Shown here: piece by piece, positions 1-64,000 of the stretch
Position numbering within the stretch: the first letter of the stretch is position 1
Layout: every line of letters starts with the position of its first letter
Source of the DNA: Diplocarpon mali
Taxonomy: Eukaryota; Ascomycota; Leotiomycetes; Helotiales; Drepanopezizaceae
Assembly: GCA_024741835.1 (NCBI GenBank)
Contig: JAENRP010000190.1
Span: forward strand, 19,020-83,019
Direction of reading: 5' to 3'
DNA: 64,000 bases
Made by a program: the position numbers and the translations under genes
The notes under the pieces: generated by a model
Database searches by the model: none
What the model saw: the letters and a program-made list of their open reading frames with translations, nothing else
Told to the model about the DNA's origin: nothing

Positions 1-272
1 AAGATGGCCTCTTCGTCATCTGAAGTACCGGCGGCCATCGGGTTGGCAATGTGCTCGGATTGTACTGTGGATGTCGACTGTGTGGTCTTTGGAGGCGCTA
101 GCTTTGCCAGCGATGAAACTATTTTACCCCTCGGAGATACAGATACACTCTCATCATCTGAATCGTTATCAAAAGCAGCGAGCATCGCCTTGACTTTCGA
201 AGTGGGCGTCAATTGGGACGGTGAAGTCGCGCTGAACTCGCTCTCTGGTGAGGATGCTCTCGATGCAGCCAT
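1..272 (-). CDS. mrc1: Mrc1/claspin-like replication checkpoint mediator, N-terminal part (gene runs off the window)
   Basis: The minus strand is open from an ATG at 270-272 to the window edge (90 codons, no stop). The peptide starts MAASRASSPESEF and contains LTPTSKVKAMLAAFDNDSDDE, followed by serine-rich and acidic stretches. A short Ser/Pro-rich leader followed by LTP-x-SKVKAMLAA and an acidic SD-rich patch is what I know from the N-terminus of fungal Mrc1. That protein travels with the fork and relays replication stress from Mec1/ATR to the Rad53-type kinase. Only the N-terminus is visible, so the conserved core cannot be checked. It is divergent from the molybdate transporter gene, and CGCGTT boxes lie 170-200 bp upstream. 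Another acidic nuclear protein with the same leader is possible. Confidence 0.55.
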   Translation of the reverse strand, partial: MAASRASSPESEFSATSPSQLTPTSKVKAMLAAFDNDSDDESVSVSPRGKIVSSLAKLAPPKTTQSTSTVQSEHIANPMAAGTSDDEEAI

Positions 273-434
273 TGTGGATTTTTGATAGAAAGTGTTTCAA
301 AAATATGCTTTGAATTAGAATTGCCAGAGAGAATACGAAGAAACATATAGGTGCTCAAATAGAGGAGGAGGTCATGTTCGACTGGTATATTTGACAGGTA
401 GAAGGCTGGGTGTGGGTCAGGCCTCGGTCTTCCT

Positions 435-471
435 CGCGTCGCGTTCAAGCATGAGCGCGTTTCTGCGCGTT
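435..471 (-). promoter_or_regulatory. Cluster of CGCGTT (minus strand AACGCG) boxes upstream of the Mrc1-like gene
   Basis: CGCGTT occurs at 440-445, 456-461 and 466-471, with a further CGCGT at 435-439. On the minus strand these read AACGCG, matching the core of the MBF (MCB/E2F-like) site that drives G1/S genes in yeasts. They lie 168-200 bp upstream of the Mrc1-like start codon. S-phase control of that gene is inferred. Confidence 0.4.
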
Positions 472-605
472 ATGTAAGCATGTCTTATCAAGCACGGTAA
501 GTCCCGTTTCGACCTGCCCCAGGTTTGGCCGTTTCTCCTGTTCGCAATCCATTGTAAACACTCTCTTCACCCTCATCACCATCATTGATCACCTCTCCTC
601 CTACC

Positions 606-668
606 ATGTAAGTACCTTATTTATGCATCCCCTAAGTCTCTTATCGCTTATATGCATACGTCTTTAAG
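606..668 (+). promoter_or_regulatory. Minimal AUG-UAA upstream ORF overlapping a possible 5' splice site
   Basis: ATGTAAGT follows the CT-rich tract. Unspliced, it reads AUG UAA, a start-stop uORF. The same bases form an excellent donor (GTAAGT at 608), and TTTAAG at 663-668 could be the acceptor. Splicing would turn the uORF into one of about 19 codons, not in frame with the transporter. Whether the intron is used is unknown. Confidence 0.3.
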
Positions 669-803
669 GTTGGGCCTGGGCGCGCATTGCGAATGTCTTC
701 GACCTCGTGCTTCCACCCAATAAGTTTTCATGCTAGACGACCTCTGGATTGCCCAACTCTTGAATTGCATCTATCCCTTCATCGATTAAAGCCTCGCCCA
801 GTC

Positions 804-2243
804 ATGAATTTCTCAAGTATTCACCGGTTGCACGCCAACAATATTGCCGCTTTACGCAAGTCGCCTCTGTCTGAGATTTCCGGGTCGTTAGGAGACCTTG
901 GAACTCTTCTCCCACTCATGATAACTTTGGCTGTTAACAATTCGATATCACTCTCCACCACACTAGTTCTGTCTGGGCTATGGAATATTCTTACAGGTGT
1001 AATTTTTGGCATTCCTTTGCCTGTTCAGCCTATGAAGGTGACCGAACTCTTGAACCGTGATAGACCGCTTGAGCTGAATGTGTCACTCTAGGCCATCGCT
1101 GCTGTCGCTATTGCCAGGAAGTTCTCCATAGAAGAAACTGTTTCGGCTGGCTTCGCCACATCTGGCTTTGTATTTCTTATTAGCGTGTCAGGCCTTCTGA
1201 GATGGTTCACCCAGGTCATACCGACGCCTGTTGTCAAGGGCATCCAAGTAGGAGCTGGCCTATCTCTTGTTATTTCCGCTGGGGAAAACCTTTTTAATTC
1301 ACTTGGGTGGACTACACCAAACGCCGAAGACAATCTGACATGGGTCCTATTCGCCTTCATTGCACTTCTCGTTACGCAGAAAATGCAGAAAGTGCCGTAC
1401 GCACTTCTCATCTTTGTCTTAGGTCTCATCCTTTCGCTTTCGATCGCTGGATGGCGGAAGCTACCATCATTAAGTATTTGGCAACCTACGATCTTGGTCC
1501 CATCTTGGAGATCTTTCAAGAGTGGCGCTCTAAATGCAGGACTCGGCCAGATCCCCCTCACGACCTTGAACTCCATCATCGCTGTCAGCTATCTCTCCGC
1601 AGACCTCCTACCAAACATCCCAACTCCTGGAGTAACAGAGATTGGCATTAGTGTCGCTCTTATGAACCTCATCGGTGGCTGGTTTGGAGCAATGCCAGTG
1701 TGCCACGGCTCGGGTGGCCTAGCTGCACAGTATCGATTCGGGGCCCGTAGCGGTGCAAGCATTATTATTCTCGGGACTTTCAAGATTCTGTTGGGAGTTT
1801 TGTTTGGCGAGAGTCTCATTGGACTTCTCCGCGAGTATCCGAAAGGACTCCTGGGCATCATGGTCGTAGCTGCAGGCTTGGAGCTCGCCAAGGTAGGAGA
1901 GAGCTTAAACTACGGCGCGAGAGATCTGAGGGAAGCCCCAGGTATGCCTCTGGGAGACCATCAACCAGAGCAGGAAAACGTGACGTTACAGTGTTCACTT
2001 TCGGACGAGGCGAGGACGGAGAGGTGGACCGTGATGCTGATGACCGTGGGGTTTCTGTTGGCCTTTAAGAATGACGGAGTTGGATTCATGGCTGGCATGT
2101 TATGCCACTCCTTCAACCAGGCTTCGAAAGTCTGGAATGAGTGGGAGAGCCGACGGGCTCGTAGACCTGGCAGAGATGCTCGGAGAAACAGGCAGGCCAC
2201 CATCGCAGAAGAAGAGGAAGAGCAATTATTGCTCGAGACTTGA
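804..2243 (+). CDS. Molybdate transporter, MOT1/SulP-like family
   Basis: Two exons, 804-1037 and 1092-2243, with a 54-bp intron (GTGACC...CTCTAG), encode about 461 residues. The spliced protein reads SEISGSLGDLGTLLPLMI near the start, then PVQPMK joined to AIAAVAIA across the intron, then FGAMPVCHGSGGLAAQYRFG in the second half. These are the hallmark motifs of the MOT1 molybdate transporters (a SulP-related family without STAS domain). About ten hydrophobic helices are visible, and the tail is charged (runs of E and R). The expected role is high-affinity molybdate uptake, at the plasma membrane or vacuole, for molybdenum cofactor enzymes such as nitrate reductase. The start is uncertain: ATG 804 puts the conserved motif about 20 residues in, while the in-frame ATG at 693 would add 37 residues. 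Confidence 0.88.
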
Positions 2244-2951
2244 TATCTAGATCAATTCTCGTCTCGGGATACTAGCAGGCAAGACTGCATAAACAAAAAT
2301 GGGCTATTTGTGCTCTTTGGACCGAGACCTTTAAGACTGTTACTGGAATCGAGCTCGGCACCCGCTTTCGAGCCGGCTCGGATTACGTGTGACTATCAGC
2401 GTCTCCATTCTGCTCTGCCTTCCATGTTCCCTCTCAGACTCGATGGAAGTATCACAGGGTTACGAATAGAGACGCACATACACGTTCTGGATCCAGGCTA
2501 GGTACCTCTTGAGGATATCAGAGAGTCGGTCCCCTGCAGATTCGACAGCTGCAGATGCAGAGAAAAAGTCGCAGCCAAAATAAACAGTGTCACAAGCATG
2601 AGGAGGCGTTTGCCGCACTTATCACCTCACATACCACAATTATATCGTGCGTTGCACCTATGTAACCTCTTCCCCCCGCCTGATCCCGTCGTGTTTGCCC
2701 CTCAGCCCACCTGCTTGTAATTCCTCGTCAGCTGCAACCCCGCAAAAGTGGAGACCAGGACCATCTGTATCCCGCCTCGTCCTCAGCCCTCGTTCCTTTT
2801 TACTTCTTCACTCACTCACTTCCACCGCTTCCCCCCTTCTGCAGGAATGCAGATTCAATGGGCCGCTCTTTCGGGCTTCTTCGTTTGATAGCATCTCTAT
2901 CACCTTTCATTACTTGTTCTTCGCAGCTCGATTCGGGCCTTAAAACACAAG
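2244..2951. other. Intergenic region, leader of the F-box gene
   Basis: No convincing gene. The last 250 bp are pyrimidine-rich (TTCTTCACTCACTCACTTCC type), as in many fungal 5' leaders, and lead into the F-box gene start. Short ORFs here lack recognisable content. Confidence 0.5.
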
Positions 2952-4327
2952 ATGGCAGTCTTCTTAGATCTCGACGATGAAGCTGAGCCACCGGAAGAAG
3001 GGCATTGGCATGAACGACGCTATCCGTGTGCCATGAGGCGTTTGGATATCAATGCCACGGAGAGCAACGCACAGGGAGAGAGGGAGAGGGAGAATCCGAA
3101 TAAGAAAAAGCCCGTTACTGAGGCTTTGGGATGCTATCCGTATGTACCGTCGACGAAGTCTTTGTTTCCACTCATAATCACATTTGAAATTATTCTGATC
3201 TATAGCCAGAGTGATAATATCGCTCGCGTCTCACATTGACCTCAATACCCTCGACGCTCTATCGCTCACCTGTCGCCAGATCCGCGTCAATCTCCTTCAA
3301 TACCGCACACACCTTTTAACCGCAACTCTTCGCTGTGAGAACGAAGACGTCGCGTTAGATCCTGAGCATACATTTCGTTATAGAGCTCGAGCTGCAGATT
3401 GGTATTTTGTGGAAGGTGATACCCTTGGATCCGGTGCTGGTAAGTTCGGGGACTGTGCTCGGGATATGGTTGGTGAATGCAGGAGATGTGGAAGGGTAGT
3501 CTGCAGGGTAAAATCTCTCTTCTTCTGTCTCTCGGGAAAAAAAAAAAACAAAAAAAACAAACAGGAACTGTCAAACCCAAAGAAACAAAACTAAAAGACA
3601 TCAGAACTGCACCATCAAACCCCCAGCACCAGTCCTCTTGCGTCATAGGCACCGCCGCATCTGCAAGAGCTGCTCCACAGCTCCAATCGCCTCACTCATC
3701 GGTACCTCGGTTATGTCTACCCACGAAGTCGCTTCAAGTACTATTGCTCCCACCACTCCACCCAGTGCGGAGACCAAGACTCTCAGACAACAGATCTGTA
3801 ACTGTCCTACCGATGGCGTCTGGCTCTGCCAACCCTGCGGCCGGAGTCTTCGGAGTGCGGACAACGAGTATGAAGGTATCTGGAAATGGCGTACGCGATA
3901 CTTACCCTCGCTCGGCGGCCTGGGTGTTGGAATCGGGGAGGGCAATCGCGGGGTGCCCTGTGGGAGAGGAGGAGAGTGTATTGCGGCTAGAGAAGTCGAG
4001 TCGGAAGTAGACTGCGATGCTGAGGATGCGAGGGAGGTTGACGTTAACAGCGGCCGAGTATCTCCATCTTCTAATACCAGGAGTGTTGGAGGTGGCAACA
4101 GTGGACAGATGCTGGGCCCAGGCTATGCTAGACATGAGATTGAGGGCATCGGGGGTGTGGTGAAGAAGAAGTTGGTCAGAATGGTGAAGGTTGGTGCTTG
4201 TGTGCCTGAGTGGGGTGATGAGAGAGACGCGGGGAATTTCTTAGTCAGGGAGCAGGAAGGGGCTGCGAGGAGTTGGTGTGGCTGGTGCTGGAGAGTTGTG
4301 CCAGGTGCTAAGGATCTTGTTGAGTGA
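2952..4327 (+). CDS. F-box protein with a cysteine-rich (probable zinc-binding) region
   Basis: Three exons, 2952-3139, 3210-3507 and 3605-4327 (introns of 70 and 97 bp), give 402 residues. Exon 2 opens with a degenerate F-box: VIISLASHIDLNTLDALSL followed by TCRQIRVNLLQYR, the pattern that binds Skp1 in SCF ubiquitin ligases. Across the exon 2/3 joint is a paired-cysteine cluster (ECRRCGRVVCRNC, then RRICKSC, then CNCPTDGVWLCQPC), which looks like a treble-clef or RING-like zinc site. The C-terminal part is acidic and less structured. Intron 2 holds a long A-rich tract just upstream of its acceptor. An SCF substrate receptor is the likely role; the target is unknown. The F-box call is from pattern, and no WD40 or LRR region is visible. 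Confidence 0.7.
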
Positions 4328-5598
4328 GTCGAATCTTGAAGCACCTGTAGATGCAACTATTTGCACAGTAATGCGTAGTGACTGTACTTTGAACTTTAGT
4401 TAACGCAAGGGAATAAAGAGCACGCAAATACCATAGTTGGGCATTTCCAAAAAGAAAAAGCAGGGGTGGGGCAAAGGGGGAGGGAGACGGTGGAGATAGG
4501 GATAGGCAGCTAGGCAATGCATGCAATGCAGCCTGACTACTTAACCCGTACGCTTCAGCTCTCATAACCTGTAAGCCTGAATTTCTCGTTGCCTAATATG
4601 TAGCCTATAAGTCTGACCCAGCTCCGTTGAATTGCTATTGAATTTGTCCTAGTTGGGGGCCAAAGTAAACAAAGCGGCCAAGCGAGTCATGGAGCGAGCG
4701 CGAACGTTTTTAAGTGGAGATGAAACACATGGCTTTTTAGTTACACGATAGAAAGACGGCTGTAGCCAACTATATAATTATTCTCCATATCATCATATCT
4801 ACTAAATGGCACACGTGCAAGAGAGTCATTTTAGTGCGCGGCGAATCAGTATTCACACTTGATGTGAATTTCAATTCGCCTAAATTATGACCAGAGGTAC
4901 CTAGGACCTAAGGGTGTGTCTGCAAGCTACGACACTAATTACACAGGGAGCAGAAGAATAGTCCACAATATTCATGTTAGATGTTCTGTGGATAAACATA
5001 ATCGCTTAAAAGCTCGGCAGACTGCGGCAATCGAGACTGAAGCTTCTAAAGATCGTCTTCAAATACGATGAAATAAGCTAAGCACCCCCGAAAAGCTTGT
5101 ATTGATCTCTTCTCACTTCCACATGTGCTTTTCAGTTGTACATACGAGAAACTTCTTTGAAATGACCAAGAAAACAACGCTCAATGTAACCACCGAAAAG
5201 CTGAATCAAGATCTAAATAAGCGAGGTTGGCGAGCAGTGTTCAGAAGAAAGAGCGAGAATCAGCGTATGTACATTTCAAGGTAGGGATCCAGAACCACGC
5301 CAAACTGTCCTCGAAAGAAGAGAAGGAAAGATAGTCAACTCTTCATACGAAGATCATATCTCCGCTCATACCCCGCAAACGGTCAAAAGTCGTCAAGGGA
5401 TGGATATTACCACACTGGTGAGAAGCTAGTGGAGTCTTGTCTCATACAAGAGCAAGCCTTGCCACGGTGATGAAGACTTCAGATCATCCCAAGGACGGCG
5501 AGGGATTATCTCAGCCAGAACGACCCATCCTCGTCGCCAAATAGCATTGCGACTTTTCGAAATTCCAAATTCAGCCTTCATCGGATCCCGCTGTCAAT
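4328..5598. other. Gene-poor intergenic stretch
   Basis: No convincing gene. Base composition drifts towards AT after 4700, and only short ORFs without recognisable content occur. Confidence 0.5.
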
Positions 5599-5877
5599 AT
5601 GCCGACTGAGCGGCCGTCAAGCTGCCGTAGGCAGGCTTCGGAACTGCATCCCCTGGATCCCAACGGGGATGTCTTGCTTGTTCTGAGCCGAATCACAGCC
5701 CTTATGGATCCAGGGGACAAGCACGCGGGATTCGAAGAATACGATGCTATCGATGCTGAAGATGGCGATGATAGCCTCGTGGCCGTTGAAGACGTAGAAA
5801 GGGATTGGAGCGCCCCTCTCTCCTTGCCCGGCTACACCGGTCTGCAAAGCCGTACTCTCTGCCTTGGCGCGGTGTAG
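5599..5877 (+). pseudogene. Possible BTB/POZ gene fragment
   Basis: A 92-codon ORF contains LHPLDPNGDVLLVLS, which resembles the segment opening many fungal BTB-domain proteins (DPDGDVLLVL and variants). The rest is acidic (DAIDAEDGDD). No BTB core with its conserved helices follows, and the ORF runs into AT-rich DNA, so at best this is the remnant of a 5' end. A chance ORF is possible. Confidence 0.25.
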
Positions 5878-6754
5878 GCTGTCAGTACTTTACTGCTTGT
5901 AATCTAGGATAGCTTAGAAGAGATGCATGATAAATCAATCGATTATATACAAGCTATGCGATTTGCGATGACTTATGAACTACGCCTTCCCCTCCTCTTT
6001 CAGAAATCGATAAGTAGTTGTCTACAAAGCTAGTTTGCGAATTCAAGATTGCCTTGGTAGACTCTAAAGATTTACATGTAGGAGCTGGCTTACTTGTATT
6101 ATAGCTTCGAATGTAGATGCTATTATTGACAGGATTATATAAGAAAGAATAAAGGGTATATATTGAATACCAGGAATAGCTTCTAGTTAAGGGGAGTGAC
6201 TTTCTATCTCCTTGAATATTGTCTAGGATAACAAAACTTCGACCGAAGGATCCAGACTGAGGAAGGGGGATAAAGGGGTATTTTAGGAATTACACATTTA
6301 AGACCTTTAGCTATTATATTTAAAGCTAATATTTAAAGCTCAGTTTATACCTTCTTAATCTCTTACAAGAGGACTTAACTCGTATTATGCCACTGATCAT
6401 AAGACTTTAAGAGCTCTAGTGACTTACATGGTATGTATTAGCTTTTTAAGTATCTACCCCACTGACAGAAACGATATCTACTTCACTCACAGAAACTATC
6501 ATTCAAAGAACTATATAACTATGCTTGAATTGCTTGAAGCAACGTTTCATAGCCGAATCATAAACCTGCAGGAATAGAAATACAAAGCGCGGAATTGAGG
6601 GCCTTTCCCCTCCAGCCTTACCCTTTTCACATCCTACACTCTGTATGTAACTCCTCAATTCAGCATGTCTGTATCTCCCTCCAAAGGTCTCAGCCAGCGC
6701 GTTCGTATAGGCCCGAGACGCAAATCAGCACCACCTACCTGCCGACCTACCCAG
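5878..6754. other. AT-rich degraded stretch
   Basis: AT-rich, with stops in all frames and no coding signal. The TA-rich composition fits RIP-type decay of a repeat, though no element can be recognised. Confidence 0.5.
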
Positions 6755-7018
6755 CTACATCTCGAGCAACATGGAAGTCTTCTTTTCGACGTCATGCATG
6801 GGCATACGAGACGCGTTCGCAAGATCCATGTAGACTCGTGGCCGCGCTTGGCGACCCTTGTCGACTGCTACTACCTCCATGGGGCGGCCGACTCGTCTTC
6901 TGGGAGGCTTCTTGCTCGGAGGTAGGACCGGGGCCTCCGCAGGATGAGCTGCAGTGTTGGGGTCGGAGTGGCTGTAGTCATCCAGCATGAGAAATTTCTG
7001 CGCGGGAATCTTGAGCAT
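6755..7018 (-). CDS. Unrecognised 87-residue ORF, possibly the last exon of a larger gene
   Basis: The ORF is in a short GC-rich island within AT-rich DNA and has a coding-like composition. It includes a basic, proline-rich stretch (PPSKKPPRRRVGRP) and ends at a TAG. Upstream in the same frame the peptide continues (CARDCPEDP) back to a stop that coincides with a CTGTAG, which could be a splice acceptor. It could therefore be a terminal exon whose 5' part has decayed. I do not recognise the family. Confidence 0.3.
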   Translation of the reverse strand: MLKIPAQKFLMLDDYSHSDPNTAAHPAEAPVLPPSKKPPRRRVGRPMEVVAVDKGRQARPRVYMDLANASRMPMHDVEKKTSMLLEM

Positions 7019-7696
7019 AGGGTCTTCGGGGCAGTCTCTTGCGCAAGTGACAGGATGATGCGTGCGCTACAGCATTTACAATTTTTGGTATCTTATGTCT
7101 TTTAGCCCAACCATATACCACTTCCACCACCGTGGGAGAAACAAAGTAGTGCCCAAGAAATAATCAAAGATTCCTCGACTTGTTGGTCAGCATTTTCTTA
7201 CTAATGTGAAAGACGAAGGACGAGGTTGGGATGTGCTGCTTCACCGTGTGGCAACCAGTCGTCTCCTCACAAAGCAAAGGTTAGTATCCGTCGCCGGAAG
7301 CAGGCAGACGACAGTGCTGAACCCGATCTTAGATATTGCGCGCATAGCAGCTTTACATGTGGATGGCTGAAGACATCGTTGCGACCACACGTGAAGTCTA
7401 GCTGGCAAGATCCCATTGCTTACTTGCCTGGACGTGTAGTACTTCATACTCCTCCGAGTGGAGAGATTAAACATTTCTTTTTCAAATTGGAATAGAATTT
7501 CGTTATCATGTCCTTCATATGCTTCATATCCTGTCATAATATGCGAAGGTAGGGACTAGCTAGCCAGCTGTTTCCAATCCCCGATACCCCATCTCAGAAC
7601 GTACACAAGAGGTATACCCAGGCCCAACTCCGTAAAATTCACACACGGCCTCGTGAGGCCAGTCAGAATCGCGTATCAATGCTGTGTTTCTGTCGT
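7019..7696. other. Intergenic, 3' side of the patatin-like gene
   Basis: Short overlapping ORFs on both strands (for example 7226-7495 + and 7241-7537 -) lack recognisable motifs and probably arise by chance. No RNA gene seen. Confidence 0.45.
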
Positions 7697-9615
7697 TCAT
7701 CTTCCTTCGTATTTCGGCTTCCTAGCCATGTTCGCGATAGGCGGCGGCCTGTCATCTACCGGGTACGGTAGTGGAAGCCGGGGCCGGCCCACCGGTATCC
7801 TGGCCACCGGGTCCTGGATAGGTGTCTTGGGCGGCAGAGGTGGAGGCTCGATCCGATGTGGGTATTTTTGAACGTGTGCTTGAGGCTGTTCGTCAGAGCT
7901 CGTGATGGCGATTTTGTCGGCTCCGCTAGCAGTCATGTACTCGCCCGGCGTGTGGGCGTGCAAGGGCAGTCGGTCTGAATTCGTGTCTCCGATACTGGAG
8001 TTGGAATTGTGAGGCGAGTGTCTGGGATAGTTCTCGCGCGACGAGCGCGGCGACGGCGTTTGCTTGTAGCCAGGGACTTCGAGGGTATCGTGCTGCCCAG
8101 ACTCGTAGGATGTGCGGGGAGGTGGGCTGTGCACAGGTTGGAAGGAGACATCAGCGGGGAGTTCAACGGCGTTGGGGTAAGGTTCAGGGACGTCGGGTAG
8201 AGTCAGGCCCTGGTAGTGTCCGAATAAGCCTCCAGCTTTCTCGTTTTCGTGCCTCGCTTTGGCACGGAGGATCTTGGCAAGTTTTGCTGCCGCGTCGACA
8301 TTCATCCGTTGAACGTCGCTCTTGCTAAGATATCTCCTGGTTCCCGTGCTGATATCTGCCAGACGATTCCACTCGTTCATGCCGAATTCGCCGACGCCGA
8401 CCTCCACATTGAATCGGTAGTAATTCTCGATGTTGACTCCGCGTTTGGTGAGGCCTTCACTGACCATGTACTGATGTGTCGCCTCGCAACCTTCAATCTT
8501 CGAGATGAGCCGCCGCCTGGCCTCGGCAAAATCGCCCATGAACCCCTCGTACCACAGGTGGGAGTTCTGATCGCTCCCCGTCGGCCTTCTGCCAGTTCCG
8601 ATGCTGACGAACACACCCACGTCACGACCTGGCCACTCATTCACGCAAGCTTCGTCCAGAGCGACCGGCGCCGGGTTGAACTGCCCTGCACCTTCATCGA
8701 TGAATACGGAATGGCCTATTTGAATCGGCTTGAAAGCAAGACCAGTTGCCGACGTGGCTCTCCCTGCCTGCCATATCGTGCAGTCAAATTCTGGCGGGGG
8801 CTCTTTGCGGGAGTCATAAGACCGTAGGAGCGCGGGCGGGGCCCCTCTGGGAGTCCCTTGGTAGACGGCCGTGACACAACTAGAGCGTGTTAGCGAGGCG
8901 AGAGCTTGAGAGGTGATAACCTTACGTCTTGGTTCGAATCTCTCGGTTGTCGTACAGTAAGGCATTGGGGTTTCCGTATTTCAGCCCCAGCGTCGGCCGG
9001 CTCTGATAGCTAGAGGGGCTCCTGGCACTGAAGCTTGCCACGCTGGCATTGCTCGCATGGCGCCGAGGGGAACTTCTGTTCAGGGGACTGATCGGGCTGC
9101 TGAGATCTGCCACTTCCTCCGGCTCCTCTCCATCGTTGCCTTCACGCTCGAGTATGGTGTGCTCCTTCACGCACTGCCGGATAGCTTCTTCCAACTTGGA
9201 AGCCTTGAATAAGGTCGAGCGGTAAGGGATCCCAGCAATCGTCTTGTCCGTCTCGAATACCTTCCTCGTCATCTGCACGTAGACCTCTTTACACGTCTCC
9301 AGATCCAGCCGCAGCCTGCCCAACATGATGGCGATCAAGCCCCCCGTTCCTGTCCCTATGATCAGGTCAAAGTGATCGGCCGGCTTGGGAATCTGATCCC
9401 TCCTCGGGGCTTTGCCTTCGGTCTCGACGTATGTTCTGTGCATAAGCTCCTGAATGATAATCAACATCGAATAGCCCCGCACGCCCCCTCCATCTGCGAG
9501 AGTGTCAGTGAGCCGGCCACACAAGAGATCGGTGTCCGCTGCTACCTAGAGAGAGAATGCGAAGCGGAGGCCCTTTCGTGGTATCCTTCCGCCGCATCCC
9601 GCGGTTGTTGTTCAT
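7697..9615 (-). CDS. Patatin-like phospholipase-domain protein lacking the canonical nucleophile serine
   Basis: Exons 9615-9546, 9493-8926 and 8879-7697 (introns of 52 and 46 bp) give 606 residues. The patatin fold is clear. The oxyanion-hole motif DGGGVRGY starts at residue 24. The nucleophile-elbow region reads IIGTGTGGLIA, with Gly72 where GTSTGG enzymes have serine. The later Asp motif reads FIDEGAGQFNP (Asp274) instead of DGG/DGA. Strand and helix context (MLGRLRLDLETCKEVYV, WQAGRATSATGLAF) is well kept, so this is not a decayed gene. The last 200 residues are proline- and serine-rich and disordered. It is probably a pseudo-lipase or an enzyme with altered chemistry. The start is uncertain: no in-frame ATG was found upstream of 9615 as far as I checked (about 9790). 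Confidence 0.8.
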
Positions 9616-10961
9616 CGTGGTTGGTGGTTGCGCAGTGCCGTCGTCGGATTCCACGATCGCTGCGAGACGGCTCCTTCGTCTCTGCGACGTGCTTCCACCG
9701 GGAGCTGACAAGAATTTGAGGCGCGCCGTTGTGACCGCGGCCGTGCGAAGATGACTGTGTCGGGTTCCTCGTCGCGGGGGGGGGAGATGAGAAGACGCGT
9801 GTCAGCCTCGCGAGGAACCGGCGGAGGAGGTGAGAAAACCTGGAGATTTGCTCGTCGGGGCGCGAGAGAGGAGGGATGCTGGTCGAGCGTGACGATATTC
9901 GCAAGGCTATGCAGCGTTTACCGACAGGGGCTGTGGGATTAGTCGACGGGGAGTACGAGTGCTCTGCTGCAGATAGGCTGTTTTGGAGATTTACCCCGAA
10001 GTATATTGGAGCGATTATTCGTACTCGACGCATACGTAGAGTCTACGTATTCGAGCGCTTGACCGTGCTGCTCGTTAATCTCGAGACCCGAGGCGAAATC
10101 ATCATCGGAAATTAAGACTGGTCGTCAAGCTCGTCTAACGTCAGGACCCTAGTTATATTTATTCCCAGATAAGATCATCCGTATATAAATATCCGCAGAT
10201 TTCGATCTCCACGCGTACGCAGCTGTTTTTCTTTTCCACCTGGAGCTTGTTCCCCCCTTCCCCTCTCCCAGATTCGGATCCGTACGGTTCGCCTGGGGGG
10301 TTGCCGCCGATCGCCAAGCAGCTTCAGCTTCTCAGGAACCTCACTCCTCTTCTGTGTCAACGGAGGCTATCTCGTGGAATATCTCCAGAGGTACGTCACG
10401 CTCGGACAATACGGCATCGAGGGCATCATTCCTCATCGGCCGCTGGGAGGCCGACTCGCGGTCGCCACGATGTGGTTGACCGGCTTCCTGGAGTTCGCTC
10501 TTGAGCTCCAGAGAGGGGTCGACGTTTCATCCGGAGGGGTGGCAGTGCATCCCCAGCAACAAGGATTCTCGATTATCGTGAACACGACATACGAGTACAC
10601 AGTACGTAGAGTACGAGTCTAGAAAAAAGACTGCCGCTCCCTCTCCCACATAGCAGGTCCCCGTTTTTCATTAATCTATTCCGTGCAACTACAGAGTGCG
10701 CACTCTACTCGTACAGCTCTACTCGTACAGCTCTACTCGTACGCTTCGCCGGAAAAGACTGAGCGTCGTGGTTAAGACGGTACTTGCGTAGGCAATACCT
10801 TGCTCGCCCGAGGACGAGCGGCGATGTTAGATTAGGAGGTAAGCTACCCGGCTAATCTGCCTGGTATACGTATCGAAGAGAAATGAGGAGCGAGCTCTTG
10901 GTAGGTGACCTTGGCCCCATGTCAATAGAAGGGCAACCGACGGGCTCAATCAATCAACCGT
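9616..10961. other. Region upstream of the patatin-like gene, no recognised gene
   Basis: ORFs of 60-160 codons occur on both strands here (the longest is minus, 9542-10033), but none has a motif, and they overlap each other. The stretch is fairly GC-rich up to 10.6 kb and carries the repeated GTACGAGT motif described separately. Confidence 0.4.
9948..10745. repeat. Scattered and tandem GTACGAGT / ACTCGTAC motif
   Basis: GTACGAGT or its complement (some copies with one change) occurs near 9950, 10020, 10585 and 10608. It then occurs in a tandem of about three 14-bp units (TCTACTCGTACAGC) at about 10700-10745. A perfect palindrome, ATACGTAGAGTCTACGTAT, is at 10032-10050. Both motif orientations are present. 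Confidence 0.5.
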
Positions 10962-11471
10962 ATGGGAACCCCGAGTAAGAGACCAAGCGCACCCAACCAA
11001 GTGACTCGCATTTCGCGACGCCTCTTCAAGATTCAAGGTTTCCAGCGACGATCCGCGATGGAGACGAAACCTGGCTCGAGTATTCTGATATCGTGTTCGG
11101 CACAAGGCACATGGTATCGCAGCAACCCATGTCCAAAGGTACACACTGGTCCAAGAATAAGACATCACGTGATATACCCGACTCCAAGACTCGTCACTTG
11201 GGCTCATAATAGACTCGTTCCAGCTCCTTGTCAAACGATCATGTCCAAGTATCCAATAGTCACGTGCGCATGCGCTTCGCCGAACCCCACATGGCGCTTC
11301 TCGCGTCTATCGTTTACCTTAAGCGCGTCAACCACGCATTTCTATCCAGAACCCGCTGAGTTGGATACTCGTTTTCTCCCCGCAAGAACTGCAACGACAG
11401 AATTGTCCGCCTCGATCAGGAGAACAAATCAAAAGCAGTACCGCGCCCAGAGATCGAAGATATATATCTAA
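10962..11471 (+). other. 169-codon ORF of unknown status
   Basis: An open frame from an ATG with an arginine-, serine- and threonine-rich product (it includes ISRRLFKIQGFQRR) and no domain or membrane segment I recognise. It sits between the motif cluster and an AT-rich stretch. Codon use is not distinctive, so it may be a chance ORF. Confidence 0.2.
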
Positions 11472-12327
11472 CTACAACCTGTCGAGCCTACGAACCCTAC
11501 AAGGGATTCTCCGATCGATCATCGTAAAAGCATGGAGAAAATTGAACGGAAAAATTGAAATTTAAATCACCGGCTCTTGCAGTAATTTGATGGTCACTGA
11601 CAATAAGAAGTGCCCGTTATTGAAAATTGAGAATAACTAACGTAAGTTACAGTCAAAGAAGTATCGAAAATTACGTTTTTCTTTAACCCAAGTAGTTTTG
11701 ACGATAAGCTTCCAATGACTTGTTTTAACAGCCTTCGAATCAGCCCATTCTTGTTAGATGTAGTCAAGTATTGAACCGAAGGCGGCATGAATTCAAGAAG
11801 GTATTTGAATTAAAGTAGGTGTTGAACCGAAGGATATGCTGTGTCGAAGAATGTCTCCAATCGAAGACAGTGTCAAATTGACGTTGCCGAATAAGAGGTA
11901 TCCAATCGAAGGAGGTGACTAATCAAAGGAAACATTTAAAAAGATATCAAAGGAGAAAGCTTCAGTTCGAAAGAAGTAAAGTATAAAAGTATACAAGTTG
12001 GTAATATTCTCGGTTCTTGCATATACGTTACATAATTTTGAGCTATCGTACGATTTCACCTTGAAGAAATAATGAAATTGGATTAAAATAATCACTCGAT
12101 TCATAAATCAATGAGCTTTCTGATAGCCATTCTTGGGTGATTTCCAGTCATCTGCATCATTTTTGCACTCATTAGCTGAAAACCTGAAATCATCTCGGTA
12201 GGGCAAGTGCACTGGGAACTAGCGAGCTGGGGTGCTCGAATTTTACATCACACAAGTGAGGTGCCTCTCGAAACGACCTGACTAAATACCTAACACATCT
12301 TCACCAGTCGATACTTAACAGCAGGGC
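11472..12327. other. AT-rich stretch with a recurring CGAAG motif
   Basis: No gene seen. Between 11770 and 11935 a degenerate motif recurs: TTGAACCGAAGG twice about 50 bp apart, CCAATCGAAG twice about 45 bp apart, and GTGTCGAAG and TAATCAAAGG once each. This suggests a decayed tandem repeat. Confidence 0.35.
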
Positions 12328-12427
12328 ATGGGAATCCAGTTTTTAGTTTCTTCTCCAGCACAGCATAGCGAGATCACAGACTCGACTATCCTTCTGCAAC
12401 CCCGACCTCCTCACCATATCAGTATTC

Positions 12428-12751
12428 ATGCCCAGTATCCCATATTCCCATCCAACAGGCCAAGAACCAACCATCTCGTCGGGACGACTCTCTCCTTACG
12501 CAGCAGGAAAGATCAAGCCCCCACGAGCCAGCGCCGCAGCTTCATTTTCTGCTGCGGCAAGCAGCGCCGGCTACCCGATGACAACACACACCAAAGACAT
12601 CCTCCACAGCGCCAGTCAGAGAAAAGCACCTGAGAATTTCGGAGCCGCGACGGGAAGCGTTCCAGGAGATCCCTCCGCGCACTCCTGCAGAGCGCTGGTC
12701 GAAGCTCGCGCGTCGGCGGGTTCGGAGAGCGACTCGGTCAAGCAGATGTAA
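12428..12751 (+). CDS. Unrecognised 107-residue ORF
   Basis: A GC-rich frame with good third-position GC encodes an Ala/Ser/Pro-rich, probably disordered protein that ends SESDSVKQM. The frame looks more gene-like than its surroundings. The overlapping +1 frame (12328-12633) is arginine-rich and looks like a shadow. No family recognised; a spliced upstream exon is possible. Confidence 0.3.
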   Translation: MPSIPYSHPTGQEPTISSGRLSPYAAGKIKPPRASAAASFSAAASSAGYPMTTHTKDILHSASQRKAPENFGAATGSVPGDPSAHSCRALVEARASAGSESDSVKQM

Positions 12752-12820
12752 GGATGTATCGCGCAGGCCTCGACGCTGGGCGAGATGAGCACTTCTGCCC
12801 TGCTTTGGTAGGCTCGTACC

Positions 12821-13036
12821 CTAGCGGGTTGCTTGTGCTGTGCTTGGATGAGGTGGAAGTGGCGGAGCGTGGATTAGACGCAGGCCGTTCTCCAACGCTC
12901 TTACGAATCCTGGAAAGAAGCGTCCAGGTATATCGAGTCGATGCATGAAGCCGAGGATGACTGAGGATGCTGCCCATACGTCGTTCCGTTGAGGCCCGAA
13001 GGGCGTGTTTGGCCTCGTGCTATCTGACTGCCAACC
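12821..13036 (-). pseudogene. Possible fragment of a protein kinase C-lobe
   Basis: One minus-strand frame reads FGPQRNDVWAASSVILGF, resembling the kinase segment NDVWSLGVIL that follows the activation loop in fungal Ran1-type kinases. No catalytic HRD or DFG motif lies upstream and the frame ends after about 70 codons. If real, it is a short remnant; chance resemblance is possible. Confidence 0.2.
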
Positions 13037-13300
13037 TACACACTTTCATCTTCTTGGCTGGACAGTGCCGTTGTGGGTTGTGATGTCTGTGAGGGGCTAC
13101 TCTCCCAGTCGTTGTCACTTTCAAGTAGCGGATCTTTTTTCCTTAAAAATAATTGTAAGACTACGCGGAGGCAAATGACTTGCTTACTCCTAGGTTCTTG
13201 GGCAAGATCTCGGCTATTAACCCCTTTTCGCTAAGCGAGGAATACTAAGGGGCTCGCTAATCTTGTTCTCCTACAGCCCCAACTGTGCAATTTCACCCGT

Positions 13301-16300
13301 CTACTTTCCCGTAAATCCTACAGCTTCTGAGGTTTCGAGATCCGCGGGCAACAGAATCTTGCCTCCCAAGATCTGACCCATATGCGTCTTATCAATCCCC
13401 TCGCAATTCCTTCGGATCTTTGTCATAAGCACCTTCAAGAACTTGACAGGACTATCCTTCAACGTACAATCAGAGCCTGGCCCAGCACACCCATTTCGAT
13501 GGATGATGAAGCCGTCAGCAGCAACGATAGTGCCGGGCCCACTTTTCTCGTAAGCAAGACCGAGTAGCTGGCAGACTTCCACATACTCCTGGTATGAACT
13601 GAAGTACAGCTGTCCCGCAAACAAGTTCAACTGCGTGATAAGATGCCGAGGGATTGTAGGCATCGCTGGTCGCACGGGAACAGTGTACAGATCTAAGCCG
13701 TCCAAGGCGCGGAAGCCCATGTTCGGCCGCGGCGAGTAGAGGTGGAGCGTCACTCTCTTGGAATTGGCGATCTGCGGCAGCAGCTCATGAGCCTCGAACG
13801 GGCTGATGATCATCATGAATTTGACATTTTCCTCCCGTTTACGAGTGCTGGTGAGAATCCACTGCACAGGTCGCTGATACCAATCTGAGACGTAGGATTT
13901 TCCAGACACTACAACTGTGCTAGCGAAGTCTGCAGTGACAAGGAGATCTCGGGGTAACTGTGCTATGTCGAGGTATGCCGCTGCACTGGTGTCGGCCAAA
14001 GCTTCGAAAGCGGGTTTGTAGGCCTTGGAGCCGGGGACCGGGGTGCCGTGGACAACAAATGTCATCAAATCCCTGTCGATTTTGTGACTTGCTGGAGCAG
14101 CAGGTTTTGGTTTCTGAATTTGACGCTCGGCTTCGATCTCTGGAGACAGTTCGCGCTCCTGTTCTTCCTGAAGTGTGGAAGACGAGAATTCCAGATCGGT
14201 GAACTCTTGGCAACGATCTCGTATGAGCTTGAGATTTTTGTTTTCTCCAGTCTCGCCGAATATGGTATCATGAGTCTCAAATCGAGGTCGGTACCGATCT
14301 TCCAGACTTTGTGCTTCGTCCTCGAGGAATTTTTCGGCTGTATCTTTCGAAATTTGTCTGTTGCCAGCAGCGCGAGCCCCAGCACAGATCGCATTCTGTC
14401 TCTCAAATCTTTGTCCTTGGGTCATCCAAAGTGGCATTGAGCGTCGGATGTCAGCGGAAGTCTCCGAAATGGCCCATTCAAGAACGTCAGACACTTCGAT
14501 AGACACCTGATCACTCTTCAATGATCGCTCTAGAATCTTATCCCTGACCTCCTGCGGGATACAGAAGACGACTGATTGTCCTTTACCGAGTTGTCTCATT
14601 CTCATGCATGCTACTAATGTTAGCAAGAGAAGTAATGACTGGCTGTCAGACTTACCTTGGACCAGTCGATCTTTCGTCAAGCTGGGCCCCAAAGTAACAG
14701 CTGCTCGATAGTGTATCGGTAATTTCAAGTCAGTCCCTCTAGTATGAGCCTCGTCTAGAAATATGACGCAAGCATCCGGCTGCGTTGCGAAAGGGGAGGT
14801 TTGCCAGGATTCGACTCTTCCTTTCCGATCTACAACACAAAGCTCATCGTGATCGTCGAAGAACACAGCAGCTTGGGTATCGTTTCGATCCGAAGCCATC
14901 TCCAACCACTGTCTGGCAACCATGATATTGCTGAGTTCCAGAATCTGAGCACCCACATCAAGAATCACTCTGACTTCCGGCTTCATTTTAGTCACCATTT
15001 CCATCAATAGTTCTGCATCCGAGCCACATGTAGCTCCCCGGCCCGGCATAATTGCGACACCATTCTCTGGTCGAAGAAGGTAATCTAGTACCAAAGCATT
15101 CGTATGCTTCTGCTCCTGAAGGTCGAGATGTCCAACACTAAGAGGAAGGACCTTTCGAGAATCATTTGTGCCACTAAATCCGGTCGTCGGAAGGGTCTTG
15201 CACCGACCAATGTCCCAGCCTGATGCTGAAAGTTTGTGTGGAAATTCCTTCATCTCTTTTGGGAAGACGATGTGTGCCAAGTAGTAGTCCACAGCTGCCT
15301 TGGCATAGCGTAGAGATGGAAAAACCAGTTCTACACATTGAGCCTCATCTTTGAGATTAATACCCGAGATACATTTGAAAGCAGCTGACAGTCCGGGGGC
15401 ATCCTTAACCCATTCTTGATATTCCTCTTCAGCTTGGTCAGACTTCGAAAGGTGATTCAAGGCGAGGAGTAGCTCATCATTCTTTAGTCCACTGTAATAG
15501 AAGCTCAAGGATGTGAGAACAAGAACGACGTCAGGGTGGCTGAACTCCGACCGAGGTGCTGGATTATCTTTGGCTCGGTAGGGGACAGCTAACTTCGTAG
15601 GAGGGCTCCTGGTAGAATCAAGGCCATAATTGACTCTCCAACGTTTTTGACCGAGTGCGAAAGAAAGTACCCCACCAGCTAAGAGACCGCGTAAAAGCAG
15701 CAGTATTTGACTTGTAGAGTCATTCCAAAAGCCGCCTTCGCTCTGATTCTCCACCTGAATGATATCTGATTGGGTGAGGTCGCGCTCAGTGATGTACTTG
15801 TGGACAGATTGTCGGATTGCCTCTGGCTGTCGGGCAATCGGGAAGCCGTTTAAGCCAGTCTCACAAATGCGCCTTGCAATGACGATGAAAAGCTTCTGTC
15901 CGGCGGCAGCACGGAGAACCCGGGTTCTTGGGAAAGATCCTGTTTGGCGTTGATCAACCTCGACCGAGTTCGGAAATTCTTTCTTCACTAAAGGCACAAG
16001 GGTTCTGACTAAGCTCAAAACCTCTTGAATACAGACCCATCGCTCTGGGCTAAGCTCAATCGGTCGCTGTGTACCCATGGTATATATTAATTCAAACTTG
16101 ACACTGAAATTCTCGTCACTTTCATCCACAATGTCGCGAGATGATGTGTCGAAGAACTCCTGTGTGTTAAGTAATGATTTTCCGACCTGATCTTTGCCCG
16201 TGATCATGCACTCGAGTCCCATCAGCTGAAATGATAGGATATGTTCTGGTTGGACTAGTAGAACGCCACCATTTTCCATGCATTCTCGACACATACTGCG

Positions 16301-19300
16301 TATAGCCTCTGCCTCGGCTACATCAAGCTTGAGTTCCCGCGAAAAAGGCATATGGTATACGCGTCTGTCTAATAACCCTCCCAATTTGGAGATGAGCATC
16401 TGGAACATTTGCTTGGACTGGGGTTTGGCAACAACCACACGCACCAGTGTGGAACCATTTGCGAGGGCAACAGCCACAATGGGGACAATGACTGACGATT
16501 TACCTTCACCCATGTTGAGCTGCATAACCGCGTTTTCGTTTGACGGAGGGTCTCTCATTTGTTGAGCGATCTGTTCTTGGACGTCTCTTATCATAATGCC
16601 GCTTTCAACTTCTAATAGCAAAGCCTCAGGGTATTCTAGCGGTGTCCAATTAGTATGGCCTGGATTCCTCAGCTCTTTGATAAGCTCTTCGTCCTTGGTA
16701 ACCAGAGCAGAGAGGCGTTCGGCTCTTTGGAGCTCTGTGAGATTGATTCCGTATTGAGTAACGCAAGGCTGCCATTTCTTGATCTTCGTCCATCGGCTAC
16801 GACTGAGCTGCTCGAGGATAAATATAGATGATACTCTCGGCCACTGACCAACAATAGAGGCTGCGGCATAGGTGCTGCCAGTGTCAAAGTTCAATGCAGA
16901 CGTGATTGCAGAGTGAATACTATCATAGCTCAATTTGCAATTATCCAGATGGCAGGACAAGGCGTCACAAACTTCCGACGCCGGCTTCAAGCGGAATTTT
17001 TCTTCTCGACCCTGCAGAGATGAGATGCTGTCACGCAAGTTCTTGATGTAGTCTTTTTCGTATTTGGATTGTGCTCGAGCATCTAGGCGATCAATAAGTC
17101 CTGAAAGACGAGACGAGCTGATTTCTGGGCTGCGAACTTTGACTAGAAGATTCGCGGTATCAGATTTTAGATGAGATAACACAGGTGGAACAGATTCGTC
17201 AAAAATGTCATCGATGGATACGAAGCCTTGTCTCCGCCTTTGAGGGATACACTCTGGGACGAAAAAGCTGAAGGCCGGTGCTTCTATAGAACGGAAAGTC
17301 TGGTGATTGACTTTGTCGGAGACCTTGCCAAGGTACTCATAGAGCGAGTAATTGGCAAACCAAGCTTCGAATTTTGGCCTGACAGCCGCCACAGCTTTGG
17401 TCACGTCAATGTAAGTGCTAGAAGATGCGCAGTGTGCTGCTACAATAGGAGCTTCGCAAGGAAATTGAGAATATAACGAGTCTACTAGATGGCTAGCTCC
17501 GTTATTTTGGTTGATCTGAAAAACTCTATGCCGGCGGCTTGAGCTGGCAGATGCCGTCTCCCCAGCATGTGTCGGCAACAGTATCTCGGGACAACGATTC
17601 CAAGGCCTAAAAGCGGACCTAATGAGAGCTGATATCTCATTATTGACGGCATGTTTACCTTGGTGTGGCTTGAATAGTGACATCGATGGTACTGGAACCT
17701 GTGAGATCGCTGGAATTGTGAAGAATGATGCCAGAACGCAGAGTACATCCAGGTTCGCATCTTCCGAGAAAGCAAGCGTGGAAAGCCACATCATCAGGCG
17801 GAATCTGTCTATCCAGGATGTTGAGTCTTTCGACAACTCATGGAGGACTACCCAGTACTTGGAGAGAAGTTCTGAGCCACCTTTGAGTAAAGTAGCATCG
17901 TATACCATTTGTGAGGGTTTCAATGAGCCGTGCGCGCCTAGAATTTCTGGTGTTTGTTGGAGGAAGGTCCACAACTGCGCTTTCAGATGAGACGAAGATG
18001 GGACTTGAAACGAAATCGCCTTCTGATCACGATATATAACACTCGAGATAAAGAAAGCTCTATTTCCCGGGGCCAAGTTCGAGGCCACGTGCCTGGCTGA
18101 GTACCGAGCATCGTGCTTGGTAGTATGATCTTCAGCCCCATACCCCGATACACGAAAAGTGGAGGAGCGGATAGAATCACGATCTAGCAGCTCCTGATCT
18201 GTCTTGTCGATATTTGGCAAGACAAAATCAGCTGTTGGGTAGAATATTTTGGAGATTTCTGCTTGTCGGAATATAGATTTGACAATCTTGTAGAATCCTC
18301 CTTGCTAAAAAAGGTCATGATAGTCAGAATCTTCCGTGACGATTGAAAGGTGTTATGAGACGGAGAAGGGGTGAAAGAAGATTAAAATCGGTACAAAATG
18401 ACGTCGCGTCAGGGGTAAACTGACCTGAGATAGAAAACCGAGTCGAGGGGACCAAGTCACTCTCTGCATGACACGCTCATTGGCGGGGTAATAACTTCTT
18501 TCGGGGGTTAGGCGTGCGATTTGATCAAGAGTACTGATGTTCTCTTCTGTCAGTCGACCGAAAGATCTGACACCGGAAGATCCTAGGATTGAAAGCGACT
18601 GCTCTGTCCCTGTCCGTCCGGTGAGAGGGTCCGGGAGGCAATGCGATGTCACTGCATGTAGGTAGCACAAGAAAAGCTTGCTCTGTAGATTTTGATTATC
18701 GACCAATGTACCTAGTAGGGCATTGATATCGTAAACATGAACGACAGTGGCAAGTGTCGTTTCAATACTGACACTGACATGACTAGCACCTGGAATGATC
18801 TTAACCGATCCTTGGGGTACAAGAATTCGACGGGTGCCTTGCTTCTGGTTTTTGAGAATGAGTTTGTTGGAAAGCCCAACGAGCGTACCAATCGACTGAT
18901 CTTGGTCGACTGACATGCCGCGAAATTGTTTGGAATGGAGTGATGAATCTTTCAAGTTCAGACTGAAGCTAAGCTGGAGCCTTGGAAGGTCTATATCCAA
19001 GGACAAGGACTGCCGGTTGAAGACTCCATGAATTCCCAAAGGATCTTCCAGTGGAGAGAGGATATGAGAAATACATGTTGCAGTCTCACTCTTGAAACTG
19101 GCAAGGGAGTCGCCGTCTTTTGTCAGTTGCCAGCCAAAACCTGAAGCTGAATTGATCAATCTCCAATTAGTAGGAGATGACTTCCAAGGATCTTCGATAG
19201 GCCGGAGCTCTACAGACAGGTCGGTGAAGTCATACCAATGGATAAAGTCATCGACAAAAGACGTAGGAAAGTTTCCACGAAGAATTCTCGAGGGAATGAG

Positions 19301-22300
19301 TTCCATCGTTCGTCCTCCTTTCATCGCCATGACCAGCAGATCAGAATCCTGAGAACGTGAGGAGCCCGAGAGTCCCGAAGCAGAGACGAAGCCGAAGTGG
19401 AGGATGTAGCTGGCATATTCCTCCTTCCCGGAGAATTGCATGCCCGGTATCGCGGTGGGCATCACCTCAATCGTTGAATTACCAAATAAAGTCGTATAAG
19501 ACGGATGGCGCTCGTACTGAGCAGGAAGACGAGCCAGAGGAACGCCGTTGACAAGAAGTTCGCAGTCTAACAAATTGAAATGAACCCAGATTGGACTGCT
19601 CTTGCTGTTAGGTGAGGACTGTGTCACAAGCCAGTGGTTAGCCTCGCTCGATGCCACCTCCCAGCCATTCCCTGCTTCGTAGGCAGACCAAGACTGTTTA
19701 ATCGCATCGTCCAAGCATGAATTGTTGTTTTTCAATATCTCCTCGGCTATGAGAGCGTGACAGCGGTGCGAAAGAGCCTTCCAACGTTGATGCAGCAGAA
19801 ATTTTATGGGACTTGTCGTCTTCGAGGTGCTAAGTTCCGCTTCTTGGATGACAGTAGAGCACTGTATAAAGATAGTAGCGCTCTCTGATACCGATAAGAG
19901 ACTCTTCATATATTCTTCATCAATGTTGAACGAGTCGACACATGTCAGAGCAATTTCAACAGCCTTGGCACCGAGATCAATCCTTTGGTCGTCGTTCGTT
20001 GCACCGTGGACCTTTTGCTTGAGTAGGCCGACCCTGGTCGTGGAATTAGTATGGGTTTTTTCCAGTTGCTTCCAGATAAAAGATTCAAGCAGAGGAATGT
20101 AAATCTAGGCCCTAAAAACGATTAAAGATAGGGGTAAGATCTTACGCACCAATTGAACGTGACAGCCCGAATATCTGCCAGATATTCCAAGCAATAGGAT
20201 ACGACTTCCTCGCTGGAAGTCAATGAGAGTATCCGTTGGGCCAAAGATGAAAATGTCTGAAGAGCTTGAGAGGATTCCCAGTTCTCTCTCACTCTCTCGA
20301 GTGCTCCATTCAGCGCCGACAAGAGATAAAGTGAGAATTTCTCATCGCCCAAAACCGAGTGGCTTTCCCTTAGAATGAGGCCCCCTGATTTTGGCCCGGC
20401 TTGATAGATGATCTGTAAAGTAACAAGACTTGTCTCCACTTTCCTGAAATCAATGGACGGCAAGGAAATTTCTCGTAGTAGATGGAGCCACTGTATCCTG
20501 CACCCAAGTGGAACTGTACTCAATGCTTTGTATTCATCGAGAGACATGTGATCAGGACATTCAAACTGGTTGGAAATGGCCGTGTTCGGCGATGGCCCGC
20601 TAGGAATTTGAGCTGGACGGTAAATGAACTTCTGGAGAGATGTGGATTTTGCCGGCATCTGGTATGTGCAATCCTTGGGAACTTGATCCCCCACAACAAG
20701 CTCCCCGATGAAGATCCTGTTGTCGTTGTCATAGTACTTATAGGAAAGTCCATTTGCGAGGCACACATCACTCGACGTATAAGTTGAAACTGGCTTGTGG
20801 CGGCGATGAGTTATTTCATGGGGTTTGTTCTGGGAGAGAAGACCAATGCGCCGATTCGAGTTGAAAGGAACAAAAAATGACGAGAGACCACTGTAAGAGT
20901 CTGGGGAATGGTATGCTCGTGGTGATTCCCTCGATGCAGGGCTACACTGGAGAACATCTCTCAAGAGATAAAAGGTCGTATCACGCCAAGCACCAATCGA
21001 GCGAGGTACTCTGAGCCTAGACGACCGAAAAGTCAGTGAAATATTCAAGGACAAAGAACGCAAACGAAGCTCGATGTTATCGGCGGAAATATGAAAGGCC
21101 TGTCCACAACTTACTCGAAAACAGTGCATCGCTCTTCCCACTTGTTGCTTGGCAACGGCCATTCATGAATTCGAATTTTTAGAGCAGTAGCCTGTGACTG
21201 GTAGCTACATTTCGGGCAGCGGCTGTCATGGCGTTCTTCTGAAAGACCCGTCGATGTATCTTCATAGGTGTAATATTTGCAGTTGCTCTGACGGTGAAGT
21301 GTCATCAAGGAGTCGTACTGTGCTTTCTTTTGGTGCAGTTCTTCCAGCTTCGCTTTTCTATCAGACTCCGCCTTTGCGTTTATGACCTCAAGCAGCTGCT
21401 GGTGCTTGGGAGATTGAGCGAAATATCTCGCAGCGAAAGTGTTTTTGTAACCGAAATTCAGGAAGATATGCGGAGCTGGAAATTTAGCGCAGTTTCTTCG
21501 TTTCTCAATGTACGCCTCTAAACGATCTAGCCTCACCATCTGGGACTTGTAAGGTAGTAAAAGATTTTGAAGGAGCTCTGCAGGGACACCAGGATCGTAA
21601 TCTAGCAGAAGATGACAGCTTTTGGTGGCAGATCCGTCACAAGCGACCCAGAGCTCCATGATCGTGAGCAACATTATCGATATGCCTTCGGGGTTCCCAG
21701 AATAGTACTTAGATGCAATATCATGGTACGTACCGATCAAGGTTCCCAGCTCGGTGCATGTATTTGAGTCTTGCTCGTGATCTCTCAGCCATGTCTCAAG
21801 GCTTGAAGCCACCCAAGTTTCAAGTGACTTCAGATTGAATGGTATGAATTCATATGTCCAATCTTTTAGACGATCTGGGAGCTCCTTAGCATCATATCTG
21901 ACAAAATTCGATTTCGGCTTCAGCATAACGGGGTGTTCGCCGTTCTTCCGATTGGATATTGCCTCAAGGTACATGTCCAGTTCCGGAAGCAAAATGGTCG
22001 TGTCACGCTCAAAGTCCAGACGTTCGAGACGAGAAAAATTGTACGGTGATGCTTCTTGTTGCATAATCTTCGACCACCTTACATCAAGAAGTGATTTTGC
22101 CTTGTGCAAGACAATTCCGATGAATTTTTGCACTTCTTCGTCGATGTCGGGACCCAGTTTGAGTAAGCGACGGGAAATTTTGGCATTCATCGAGTGTAGA
22201 AGATCGCTAGGAACGGACATCTCGAGCGATCTTTCTAGGATGTTCGCCATTAGGAACACCATGAACGATTTATACAGAGTCTCGGGGGCAAAAGATGATT

Positions 22301-23156
22301 CAGATATCCGAATGAAGGTGAGCTGAATGGATACGCGTATGAGTAGCCAGAGTGGGGAGCGTCGCCACGGAGACCGACTGTCGGACCAAAGCACTTCTTC
22401 ACGAGTGTTCTTCCATATGCGAGGGACCATAGCGGGTTCACCAACCGATCTCAAAAATCCTATCAAAAGTTCTGTGACCATCTTCGGATGGGTTGTGTCC
22501 CGGTCCTCGTCGTGCATTTGGCCAGCTTTCTTGACTTGCGGCTTCGTTCCTGGAGCACTCTGAAAGCTCATTGTTGCAAGTGCCTGAGCTAGTGTAGCCC
22601 GAAAGGAAGCTTTTTCAAAAACTTGAGCATCCAAAGATATCGCAGGTCCAGGAAAGTCACGTTGCAATCGGCCTTTGGTGGTGTTAACTGCTTCGTTGAG
22701 AGGCGATAATTCAAATGCCTCGAGGTGAATAGAATTGTCAACTCTGCTGATAATCAACCCAGCATTTTGAGCAGGTATGTGCAATGAAAGATTCCCACCT
22801 CCTACAGGTTAGCTACTATACAATAATTAATGTCATTGTATCAAGCTAAGCTTACCATTACGCCCCATTTCCCTCAGCGCAGTCAAAAGTTTCTCTTCAC
22901 TGATAAAGCCATCTGAATCGCGAGCTGATGCCAAATTCATGAGCATATCGAGGACAGATTCCACAGCGATTAGCTCTTTCTTGTTGACATGGCCTTTGAA
23001 TCGTACAAGGCTTTCGATAGTTGTGTCAAGCAAGGCAGTATCTTTACGGGATTTGTAGTCGTCCCCGCCTGGGAGTTTGGGAGGAAGAAAAACATGATGA
23101 ATCATGTATTCCAGAGCCTCTTCCGAATATTTCTTCCTCTTCGAAATGCCGTTCAT
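13301..23156 (-). CDS. Giant DUF6606/DUF3638/DUF3645 protein (3165 residues; often auto-named ubiquitinyl hydrolase)
   Basis: Six exons on the minus strand: 23156-22856, 22801-21115, 21016-20146, 20104-18425, 18304-14656 and 14610-13301. The sum is 9498 nt including the stop, and all joints keep frame. The N-terminus (IHHVFLPPKLPGGDDYK) is the DUF6606 start. A C-x2-C site lies near residues 629-632 (SRCPKCSYQ, then IHEWPLP). The DUF3638 core has MQLNMGEGKSSVIVPIV, with a P-loop-like GEGKSS at residues 2112-2117. DUF3645 follows (HPDVVLVLTSLSFYYSGLKN, about 2437), then a helicase-like LDEAHTRGTDLKLP (Asp2697) and the conserved LVQACMRMRQLGKGQSVVF. Together these suggest an ATP-dependent SF1/SF2-type motor. 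The ubiquitin hydrolase name is not supported by any visible protease motif. Intron 3 is only 41 bp, and the 45-bp intron 5 is in frame and stop-free. Length and order match full-length homologues. Confidence 0.9.
14611..14655 (-). other. Stop-free 45-bp intron (multiple of three) in the giant DUF3638 gene
   Basis: GTAAGTCTGACAG...TGCTAACATTAGTAG has perfect donor, branch point and acceptor. It interrupts LVQ|ACMRMR, a motif conserved without insertion in homologues. Retention would add 15 residues without a frameshift. Confidence 0.75.
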
Positions 23157-24537
23157 TGTGATGTCAATTTCGAAAGACTGGAGTATATGCTGCTGCTGGA
23201 ATTGGTTATGCGGGGTGGGGAATCACTTAATCGGCTTGTAAGGTAGGAGCATGTATGAACCATGAGAATTTGAACGTTTATACGTATTCTCTCGGTGAAA
23301 GGACTGGGTGTGTCACCTTTTCTGCCTTCGGCGTGATTCACGACCTGCCGATGAAAATTATAGAAGATTTGGGATCACTGCGCCAAGGCTACATGACGCT
23401 GAATCAGGTCTTTAGGAAATTTCCGACCTCTGAAATCCTCCAAGATGATTTGGAAAAATTCAATTGGTGGAAGGTGAAAGTTCTTTCTGGAGATATGCCA
23501 TTTTTCCGTTGGCTACATACATTTACCATGCAGTAGCCCGGATTATGAAAGAGGATTTTGGAAGATTTCTTTGAAAGTGAAACTTCAGAAAGACAAAAAA
23601 CAGAACGTCAGAAAGAAACTCGAATTCAAATACTGCAAGCTGAAAATCCTCACGTTTCAGCATACAGTGTCCCAGATCTGCTATGTTCAATTACCTGAAG
23701 CCAGATAATGATTGAGAATGTTTCCTTGGCAAGCTGCAACTCATTCTCGGAGCCACTGACATGAACAGCAGCAAGCGCCTATTTGATGGTGTTGTGCAGA
23801 ATAGGTGGAGTCTCCACTTATTCTGGAGAACCTCCAAGTGACTATGCTTAGTCATGGGAACCTCCTTCTCTCCTTTGAAGACTCCTAAAACTATATAGAA
23901 CAGAACATAATAAATCAATCATCTTCAACCAATTGGGCGAGCCTCCTGAGCGACCCAATGAAGGCCCTCCAGCCGACCGCACAACAGATGGACATCCAGA
24001 CCGTTCTATGCATGTTACTTATCTAGCATACGTTTCTACGATCTGTTTGCGCGCTCGTAGGTGTAAGAAGCGCGAGCATACTTGATGCCAGTGTGCGGAT
24101 CCGCTACACACTGAATGTCGTCGCGTCATTTAGTTTCTGTTTGCATGATAAAGCTTCTAGATTCGCCGTAAACGCAAGTATTTCGATGCGGTATTTCTGA
24201 CCTTTGCGACTTGAAGATGGGGTTTGAAAGAATAGCTATGCTGACTGATACCACATGATGCTGCCTCGAGTGCGTAGTCACAGAGAAGAGGTCGGCCACG
24301 ATGAGGATGGAACAACATCGCGGAGCTATTATAATGACACCATTATATCTTAGAAAGGCTTGCAAGTGCAAATTTACATGGAAATGTTGACGAACGGTCC
24401 AGAGGTTCAGGGAAATCATGTCTTCCAGACGGGTGCTGAAGAACTTCTGGTTCCAAATTCAAGCAGTGCTAGCGAGCTTACATCAAGCAAAAATTGAAAA
24501 GAAAAATATCCGAAAATGATATCATTCTAGCCTTCAG
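23157..24537. other. Intergenic region between the giant gene and the alpha/beta hydrolase
   Basis: A 93-codon plus-strand ORF (23255-23536) lies divergently from the giant gene; its product is rich in aromatic and basic residues and unrecognised. The rest is mildly AT-rich with no coding or RNA signal. The region should contain the promoter of the giant gene. Confidence 0.4.
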
Positions 24538-25680
24538 CTAAGAATGAAACAGACGTCCTATTTCTTGACAGTCTGCAACTACCCACTTGACCATATCAAT
24601 AATAATCTCGGGATCTGTAAGCTGGACATTATGACCACTCCCGCTCGAGTAAACAATACGAGTGTTAGAGGACAATTTCCGTAATTCTGATTGCAGCCGC
24701 ATGTCGACCTGACTGAATGTTGCGAGAAACTCTCGAAACTTTATTCGCTCTTCCTCGGTCCCGGCATTTTTTCGCACCACCGCATCGTACAATTTTCGAA
24801 GATCTCTCGCGTTGTCTCCTTTCACCACAGACAGTTTTTTTGAGCCCAAAAAAGGCGGTTGATAATTGGACTGGTGATCCGCGGTCAATCTGCCAAAACT
24901 CTCTGCATACTGTGCCTGCTCCGCTACAGCTTGCCCGTTGACGTATGATTTGGCATCGTCTGCTTGATATTGATCTACATCGCAATGTTTAGCGACCTTT
25001 TACTTTCGTGTAGTTTTGAAAGGGATGATACGACTCTAAAGTCTCAGTAGGAAACTTAGGAACCATAAAGCAGCCAGGAAGGAACTCTTACCCCACTCCG
25101 CAGCCGTCAACTTGGACCTCGCCTTCAAATCTAGAGCGTTTTGGATGTCAACCCCATTCTCTAGGATCCAGTTAAAGAATGGACGCCAATCTAGCTCCTC
25201 AAGAGTTCGCTCTTGATTCGCTTCTACCAGCACTATTCCCGCAATATCATCGATTCTTGCTGGGACAATAAATTCTCGACTAAGGACACCTCCCCACTAG
25301 CGCAGCCCGGAGTCAATAAACACTCGGAATTATTAGATTATGTCACCTACAGAGTGCCCAATAATAACGTAAGGAGGATCGATATGAGCAGCCTCCAGCA
25401 ACATTCTCAACTCCACAACAATATTGGCAGAAGTAGGGGCCAGGCTCGAAGGCTCGCTCTTGCCCAGGCCAGAGCGATCGTACGCATAAACGCGAATAAA
25501 GGCACCGAGAAGCCGAATTACTGCCGCCCAAGAAGCAGCGCAACTGGCCAGACCTTGTATTATGAGTACCACGGGCTGACCAGGTTCACGATCAGGCCCG
25601 GCAACTGTGAGCCAGAGGGAGTGGGAGCCGATTGAGACTAGGCCGCTTTGCTCGCCGGCGGCCCTTAGAGTGGATTTCAT
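24538..25680 (-). CDS. Alpha/beta hydrolase (AB hydrolase-1 type)
   Basis: Exons 25680-25351, 25296-25092 and 24974-24538 (introns of 54 and 116 bp) encode 323 residues. The oxyanion region reads VVLIIQGLASCAASW, and YAYDRSGLGKSEPS is the usual strand-4 segment. The nucleophile elbow is formed exactly at a splice joint: IIGHS joined to WGGVLSREF gives GHSWGG with Ser110. The histidine is His293 in SSGSGHNVQLTDPE. After strand 6 the usual acidic position reads VLVEAN. No signal peptide, so probably cytosolic. It resembles the fungal haloperoxidase/epoxide-hydrolase-like hydrolases; the substrate cannot be inferred. The first intron uses GTAGGT; an alternative donor 4 nt on would break frame. 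Confidence 0.85.
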
Positions 25681-28600
25681 AATCAGGCTTTGGTCACAGA
25701 TGTTCGCTAATCTTGGAAATATGATCGGTGAGTTGGATTTTAGAAATGATTCATGAGAAGAGGCAAAAAGTAAAGTACCGTCGTGCTTACCTCTTGGCCC
25801 CGCTAGTGTCGCTTATCAAAAAGGGGTTGCACAAATCAAGCGACTAAGCAGCAACTCCCTGAATTTAGTAACCCAGTCCTGGGTAACATGTGAATAAAAT
25901 TTACTCAATACAAGATATAAGCACGATTGAGCTTGATTGCCGATGTGGTCTCTATGCTATATACTGCCACTAATCACTGGCCATTTTGATTTAGCACTCA
26001 TCACCCAGATGTGTGGCAAAAAACACCTCCTTATTATTAATATAGATATTCAGGACCATATGTTACAAGCCATTTAGCTGACTTCAAATCATGTAGCGGA
26101 GAGCTATGTCGGTTTATTTCCCAATCTCGCGCAGGTTGCTGCTCAACTTATCATCTAGTAAAGTCATAACATCTTGCCAAACTGTGAATTTCAGCACCAA
26201 GAATTATGATTACTTCCCTGAGAAAACTATTCTTACCAGCCACATTATCTTTAAACTTGATACAAAATCTAACTAGAATCTCATAGACGGCAATATTTAA
26301 TCGTCTATCTAATAGATAATCGGCCCATGGTCATCGTTTGGGGAAGAAAGGGGAGCTTTTGCTTTCTAATGCATTTGAATTTCTAATTCTCATCCGCGAT
26401 ATAAGTTATGAGGTTATAGGGGCCGCTTCTTCTCTTGATCGCTGATTTGGTCTCAGAAGTCTTATACTAAAAGAAAGGACAGAAGATACAGATGCACAAC
26501 GATTTATAACCTGTAAGTGAAGGTACATATTTCTGAACCAAATTGAAACAGTCACATACGACCATAGGCTGAGAAGAATTGAGCATACAGTCTGCTCTGC
26601 CATAATAAGCCTCGACTCGGCAGAGTGATAGTTGGGTGGGTGTCTACCAGCAAATACCTGCTGTTGTATGTTCCTAAAATTTTGGATCTCTGTACGATAG
26701 ATAGATAGGTAGGTTTTTCGTTTTCCTATGATGTTTCTTCCCCTAATAATATGCTATGTTATTTATAGACTATATATAATTAGCCTAAAGCGCTATGTTC
26801 TTATTAAGTATAAAGAGAATCTAGTGTAAAAACTCCTCAAATTTAGTAGTAAGCCCTTAATACTTATAGTGTAGATTCAGGAGAAAATTCAAGGCTCAGC
26901 GTGTGGGAAAGAACACCAGACTCGGCACTATAATTGAGATGGATGGCATAAGGCACAAAGCACTCAGATAGTTCAGAATGGAAGAAGAACTTGTATTATC
27001 TATATATGCTACGGTTGCTAGAGATTGGTTTCTCGAGAATGTAAGTGCGTTCGACTATTACTAACCCTTTTTGTTGACTTCAAATTTTGAAGAAGAAAAT
27101 ATTTAGAGTCAATATTCGAAGGCTATAAGGCTTCGAAATAGATTGTTTTGTTTTTTCCATTTCCTTAAAAACTATAAACTTCCATATTCTCTTTTCTGTT
27201 CATCATCAAGCCCTTCCCCTAGTTATAGGTATATACTTGAATACTGCAGTACGCAAGTCGAAGTTAGAGGGTATTTAGAAAAAGGCATTAGAAATTTTTA
27301 TTTAAAAGCGTTTGAAAATACTGAGCTTTATTCTACTAAAAGTTTTCTATTTCGGAGACGTAAGGACTAAATATTTGCTCTGCAGAGTTTATGAAAGAAT
27401 GCAAAGAATCTTTAGGCTCATAGGAGACACTGTGTATAGATATTGGGTGGATTTCTCCCATTATGTTATATTAATTAGACACTTTACAAGTATGTCTTTG
27501 TCCACGCGGTATATATATACATAGCGAAGGTTATAATTTTTGATGGGAGAATGCCGAATTTCTTATGGTTGAGATCTCTGTTTTAAATGGATTATACGAG
27601 TCTACCTTCCCTTGCCTCTGCCTTCGCCTAAGTCCCCTAAATTAATGCGCAATCGATATGTCAATCTATTAGAATCATTTAAGTCTACCATTATGCTTAC
27701 TACTTCCAAAAAAAAACGTAAGTAGTGGCATTGACTCTAGAATTCTTTACAAGGGTTTATTTACATATCAGTCAGACCCTCGTACCCCTTTTTACAAAAA
27801 TTCGTAAACAGTTCAAACAAAATCTGTTAATACAAGTTCTACTGATTACTTTATTAAGCCGCAGGAGTAGTGCTTTACTTACTTCGTCGCAGGCCAAACC
27901 ATTACCGCACTAGCATCATTCGCAAGGGAATTTAATATTGGTTTGCAAGGTCATATAAATCTCGTTTGGCCTACGATAGGGTACTTAGTAACCTGCGTGC
28001 GCGGGCAAGCGTTACTGTCCTACAGGCTTTAAAGTTACCAAATATAGAGCGTGCTCCTTTCTGGGTAGTTCTATGTTGGTATGACTGACTAAAGCCCTTA
28101 AGTTGCTGTAATCTATCACCCATTGAAAATGCTCTGTGTAGTTATGTTATTGACATTTCTATTGGAGGGTGGAGGACGATATTATATTCTTGTTCTGGAA
28201 TTGCTTACTGAGGTCGCGATGCCGCCGAAAGACGAGGACTTATTTAATATCTTAAAGAAACGTATTCTCCCACACACAGAGATCTTAGAGCAAATTCTTG
28301 GTTCTTACATCGTTATATATCGAAAAGGCCTCTAAATTTTGCCACGGCTGCTTTGACTTGCTTAGAAGACAGAAGCGCAGACCGCCCTATACAAAGAAGG
28401 CAGCAAAGCAAGTAAACTCGAGAGAAGCAGCTATCTTGCAACTTAAGGTGGCTAACATTAAATACCTATACGCTTGGGTCATAGAAGTGTACTGTTGAGA
28501 TAATCTTCGCTTACAATGCCTATAACTCACTCGGTTCAGGGGGTTCAGTAAAAGTCTCGCTTAAGGACTAAGGGAGATCATGGTACATAATTGAGGATAA

Positions 28601-31600
28601 TATTAGTTGTAGAAATATTTGAGAGATTTTGCACAGAGACTCTTATCGACCAAGTGTGTATATATATAGATATATATTAGCATAAGATAGTAATACACTT
28701 ACACGATTCCAGATATATATTTCCGTTAGTGTACAAGCTGCCATAACTTTATAATACACGTGTATTATGGTGCTGAGAATACATATTAGAACCTCATAAA
28801 TAGCCTGTCATCTTGAGAAATAAGTCTTGATTGTTACCAGCCGAGAGGTAGACAACAATTTATCGAGTATATTTCGGCGAACAGAATTGAGGGCTTCACA
28901 TAGGACGCTATAGACCCTTTATACCGATCATCAAAAGCGACAGGATATTATATAAGTATTATCATGTAATTACTAAGATGATAAGGTGTTAATAGCTGCT
29001 TCCATTCGTAGTCATAACCGGGTTGTATTTGTGAACCTCTTTTATAAGATTGGACCAGTTAAAAACAAAAAAATGGAAAAGATACAGATATCTTGTATAG
29101 TCTGCTCTTTAGTTAAGTACTTCTTATTATTCTTAGAAAAGATATCCTCAATAAGCCTGAGATTTATTGGTTCTACAAAGCCACTTGTAAAATCCAAAAG
29201 CTGATGTTTAACTTTCCAAGGAGAGAGCATTTCCATTAGATTTCTTTATGCAGGAGTCTGGCGCTGGATCTCAACCTATAATCCAGGCAGAAAATTTGCA
29301 GGGTCAGCTCAGGCGTCCTAGTGCTATGTCTAATATTATATCTTGCAGTCTTTACTAGATTTACGTCAGCAGCAGTATTTCTGCAACCAAAATTTCCCTA
29401 TTAACTTATGCACTACATCATCTCGCCCCATATTCATAGGCTAGTGCGGCAATCTAAATATGGTATAGATTATGACTAAATCAGTGAACTACCAGATTTG
29501 ATTTTCCCCTATCCTTCGCTCAAAAAGGATTCCACGTTATCAATAACTAGTAGATATTCATATTCCAATTTCTCTTATCTTACAAGATCGTCCTTGCAAC
29601 ATATTTTCAAGAAAAAAACGACCGTAAGCAGTGTTCTCTACGAACATGCAGATTCTTTAGATTATTTTAAAGAGTCTATAGAGTCGAGATGAAGTCCTTT
29701 CAACTACGATATATTGCCCGCTGAGCTAGTACTTTTTTAGCGCCTAGGGAACTCAACTTGAGCCAACAATCCACAACCCCTCACGCCGGCACACCCCTTG
29801 CAGCTACTTTCCCTAGCCTCTATTACAGCCCATCAAAAATACTGCGATGGGGACTTTCTCCTATTACCGATGTCAAATTAAATTTTTCGATCCCAGAGCC
29901 AAAATCCACCGATGCCTCCAAATGTGTAGCCTGATTTCTCGACAACCCGATATTAAAGGACAGAGGGGAAAACACACAAGAGTAGGCCTCAGAGAAGACC
30001 CAAAAACAAGAGAGTGAAGCACCACAATTGGGCTATCCTCGACGAGGTGTTGGGAACAACTCCCAAGTTAGAGGTATATTCGTGTACTATGGCGTTGCGC
30101 GTTGTCTCTGAGTACAAAATGGGGCCCTATTTATCCTTCTATCGGCCCTATGCCGATCCCATGACCCTATGTCACGAGATCCCTACGTTTCTGGTCTCTA
30201 CAATATCTAGACCGGGCCGTTGGAGAGAATTCTGCTCCCTATCTCAATGACACTCAATGATCTCCACGCTGCAACCACAGTCATCAATTACTATAGCCAA
30301 TTTCTCCTTACCAAAATCGCTAAGTCTACAGAAGAGAGTGCCCGTGCCGAGAACCTGAAGGCTCAGTCGGTGATACTGTGTAAAGGCATCACTGAGCATC
30401 TGTATCACAATCAGTGCGAGCTTGCGAGCTTTAAACTATAGGCGAGGTCATTCTTCCCTCTTCCAAAGGGCCAAGCGGGTTTAAAAAAAATCAACTTGAC
30501 ATTCTTAGCACAGTCTCTTGGTTAATTGGTGACAAATACCGGGCCGTTAGAGGTAGTGGACTGCTTTTTTGTGAGTGATATACCTACTTATGCTACCAAG
30601 AGGTACTTAATGCCCTTATGTAATCTTTGCTAATATGTCATCGAATACTTGCAATCAAATAATTATACGCAAGTTAAAAATTCACATGAAATTGCTATAA
30701 TCTCGAAGTCCTACTCTTCGCTTTAGTCTCGTTTCTTAGACTTTGATAAATTATATCGCACGTTTAAAATGCTTCCCCAGTACCTAGGTTTCTTGAATAG
30801 TATTATCGAGTCACGATATTAAACTTGCATACTTAGTTTTTGAAATATCCTTTAAGTCATAAGTTCGCTTTAGTACTACACAAGCTGCTTGCCATTTACG
30901 TCAACTTATCTGGTAAAATCAATCGTCAATACTCTGCGATTTGGAGATAGGTAAATGAGCAGTTGAAGGTACATTTCCAGGGATTGTGTCTGAAGCGAAT
31001 TGCGCTGGAGGAGGATGCTAGTTCTGAGAGGGCGCAGAAAGAAAAGTTCATCTGTAACTATGCCTGGTAAAAGAGACTAGAATACTTTAGATTAAAGCAA
31101 TACCCACTGATCTAGTTATTGTACTAAATATAGACACCTGCAGTTTATCTGCAGATATATGCAGGGCTGGAAAGTGTAAATCGAAAGTGTGATGTAAGGA
31201 ATGATTTATCCACTCTGCGGAGTCTCAGAAGGTAATTATATCCCTAACAGAGTGTTAGTCAGAGAAATTGCGGCTCCTTACGGGTGCTCCGGCAGACTCA
31301 AAGTAAGAGGGTTTCTAGAGCTTTGGTAAAATTCCTATATGAACTCTCACCCCTGCTACTGTTCTGTCTCTGTGTTGAGTGTTGCTTTCGTATTAAGAAA
31401 AGAGCCAAGACTATTTACCTGCCTTTGGGTTTGCTTTAGCGAGAGTAAAAGGGGCTGCAGAACATTGTCAGTAATTTTCTAGAGCTTGGTGTTTCACCAT
31501 TTTTGGCAAGGCAATGCTTTGTTACAAACTTCCATCCTATTGATATTATAATAAGAATGCCACCCACCTAGAACAGAGCTAAGACAAACCTCTGTAAGTC

Positions 31601-32152
31601 ACTTCACTAAGGGAGGTTGTTATGTGACTATTGATTTGAGAACCCTGTCTTAGCGATATCTGGCTTGTTGCTAGGGAGAACAATACCTGGAACTGTATTG
31701 CGGTTTCTAGGAATTCACAGACAAGGCTAACGTCATGTTAAAATCTTTCAGCGAGGCAAACCCGAACCTGGTTACCTATCTCCACGTGATGTTTTGATCC
31801 CGAATCTTAGATTGTTCTGATCATTGCTTGCAGGCTTTGTTTGATCAGCTTCTCCTAGCTAAATATATGGTAAAAATAAACATATTATAAAGACTCTATA
31901 TGAATAAGAGGATTCCAAGCAAAATGCAGATTGAGTTTCGCTAGCGCGTCGCATCCTTCCAACCCTCTCACCTTTATGAAACGTCACTCTCCATTACCGC
32001 ATCATTCTCGACTCTTTACATTCATTTCCCAGAGCCTGATGGACTCACCAACTACCTCAACCTGTATTATACCCCATGATATCCCAGCCTTATGCGAACC
32101 TTGATTGTGTCTACAACCGCAAGATTTTATCTACCCTCTCCTCTCATCTTAG
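25681..32152. other. 6.5-kb AT-rich block, probably RIP-degraded repeats
   Basis: Dense in TA, stops in every frame, and no ORF with gene-like composition. Short islands with some coding character occur (about 28120-28500 on the plus strand, lysine-rich, unrecognised). One diverged copy of a dispersed repeat lies at about 29950-30240. The last 200 bp regain normal composition and should hold the MFS gene promoter. No intact transposon ends found by eye. Confidence 0.6.
29950..30240 (+). repeat. Dispersed repeat, copy A (LTR-like)
   Basis: Aligns with the complement of 44500-44805 over about 250-300 bp. Shared words include GCACCACAATTGGGC, GTTGGGAACAA, CCCAAGTT and TATTTATCCTTC, and later TATGCCG and TGTCAC-AGATC. 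It reads TGTTGGGAACAACTCCCAAG at its core, like the TGTTGG start of many fungal LTRs. The peptide LGTTPKLEVYS here has its counterpart LGTIPKLEVYS in the other copy. Confidence 0.6.
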
Positions 32153-33484
32153 ATGTCGGACCCTCTTGACGACGCTGAGAAGTCTCTCCTGGAAGACGCC
32201 TCAAAACCACTCGAGAATAGTACGAGCGAGGCCTACCCCAGAAAGGATGGCAAGTATCGAGAGATTGCACGAATTATCGGTTGTTGCGTCTCGTGCGCCT
32301 CCGCCGGCTGGCATGATGGTTGTCTCGGCGCCTTGATCCCGTATCTACAACGCTACTATGGCGGCCTTTCTGACGAGAAAATATCCCTCCTTTGGCTCAT
32401 TTCATTCATTGGCTTCACACCTGCCTCGCTTCTTAACGTCACTCTCAGTACTCGTCTTGGGTTGGGAAGGCTTCTGATGTTGGGAGCGGCCATCCAGGGT
32501 ATTGCATCCGCCGTCATTGCGTGCCAGCCGCCGTTCTCCGGTCTCTTGATATGCTATGTATTTGCTGGATTTGGAATGGCAACTCAGGATGCCCAGTTCA
32601 ACACGTATATCGCGCGTTTACCCGGTTCGGCGACGAAGTTGGGAATCCTTCATGCATTCTATGGACTTGGGGCCCTGGCATCACCGGTGGCTGCCACGCT
32701 TGCCATGAAGGCAGACGTTCCACCTCCTATGTTCTACCTCTACAACCTAGCTTGGTGCATTGTCAGTATCGGTGTGTTGATTATGGGCTTCGGACTCGGG
32801 GATGGCCGTTCTTCGGAAATCAAACTACAGTGTGAAGGGCAGGAGATCCGCAAGGTCGCACCTCTAAGAGCCGTCGTCTCGTCTCGCATCGTGTTGACGG
32901 CACTGATATTCATCACATTGTACAGTGGCAGCGAGACCACCGAAGCAGGATGGGTGGTGTCGTTTCTGATGCGAGAACGAGGCGGAGGAGGCAGAGCCGG
33001 ATACGCATCTGCTGCGTTTTACGGCGGCCTGACATCAAGTCGCATCCTCCTGCTTCCTCTTACTGCTTATCTGCGGGAAAACAAAGCGGTGGCTCTCTAT
33101 GTCACCGTGGCACTCTCTACACAACTTGTCATCTGGCTCTCGCCCTCCTTCATCGCCAACCTCGTGGCGGTGGGAGCGTGTGGATTTGTGATGGGCCCAG
33201 TATACCCAGTCACAGTTGCTCTCGTGACGAAGGCCACGCCACACTCTTACCACCCGGGCGCCTTGAGTCTCATGGCTTGTGTTGGGCAGTCCGGAAGTGC
33301 TTTGTTCCCCTTCTTGGTTGGGTCGATGGCCAGCGTCTACGGCATCGAGGTGCTGCAACATGTACTCGTATCGCTGTTTGCGGTCATGTTTGTCATATGG
33401 AAATTGGTGCCTGCCCCCAGAATAACCAGTCTCGGCTACGAAGATGGCGATTCTAAATTCACTGGAGACTTCGATGTGGCTTGA
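32153..33484 (+). CDS. Major facilitator superfamily transporter
   Basis: An intronless 443-residue ORF with normal composition between AT-rich blocks. After a 40-residue polar N-terminus come about 11-12 hydrophobic segments. The first loop region reads ASAGWHDGCLGALIPYLQRYY, and STRLGLGRLLMLGA stands in the place of the MFS loop 2-3 motif. The central loop (about 220-245) is charged. This layout resembles the fungal FucP/BSC6-like MFS transporters, several of which are predicted sugar or small-molecule carriers. The substrate cannot be told. Lack of introns and isolation in degraded DNA would fit a gene that moved here, but this is inference. Confidence 0.85.
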   Translation: MSDPLDDAEKSLLEDASKPLENSTSEAYPRKDGKYREIARIIGCCVSCASAGWHDGCLGALIPYLQRYYGGLSDEKISLLWLISFIGFTPASLLNVTLSTRLGLGRLLMLGAAIQGIASAVIACQPPFSGLLICYVFAGFGMATQDAQFNTYIARLPGSATKLGILHAFYGLGALASPVAATLAMKADVPPPMFYLYNLAWCIVSIGVLIMGFGLGDGRSSEIKLQCEGQEIRKVAPLRAVVSSRIVLTALIFITLYSGSETTEAGWVVSFLMRERGGGGRAGYASAAFYGGLTSSRILLLPLTAYLRENKAVALYVTVALSTQLVIWLSPSFIANLVAVGACGFVMGPVYPVTVALVTKATPHSYHPGALSLMACVGQSGSALFPFLVGSMASVYGIEVLQHVLVSLFAVMFVIWKLVPAPRITSLGYEDGDSKFTGDFDVA

Positions 33485-34952
33485 GGATGGCTTCACCCAG
33501 ATGCTACGCGATCCAAAGAAGTCATGCCGACTCGCTTCAGAAATCGAGCGCGTCGGGAACGAAGTCTAGATCAACAAACGCCCGGTGGATCTGGATGCCG
33601 CCATCTATTCTGGGTATTGGCTACTTCTACGGGGCCTTGCGAGATATGCAAGTATCTTGGGGGAAAAGCCTCAATTCTAAGCATATCCATCCACTCAAGG
33701 AAGCTTTTCTTACTTGAAGAATTGCACTTGGCATGACTGAGATCGCAGTTATCCAGGTCCCTAACGCAGCTCAATGATATTGCCATCGGCTCTATCAACG
33801 ATACCCGCATCCTTGCACGTATTGATGCATTAACATATGTATGCCTCGCCGTTGGCTGACAGCCACGTGTAGGCACACTACATGGTGCTACCCGGCAAAT
33901 TTTCTGTATGGGGAAAAGCCTATGCAAACCTTTTGTATATATCACTATCTCAGAGAACATCAAATCTGGAAATTCAAATGAAGATAACATTCCCGAAGCA
34001 ATTGAGGCGACAGATGAAAGCACTGCAGTAGAGAGCTTGACGACCCCGTAAAGAACGAGTTGCCATCAGTGATTCATCTATCTTGCTTACTGGAAACGAA
34101 GAGAGTACTTGGGTACTTTAAAAATCCTATAGGTACTCTGCTACTTGCCTCGGCAATGCCCGGCGAGAGAGTACACATCAGTATGTAATCCATATCTCCG
34201 TGCCGCCTCCTGAATAGCATCGACTTTGCGCAGTCTGGCAAGCAAGAAAGAAAGAGAAGAGGCTCATATCAACTCCTTAAACTGGTGGCTGTATTTATAC
34301 TTATCATTCATGTATTCGCGACGCATACAAAGCTACTTAAAGATTATTGACTTATACCAAACTACTAAAACAGAACTGGAATGTATTGTTAAGGTTAAAT
34401 TTAAAGCTCTACGTATCGAAAAAGAGCAATTACAAATTGTTAAAAAATATCAAGTAGATAGAGGCTTATGGGAGTTTCTAAAAATGGCGGCTCTATTCGC
34501 GCTTAAATTTATATACTTGCTACTCGTACAATGCCATTGGAAGAACATTTACTCATACTGTATTACTAAAATTGTTCTGGGCCGCGATATCAAGGCTGTC
34601 TTCAAAGCTTCATCCGTACAGAGAGCGATGACAAATTATTCAAAATTATCACAAAAATCAAGTAGACTGGCACTTCAATTACACATACAGATATATATAA
34701 CAATTTATACTTGGAAGATACTAGTTCAATCTGAACTTACCCCGTACCTAGGCTGTGCATCACTCATTTTCTGAATTTTATACAAGGCACCTAGAAGTAT
34801 ACCCGGTCTATTCATACCCACGCCCAACTCATGCCTTCGCTTATTTCAGCTCTCCACCTTTCTCGCTCCGTACCTCACCCGGTCGCCATCGCCTTGAGTC
34901 TGCTTCTAAACTCCTCCGGTTCCATCTTTCTTCGACTCCTCCGTTGCTTTAC
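33485..34952. other. Intergenic, partly AT-rich
   Basis: The first 550 bp have normal composition but only overlapping unsupported ORFs (for example minus 33571-34023). From 34.1 kb it is AT-rich. A 182-codon plus-strand ORF at 34226-34774 is made of A- and T-rich codons (Lys, Ile, Tyr) without a domain and probably arises from composition. Confidence 0.45.
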
Positions 34953-36649
34953 TCAGTCCACACCCAGCTGCTGCTCCATGTATCGCGAGAATTGGGTATC
35001 CTCCCAATTCCCCGCCGTATTCTGCCTCAGTAACCCATGCCCCTTCCCACTCGAATACCCATACAGCATAGCGTCAATCGCAGAATAGTCGCTCGCGCTC
35101 CGGTTCATACCGCCTCTCTCGCTCAGTGTCTTCCTCAGTGCATTTGGCCAACTGATATCGTCCTCGTGTCCCTCAAGGGTAGCGATCTCGGCTTCGCTGG
35201 CGTTTGTCAAGCCGTACCGAGGGACGGAGGTTCTGAGTAACTCAGAGGGAGACGGCCCAGTGTATTCGTTGAAGAGAGTGAATAGGAATTCTACGTATGT
35301 GTTGGCAGCTTTCAGGATCAAGGGATTATAGCCAAGGAGCGTAAGGCCGCCGCATTCGTCGGCGGCGCCGGAGAGCATTATGCTGGATGGGTGAGCGTCG
35401 ATCTAGGTGTGAACGTACTCCATGACTTCGTTGTATTGGATGATGTCGTGCAGGTGACCGACTGAGTCGTCGTTTGGGCCGATGTGGTCGATGCGCGAGG
35501 CTTTAATCATAATGAAATATCCTATCGATATGTTAGTGACCGAAATCCGCTCATCTTATAAGCACAGAGCACGCATGGTATGTCTACCTCGAGTGGAGTT
35601 TTGGTGGCATTTTCCAAGGGTGCGAGCGCTATTTTGGTCATCTCCAAGAGAGTGTTCCAGATTCAGCGCACGATAGATCTCATAGGACATTTGACCTAGA
35701 GGAATTACTTTCTTGAAGAGTTTCTTAGGATCTGGATGGAGAGGCTAGAGTACCTCCAGTAAATAGCCCGAGGTATGGCAACCTCCCCCCCCCCCTCCCC
35801 CCCACCCCATTCAGCTTATTGAAACCAGCAAAATCAGTTGGCACACTAAAGTCCTGCTCTTTCGAGAGGGCCAAGAGATCAATACCATCAGTGCGGCATG
35901 ATCCAAACTGGTTGACGGGCTTGAAGTAGCATCTTCCACCATCAAGCATTAGGTCGATGGGTTGTCCCAATGGGTGCTCGTAACTGAATTCGTGCTCGGC
36001 GTCGTGGTTTCAGAGTCACGGTCCAAGACGTGAGCTACGTATGCTGTAGGCCCCCTAGTGAGAAATCAAGAACTCGTAGGTGTAGATGGGGAGCGTACAG
36101 CCAGGTGTGGCGTGGGTGATTCTGGATGTGGCGATAAAGCCCGTTTTGAAGCTTTCGAGCTTTGCAGCTTCGAGAATCGATGGAGCAGGCTGGCGGTCGT
36201 CAAAAACCCCAATCGCTACACTTACATAGCGATCAGTCACCGAGCTTATAACTGATGAACTGGAGGCTCGTACTGGCCTTGTAAATCTTGACTCAAGCAA
36301 AAGCCGTAGCAGAAGCTGCTGAGTCGGTCACTAGGTTATTGCTGCATTACCTGTCGAAACTTCCTGGTACCTATTTCATTTCGTCAGTAGCAATATCCAA
36401 ATGCATTGAAGTACAGCAAACTATCTTATCGGCAGCCAGATGGTAAGTCACTGGTCTCTCGAGATTCTCTCCGTTCCTTACCAAGGACGCAAGATTTCTT
36501 GCCAAGGTCTGGGAACCGGTACCAAACCCATCAAGAACAATGTAGATAAAGCTCCTAGTACTTGCTTGCTGCCATTCTGGCGCACCCGTGGTGGAAGCAT
36601 TCGAAGCGCCCACAAAGTAGACGACCAAATTAAGCCCGGAGACGCGCAT
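34953..36649 (-). pseudogene. Alkaline phosphatase pseudogene (PhoA/Pho8 superfamily)
   Basis: Family segments appear in the right order but in changing frames. They run FIYIVLDGFGTGSQTLARN, then NLVTDSAASATAFA with TGA at the next codon (normally Cys; about 36287) just after the catalytic serine region. Next come SILEAAKLESFKTGFIATS with RITHATP, then AYVAHVLDRDSE with a shift into EFSYEHPLGQPIDLMLDGGR, and LPYLGLFTGG. The 3' part has MIKASRIDHIGPNDD, EYVHT with TAG before IDAHPS (about 35404), then DECGGLTLLGYNPL and a C-terminus ending at a normal stop. A C-rich tract at about 35780-35812 lies inside the reading frame. At least two nonsense changes and one frameshift make it non-functional, though one or two gaps could be introns. 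The C-terminal third (to 35378) stays open. Confidence 0.8.
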
Positions 36650-38329
36650 CTTGTCTTAAGAAAGTTTGAAATAGAGGTAGAGGTGGAGAACTGAAAACCT
36701 GCATCTTCTCACTTGAGTTTATAGTTCTTCGTTGCAGACCTGTCGAGTCCTACAGCATCTTGCTGCTGGCTTGGCGCCCATACGCGAACGCATCAGTTAG
36801 TTACGAACGATAGGTAGGATAAATAGTAGCGGTTTCGAGCTCTGCCTACATCAGAAAGGTTTTGGACTGGTCGAGACGAGAGAATAACTCTAGCAACGTG
36901 ATATTTTAATATGAAATTGTGGGTTGAATGTGTGGGGAAGTAGAGAGACATGACGCCCAGCCAGCCACAAGACGTCGTAGGAATCAAGCGATAGCTCCGT
37001 AACCGACAATTTTCACCAGGCAAACGTAAGTCCGGAAGGTCAGATAAATTGAGACATGGAATGCGGAGTTTATCGCTCATATCGAGCAGCAAAAGGGAAG
37101 CAGATGGTGAAGCCAAGGCCACGCCGCATGCCCAGCTCCCGGTCTCGAAGAAAATTGAAGACAAACTCCACTTGGAAAGGTGGCAGCTCTGAGCCCAAGG
37201 ATTGGTTCTCATTGGAATTTCTCGTATAGGAAGCTCTAGCAAGGATTTATATTGCAACACCTCGACACCTTAAGAAAAGACAAGAATGGCGCCCAAGATA
37301 CGACGTCTAGGTAATACTTGGATTCCGTGATTACAACTTCAAAGGCCATTCGTCTCTGGCGTGACAAAGAACCTCTAAAGCTACTGTGCCAGGGGGAAAT
37401 TCGTTGCCTTTGTTCTTAGTAGCGCAGAATGACTTCCTGAGAGTGGCCCCCTGGTTCGGAGGTCTCTTTCAGAGGTCTCTTATTGTGCCTGGGGCAAAGT
37501 AGATATGAGGCTTTTCTTGCCTGGGTGTTCAGTATTTTTATCACTGAACCGTAATCCGCTTCAACGATCAGCCAAAGAGATACTGTATGATTCTGTAGCT
37601 TTATGGCCTTCTCGTCCATTGTGTGCTGCAATAGACTCTTGATTACTGCATCGGCGGTTGCATATGTCATTCTTATGCTTTATGGCTAAGATGCAACCTA
37701 CATGGCAGATTCCGGCTATAAAGAGTTTAGAGCCAGGAATTCCAGACTGGTTCCAGATGTGGCTGCTAGCCAAGTGACACCTGGTCAAAGTGAGGGGAGG
37801 GAACAGCATAAGCCAAGAGAGATTGAGAAGATTCAAAAACGCCAGACTTCAAGGACCAATAGTACATCTAAATTTGACACACAATGCGGAAATAAACCAG
37901 TAGATAGATGGACGATCGGTGCAGTATGAAAGATGTGTGGGTTGATTATTAGTGTGGACTGAATATTATGAAATACGGAGGATGATGAAGAGATTGGAAC
38001 ATGGCATAGATCTAGAGTTCTTCTTGGAACCAAATTCAAGCCTCGAAGGTCACCTAGGGTATAGAATGAGGACAGAAAAAGAAATGCAAGATTCGCTAGA
38101 AAAATCAAGGCGCACCAACCTTGCTAGGAAACCCCTAGAGCCCACCTTCGCCCCCGACATGCCGCCACATGTCACACCCTTGAGAGCCTGAAGATCGCGT
38201 TGGAAGTTTGGGATTCATGAGCGATTTCTCAATACAACGGATAAAAGAACCCGGTGTACTTCGACACCTTGCAATCCAGCCATTGCGGCCGTAAGCCATT
38301 TTTCCACCCGAAAAATACTCATTCCGCAT
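36650..38329. other. Intergenic, no supported gene
   Basis: Minus-strand ORFs at 36793-37260 (start codon GTG, first ATG at about 37212), 37416-37670 and 37561-37836 have no recognisable motif. A short decayed gene is possible. The last 200 bp should hold the rpl10 3' end signals. Confidence 0.4.
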
Positions 38330-39386
38330 TTAAGCCTCCTGGAAAGCAGCTGGGAAGCGTCGGACGTTGTCGGCCAACTTTCCGTGATTGCTCAAGAATT
38401 GTACATATGCACCATCAACCAGAACTCGTCCTCCAGCTTTCTTCTCCATGTACTCTTCACGGCGGAGAGGAGTGAAACCCCAGTTCTTGGATACGATAAT
38501 CTTTTGGCGACCGGGGAACTTATACTGAGATCGGCGTAGGGCCTCGAGGGCGTTGGGGCGGACTGCGGAGATATTAGACTGAATCAGGAGTTACATAGGG
38601 TAGTACACTTACAAGTATCGCGAGTGCGGATGCTCAAGATGATCTGACCGATGTTGACACGGGCAACGGTTCCGTTAGGCTTTCCCCAAGCACCACGCAT
38701 TCCAGTCTGCAGTCTATCGGCACCAGCGCAAGACAACATCTTGTTGATACGGACAACGTGATAAGGATGGGCGCGAACACGGAGATGGAAGGCTTCCTTT
38801 CCAGCCGTCTTGGTCATGTACCTGATTACATCATGTTAGCCTCTGGATGGGTGGGTGTGCCGCTTGCAGCCAAGGTCGTGCCACAACACTGTTAATTTCT
38901 TGTGGCATCTCTCCTTCGACGCTGACCCCACTGTCCAGCTTGTGCGAGGTATACTGACTTGTTGGCGCAGATACGGGCAGCTTCCAAAGCCTCGGAGCTC
39001 AGCTGTTCATACTCGTTGGAAACCAAGTGGATGCAGAGTGGAAACTCGTCGACGTTCGCTTTCTTGCGGCCAAGATCAAAGATACGAATCTTCGGGTCTT
39101 TGTGCAGGTTAGCATGCGTTCCCAGAACTTCAAGAGACAAGTTTCGCAGCCCCGCGCTCGAACATATCCAGACCCATAGAGCGAGAAATACTGACCGGGA
39201 ACACCACGGTTAAATCGGGACTTGGGATATGGCTATTCTCTGTCAGATTCAACCCTGAAAATATCCTGCCAACGATGGTATGAGGGCAGGTGTTCTTTGG
39301 GCGCCCGCATCCTTCCTGCGCATCTCCTAGATCCCACGCACCTTGTTCTTGCAGTAGCGGTAACATCTCGCGGGGCGGCGTGCCAT
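38330..39386 (-). CDS. rpl10: 60S ribosomal protein L10 (uL16)
   Basis: Five exons: 39386-39342, 39232-39196, 39097-38959, 38821-38613 and 38562-38330. They total 663 nt and 220 residues, the usual length. The protein starts [15 protein letters not shown] and continues [20 protein letters not shown]. It contains the strongly conserved [20 protein letters not shown] with [14 protein letters not shown], and ends [10 protein letters not shown]. uL16 sits near the peptidyl transferase centre and is loaded late, in the cytoplasm, during 60S maturation. The first two coding exons are tiny (45 and 37 nt), a split commonly seen in ribosomal protein genes. Every joint keeps frame. It lies in tandem with rpl30, 575 bp downstream of that gene's stop. 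Confidence 0.97.
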
Positions 39387-39961
39387 CTTGAATTATTTCG
39401 AAGTGGCGGTCGTATAGATGGTTGATGCGGGAGAATGACGCGAGTCGCAGTATTCGAGGCGGGAGGCCGACCAAAATGGATTTCTCAGCAAAACGGCGCT
39501 AAAGGCTCGCTTGAAGTAGCAGCCCTAGGTCTCATCGCACACAATCCAAATTTTACAAATCAAATCGATTCCGAACGCAAATTTATGAGTCAACTCGAGT
39601 AAGTTAGAATCATAGATAATATCTTAGAAGTGTACAACCCCATGGAGCTGATCAATCATTGGCATGGAGATTTCGGGTTGCTATGCTCAGTAGCGAAATT
39701 TACTGCCATTGCCATTCATATCGATCCTTGGCCTTTGCCAAATAATTATCGCGGGCAAAATGTGACATCTTCTCTCGTTATACTACTGTAAGCCCAAATC
39801 CCGCGCGGTCAGCACGATATTTGTCACCCGCCACTTATAGGGATGCTTCTTGTATCCGTTGGGGCCAGAAGATGGTATCATTCTCTATGCTAGAAGCTTT
39901 ACAGAAGATACATCATTGTGTCCAGTCCATCAGCACTTGCAGCCATTGCTAATCGCAAGAT
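39387..39961. other. Intergenic between rpl30 and rpl10
   Basis: 575 bp that must contain the rpl30 3' end and the rpl10 promoter. No ORF or RNA gene supported. Confidence 0.5.
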
Positions 39962-40500
39962 TTATTCGGCTTGCGAGCTTAGGATATCCGAATCACCTCC
40001 ATCCAAAATGGCCATAGTCGAACAGCGATAGAGCTTACCGCAGGCAGTACCGAGCTCAATCTGTCAAGAGAAAAAATAGTGAGCAAATGTGCCCTCCAAA
40101 GCCTCAGAGGCTTCATCGTTAGGCAGGCCTCTCGCAGACCCGGGAGTCTAGTCCTCGAGGCATAGAGAAGCGAAATTCTTTTGCCGGATAAAGGACATAT
40201 ATGGTAGTACGTACGTTATTTCCGCTAAAGTGGTGAACGTTGGTCTTGGACAACATGGCATAACTGGGGGATATTAGCAGATGAGCCATGGTTCGCAAGT
40301 TCTGGAGCTTACTATTCGAGTTCACTCTTGCGCAGAGGAGGAGTGTTGCCGGCGATAATAACAAGCTTGGCCTTGCCAGAGCGGAGAGTCTTGAGGGTTG
40401 ACTTGTATCCGAGGGTGACTTTTCCTGACTTCATCACAAGCGCGAGGCGCGAGTTGATGGAGTCGGCATTCTTCTTTGCTTTCTTGGTAGTTGGTGCCAT
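39962..40500 (-). CDS. rpl30: 60S ribosomal protein L30 (eL30)
   Basis: Three exons, 40500-40313, 40263-40215 and 40060-39962 (introns of 49 and 154 bp), give 111 residues. The protein reads [20 protein letters not shown], then [17 protein letters not shown] across the first joint, [11 protein letters not shown], and [18 protein letters not shown]. This is a near-consensus eL30, a small L7Ae-fold RNA-binding subunit of the large ribosomal subunit. In budding yeast eL30 represses splicing of its own pre-mRNA through a kink-turn. Here exon 1 is long, so that arrangement is not obviously present. Composition and splice sites are those of a well-expressed gene. Confidence 0.97.
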
Positions 40501-40512
40501 CGTTGCGTTTGT

Positions 40513-40532
40513 TCAAGAATGAATGTTCTTGA
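40513..40532 (-). other. Short inverted repeat just upstream of the rpl30 start
   Basis: TCAAGAATGAATGTTCTTGA has 7-bp arms around a 6-nt loop and ends 12 nt before the ATG. It could form a small hairpin in the mRNA leader. No function is implied. Confidence 0.35.
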
Positions 40533-41536
40533 CTGATGTTTGATGCTCCGGCGCTGTTGTCGAGTTGAGGAATTTTCGATACCATACCTTGGAAAAGTTC
40601 GTGTGTATCGCGCTAATCGTTAGTGCGGGCTAGTCGGAAAAACGTAGGCATTTTGAGTACCCTGGTAGCATTTTTTGGATCGGAAATCATGTCCTCATAC
40701 GTAAATAGATAATGAAAAGTTTCATTTCATATTTTCGGCAAAACTTAGAAGCGAAGAGAAAAAGGTTTACCTAGAAAGATTTTATTTTTTAACAGTCACA
40801 CGATATTAAGCATGTGACGTCTATCCATTTTAGGTATGTGGATTGTCATCTTTGCTGGTGATACACAAGCCAGTGGTTCTTTTGGACCGGCATAAGCCAA
40901 AGGCTTAATCCAGCTATTACTTATTAGAAAACTCGTTTCATCTGCTCTGCAAATGAGTTTGAAGAGCTCTGGACTTTTTCTTCTTCCTCTAACTGAGCAA
41001 GGTCAGGATTGCTGGTCATTACTTGCGACGATCCTTGAATGCTTCAGAAGCAATTTGTAAGGCTTCTGCAACTCCAACTTGTAAGCAACACCAGGAATAT
41101 CTTGGATGGAATGTTTCGGCACGCTTGAAGTACGGAAATTCCACACTGGCAGCTACCCGTTGCTCCTAGCTACGTATGTTAAGTACATAAATAGTGACGC
41201 GAGGGATTGTTATGCTACTGGGATTGTGCGAGCAATACGAGCGGTAACAAGTGATATTTCAATAACTCGAAAAGGGACACATCAACATCATGAACAATAG
41301 TATTTGAATCCTGCCTGATATTTAGATAAGCAAACTACGCCGCTTTCCTGCTCTCTGCCGTCGATATCTGATTACCCTTTTGCAATCCGAACCGGAGCCG
41401 CAGGAGTTAATTAATTGTCCCATACAAATTCCGCTCCTCGGACCCTTGTCTCCTGGGTACTCGGACCTCTTGTCTCCTGACAACGAACAACAACATTCCT
41501 CTATCAAGAAACACATTCACGTCTCCTGTAAAAATC
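40533..41536. other. Intergenic, promoters of rpl30 and of the coiled-coil gene
   Basis: About 1 kb between divergent genes. The middle (40.6-40.9 kb) is AT-rich. No supported ORF. A CT-rich leader precedes the ATG at 41537. Confidence 0.5.
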
Positions 41537-43466
41537 ATGTCTGCAACTACCAAAAAACCACCAGCAAGCACACTGCCAGGCCGCAAGTCCTCTGCAGATC
41601 CCGCTGGCGTCACCACAGCCCCCTCATCTCGAGTTCCAAGCCGTTCCCCAGCCCCGTCAGCGACTACGAATGGAGTCGTACGCAGCCGATCAGTCCGCGC
41701 TGGAGCTCCTGTATCAGCACGATCAGCTATGCAGAGGCCAGGCGCTGGCACCTCGAATCTGAGCTCCAGCAGTACGACATCGGATGCAGATGATAATGCC
41801 CGCGCAGAGACTGTCGCGGTGTTAGACGACTTGAAGGAGCGCTTGCGCAAGACGGAGACCGCGTCTGAACAATTCCAGAAACAGACCCAGGTGTTACAAG
41901 CGAGATTGGATGAAGCTTTGAAGGAACAGGGTAAGCTGGAGGATCGTCTGCATGAGAGTGACGAGCGGCTGGAGGCTTTGGAGAATGAGAAACGGGATGC
42001 GCTCAGACAGCGTCGGGAAATGGAGTCCATATACGAAGCCGAGAGGAGTTCGATGACCAAGGAGCGGGAGGAGATGTCTAATCGGGAGGAGGAGATGCAA
42101 ACGATTATCCAGCGATTGAAGGACTCCCTTAATTCGAGGTCCAATGTGGACGAGGAGGGCAGGATATCCAGACGATGTAGGTACAACGATGTTCCTACCT
42201 GCAGGCGTACTAATTTTGATAGCAAACAACGTTTCTCCTATTGAAGGCGGCCAGTTCGCTCCTCCCTCCAACCTCAACCGCAGCGACTCCCGAAACAACT
42301 CAAAACTTCTGCTTCAAAAGGACCGACTGATCGAGTCCCTCCGACTAGAATTAGCAGAGGCGCAGATCAAGCTCGTGGAATCAGAGAATATGGGAGGTGG
42401 ACGGATGCAAGAGGTTGAACGATTGCTCCTGGAAGCACGTATGACGAACGCCCGACTAATGGAGGACAACGAGAGCTATCAACTCCTTCTTTCCGAGAAG
42501 ACATTGACAGGCGACTTCGCCAAGAGCGAATTCATGGGCTCTGCCTCTCACAACGTTGATGCACTAAGCGCCTTAGAGGGCAGGCCTGCGCCCACAAGCC
42601 TGGCAGACGAGCTCTCTGAAGCCGATGAAGGCGAGAGCGATAACTACAGACGTCTAGAGTCTGAACTAAAAGTTGCCAAAGATTCCAACAAAGCTCTAAC
42701 CCTGTACATAAATAAGATCATCGAGCGTCTCCTCCAACATCAAGATTTCGAAACCATCCTCGATCAGTCCTCCGGCTTCAAGCCTGGCGCGAACCCCAAC
42801 ACCGACAAGGACCTCCCCCCTCCCCCCAAAGAACAAGCAAGCGGCGCCTCCATTCTGCAACGTGCCAAAACTGTCGCCATGGGTACTAGCAAGCGCCCCC
42901 GTCCTCAGTCCTACATGCCCGCCACTCATTCGGCCCTCACAGACCCTGAAACCGCGCCTAGCATCCCCTTCGGCCTGAATCGCTCCTCGAGCTTCCGCAC
43001 AGGCCGTCCCAAGAGTGAGCAGTTTACGGGCGGTGCCGCCAACGTTGTGAACCAGATGTACAAAGGCGGCCCGGTATCGCCTCTCCACGGTCCGCAGACA
43101 CCACGGCACTCGCAGTCCTTCTTCGCTCCTCCTGTGACGGGGGCGAACCCGAACGCGGCTCACCGTGCTCCCAGTACCGGCCAAGTCCCAACAACCGGCA
43201 ATTTGCCCAGCATGAAGAGCGAGAGCAGCAGTGCAAGCGACAGCGGAGATGTCTCTACGCCACCGGGAAACAGCCCGCCGCGCACAGAAAAGGCAACGAC
43301 GTTCGCTGGAAACAAACCGCGGCCGCTGAGGCTTGTGCAGGATCGCGATGAGAACCGGAAAGTGAGTGGAGAGGAGGAAACTAAGTCCAAAAGGGCGAGT
43401 TGGATGGGCTGGGCGTTTGGGAAGAAGGAGGAGGGTGTTGCTGTGGACGAGAGTATCCAGGAATAG
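41537..43466 (+). CDS. Coiled-coil protein of unknown function, conserved in filamentous fungi
   Basis: Two exons, 41537-42176 and 42223-43466, give 627 residues. The 46-bp intron has a GTAGGT donor, a CTAAT branch point and a GATAG acceptor. Residues 1-90 are Ser/Pro/Ala-rich and basic. Residues of about 95-210 form a long heptad-rich coiled coil (LKERLRKTETASEQFQ and following). A second coiled segment follows the intron (LLLQKDRLIESLRLELAEA), and a third ends in NKALTLYINKIIERLLQHQD, a stretch I associate with a fungal family sometimes misnamed M protein after bacterial coiled coils. The rest is disordered, closing with RASWMGWAFGKKEEG. A scaffold or cytoskeletal adaptor would fit, but no role is established from sequence. 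Confidence 0.85.
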
Positions 43467-44499
43467 ATGAATTGGATTGCCTCTGCCTTCTGTCTTTCAT
43501 TTGGAGTAGATCCGATCATTTACTCCTCAGCTAGCGACAGCGCGTACACTCTTCTGTCACATTCATTTCAGACACGGATTTTCGGGCAATTTTCTTGGAC
43601 TGAGCAATCTATCTAGAGGGTTGTATGGTATTTTTGGCTTCGCTGAGCGGGCTGATTTGTTGTGGTGTTTGTTGTTTGGATGGTTGCCGGGTGGACGGGA
43701 TCGCCTGTGTCTGTTTGTATTCGGACAGCCAACACCTTGCTATTTTCGAGTTACACTTTGGAGGAGAACTCACGTTGCTTGGCCAGCTCCTGAACATCGG
43801 CGCGGAGGAATGTCTGATCGGCTAGGCCGGAATGTGGATCATTGGAGAATGCCCCTTTGCTTGTACTTGAAGATATTTTGCCGTTACCAGCATCATTATA
43901 TGTATATAGCCCCTTCTTACTACTAATCAATGAGCTCTGTAAATCGTCATATCTGAGGGCATTTTTAGGGGACATAGAGAGAGTTTAGGTAGCCAGCTCT
44001 AAAATATAGGTATATCTCCTTACTTTTGCGGTTTTCTATTTTTTATTCAACCCCCCCCCTGTGAATGCGGAGTGAAGATTGTGTGACCTCGATGGATAAA
44101 GGCATTTGTTCTTAATGAGGCAAGGGAAAGACTCAATTTTCAGAGAATCAATAGTCTTTCGGGGGCGCTCTCACCGTTTTCGGCTTTGATATCGGCACAT
44201 ATAATTTGGGTGTACTTATAGTAGTAGATAAAGAAGCTAAATCAAGTTCTTATGCAGAAGATAAGAGATGGTCATTTAACTTGCAAGCCGACCGCTTCTG
44301 CGTTAATATTCTCATTGAAGACTATAAGCACTATATCGGAGTTACTCTTATAGGCATAGATAGCCGATTATATGGTTTGAAAGGTAAAGGCAACTATAAA
44401 AAAAACTCTTTTTCTTTGAATCATTAGTCTATTACTCATCATCTGTGGACCTTTGTTCAGGTGGATGCGAGTTATTTTGAACGAGGAGTTTTATACTAT
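43467..44499. other. 3' flank of the coiled-coil gene, then AT-rich DNA
   Basis: Overlapping short ORFs at 43.6-44.0 kb lack motifs. A run of C lies near 44050. From 44.1 kb the sequence turns AT-rich. Confidence 0.45.
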
Positions 44500-44805
44500 A
44501 CTGATTTTCTTTTTCCCATGTCGTCCAGTGTAGAGGGCTGAAAACAATGAGATCTTGTGACAGGAAGTCATATGACCGGCATAAGCGGAATGAAGGATAA
44601 ATACGAGACCTATGATGTATATTAGAAACAGTACGTGAGTGCAACCAACAACCCACGAATACACCTCCAACTTGGGTATTGTTCCCAACTCTTCCTCGAG
44701 GCTTGCCCAATTGTGGTGCTCCCTCCTTTTGTTTTGGTTCTTTAGAAGACCCTCCTCTTGTTGTGTTCCCCCTTTGTTTCTTTACTAGATGGCTAGGACT
44801 CACTC
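44500..44805 (-). repeat. Dispersed repeat, copy B (LTR-like)
   Basis: Minus-strand counterpart of the copy at 29950-30240. On the minus strand it reads GCACCACAATTGGGC, GTTGGGAACAATACCCAAG, TATTTATCCTTC, and later a TATA-like AGTATAGTATAAAACTCC. The two copies differ at many sites, mostly transitions, as expected after RIP. The minus-strand ORF 44432-44803 belongs to this element. Confidence 0.6.
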
Positions 44806-47249
44806 CTAATACAGTAGTCCTCGCATAACGATTTCCTTATGTCTCGTCATTCAGTGACACTCGTGCCGATCGTCCTCGTTACTATCATCTAGATCAGAAT
44901 GAGCTCCGGAATACAAAAATAGTCAAACTGTGTCTCTCCTTCATTATCACTGACTACTGACATAACTAATTGTCGATTCCCGACTATTCAAGCGTTCACA
45001 TGAGATCCCTCCCGTGAGGAGCAGAACCTTGGCTTTTCTGCCTTACGGACCAAAGCGAGGGAAGATGGATGTTTAGCGAGGCGCCAGGAGTAGGATTCAG
45101 TATTAAAACCAATGAAGTCTTGCTTCGAGATAGCATATACGGTACCTTCAAGAGCAAAGTTGGTTGTGTATATCGTCATTTCCTCTTGCCCTCCAGAGAG
45201 GCAAGTGTTGTTCGTTTTCATTCGCCTGCATCAAAGCTTTGAAAGTAGCAGCGTTCCTCGTGTCCTCTGCGAATCTTGCTAATTTGTCCAAGCACAATCC
45301 TCTCGATGACAGCTTGGTTCCGATTATGGTCCTGAGACTGGAGCAGCTCATCACCTTGCTGCATCATACATGCCACACAAGGCAGGTTATTGTTGGAAAT
45401 TATCGAACGATTTGTTCAAATGATTTTTTTAAACATGCTCGCGAGTTCTCATGTATGTTAGTACCGAGAGACTGCTCATATCTATCTCCCCTTTCTTTGA
45501 ATCTCTCCAATTTGTCGAGGTGTTGTGAATAACTCTCGTTGCGGTTGGCTTCTCTCAAAGACGTGATATGTTTAGATTTGTGGCTCGGACCGAAAGAGTC
45601 TACAAGAAGAATGTATTAGTTGCGATATGATGAGGAGATCAACGCATCATCGGCCTGATCTTGAGAAGCAAATTAGTAAAATCATGACTCTAGTCCCGGG
45701 ACCCTTTCCATCTATCTGGTGGCAGCTAGACAGATTCCAAGTTCCTGGACCAACTAAAGAATAGGAAATCGCGGCTGTGCATACTCTTGTCAGAATAACC
45801 TCTCGCGATTTGTTGAGCCAGGGGTATTGATCTTAATGCAAGAACTTGTTGACAAGTTTATAAGACGAGAACTTGGAAGGTCATCTGTATTCGACTCGTA
45901 GTGGATTTCTTATGGCAGCATCAGAAAATGCAGTAGCTGGTCTGAACACCGGAAGCCTATCTAAACATGGCAATTCCAGTGAAAAGTTCTTACCAATACA
46001 GCTCTAAAACAGCCAGGGCAACCCTATTTGTGCTGAAAACATATACCAAGGCCATAGAGTCATTCTTCCTGATTCCCGCTTCACCCCTGCTGCTGGGATC
46101 ATGAATCCACGCAAGATGACTCGCCTCTATTGCTCGGACACTTCTCGACCATGAATATTGTAGGTGACAATCTTCCACTCAACCTTATCAAGCATTTCCC
46201 AAACGCCCCCACAATGATTCTGATTTTTTTTTCTTGATGGTTCTTTCCGGTCGCTCTTCAGTGAGTAGTTCTCTTGGTTACTTGGGTAGCGTTTGGCAAA
46301 AGTCTCTTGCCCTCCTCTCGCAACAGACGTGAAAAGAGGAAAAATATGTCGTGAGCATCGCTGTAAAGATAGCAATCAGCCATCGTTGAATCGTAATAGA
46401 TACTACGTAATCAGTAGCGAAATTTCCCGTGTTGGAAGTTTGAGTTTTAAGATGCCAAGTTTGTCGTGAATTGCGAGGTGTATCTTCGAAAAAGTGTTTC
46501 CTCGCAAGAAAATTAACAGTTCCTGGTTCGCCCGACTTGTTCAATCAACACAAAACACGAAAGCAAACGCTGCATGAACGGAAACAAAGGAGGCTCTTTA
46601 CCTTCGACTGAAGACTAGGGTCCGACATTAAAAGCTGGGCATAATAGGTTGTCGAATTAGTCTTACGCATTTCCCTCTTGTTTTGTCTAGGCGCGATTTC
46701 TCGTCTTAGGATGCTCAAGCTGTTTCTATAACAACTTTAGTTTGTGCGGATTTGGATAATTTACTATGATGAAGATAGAATATTGAGATACAGCAGCAGT
46801 GTCTTCAACCTATTCATAATATCTTGAAGCCTCCTGCTATAGGGCGGGACGCAGGCAGTTATCTTTCAGCTTCTAGCAATATTTCAAGCACGATATTCAG
46901 TCAATTCTGATTTCTACCCAGAGCCGAATCATTGACCCGGGACCAAACCGCCGAGAAATGTAGTTGGTTCTCATCTCCAGGCGCCAAGTCTGCCGCTTTC
47001 AGTCATGGAAGCTTTTGCCTGAGATAGGCTTCCTATTAATGCATGTGCAACGAATTTTAAGAATCTAAGCCGCTAAATCGGCCTTATATGGAGAGCCGAG
47101 GGATTCGGCCGAAACTATATGCAGCTTTCGGGCTTTCTTCTGGAGATATAACTGTCAGTTTCGTTATAATTTGCATCTAAGGGAGCAGGAGCTTGAATGC
47201 TCGAGTAGATAACGATTGGATTAACTAGAGTCAGCTTGAGTACTGATAC
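44806..47249. other. Degraded DNA, no supported gene
   Basis: Moderately AT-rich. ORFs of 60-120 codons (for example 45164-45532 + and 46127-46375 -) overlap each other and carry no motif. Probably gene or transposon debris. Confidence 0.45.
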
Positions 47250-49228
47250 ACCAGGCTCTGCCCTCGGACGTGACCATCACGCTTCGGGCACAGCAAGGCC
47301 TCGTCTCAGAATATTTCGTAACGAAAGCTCGTGACTAAGTAGTTCGAAAGAATCAGGCGCAAGGATGTGATACCGATTACCATCATTCGTTACCATAAAG
47401 TTGATACACCGGCTATGGACAAGAGTAGTATATAAAAAAGATAATCCCCTCCAATTTGGAGAAGTATCGAGAACATAGGAGAATTCTGGTCGCGATATCG
47501 CCTAGTCGGGAGTTCTATTTAGACCAAGGGTCGCTGTCAAACCAGTAACAACCTCCCGCAGAATAAGCAAGAGCTGTTCTATTGCCCCAGCACTTCTTAA
47601 CCGGCTGTTCGGTTGTAGAGTGAGTCGTCGAAAACAAACGATGCCAAGGAGCCACTTTATCCGTGAAGTGATATTAGATCTCGATCGGCGAAATATGGTT
47701 TGGTAGCGGTGCTGTAATACAACAGTAACAAGACGGCTATATCACACAACGTAGCAGTGGGCAGGCGCCGCCAATTTAAAAGTTTCAGTCTTCAGACAAT
47801 GAATTTCTTGCAAGCTCTCCACGGCTGGCTTGGTTGAGCTTTGATCAGGAGCCATTATTGTAACCAGAAGTGATCACCGAAGACCGGCTAATAATTAAGC
47901 GAGGAAAGTAAAGTCTACATTTCTGAAAGTAAACAACCGCCGCACTAGTTTGGATACGATAAGAATGAGATATTTAATGATATCAGAGATTAGCTACTCT
48001 TCATTAAGAGCACCTAGAATACAAACCCAACCCCATCGCCCCTCCTCTCTCCCAAGACTGCGAAACAATTTGAAACTAACATATCGGACATTAATATCTA
48101 GCATCTATACTAACTGGCTTGAGATTCGCTTTCAATCATCGGAAGAGTTCAAGATCGTACTTTAGACCTACTAGGGTCTACGATAGCCATATCCGTTGCT
48201 AAGCGATCTACAATTCCACACCGGGCAATAGTGAGAATTTAGAAGAGCCATAACATAGAGTTATAAAACTGAATACTCTGAGACCTTGTGAAAGAGGCCC
48301 AACCGGATAAAGTCTTGCAAGGACGGGCGATATATTGCACTCTGAATAACTATGAAAAGATGCTAGCTTACGCGACTCTCAGGTTCTTCGCGTCCCAGAA
48401 TGGATTCTACGGCATCAGGCCGATTTAGGATGATGATTTCGCGGGCCATTTTGAAACGGAAGTCGAGTATCTCCAATGCCAGGGTCTAATATATAGCTAC
48501 CCTTGACCTGACCCCGCGGCCGTCTCAAATATGTCCTGCTCAGACTCCAGTGCTCCTCCTGATCTCTTCCTAAAGCTTGCCTACTGGATTGGCCCTAGTC
48601 CCGGCGTGGAAAATACTGGTAACTCGAACTACGATTGGTACTGTGATATAAGAGCCACGGAACGCTGAGTGGGGCGCAGATCTGTGAGTTGGTAAGTGGC
48701 CCCATGTTTCTATCTCGCAAAAATAGTGGCAGAAAAGTGTGCTGAGCAGGGCAATAGTCTTCCATGTGGATATCGAGCCGAGCAAAATGGACAACTAAAT
48801 ATGTTTGTCGCCCGTTTTCTTCTATGTCATCAGATTCGACGCAGTCCGAAGCCCCAATCTTGAAGAGATATTACAACTACTTTTTTCTCGGTAGCTTACA
48901 AACGTCAAGAGGCATACAGAAAAAGCGTCCCCGGGTTCACAGTCTTGATGATCAGGGAGCCCAACCAATAAACCAGTTCGAAGGAGGTTGACGTATGGAA
49001 GGCAGCATCAGAAATACACACACCGCTCAAAACAGAGAAGAGTACCCACATGTCGAAGGTTTCTAGTATTTCGGTCTACCAGAAATTCAGATGGATCCTG
49101 TATTGTTTCAGACACAGCAGTGGGACGAACAGCTCCATGCCGAAGGCTACGTAGAAGCCGCTGATCTTTGACTTCTTATTGAGCTCTTCGAGAGTGACAT
49201 TGATACCGAGATCAATCCCGAGAATCCG
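47250..49228 (-). pseudogene. Minus-strand coding islands of one or more decayed genes
   Basis: Three short frames look like former coding DNA. 49228-49076 reads ILGIDLGINVTLEELNKKS and continues SGFYVAFGMELF to a TAG. About 48490-48380 reads KMAREIIILNRPDAVESILG and ends at a GTAAGC that could be a donor. About 47414-47278 reads CINFMVTNDGNRYHILAPDS and ends at a TGA. They are ordered on one strand but separated by stops. No family recognised; whether they belong together is unknown. Confidence 0.25.
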
Positions 49229-49639
49229 GGTTATGCGGTCCGGCCTCCCTAAGGTAGACGTCGGTAGCCGGCAATTTGAATCCGTATGAGCTGAATTTGC
49301 TCATGAAAGGTGGACCGTACAGCTTCGGGACAGCTGCACATCCGCATACGCCTTCAGAGAACTTAGTAAAAAGGAAGCACGGAGAGCATATCAGACCCAT
49401 TGATTTGAGAATTGCAGATTATGAAGGCAATGAGATGTATTGCAGCTACACAGATGCGAGGATAACCCTAAACTCAAATTCTGAAAGGCAGGTAAACATA
49501 TTGTACTAATATTTCACTTACGTCTGATCTCAAGAAAGTACTGGGGATTTGACTGTAATTGTTTGTGTAAAGAAAAAATTGTGCAATAGCTATTTTGTGG
49601 AAATTGAGTATAATCGGTTTAGAACGTGCTGTACTTTTG
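49229..49639. other. Gap between decayed gene pieces
   Basis: A 77-codon plus-strand ORF (49276-49509) has no motif. Nothing else seen. Confidence 0.35.
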
Positions 49640-50730
49640 CGCGAGTAGTAAGCCCCTGGAACCCCGCGCCAGCAGCTAATCGGCGCCCAATGATAGTTCC
49701 AATGAGCCCAGTCTGCCTCGAATGGAGAGACACAGAAGCTCCATGCTGAAGGAGCAACCAGATTGCCGTCTCGTTTATAATACTAGAATCTGTGAAATCT
49801 TGACTTAATCCGACTGGCGCGGCAAGGATATGCAGGGCATATTTGCCAGGGTGTTTGATCTTGTTTGAGTCTGCGCCTTTTTTAATCAGCGTCTTGAGTG
49901 CACCTGTGAGGTCGGCTTCTTGGGCAACGGTGCATAATAAGAGAGGTGTTATTTGTACATGGATTCAGGTTAGACCCAGAATCGTCCATTAGCGCGATCA
50001 GCTGATGTTGGTCAACATATTCGATGCCCTCGTGCTTGTCATTGAGCTCTGTAGATAATATCATCTTCTTCGTCACAGCGGCATGTAAGGTCTCCTGAAC
50101 AGCTGGTTGATCAAAAGTTGTTCTACTCACGAGCAGAGCCACCACCGCAAAGTTCCATCGCCGTGGAGCCCAGAGCAGCGCTTCTAACTTGCGACCAACG
50201 ATCGATCCCACAGGTCCATCAAATCTTCGACAACAGCAACATAACCATGAGTTGTCGCCACTACAAGGCACGTTCGCAAGGGCTTGACCCCAGCCGCATG
50301 GCTTTCCTGAGCACAAACCATCCAGAGGCGCTTGACGACATTATCTATGCCCTTTCTAAGCGGCAAATGCGATGGCCGCAAGCCTGTACTCGCCATGGCT
50401 CACGAGAAGAGGGTCCGCAGCAGCCGCGAGTAGCAGCTCCATGGCATTCAAATTGCCACACCAGGCGGAAAAGTGAATCGGTGGACCAGAACCCGGGTGG
50501 TTATAGTCGATGCCTGGCACAAGTAACCACTGAAGCGGTTGCTGCAGCTGCTTCATAGCGCTTTCGCGAATGCACGTATGTTCGCGAATGCACGTATGCA
50601 GTGCTTCTTCAGCAGTATCGATTAGTCTGGAAGCCGGCAATCCATCCCCTTGAACATCGCAAATATTGCGCGGCGGAGATGTGTCAGAGTGAGATTTCAG
50701 ACTTGCCTGTGACGGATGAATATACTTCAA
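49640..50730 (-). pseudogene. Ankyrin-repeat protein pseudogene
   Basis: Ankyrin-like units run down the minus strand: GPPIHFSAWCGNLNAMELLL (50.4 kb), TCLVVATTHGYVAVVEDLMD (50.25 kb), and ITPLLLCTVAQEADLTGALK followed by TLIKKGADSNKIKHPGKYAL (49.8-49.95 kb). ETAIWLLLQHGASVSLHS (49.7 kb) closes the series. The last two units are in a different frame from the preceding DDSGSNLN segment, so a frameshift lies near 49965, and the first two units are also in different frames. Fungal genomes carry many fast-evolving ankyrin genes, often beside repeats. No partner domain is seen. Confidence 0.6.
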
Positions 50731-52511
50731 GGGAGGGGAAAAGATTTTGTCTATATAAGCTACTTATGCCAAGACTTCACTAGCCTGTATACGCGTGACC
50801 TAGTCGTCAAATCAGTCACTACCCTGCGGTGGCCCCTAGACTAAAATCCCCCTGGGTTTCTTTTACTACTGGTAATAGTGATTAGCAGTTAGTAATCATC
50901 GCTTTGAGATATGTGAAGTATTCTAATGAAAAAAAGTATTTTACTGAAAGCAAATATAATATAGAGGATTCTTCAAGGATAACCCTCACCAAGAAGGTCC
51001 GGGAAAAGATTCAGGCCAAAAACCTAGTGTCTTCCATGGTAACGGACTTAAAAGAAAACTAATATAGGAGTCTATGTACAAGCTAATGCTACTACTGAGC
51101 GCCCCTTTAATAGATAAGAAATGTTAAGATAATACCTTTCTCCGAGAAAGAAGTAGGTGAGCGTGTCACGGGATGGGCAGTTACCGATTGTATGATTTGG
51201 GAGATCATGATCTCTGGTGCTGGTCCGGTCGAAGCGAAAATCCTCAATACTCAACTGCCAACGCCCAACAACTCCTTTGCTGAGCCTTGAAGTTAGCTAA
51301 TTTGGAACATATCCAATGTTCAAGGCCTTGTACGAGGTTGAATCAGTCCGACCTAAATGTTGATACTCCCGCTCGTACCATCGCCTGAAATTTCACAATC
51401 AAGCCAGGGAGCCTATTATAACTTTCTAAATCTCAGTGGCGGCCTACAGCCGCAAACTTCAAGAAAAGGTGTCTACCGGATTTTGACAAGATAGTCTGGG
51501 ATCTGAACGACGAGGAGTGGGAAAAGGTCCAGCCAGAGCTGCGACGAAGATCCACTATCCATCTTGTAGAGGCGTTGGCAAGCAAAGAGTTTGGCGGTCC
51601 TTCAAAATGGATTTCCCCTTGAGGCATCCTTTCCTTTAATAATAGTAAATAAAAACTTGATTTTTCTTAAAATTTATAAATTTCCAAAGCCGCGGAAGTA
51701 CGATTGGCGGAGGTTTACCTTGACTAAATGATGCATAGGGCATAAAATTTATAGCCACGCCTTTGGGTAAGTTTGAGGTTGCCTCGATATCAATATCAGA
51801 TTTCCTTTTCTCAAGAAAAAAAAAGCAAGCTCTCTTGCCAAGTACCATGGTTCTTTCTCGATCACGAAAAACAAGTTCCAAACTAACCCTGCTCTCAATT
51901 CGAACGCTTTCTTCCTGCCGCTGATTTACCAGGGGATTTCTGACTGCAAGGTCAGCCACTTGTACTCGCTTCGCACGGCGAAATTGTAGCGAGAAGGAAA
52001 GCCTACAACTTCCAAATCCTATCGGTGCTCGGCTCACAGGAAGGGTGAGATGGGGATGCAGGTATCTGTTCTAGCTGAGATGCAGTAGCGCGACGCGTCG
52101 AGGCCCCCAGGTGTAGGGTTGCAGAGCTTGGTGTTGACCTTGCTCGGTTGTTGTCAGATTCCTCGTTTGCAGTCTCTACATTAAGGCTGGCCTCGGAGTC
52201 TTCGTCTCAGTGATTCAGTTCTCGGCTGTAAGAACAAGAGCCTGCAGGTTTCCAAATCGCATATAGAACCGATGAAAGAGCTCCTGTCGGAGCCGTGAGA
52301 CTGCTGGGCCAGCTTGGCTCGGCCTAGCTTAGGGTTGAGTAGATACTCGACCAGTGATGCTGTCTCTTTAGGATTTGAGGACCAAAAGGTTAAATTTTGT
52401 AAGGAAAGAAGATGATGGTTACGCAGCAGCAGTATAATGTATGAACTCAATGGCTATATCCGAGCCAAACCGCGCAATCTCAAGTCGGAAGCGGAGATCT
52501 AAGTTTTTCTC
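50731..52511. other. Degraded DNA with one orphan coding segment
   Basis: AT-rich between 50.8 and 51.1 kb. Minus-strand ORFs at 51072-51254, 51636-52037 and 52181-52450 have no recognisable domain. The only segment with a good coding look is the plus-strand piece at about 51446-51630, listed separately. Confidence 0.4.
51446..51630 (+). pseudogene. Orphan C-terminal coding segment
   Basis: After a possible acceptor (CCTACAG) a plus-strand frame reads NFKKRCLPDFDKIVWDLNDE, then EWEKVQPELRRRSTIHLVEA and SKEFGGPSKWISP to a TGA. There is no start codon of its own. The amphipathic, Trp-containing peptide with varied codons looks like the end of a real protein whose upstream part is lost. Not recognised. 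Confidence 0.3.
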
Positions 52512-52535
52512 AAAAAAAAAAAAGCAAAAAAAAAA
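52512..52535 (-). terminator. Pol III poly-T terminator behind the tRNA-Pro gene
   Basis: On the minus strand the tRNA 3' end is followed within 14 bp by T10, GC, then T12 (runs of A at 52526-52535 and 52512-52523 on the plus strand). This is a strong RNA polymerase III termination signal in the correct place for the tRNA. Confidence 0.7.
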
Positions 52536-52548
52536 GTTTCAATAATTG

Positions 52549-52692
52549 GGGCGCATCCCGGGCTGAATTGTCATGTTAGGACATATTGAGCACACTTCTG
52601 GGAAGAGGATACTTACATTGAACCGGGGACCTCTCGCATGATATGTTTAGAGTGTACCCTAAGCGAGAATCATACCGCTAGACCAATGCACC
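52549..52692 (-). tRNA. tRNA-Pro(AGG), with an anticodon-loop intron and a spliceosomal-type insertion in the T-loop
   Basis: Read on the minus strand. The acceptor stem GGTGCAT (52692-52686) pairs fully with ATGCGCC (52556-52550; one G-T pair). The D-arm has A-box-like TGGTCTAGCGG. The anticodon stem CTCGC/GCGAG encloses TTAGGG...T with anticodon AGG, and an 18-nt intron sits at the canonical 37/38 position. The T-stem CCCGG (5' side) pairs with CCGGG (3' side), but the loop is split: TTCAAT, then 54 extra bases (52616-52563), then C. Removing the extra bases gives a perfect 7-nt T-loop TTCAATC and B-box GGTTCAATCCC. The structure is otherwise intact and followed by a poly-T terminator. As the insertion breaks the B-box in the DNA, Pol III output may be lost, so this may be a tRNA pseudogene or a gene with an unusual processing path. 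Confidence 0.85.
52563..52616 (-). other. 54-bp intron-like insertion inside the tRNA-Pro T-loop
   Basis: It starts GTAAGTATCC and ends GACAATTCAG, with CCTAACATGA about 12 nt before the end. This is a consensus fungal spliceosomal donor, branch point and acceptor at a size normal for this genome. Its precise removal restores a consensus T-loop and B-box. tRNA introns cut by the tRNA endonuclease lie in the anticodon loop and have no such signals. Confidence 0.75.
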
Positions 52693-55134
52693 AATCAACA
52701 TAAGCTTGGCGGCAAGGTGCTCATGTACAATATATATAGATGATTTCAATTGAGGTGAGCTTCCAACTAAGCCTCGGCTAGCTCAAGGCCCAAGCAGCCA
52801 GAAACCACGATATCAGTCCCGAGCATAGCGGGATATGTGGAAAGTACCGTGTCGATCTGACTTATGAAATCACCTCTACATCCAGATGGCCACAGCGGCC
52901 ACAGCGGGTATTTCCGACCATGGCAGGTATCTAGGTTTGTCGGTCAAGGTACCAAAGAAACAAGCAGCTTCCAAGTAACGCCTTGCAATTCGTGACAGTC
53001 TTACTAAACTCTGCATATACATCTTACCGCTTTTACCACTACTAACTTGCAAGGCTCCCTATCACAAGTCACCTGCTAGGCTACGTCTCAAAGAAGTGAG
53101 TTCATAAACTAACGAAATGTGTTTGACCCTTCCAGATAGCACTTCATTGGAAATACTATATAGAAACAATCATATCCTTCTCTGCGACTTACTTCAATCA
53201 CAGAGTGATGTGTGCTCACGTGACATTGCAGCCAAACTATTCAACTTCAAGCAGGCTCAGGCCTCGAGGCATTGCGTTAGGAGTGGGAGAGAACATAACA
53301 TTGGATACTTTCTAGCTGGCATTGAATACCTTCCGGCTGGGTACTCCCCCATCTGCATCCATGAATTGATTGCGCCATCTCTATTGAGCTTATTCTCGCT
53401 CACAACATCGTAGGCTTTGCGGTGAGCTGAGGCTACGGCTGAGAGAAAGGCCGATTCTTTGAAGATTTTTGGCGGAAATTTGAAGAGTTTGAAATAAAAG
53501 TACTGAAATTATACTCAGAGATTCAAGCTTTCGTTAGTCAAATTCAAGCTCCCGGCCCTCATTCGTGAACGTTGTAAATTCTTGGCTGCTCCGCCACTAC
53601 TTCCCCGGAATTCCTATCCATAATCTGTTCCGCACTAACCAACATCTCTGGTCTGGCAAGTTTACTACCACGCAACCTGGACGCCTCCATCGCTTACACA
53701 TGCGGAATCCGGAGCCCTATACGAGATACTTTCACCAGCTCTCCCGAGCTTCCGAACTCCACTCCTTCATAGAATTTCAAGGCCATATCACACCACACCA
53801 TCAGATATCGGCACAGCTCATCCGGGTGAGATTCAAGATACAAAGAGGACACCGTAGATTAATAACGGATGAACTCCTAGATTCGTATCCTGTAAGTACT
53901 CTTTCCTTCTAGAATGAGTTCTTACACAGCCCAAATCTACGACCTTACTATTTGGCTGCAGCACGGAGGCTTTTCAATTTTTAAATAGTCCGCCGAGAAA
54001 TTACAAACCACTAGAAGCGCCCACATATCGACCCATGGGAAAGATCGAGCCTTGCATGGTTTTCCTATTTGGCTTGGCATAATAACAGATTCTTCAATAA
54101 TAAGTCATCAATTTATCCTTGCGTTGTTCCTGGATCACGCGATCGACTGGGAAGCAATGAGATCATTGTTTATCAAGCTGGGATCTGTAATTAGACTTTG
54201 TAGAGAATATATTGTGTCCTGTATATGTAAGCTGGTACACAAATATACTGAATACATGTCCCAGGGCTTAAGCTTCGTGTTTGAAGGGGTGTTCACATGT
54301 TTATACAGATGTATCTTGCTTGTTAAGCTAGCTATTTTATAAGACTGAGGCAGGAGGAGAAGGGCTCTATAATCAATAGTATTCCAACATCTTTCATTAC
54401 CCCTTGCCTAGGAGATAATCCTGGATCTTCGTCTCATTTGTGAACAAAGTCTCGTTCCCTATTCAGGCCACCAGAACTTCGCAAGCACGCGATTGACCGC
54501 TCCGGAACATCAATGACGGTCACCTCCAGTGTCAAACACAAGTATTTACACGGTTTGCTTGCTCCTGGTTCGAGTTGTACAGGCCTAGCTCTTCGATGCT
54601 GGAATTTATCCGTGAAACGTGATTTTTATATTTATTATATTTATGGATAACAGCCCGAATCGCTTGTGTCCTGACCTGGCTTAACAAAATCAAAATCACC
54701 TGCCATCTTGAGACGTAAGGTGATGGAATCAGGATAGTAAGCCTCTAATGCTGTCAGATTGTGTAGAATGCTAGTAACTTGCTGTTACCGTGATATACAT
54801 AACGCTTACGAGTGGGACAAGCCAATTAAACGGCGCTTTGTTTTCACTCAGCATCTCGAAGCTTTGGCTTGAACGAAAATTGAGACAATTTCTATTCTGT
54901 CCAAGGAACCCATGCCTTCATTTTCATAAGCAGTATTAAGAATCCCTTTACATCTCGGAGCGCATTTGAGGTGGTTTTTCGGCAGGAATTGCGGGTCCCT
55001 CGCTTGGCATCAGCTAGCAACAGATTTCATCTGCCAAACCTGGGCACGACACGGATTTCCGCACCCCAGGAGTATATCCTACTGGCTTTTAACATCACGA
55101 CCGATGAGAACAAACGAGCGACATCTCACGTTAC
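52693..55134. other. Degraded DNA between the tRNA and the ferroportin-family gene
   Basis: Short plus-strand ORFs at 53117-53413, 53565-53912 and 54052-54342 have no motif, and other frames carry stops. AT-rich in 54.0-54.9 kb. The last 150 bp regain normal composition and should hold the promoter of the next gene. Confidence 0.45.
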
Positions 55135-56912
55135 ATGCCACGCATGTCGTCAGAGCGGGTCGGCACGGCCGAAACGCGCCTCGAAGCCGTGCTGGGAGCG
55201 TCAGCAACGCATCGCGACGAGCACTTCCCCGCCGGCGACAGCATGGACGACGACCGACAGTCTCTCGACGCTCTCATCTCAGACCCGGAGACGCAGGACG
55301 TTCGCGCCGAGCGAGAATTCACTCTCCTCCCCCAGGGGATCCGGTGGTGGAGGATCTACGGCCTGCATTTCCTGTTCAAATGGAATGCCAGGACATTTGA
55401 GTATGTCTCGGTAAGGAGTGCAGCGCCCGTCACAGTTGCAAGCGCTGAGTGAGTCGAGATCATCTTGGTGGCTTCGGCCTTCCCAGATAGCCTCACCGCG
55501 GCCTCCGTACGGTTCGTTCGTCTCTGCCGTTCAATGGAGTACACGTGCTCACAGACCCAGAGGCATTGTCGCGACCTTGTCGTCGATCGTCTTTTCCTCT
55601 TCAGTGGGAGCCTGGATAGACAGGTCGAGCAACCAAGCGACGCCCTTCCTGACAAGTATTTTTGTTAATCACGGTGCGATCGTTCTCGCCTACCTGGCGT
55701 GGATGTTCTGGCCAGCTCTCGTTGACGACGGCTCGGCTTCCACCAGGAACGTTCTGTTTGGCGCCATCATCGTCCTGGATGTGATCCAGAACCTCAGTGC
55801 AACGGCGAACAGCCTCTCACTCGGCAGGGACTGGATCCCGTCGTTGGTGGGCATTGATCTCTCCTCCGAACAGACTCTGACCCAGGTCAATGCCGTGGTT
55901 GCGAGGGTGGATCTACTCTGCAAGGTAGCCTCTCCATCTCTGCTTCCCATCGTCATCTCTACTTTCTCCAGAAACACTTGGATTGCCATGGTTACGATGT
56001 CAACCGTCTCAGTATGGTGCCTCGAGGTATTTTGTCTGCATCGTGTCACGCGCGAAAATCCTCGTCTGCTGTCGCCGAGAGTCCAGAGCAAGAGAGCAGA
56101 AGAGGCTGTCGAGGATCGGATGGGCGAGCCAGAGAACCTCTTGGAAAGAGCCTCGGTGCACTTGCATCGCCGGCCCCTTCGTCGGATCCGGCAGTTCTTC
56201 TCGATGGCGGTTTGGCCCGCTTCCATCACCACGGCATTTCTCTACCTCACCGTCCTGGTCTACTCGGCCACTCTCATCACGTACCTTCTGCAGCGCGGTT
56301 TCTCTCTCAGCGTCGTGACGACCGCGAGGACGTCTGGGAGCTTGATGGGGTTCGTTGCAACTTTCACTACGCCCGTCGCGAGTAGATACTTGACCAGAAG
56401 GCTATCTTTGGCTCCAAATAACGGCATTGTCACGCGAAAACTTGGCTCTTGGGGCATCACTGGTCAATTCCTTGCCCTGGTAAGCCACGCAGACTCTCCC
56501 ACCGCCCTCCCTGCTGACAGGAAAGATCCCTGTTGTCCTGGTTCTGTGGAATCTCCCTCCCAGCTCGCCAGGAGTCGGCAGCACCGCTGCCTCGGCGGCG
56601 TCGCAAGCCAGCTTGCTGACCACAGTAACCCTCTTCGGATTCCTCTCGCTGTCGAGGCTCTTCCTCTGGACCTACTCGCTCATGGAGCAAGAAATCGAGC
56701 AGAGCGAAGTGCCCGCCTCGCAGCGATCGACCTTTTCAGGGACTGGCGAGTCTTTCCGCTCGTGCTTCGATCTTCTGCACTGGACTGCTACCGTGGTCTG
56801 GAGCAGACCGGAAGAGTTCAAGGGCCTTGCAGGGGCAAGCCTGTGCGTGGTGGGAGGAAGTGCCTTGTGGTTCTCGACTTGGGCGAGGCGGAGTAGACCA
56901 AGCTCTTTGTAG
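55135..56912 (+). CDS. Ferroportin-family (SLC40-like) metal exporter
   Basis: Exons 55135-55410, 55459-55511, 55555-56479 and 56526-56912 sum to 1641 nt and 546 residues. After a 70-residue polar N-terminus come IYGLHFLFKWNARTFEY and, across the first intron, VSIILVASAFPDSLTAASV. Then come TLSSIVFSSSVGAWIDRSSN, FVNHGAIVLAYLAWMFWP and GRDWIPSLVGID. This order (H/F-KWN-R-FE, then SVGAWIDRS, then RDW) matches ferroportin (FPN1 family, MFS fold), which exports ferrous iron. In fungi it may act at the plasma membrane or vacuole. About ten to twelve helices are visible, with a long loop around residues 230-275. The 43-bp second intron has a weak donor (GTTCGT) and is the least certain joint. ATG 55144 is an alternative start. 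Confidence 0.8.
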
Positions 56913-57497
56913 CTCAACATTGCAGGCTAGCTTCTGGAAAGTAAGGTATCGAGATACAGGCTCAGCCAGGCTCAGCTCACATTTCTCGCCAGAGTGTCCA
57001 AAGGTCTTTCCCATTTCTATTTGGTAAACTGACATCAACACACCCTGCCCGGTGGCAGCAGCCGAACCGACAGTGCTTACATGCCCAGACTATATCAAAT
57101 CATCAGCTGATTTTGCACGGAAGCTCAGCCTGTTCCACGCCGTCAAAGGTAACCGAAGTTGGAGTACGACAGATCCAATTTGCGACGTGAAGTGGGCGCT
57201 GAACAGTCGCTAGCCCGCGTCGAAATCAACACTTCGGCCTCTACCTCGCGACGATGGCTGTGTTTCAGAAATAAGCATTGATGCCAAGCCCTCTTGATCT
57301 GATGCGTGGCCACAGACACCGGTCTCCAACGTTCAAATTCCTACCAGCCTGGCGAGGCGATCGGACCTGAAACTGGCTCGGAAACAATAGCTTTCTGCAA
57401 CAGGAGCCAAGCAAGCGAAAGTCCAAGCAGGCCTTCCGGTCAGGACCCTTTCCTGATTATTATTTTTATTTCCCCCAGCATCGTCTGCTCCCCGAAC
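56913..57497. other. Intergenic, leader of the glycosyltransferase-like gene
   Basis: No supported gene. The frame of the next gene stays open upstream to 57306, but the extra 64 residues look non-conserved. Confidence 0.5.
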
Positions 57498-58955
57498 ATG
57501 TCTCTGAGTGCGAGTGCGAGGCAGAAAGAAGTCCCCAGAGTCCCCATTCCCCGGCTGCTGGCAGCTATGATCTTCGCGAGCCGCAAGGATGCCGCCGTGG
57601 CAGCAGTCCTGGCAGCCGCCCTCCTCCTGATCTGGGCATCGCTCATCAGCATCCGCGGTCCCGGCCTGTTCTACGAGCCACAGCCCAGCCTGGAGCTCCA
57701 GGCCGACGAGGACGGCGTGTTCCTGCGCCAGGCGATGAGGATCGAGTTCCCGGCGCCGATCGACTACGCGCCCATCCGCGAGGTCTGCACCCGCGCGCCC
57801 TCCACCTTCCGGCCGGGGCTGCTGTTCAGCTGCGAGCAGCAGCACGGCGGCGTCGGCATGGTCCGCAACCAGATCCTGAAGTGCCTCCGCTATGCGATCC
57901 ACGCGGGAGCCGCGGTCGTCGTGCCGTCCATGGCGCGACGGAACCCGGCGGACATCACCGACATCGAGACCAGCAACGAGGTCCCGCTCGAGTACCTGTT
58001 CGACCGCGAGGCCTTCGTCGAGCTGCTGACGGGAGCGTGTCCGGGCATGCGCCTCTACAACCGAGCCGAGGACTTCCCGAACTACGCGCAGCGCGCCGGC
58101 GAGCCGCTGGCCCTCGTCGGCGACCAGTTCGAGCCCGCGCACCCGCGCACCGGTCTGGAGCACCCGCGCGAGTGGCGCGGCGCCTTTGACGGCTGGCTGG
58201 AGGAGAAAGGCGCCCGCCCCCGGGCCGGCGCGCCGGTGCTCGTCCGGGTCGGACAGTCGTACATCGAGTACCCGGTGCACAGCGACGGCGACGCCTTCGC
58301 CCGCGAGTTCGGCAAGATCCTGTCCTTCCGGCCCGACACGCGGGCGCTGGCGGCGCGCGTCCTCTGCCAGCTGCAGCGCCGGTTCGCGCTCCCCATCGAC
58401 CCGGCCCGGGCCATCAGCCCGGACGCCTTCTACGGCGCGCACCTGCGGCTGGAGAAGGACGCCGTCTGGGCCTGGGACCCGGCGGAGTGGCGCTTCTCGC
58501 GCGCGGCGGACCAGTTCGAGGCGCAGTACCAGCACATCCTCGAGACGCGGCTCGACGTCGTCTACGTCGCCAGCGGCGACCGCGCCGTGGTCGACGCCTT
58601 CGCCGCCTACCTCCGCCGGCGTGCCGCCAGCTCGCCCGCCGGCGCGCGGCGCAACCTCACGGTGGTGACCAAGCACGACCTGCTGCCGGGGCGCGCGCGC
58701 CGGCGCCTCGACGCCCTCACCTTTGATCAGCAGGCTCTCGTCGACTTCCTGGTCCTCTCCAAGGCGAGCGCCTTCATGGGCGTCGCGCACTCGAGCTTCC
58801 CCTGGACCGTCGCCCTGCGCCGCCACGAGCTGAGCGCCTACGCCGGCTACGCGAACCTGGGCTCGGACATCCTGCGGGACGAGTACAGCACCATCATGGG
58901 CATGAGGGCGGATTACCCTTACGTCGACCCGTTCGAGTACGGCCTGTGGCCGTAG
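57498..58955 (+). CDS. Type II membrane protein resembling an O-fucosyltransferase-fold glycosyltransferase
   Basis: Intronless, 485 residues from ATG 57498. A short basic tail is followed by one hydrophobic anchor (AAVAAVLAAALLLIWASLI, about residues 34-52), so the catalytic part would face the Golgi lumen. The luminal part has HGGVGMVRNQILKCLRYAIH, like the glycine-rich N-loop of GT-B fucosyltransferases. Later come AHLRLEKDA, matching the H-x-R-x-x-x-D motif region of O-fucosyltransferases, and FMGVAHSSFPWTVALRRHE near the C-terminus. Third codon positions are almost all G or C, far above the neighbouring genes. This also creates a 575-codon antisense ORF that I regard as a shadow. Donor and acceptor sugars cannot be inferred. 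Confidence 0.7.
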   Translation: MSLSASARQKEVPRVPIPRLLAAMIFASRKDAAVAAVLAAALLLIWASLISIRGPGLFYEPQPSLELQADEDGVFLRQAMRIEFPAPIDYAPIREVCTRAPSTFRPGLLFSCEQQHGGVGMVRNQILKCLRYAIHAGAAVVVPSMARRNPADITDIETSNEVPLEYLFDREAFVELLTGACPGMRLYNRAEDFPNYAQRAGEPLALVGDQFEPAHPRTGLEHPREWRGAFDGWLEEKGARPRAGAPVLVRVGQSYIEYPVHSDGDAFAREFGKILSFRPDTRALAARVLCQLQRRFALPIDPARAISPDAFYGAHLRLEKDAVWAWDPAEWRFSRAADQFEAQYQHILETRLDVVYVASGDRAVVDAFAAYLRRRAASSPAGARRNLTVVTKHDLLPGRARRRLDALTFDQQALVDFLVLSKASAFMGVAHSSFPWTVALRRHELSAYAGYANLGSDILRDEYSTIMGMRADYPYVDPFEYGLWP

Positions 58956-59849
58956 GCTGGCCGCGGTATCCACATCCCCGCCTTGTCCGTGTCGCGCGGC
59001 GGGGCTGCGACGTCGGGCGGTTCTCTGATCTAAGGATACGTCCCGTGAGGGGCAGGTCACGCTCCAGAGCAGAGGACAGCAAGTGAACGTGCTTCCCAGG
59101 CACGCCGGACCCTCAATCCATACACAGATACCTACCGACGCCCGCCTCAGTAATGCCTGATATCACATCATCTTGCATCATGTCCGGAGAGTTCGGAGTT
59201 CAGAACTCAGAGGTCTCCCCGTCCACCTCGGGCGACAAATCACCACACGCGAGCAGAGACACCCGCATACCTTCCCCAGACTCTCCCCTGGGAACGCGCA
59301 ATCTGTAGCGGAAAGAGCAGGGAAGACGAGAAGATAGAAGATAGAGGAGCGCCCACGCCGCGCCCTGGGAGCGAGGCGTCGCCGTACATCGCCGGCCAGG
59401 TCGAGGGTGCGGTAGCGAGGAGCGGCTGCCTCCCAGAGCACGACGGAGGGCGTGGGGGGGACGCTCTGGGTAGGAGCCTGGTATGCTGTAGTCTTGTCCG
59501 ACTTGCCCAAGCGGATGGTTTATTACTAAATAAGAATCTGAAGAGTCTGTAGGGTCTGAAGAAGTTGAATAATTGAAAGAATTGAAAGAATTGAAAGAAT
59601 CTCCATCACCCCAATAATTCCAATAAATCGAATCATCTGAATCATCAAATGAATCAAGAAGCACACCAACATCAGCCCTCCCCGCACTGAATCCGGCTCC
59701 GCCCCCCTAAAACACACCTACAGCAGCTCAACTACCCTAGCCAAGCCACATCCTGCTACAAGGCACCGGCCATCCAGCATCTGCTTTCCGCTGTGCCCTC
59801 GGCCCTCATGGTCCTTGGGACGTATACTATCTATTATATATCATGGACC
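58956..59849. other. Intergenic, no gene; short TTGAAAGAA repeat
   Basis: No supported ORF. A small GAATTGAAA-type 9-bp tandem of about three copies lies at 59570-59602. Several overlapping minus-strand ORFs are low in information. Confidence 0.45.
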
Positions 59850-60034
59850 TTGTATAAGTTGTATAGGTTGTATGTCTTGTATGTCTTGTATAAGTTGTAT
59901 AGGTTGTATATCTTGTATATCTTGTATATCTTGTATATCTTGTATATCTTGTATATCTTGTATATCTTGTATATCTTGTATATCTTGTATGTCTTGTATA
60001 TCTTGTATGTCTTGTATATCTTGTATACCTTGTA
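59850..60034. repeat. 9-bp satellite, TTGTATATC and variants
   Basis: About 20 tandem copies of TTGTATATC, with TTGTATAAG, TTGTATAGG and TTGTATGTC variants at the left end and some TTGTATGTC at the right. The unit is a multiple of three, so all frames stay open and give repetitive ORFs with no biological support. Confidence 0.95.
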
Positions 60035-60055
60035 TCATTCTTACGTACTATTCTC

Positions 60056-60246
60056 TATTCTCTTACTCTTACTCTCTTACTCTCTTACTCTCTTACTCTC
60101 TTACTCTCTTACTCTCTACTCTCTTACTCTCTTACTCTCTTACTCTCTTACTCTCTTACTCTCTTACTCTTACTCTGTCATTCTCTCTTACTCTCTTACT
60201 CTCTTACTCTCTTACTCTCTTACTCTTACTCTGTCATTCTCTCACC
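60056..60246. repeat. 8-bp satellite, TTACTCTC
   Basis: More than 20 copies of TTACTCTC with occasional shorter or variant units (TTACTCTTACTCTGTC), a polypyrimidine tract on the plus strand. Confidence 0.95.
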
Positions 60247-60348
60247 CTCTCCTCTCACCCTCTCATTCCCTAACTCACTTTCCCTGACTCCTAGCCCCCC
60301 TCACCATTCCCTATCCTCCTTGCCCTCCCCCTTGTCCCTTCACCGTCA

Positions 60349-60354
<6 letters not shown>

Positions 60355-60383
<29 letters not shown>

Positions 60384-60440
60384 AATGCCCATCCCCATCC
60401 CCATCCCCATCCCCATCCCCATCCCCATCTCCATCCCTAT
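60355..60440. repeat. Two adjoining 6-bp satellites, CTCACT and CCCATC
   Basis: About four to five CTCACT units (60355-60380), then about eight to nine CCCATC units (60387-60440). Together with the 9-bp and 8-bp arrays, four different short satellites lie within 600 bp. Confidence 0.9.
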
Positions 60441-61576
60441 CCCGCCAGCAAAACCCGCCGCGGTGATATGTATATACACGCACACATATACACATGACCT
60501 TCCATAACCCTCCGCACCCTAAAATCCGCACCCTAAAAACCCCACCCAAAAAGCTCACCTAAAAATCCCACCCAAAAATCCCCGTCTGATTTCCCCAGCT
60601 ACTACTTCTACCACTCCTTCTACCACTCCCACCACAAGGAATACCCTGCTTTACGAGAACATACCGTGTCGCGTTTCGTCATATGGGATTCCTCCATCTT
60701 CATCTCCATCTTCATCTTCATCCCCTCACTCTCCCCGTCCCAACGCCTCGCCTCGCTTCACCACCCTAGCTCACTGCGTGCGCGTGCTGAGTTCTGGCGA
60801 GTGTGCTGGCAGGGGAGCGACCCGCCCCGAGGGGTGCGGTGGGTTTCGGCGCGGATGGTGTGGAGAGCTGGTGTGGAGAGCGGCCATGTTGTCGTGTGAA
60901 GCGGCCGTGAGCATGAGTCCGGTTGGCGGTGGCGGTCTTCGTTCATAAGTGATGGGAAAAGAAAACAACCCCGGCGCACCCAAGCAACGGCAATCAGATC
61001 ACGACTTTCGCATTTAATCCATTTCCCTCTTCAAAACAGAGGATAACCAGCAGTTGAATGTCTATCTTATTTAATCATCTATAGATATTTACTTCTAGAC
61101 TTCTGTTTTTTTCCATCTCAGTGGTAACCAAAGGAAATTACAAACCAACAAAAGAGCCAAGTGCTGCTGATCGCTATATGACGTACAAGGTATCAAGAGT
61201 AAATAAGGAATGTAAGAAAAATTCCACCAGACCCAGAGCAAGAGCCGTCTAATCCAACCCCTGCGTATGTAAGTCATATGGCAACAGAATCCTTTCTCTT
61301 CCTGGCATCGTGTGAGAGGGTCTTCTCGCGTGTCTTCGTTCTTCGTAAACGATCTCAAGTAACCGCATCAGCACCAGCACCCGCCAGTCTCCAAACTCCA
61401 GTCTCGCACATCGCTCTGAGCGCTCCAAGTAGAATGGAATATCTAAATCCAGATCCCAGTCCGTACTCGTATCCACCACCGCGTCCAGATCCTCCCATCC
61501 GAGCTCTTTAGATCGCTCTAATTCGCAACCAAGAATTGACAACCAGGGGACGAAGGAAGCCCGAGAACAACACACC
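60441..61576. other. Intergenic, 3' side of the Vps62-like gene
   Basis: Contains a repeated CACCCTAAAA-like word near 60515-60580 and a CATCTT run near 60690-60725. ORFs at 60666-60899 and 61249-61623 show no motif. Confidence 0.4.
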
Positions 61577-63286
61577 TCAACCGAGCCAGCTCCTCTTCCG
61601 GCCTTCCTTGAGCGAATCCACAATCAGGCACTCCCCACGACTCTGGCATACCTTGCTCCGGCCCAGATTCTTCCACCGCGGCCCCAGAGGCCCGTTGACA
61701 TAGTGATATTGGCCGGCGAACCGCCACTGCCGCCGGTCTCCCAGGGTGTAGTATTTGTCGCCCCAGTGCCCCGCGAACCACCACCAGCCCATCGGCGCCT
61801 CGGGGTTGTCGGCCGCGGGCTGCAGGGACGACTCCATGTGCGCGCGGGGTAGGTTGGTGGCCATGGTGCGCGCGTCGGCGTCGTGCGTGATGGACGTGTT
61901 GTAGTGGTACGCGAGGTAGTTCTGCGCGGGGTCCCACAGGGGCCCGCGGTCGCACACGTCGGCGAGGAGGCCGAAGGGGAGGACGTACGGGTGGCTGCCG
62001 GGGGAAGCGTACATGGCGTGGCTGCCCAGCGCGCTGTAGATCACGGGTCGGCCCTCCCGGCCCCGGCCCTTGCCCTTCTCGACAGCGGCGTACGAGTAGG
62101 CGAGGCCGCCCGAGTGGGCCGAGAAGAACACGGCTTTCGGCACGCCGTGGTGGAAGCGGATGAGGGAGTGCTCCCAGTCTCCGACGTGGTTCCCGAAGCG
62201 CACGTTGAGCACGGTGGTGCCGAGGTTGTAGGAGTAGAAGTAGAACCAGTAGGCGTCCAGGATGCCGGAGCCCTTGTCGACGAGCACGAGGATGGCGGGC
62301 GCGGAGGAGTAGCCGCCTGGTCTCTGCAGCGTGGGGTTGCGCCTCCTGAGCTCTTCACGGAGCTGCTGGCTGGCCTGCTGGGCTTTCCGGCTCCGCGACG
62401 GGCTCAGGCGGTTGGGCTGGGACTGGACGGTTGGGTCGATGGGAGGAACGACTTTGTGGTTCGGGCCGTAGGGGTCGAACCACGTCTCCAGGTCTTCCTC
62501 GGATGGGATGTCGCCGGAAGACGTTTCCTCGTAGACCATCTCCTCTTTCAGCTCACCCTCCTCGTCTCCTCCCGCGTCCTCGTCGTCGTCGTCATAGGGG
62601 ACGGGTTTGTTGTACGCGCTGCTCAGCCACTCGGGCCTGTCCTCCACGTCATCCGTGCTGTGTAGGAACACATTCCTGCCCCTGCGCCCCTCATTCAGGT
62701 CCAGCAGGTTGTCCGCATCCGGCCGAAAGCCGGTGAGGTTCAGATCCGTGTAGTTGTGATACGGCATGACATGCTGCAGGTGCTCCCTGATATCCGACGG
62801 CCAGAACTGCTCTCCCGAGTACAGGTGAACCAGCGGGGCATGATCGAGCACATACTGCGGCACGTCTCTCAACACCCTCGGATCGCCGTCCCAATCACCG
62901 GGCGTGCGCCGTTCGCCCTGGCCTGGTATCCGATCCCACACGAACTGCGCATCGATGTCCCCCCCCTCGTCGAGGGTCTCGTCCCCCGCGCTCTCGGGCC
63001 CCAGCAACAGCTCCTGCGCGTTGCGTCCCTCGTTGTCGCGGTCGCGGCGCTTATTCCACGGCCGCACAGCCGGGTCCGGGGCCCAGTGGGCGAGCCCGCA
63101 GAGCCCGATCCAGCGGCAGGCCTGCCGGTCGAGCCAGTACTTGGAGGTCGAGATCCAGGCCTGGTTCTCGCGCTGCTCGTCGGGTTTATGCTCGTTGGGG
63201 TCGAGGTGGTCCTTGAGGGCGCCGAGCCCGAAGATGGTGCCGAAGAGGAGGAGGATGGCGAGGCCGCCGCGTATGAGGAGCTTCAT
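61577..63286 (-). CDS. Vps62-family protein (DUF946)
   Basis: Intronless, 569 residues from ATG 63284-63286. An N-terminal hydrophobic stretch (LLIRGGLAILLLFGTIFGLGAL) acts as signal peptide or anchor. The domain then follows: APLVHLYSGEQFWPSDIREH, LDAYWFYFYSYNLG, RFGNHVGDWEHSLIRFHHG, ALGSHAMYASPGSHPYVLP, WWWFAGHWGDKYY and GQYHYVNGPLGPRWKNLG. These are the diagnostic motifs of Vps62/DUF946 proteins, one of which was named for a vacuolar sorting defect in yeast. An acidic linker (about 230-270) and a Ser/Arg stretch interrupt the domain. The first ATG upstream in frame would add about 100 residues encoded by a TG-repeat, so the start at 63286 is preferred. A large opposite-strand ORF (61883-62665) is a shadow. 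Confidence 0.9.
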   Translation of the reverse strand: MKLLIRGGLAILLLFGTIFGLGALKDHLDPNEHKPDEQRENQAWISTSKYWLDRQACRWIGLCGLAHWAPDPAVRPWNKRRDRDNEGRNAQELLLGPESAGDETLDEGGDIDAQFVWDRIPGQGERRTPGDWDGDPRVLRDVPQYVLDHAPLVHLYSGEQFWPSDIREHLQHVMPYHNYTDLNLTGFRPDADNLLDLNEGRRGRNVFLHSTDDVEDRPEWLSSAYNKPVPYDDDDEDAGGDEEGELKEEMVYEETSSGDIPSEEDLETWFDPYGPNHKVVPPIDPTVQSQPNRLSPSRSRKAQQASQQLREELRRRNPTLQRPGGYSSAPAILVLVDKGSGILDAYWFYFYSYNLGTTVLNVRFGNHVGDWEHSLIRFHHGVPKAVFFSAHSGGLAYSYAAVEKGKGRGREGRPVIYSALGSHAMYASPGSHPYVLPFGLLADVCDRGPLWDPAQNYLAYHYNTSITHDADARTMATNLPRAHMESSLQPAADNPEAPMGWWWFAGHWGDKYYTLGDRRQWRFAGQYHYVNGPLGPRWKNLGRSKVCQSRGECLIVDSLKEGRKRSWLG

Positions 63287-63890
63287 CTGTGCTGGAGAGG
63301 ATGCGAGATGGGAGAGGACGGCAGCATGCTCGAGGCTCGGTAGGGGTGTATGTATGTGTGTGGGTGTATGTGTATGTGTATGTATGTACGTGTATGTGTA
63401 TATCGATGTATGTATGCACGTATGTACTGATGTATTTATGTACGCGGGGTGATTGACGATCGAGGGCGAGGCGATAGAGGTCTGGTCTCTATGCTGGGAT
63501 TGTAGAACGAGACAGACCAGCGAGCGTGGCGTGGACGGCGACGTCGACGCAGGTGAGCAGGACGATAGAAGTAATGGAATATTCTCCACAGAGCACCACA
63601 CAGCGAAAGCGAGAATGTGAAGACAGGTCGGGCCTGGTGCTCGGTCGGTGCATGGATGGGGTTGGGAGTGGTGGTGAAGTGGCCGAGTGGCTGCTGATTA
63701 ATGAAGCTCGTCCGGCGGCCGCGGCCGATGCGAGGTGCAGAAGCCGGAAGCGACTACGACGTAAAAGACACGAGACATGTTTGACCTACTATATATGTGT
63801 ATATTATATCGTGTGTGTATGATATTTTATGTATCTGTGTGTATATGTGTATAATATATATGTACGATATTAAATTTATGATATTAAATG
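63287..63890. other. Upstream region of the Vps62-like gene with TG-rich microsatellite
   Basis: 63340-63430 is a TGTATGTG-type imperfect microsatellite in the gene leader. From 63780 the sequence is TA/TG-rich. No supported ORF. Confidence 0.5.
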
Positions 63891-64000
63891 TATGTATATG
63901 TATGTATATGTATGTATATGTATGTATATGTATGTATATGTATGTATATGTATGTATATGTATGTATATGTATGTATATGTATGTATATGTATGTATATG
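63891..64000. repeat. 10-bp satellite TATGTATATG reaching the window edge
   Basis: Exactly 11 perfect copies of TATGTATATG fill 110 bp and continue past the end of the window. It is not a TTAGGG telomere repeat. Confidence 0.97.

Follow-up and report, generated by a model that had tools for sequence, protein, structure and literature searches.

Candidate spliceosomal introns in tRNA genes of the apple-blotch fungus Diplocarpon mali

A split tRNA-Pro(AGG) gene and its paralogs

The window, a stretch of 64,000 nucleotides of Diplocarpon mali DNA, contains a tRNA-Pro(AGG) gene on the minus strand (52692-52549). The gene is divided into three exon pieces of 36, 22, and 14 nt. Its acceptor stem has 7 bp (GGTGCAT/ATGCGCC) and its T-stem is formed by CCCGG/CCGGG. 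For a patatin-like protein encoded in the window, 93% of the query aligns at 100% with a protein of Diplocarpon coronariae (Drepanopezizaceae, Helotiales, Leotiomycetes); a further match to D. coronariae is 99% over 95%, and the VPS62 of the window is 86% like that of D. rosae. The features of the tRNA locus are as follows.

52733..52738, minus strand: TATATA, 46 nt upstream of the tRNA; ordinary tRNA genes of this genome have similar upstream elements
52657..52692, minus strand: first exon piece, from the acceptor 5' strand to position 37, with the anticodon AGG at 52660-52658
52673..52685, minus strand: A box TGGTCTAGCGGTA, intact in the pattern test
52639..52656, minus strand: 18-nt intron at 37/38, where tRNA-endonuclease introns normally lie, positioned as by ARAGORN in the C34 and C84 copies
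52617..52638, minus strand: second exon piece, comprising the anticodon stem 3' strand, variable loop, T-stem 5' strand, and T-loop to position 59
52617..52624, minus strand: first part of the B box, GGTTCAAT, separated by the intron from the last bases of the box (pattern test)
52563..52616, minus strand: 54-nt intron of spliceosomal type in the T-loop, between positions 59 and 60, as in three paralogs
52611..52616, minus strand: 5' splice site GTAAGT of the T-loop intron
52575..52579, minus strand: branch-like site CTAAC, whose A at 52576 is the proposed branch point, 13 nt ahead of the intron end
52563..52565, minus strand: 3' splice site CAG of the T-loop intron
52549..52562, minus strand: third exon piece, positions 60 to 73 (T-stem 3' strand, acceptor 3' strand, discriminator C)
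52526..52535, minus strand: run of ten T, starting 14 nt past the tRNA end and resembling a Pol III terminator

The branch-like site of the T-loop intron lies in the context CCTAAC, and the intron ends with TTCAG. With the 54-nt insertion in place, neither ARAGORN nor Rfam cmscan detects a tRNA in the gene, and the B-box pattern has no intact match in its unspliced DNA. After removal of the insertion, ARAGORN reports a tRNA with ends exactly at 52692 and 52549. The program gives its anticodon as ATC, by a different placing of the 18-nt intron. The anticodon is read here as AGG because ARAGORN assigns Pro(AGG) to the C34 and C84 copies, with which the gene is identical; the exons flanking the 18-nt intron are the same in all three. 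The 54-mer occurs once in the window, and the unspliced strand folds approximately as its shuffled versions do (z -0.08).

The same tRNA body is present at three further loci of the genome, with the anticodon AGG on C34 and C84 and TGG on C210. All three tRNA-Pro(AGG) genes found and one of the two tRNA-Pro(TGG) genes have a GT..AG insertion at the same T-loop position, and in the three paralogs its length is 53, 55, and 56 nt. Over 72 nt the mature AGG sequences show no difference from one another, and the TGG gene departs from them in a single base, in the anticodon. The intron interiors of the four genes show no clear relationship to each other (z of 0.0 to 2.1 relative to shuffled sequences in six pairs). 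Intact T-loops are found in two other tRNA-Pro readings, L039 (CGG) and the differently built L024, which ARAGORN labels Ile and which is read here as tRNA-Pro TGG. Pattern, DNA-similarity, and covariance searches of the genome, which form an incomplete census, gave no uninterrupted tRNA-Pro(AGG) gene.

The original prediction described the T-loop of this tRNA-Pro as split by a spliceosomal-type intron. The description is upheld by the anatomy of the gene, the splice and branch-like signals, the restored tRNA, and the three paralogs interrupted at the same position. Its proposal that the gene requires two splicing machineries agrees with the presence of both the 18-nt intron at 37/38 and the T-loop intron. 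The proposed count of other tRNA-Pro(AGG) genes gives at least two more, and both of those found are interrupted. The T-loop insertion is more than a product of chance because three further Pro genes share its exact position and have unrelated interiors, and because 15 tRNA genes of nine other isotypes carry comparable insertions elsewhere.

The tRNA-Pro pattern was found in one stretch of the prokaryote contigs and in none of the viral contigs searched. The prokaryote stretch (L072, 4243-4315) is an uninterrupted tRNA-Pro(TGG) of eukaryotic type in a MAG record labelled Haloplasmataceae, and the contig is probably contaminating fungal DNA.

Split tRNA genes and U6 in the genome

The searched genome consists of one assembly of 49.4 Mb in 676 contigs. 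At least 74 tRNA genes were found, of which at least 19, belonging to 10 isotypes, have a GT..AG insertion that lies outside the anticodon loop; ten insertion positions are represented. The 74 genes comprise 45 Rfam matches above the cut-off, three below it (L091, L092, and L093), L040, the four Pro genes, and 21 genes located by T-arm patterns. The census is a lower bound because 63 of 2443 candidates from the Rfam tRNA search were scored, and it is biased towards genes with an intact T-arm. Two doubtful genes were retained, L127 with an imperfect acceptor stem and the mitochondrial-looking L029. The Lys-like L094, the Ala-like L143, and L197, the 3' half of an Arg tRNA, are degenerate or truncated pieces and were left out.

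The T-arm pattern GGGTTCRANYCCC matched 47 places, compared with 28 in the reversed control; 17 were already known and 30 were fetched. Pattern CGGTTCRANYCCG matched 30 places (15 in the control), 12 in loci already fetched and 18 new. For WGGTTCRANYCCW there were 90 places (77 in the control), 10 of them known; 40 of the 90 were newly read, and the places read gave one new tRNA, L193. The pattern GGTTCRANGTRNGY matched 96 places (42 in the control), and the 52 examined, two of them already known, contained the four Pro genes as their only tRNAs. Most of the remaining 44 have 14-mers that also occur in two repeat families. These dispersed AT-rich families, with GGTTCGAGGTACGT and GGTTCAAGGTAGGC, include L045, L048, and other GGTTCRANGTRNGY places, and are not tRNAs. 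When the DNA of 12 tRNAs served as the query, no candidate emerged, which shows no more than that the first step of such a search requires close similarity.

The split genes other than the four Pro genes are listed below, with intron positions numbered according to the author's reading of exon lengths.

Tyr: 52/53
Elongator Met: 46/47
Ala AGC: 15/16
Leu CAG and Leu TAG: in the D-loop after GGT
His, two genes: 12/13
Glu TTC: 12/13
Gly CCC: 9/10
Gly GCC, four genes: 13/14 in three, 8/9 in one
Asp: 64/65
Lys TTT: 8/9

The sole U6 snRNA gene found is also interrupted, by a 51-nt intron (ATGGC|GTGAGT..CTAAT..CAG|CCCTG). The genome search for 5S rRNA, which interrupted 5S genes could escape, gave 20 matches of 119-120 nt with no insertion. 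The lowest-scoring of them, at 44 bits (the others have 48.9 to 81.3), lies in the window at 26554-26672 on the plus strand and is perhaps a decayed copy.

The incomplete census contains no uninterrupted gene for His, Tyr, elongator Met, Gly(GCC), Leu(TAG), or nuclear Lys(TTT). Uninterrupted genes are present for Glu TTC, Ala AGC, Asp GTC, and Leu CAG and, by reading, for Pro TGG (L024). Filled and empty intron sites occur for the same anticodon within one genome (L025 and L125; L120, L122, and L163; L027, L028, and L092), and form a natural record of intron gain or loss. According to ARAGORN, anticodon introns are also present in tRNA-Asp and tRNA-Glu genes of this fungus (L115, L120, L121, and others).

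Intron signals, boundaries, and promoter elements

All 20 introns, those of the 19 tRNA genes and of U6, begin with GT, end with AG, and are 48-65 nt long. Each carries the motif CTRAY with its A 9-14 nt from the 3' end, compared with 0.68 introns expected when interiors are shuffled; the 9-14-nt range was set after the data had been seen. The consensus of U2-type 5' splice sites is near GTRNGT. The 5' hexamers of the 20 introns are GTAAGT (8), GTACGT, GTAAGC, GTAAGA, GTGAGT, and GTTAGT (2 each), and GTACTT and GTATGT (1 each). Alignment to D. coronariae proteins delimited three host mRNA introns; these have lengths of 52, 46, and 46 nt, start with GTAGCA, GTAAGG, and GTAGGT, and have the A of CTRAY at 11, 10, and 9 nt from their ends. 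The sequence TTTT occurs in none of the 20 introns, compared with 3.2 expected by shuffling, and in one of the three host mRNA introns. This absence fits transcription by Pol III but is weak as a sign of it.

The introns do not form a sequence family. The 190 pairs of the 20 introns have a mean similarity score of 5.53, compared with 5.49 for shuffled sequences. The best pair, Pro C84 with Tyr, scores 12, a value expected about 0.1 times.

The effect of excision was determined with ARAGORN. With long introns allowed, the program found no tRNA in 15 of the 19 unspliced genes and mis-parsed the other four; spliced, all 19 gave a tRNA, 18 with the stated anticodon. The boundaries were also compared with references, using 2160 excisions per gene and no requirement for GT or AG. 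For Glu, Ala, Leu CAG, Lys TTT (compared with Lys CTT), and three Gly GCC genes, the reference was a near relative or a paralog with no interruption or a different one. The best set of excisions (one to three ties) held the GT-AG excision in seven of seven genes, with no mismatches in five, three in Leu CAG, and four in Lys. For Asp, the GT-AG excision was within the best set (three ties) with a 24-nt reference and outside it with a 30-nt reference extending into the flank. Exact removal was thereby compared with empty-site references in eight split genes, Asp included. In a scan of ARAGORN scores over excisions within 12 nt of the proposed ends, covering 18 genes (Asp was left out because its sequence piece began within the gene), the GT-AG excision was best or tied in 12. 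Different excisions score higher in elongator Met, Ala, Leu CAG, His C203, Glu, and Leu TAG because loop lengths may vary.

Upstream TATA-like elements are alike in split and ordinary genes, with a perfect TATAWA in 6 of 17 split and 10 of 33 ordinary genes scored. A T-run starts at most 30 nt past the 3' end in 15 of the 19 split genes; it begins at 54 nt in Ala and 59 nt in Asp, and none was seen in the 30 nt after either His gene. In the pattern test, the four Pro genes keep the A box and have a broken B box, ten of the 19 genes have a broken A box and keep the B box, and elongator Met, Leu TAG, and Asp keep both. The A-box pattern misses Tyr and Leu CAG even when they are spliced, and the B-box match of Tyr is regained at the intron end. 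Introns break the A box in ten genes and the B box in the four Pro genes; therefore, transcription might be weak. Three tRNA-Ala(AGC) genes, split and unsplit alike, are closely followed by a second B-box hairpin that resembles a T-arm, CGGTTCRATTCCG, and is perhaps an extra promoter element. The hairpin was found at the following places.

C75:25767-25779, in the 3' flank of L092
C75:130438-130450
C5:357588-357600

Interpretation and comparison with known systems

The DNA sequence makes it very probable that the T-loop insertion of the window gene is a short U2-type spliceosomal intron within a working tRNA gene transcribed by Pol III. The same reading appears to explain best the split tRNA genes of the apple-blotch fungus, at least 19 in 10 isotypes, as well as its U6 gene. 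Mature parts are identical in the three Pro(AGG) genes, the four Gly(GCC) genes, which have introns at two positions, and the two His genes, and the same-position introns of these identical-bodied genes are mutually unrelated. Identical mature parts around unrelated introns point to working genes under constraint, or to homogenisation of exons.

It is possible, yet very improbable, that the split genes are dead as a result of insertions or recent intron gains and that the organism relies on other, uninterrupted genes. Passages of Yoshihisa (2014, PMC4090602) treat D- and T-arm insertions in eukaryotic tRNA genes as mostly pseudogenes, nucleomorphs excepted. Furthermore, the uninterrupted genes for Glu TTC, Ala AGC, Asp GTC, and Leu CAG, and the single Pro TGG, would fit this explanation; the split copies of Glu, Ala, Asp, and Leu CAG, whose anticodons are also served by an uninterrupted gene, could therefore be dispensable. 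However, mature parts are identical where the introns share no detectable similarity, splice and branch signals are kept in 20 of 20 introns, and seven tRNAs, Pro(AGG) and nuclear Lys(TTT) among them, have no uninterrupted gene in the incomplete census. The dead gene offered by the original prediction as one outcome is disfavoured by mature parts that are identical except for one anticodon base and by the lack of any uninterrupted Pro(AGG) gene among those found. A single recent gain does not fit four Pro genes with unrelated interiors, nor the involvement of at least 10 isotypes and U6.

Introner elements give rise to many introns at new sites, and the many introns at many positions, all of 48-65 nt, could indicate one mobile family that spread into tRNA genes. 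This explanation is extremely improbable, as the 190 pairs score like shuffled sequences; the introner-like copy envisaged for the window intron was contradicted by a genome search that found no other copy of it. Removal by the tRNA endonuclease at bulge-helix-bulge motifs, in the archaeal or nucleomorph manner, has just as little probability. Parts of Yoshihisa (2014, PMC4090602) describe archaeal enzymes that cut introns at odd tRNA positions and nucleomorph tRNAs with introns of 3-24 nt in the D and T arms, and both offer precedents. The endonuclease would leave GT, CTRAY, and AG unexplained. In this motif, a 4-bp helix separates two 3-nt bulges located at the splice sites; a 4-bp helix in the expected geometry was found in none of the 20 introns (3 bp in four), and in the alternative geometry in one (Ala). 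A group I or group II self-splicing intron was rejected. Such introns have a catalytic core and are longer than 48-65 nt, and Rfam gave no match, including no self-splicing intron, in window positions 50000-55000 with E up to 1.

The split genes could also be transcribed by Pol II, alone or within longer transcripts, spliced in the ordinary way, and then cut into tRNAs. Spliceosomes normally act on Pol II RNA, and by the author's patterns the A or B box is broken in 14 of the 19 genes. This route is nonetheless improbable: the TATA-like elements resemble those of ordinary tRNA genes, T-runs follow closely downstream, the introns lack TTTT, and U6, a Pol III RNA, provides a precedent, although these signs do not settle the polymerase.

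For a working gene with a spliceosomal intron, we infer Pol III as the polymerase, the removal of the intron, the order of removal, and the spliceosome as the agent. Pol III would transcribe the entire split gene, and the spliceosome would excise the T-loop intron and, generally, the introns of 48-65 nt. The T-arm could fold once the T-loop intron is out, and RNase P, RNase Z, and the tRNA endonuclease and ligase, acting on the 18-nt intron at 37/38, would finish the tRNA. The spliceosome step would come first because formation of the D or T arm requires prior loss of the intron.

Many tRNA genes contain introns of the mRNA type; therefore, the mRNA-splicing machine is probably needed for some tRNAs. 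It is likely that the spliceosome acts as a required tRNA-maturation machine in this fungus, and perhaps more widely in Leotiomycetes, with essential tRNAs encoded only by split genes, Pol III transcripts as routine substrates, and many independent intron gains. Candidates for essential tRNAs with split genes only are His, Tyr, elongator Met, Gly-GCC, Pro-AGG, and Leu-TAG. If this is true, a living fungus couples its tRNA supply to mRNA splicing, Pol III RNA is a regular spliceosome substrate, and there is a large exception to the rule that places nuclear tRNA introns in the anticodon loop and assigns them to the tRNA endonuclease. As tRNA genes have well-known sequences and many copies, they would provide an unusually clean record of intron gain, with filled and empty sites in one genome for Glu TTC, Ala, and Asp, and two different positions in Gly GCC. 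Most of the split genes escape ordinary tRNA annotation.

No prior report of spliceosomal introns in tRNA genes was found in the literature searched, which included no preprints and few subscription journals, where one may exist. Spliceosomal introns occur in nuclear rRNA genes of fungi, reportedly including the 18S rDNA of deuteromycetes in a 1993 study cited in PMC11782384. The introns described here are similarly of the mRNA type within non-coding RNA genes, but rRNA is made by Pol I and that case involves no tRNA. Unlike introners, they include no family of similar sequences. They share positions in the D-arm, variable loop, and T-arm with the non-canonical tRNA introns of archaea and nucleomorphs described in parts of PMC4090602. 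In contrast to those endonuclease-type introns, of 3-24 nt in nucleomorphs, they have the structure GT..CTRAY..AG, a length of 48-65 nt, and no bulge-helix-bulge in the expected geometry. According to passages of Canzler et al. (2017, PMC5832005), no small structured RNAs other than fungal U3 and U6 are known to carry introns often; these are described as short GT-AG introns with a branch site that were gained many times in fungi; U3 introns are 98.54% GT-AG and 92 nt long on average. The introns of Diplocarpon mali resemble them in being short GT-AG introns with a branch site in small structured RNAs, and U6 of this fungus has one. The hosts differ, being 19 tRNA genes of ten isotypes, many of which also carry an endonuclease intron.
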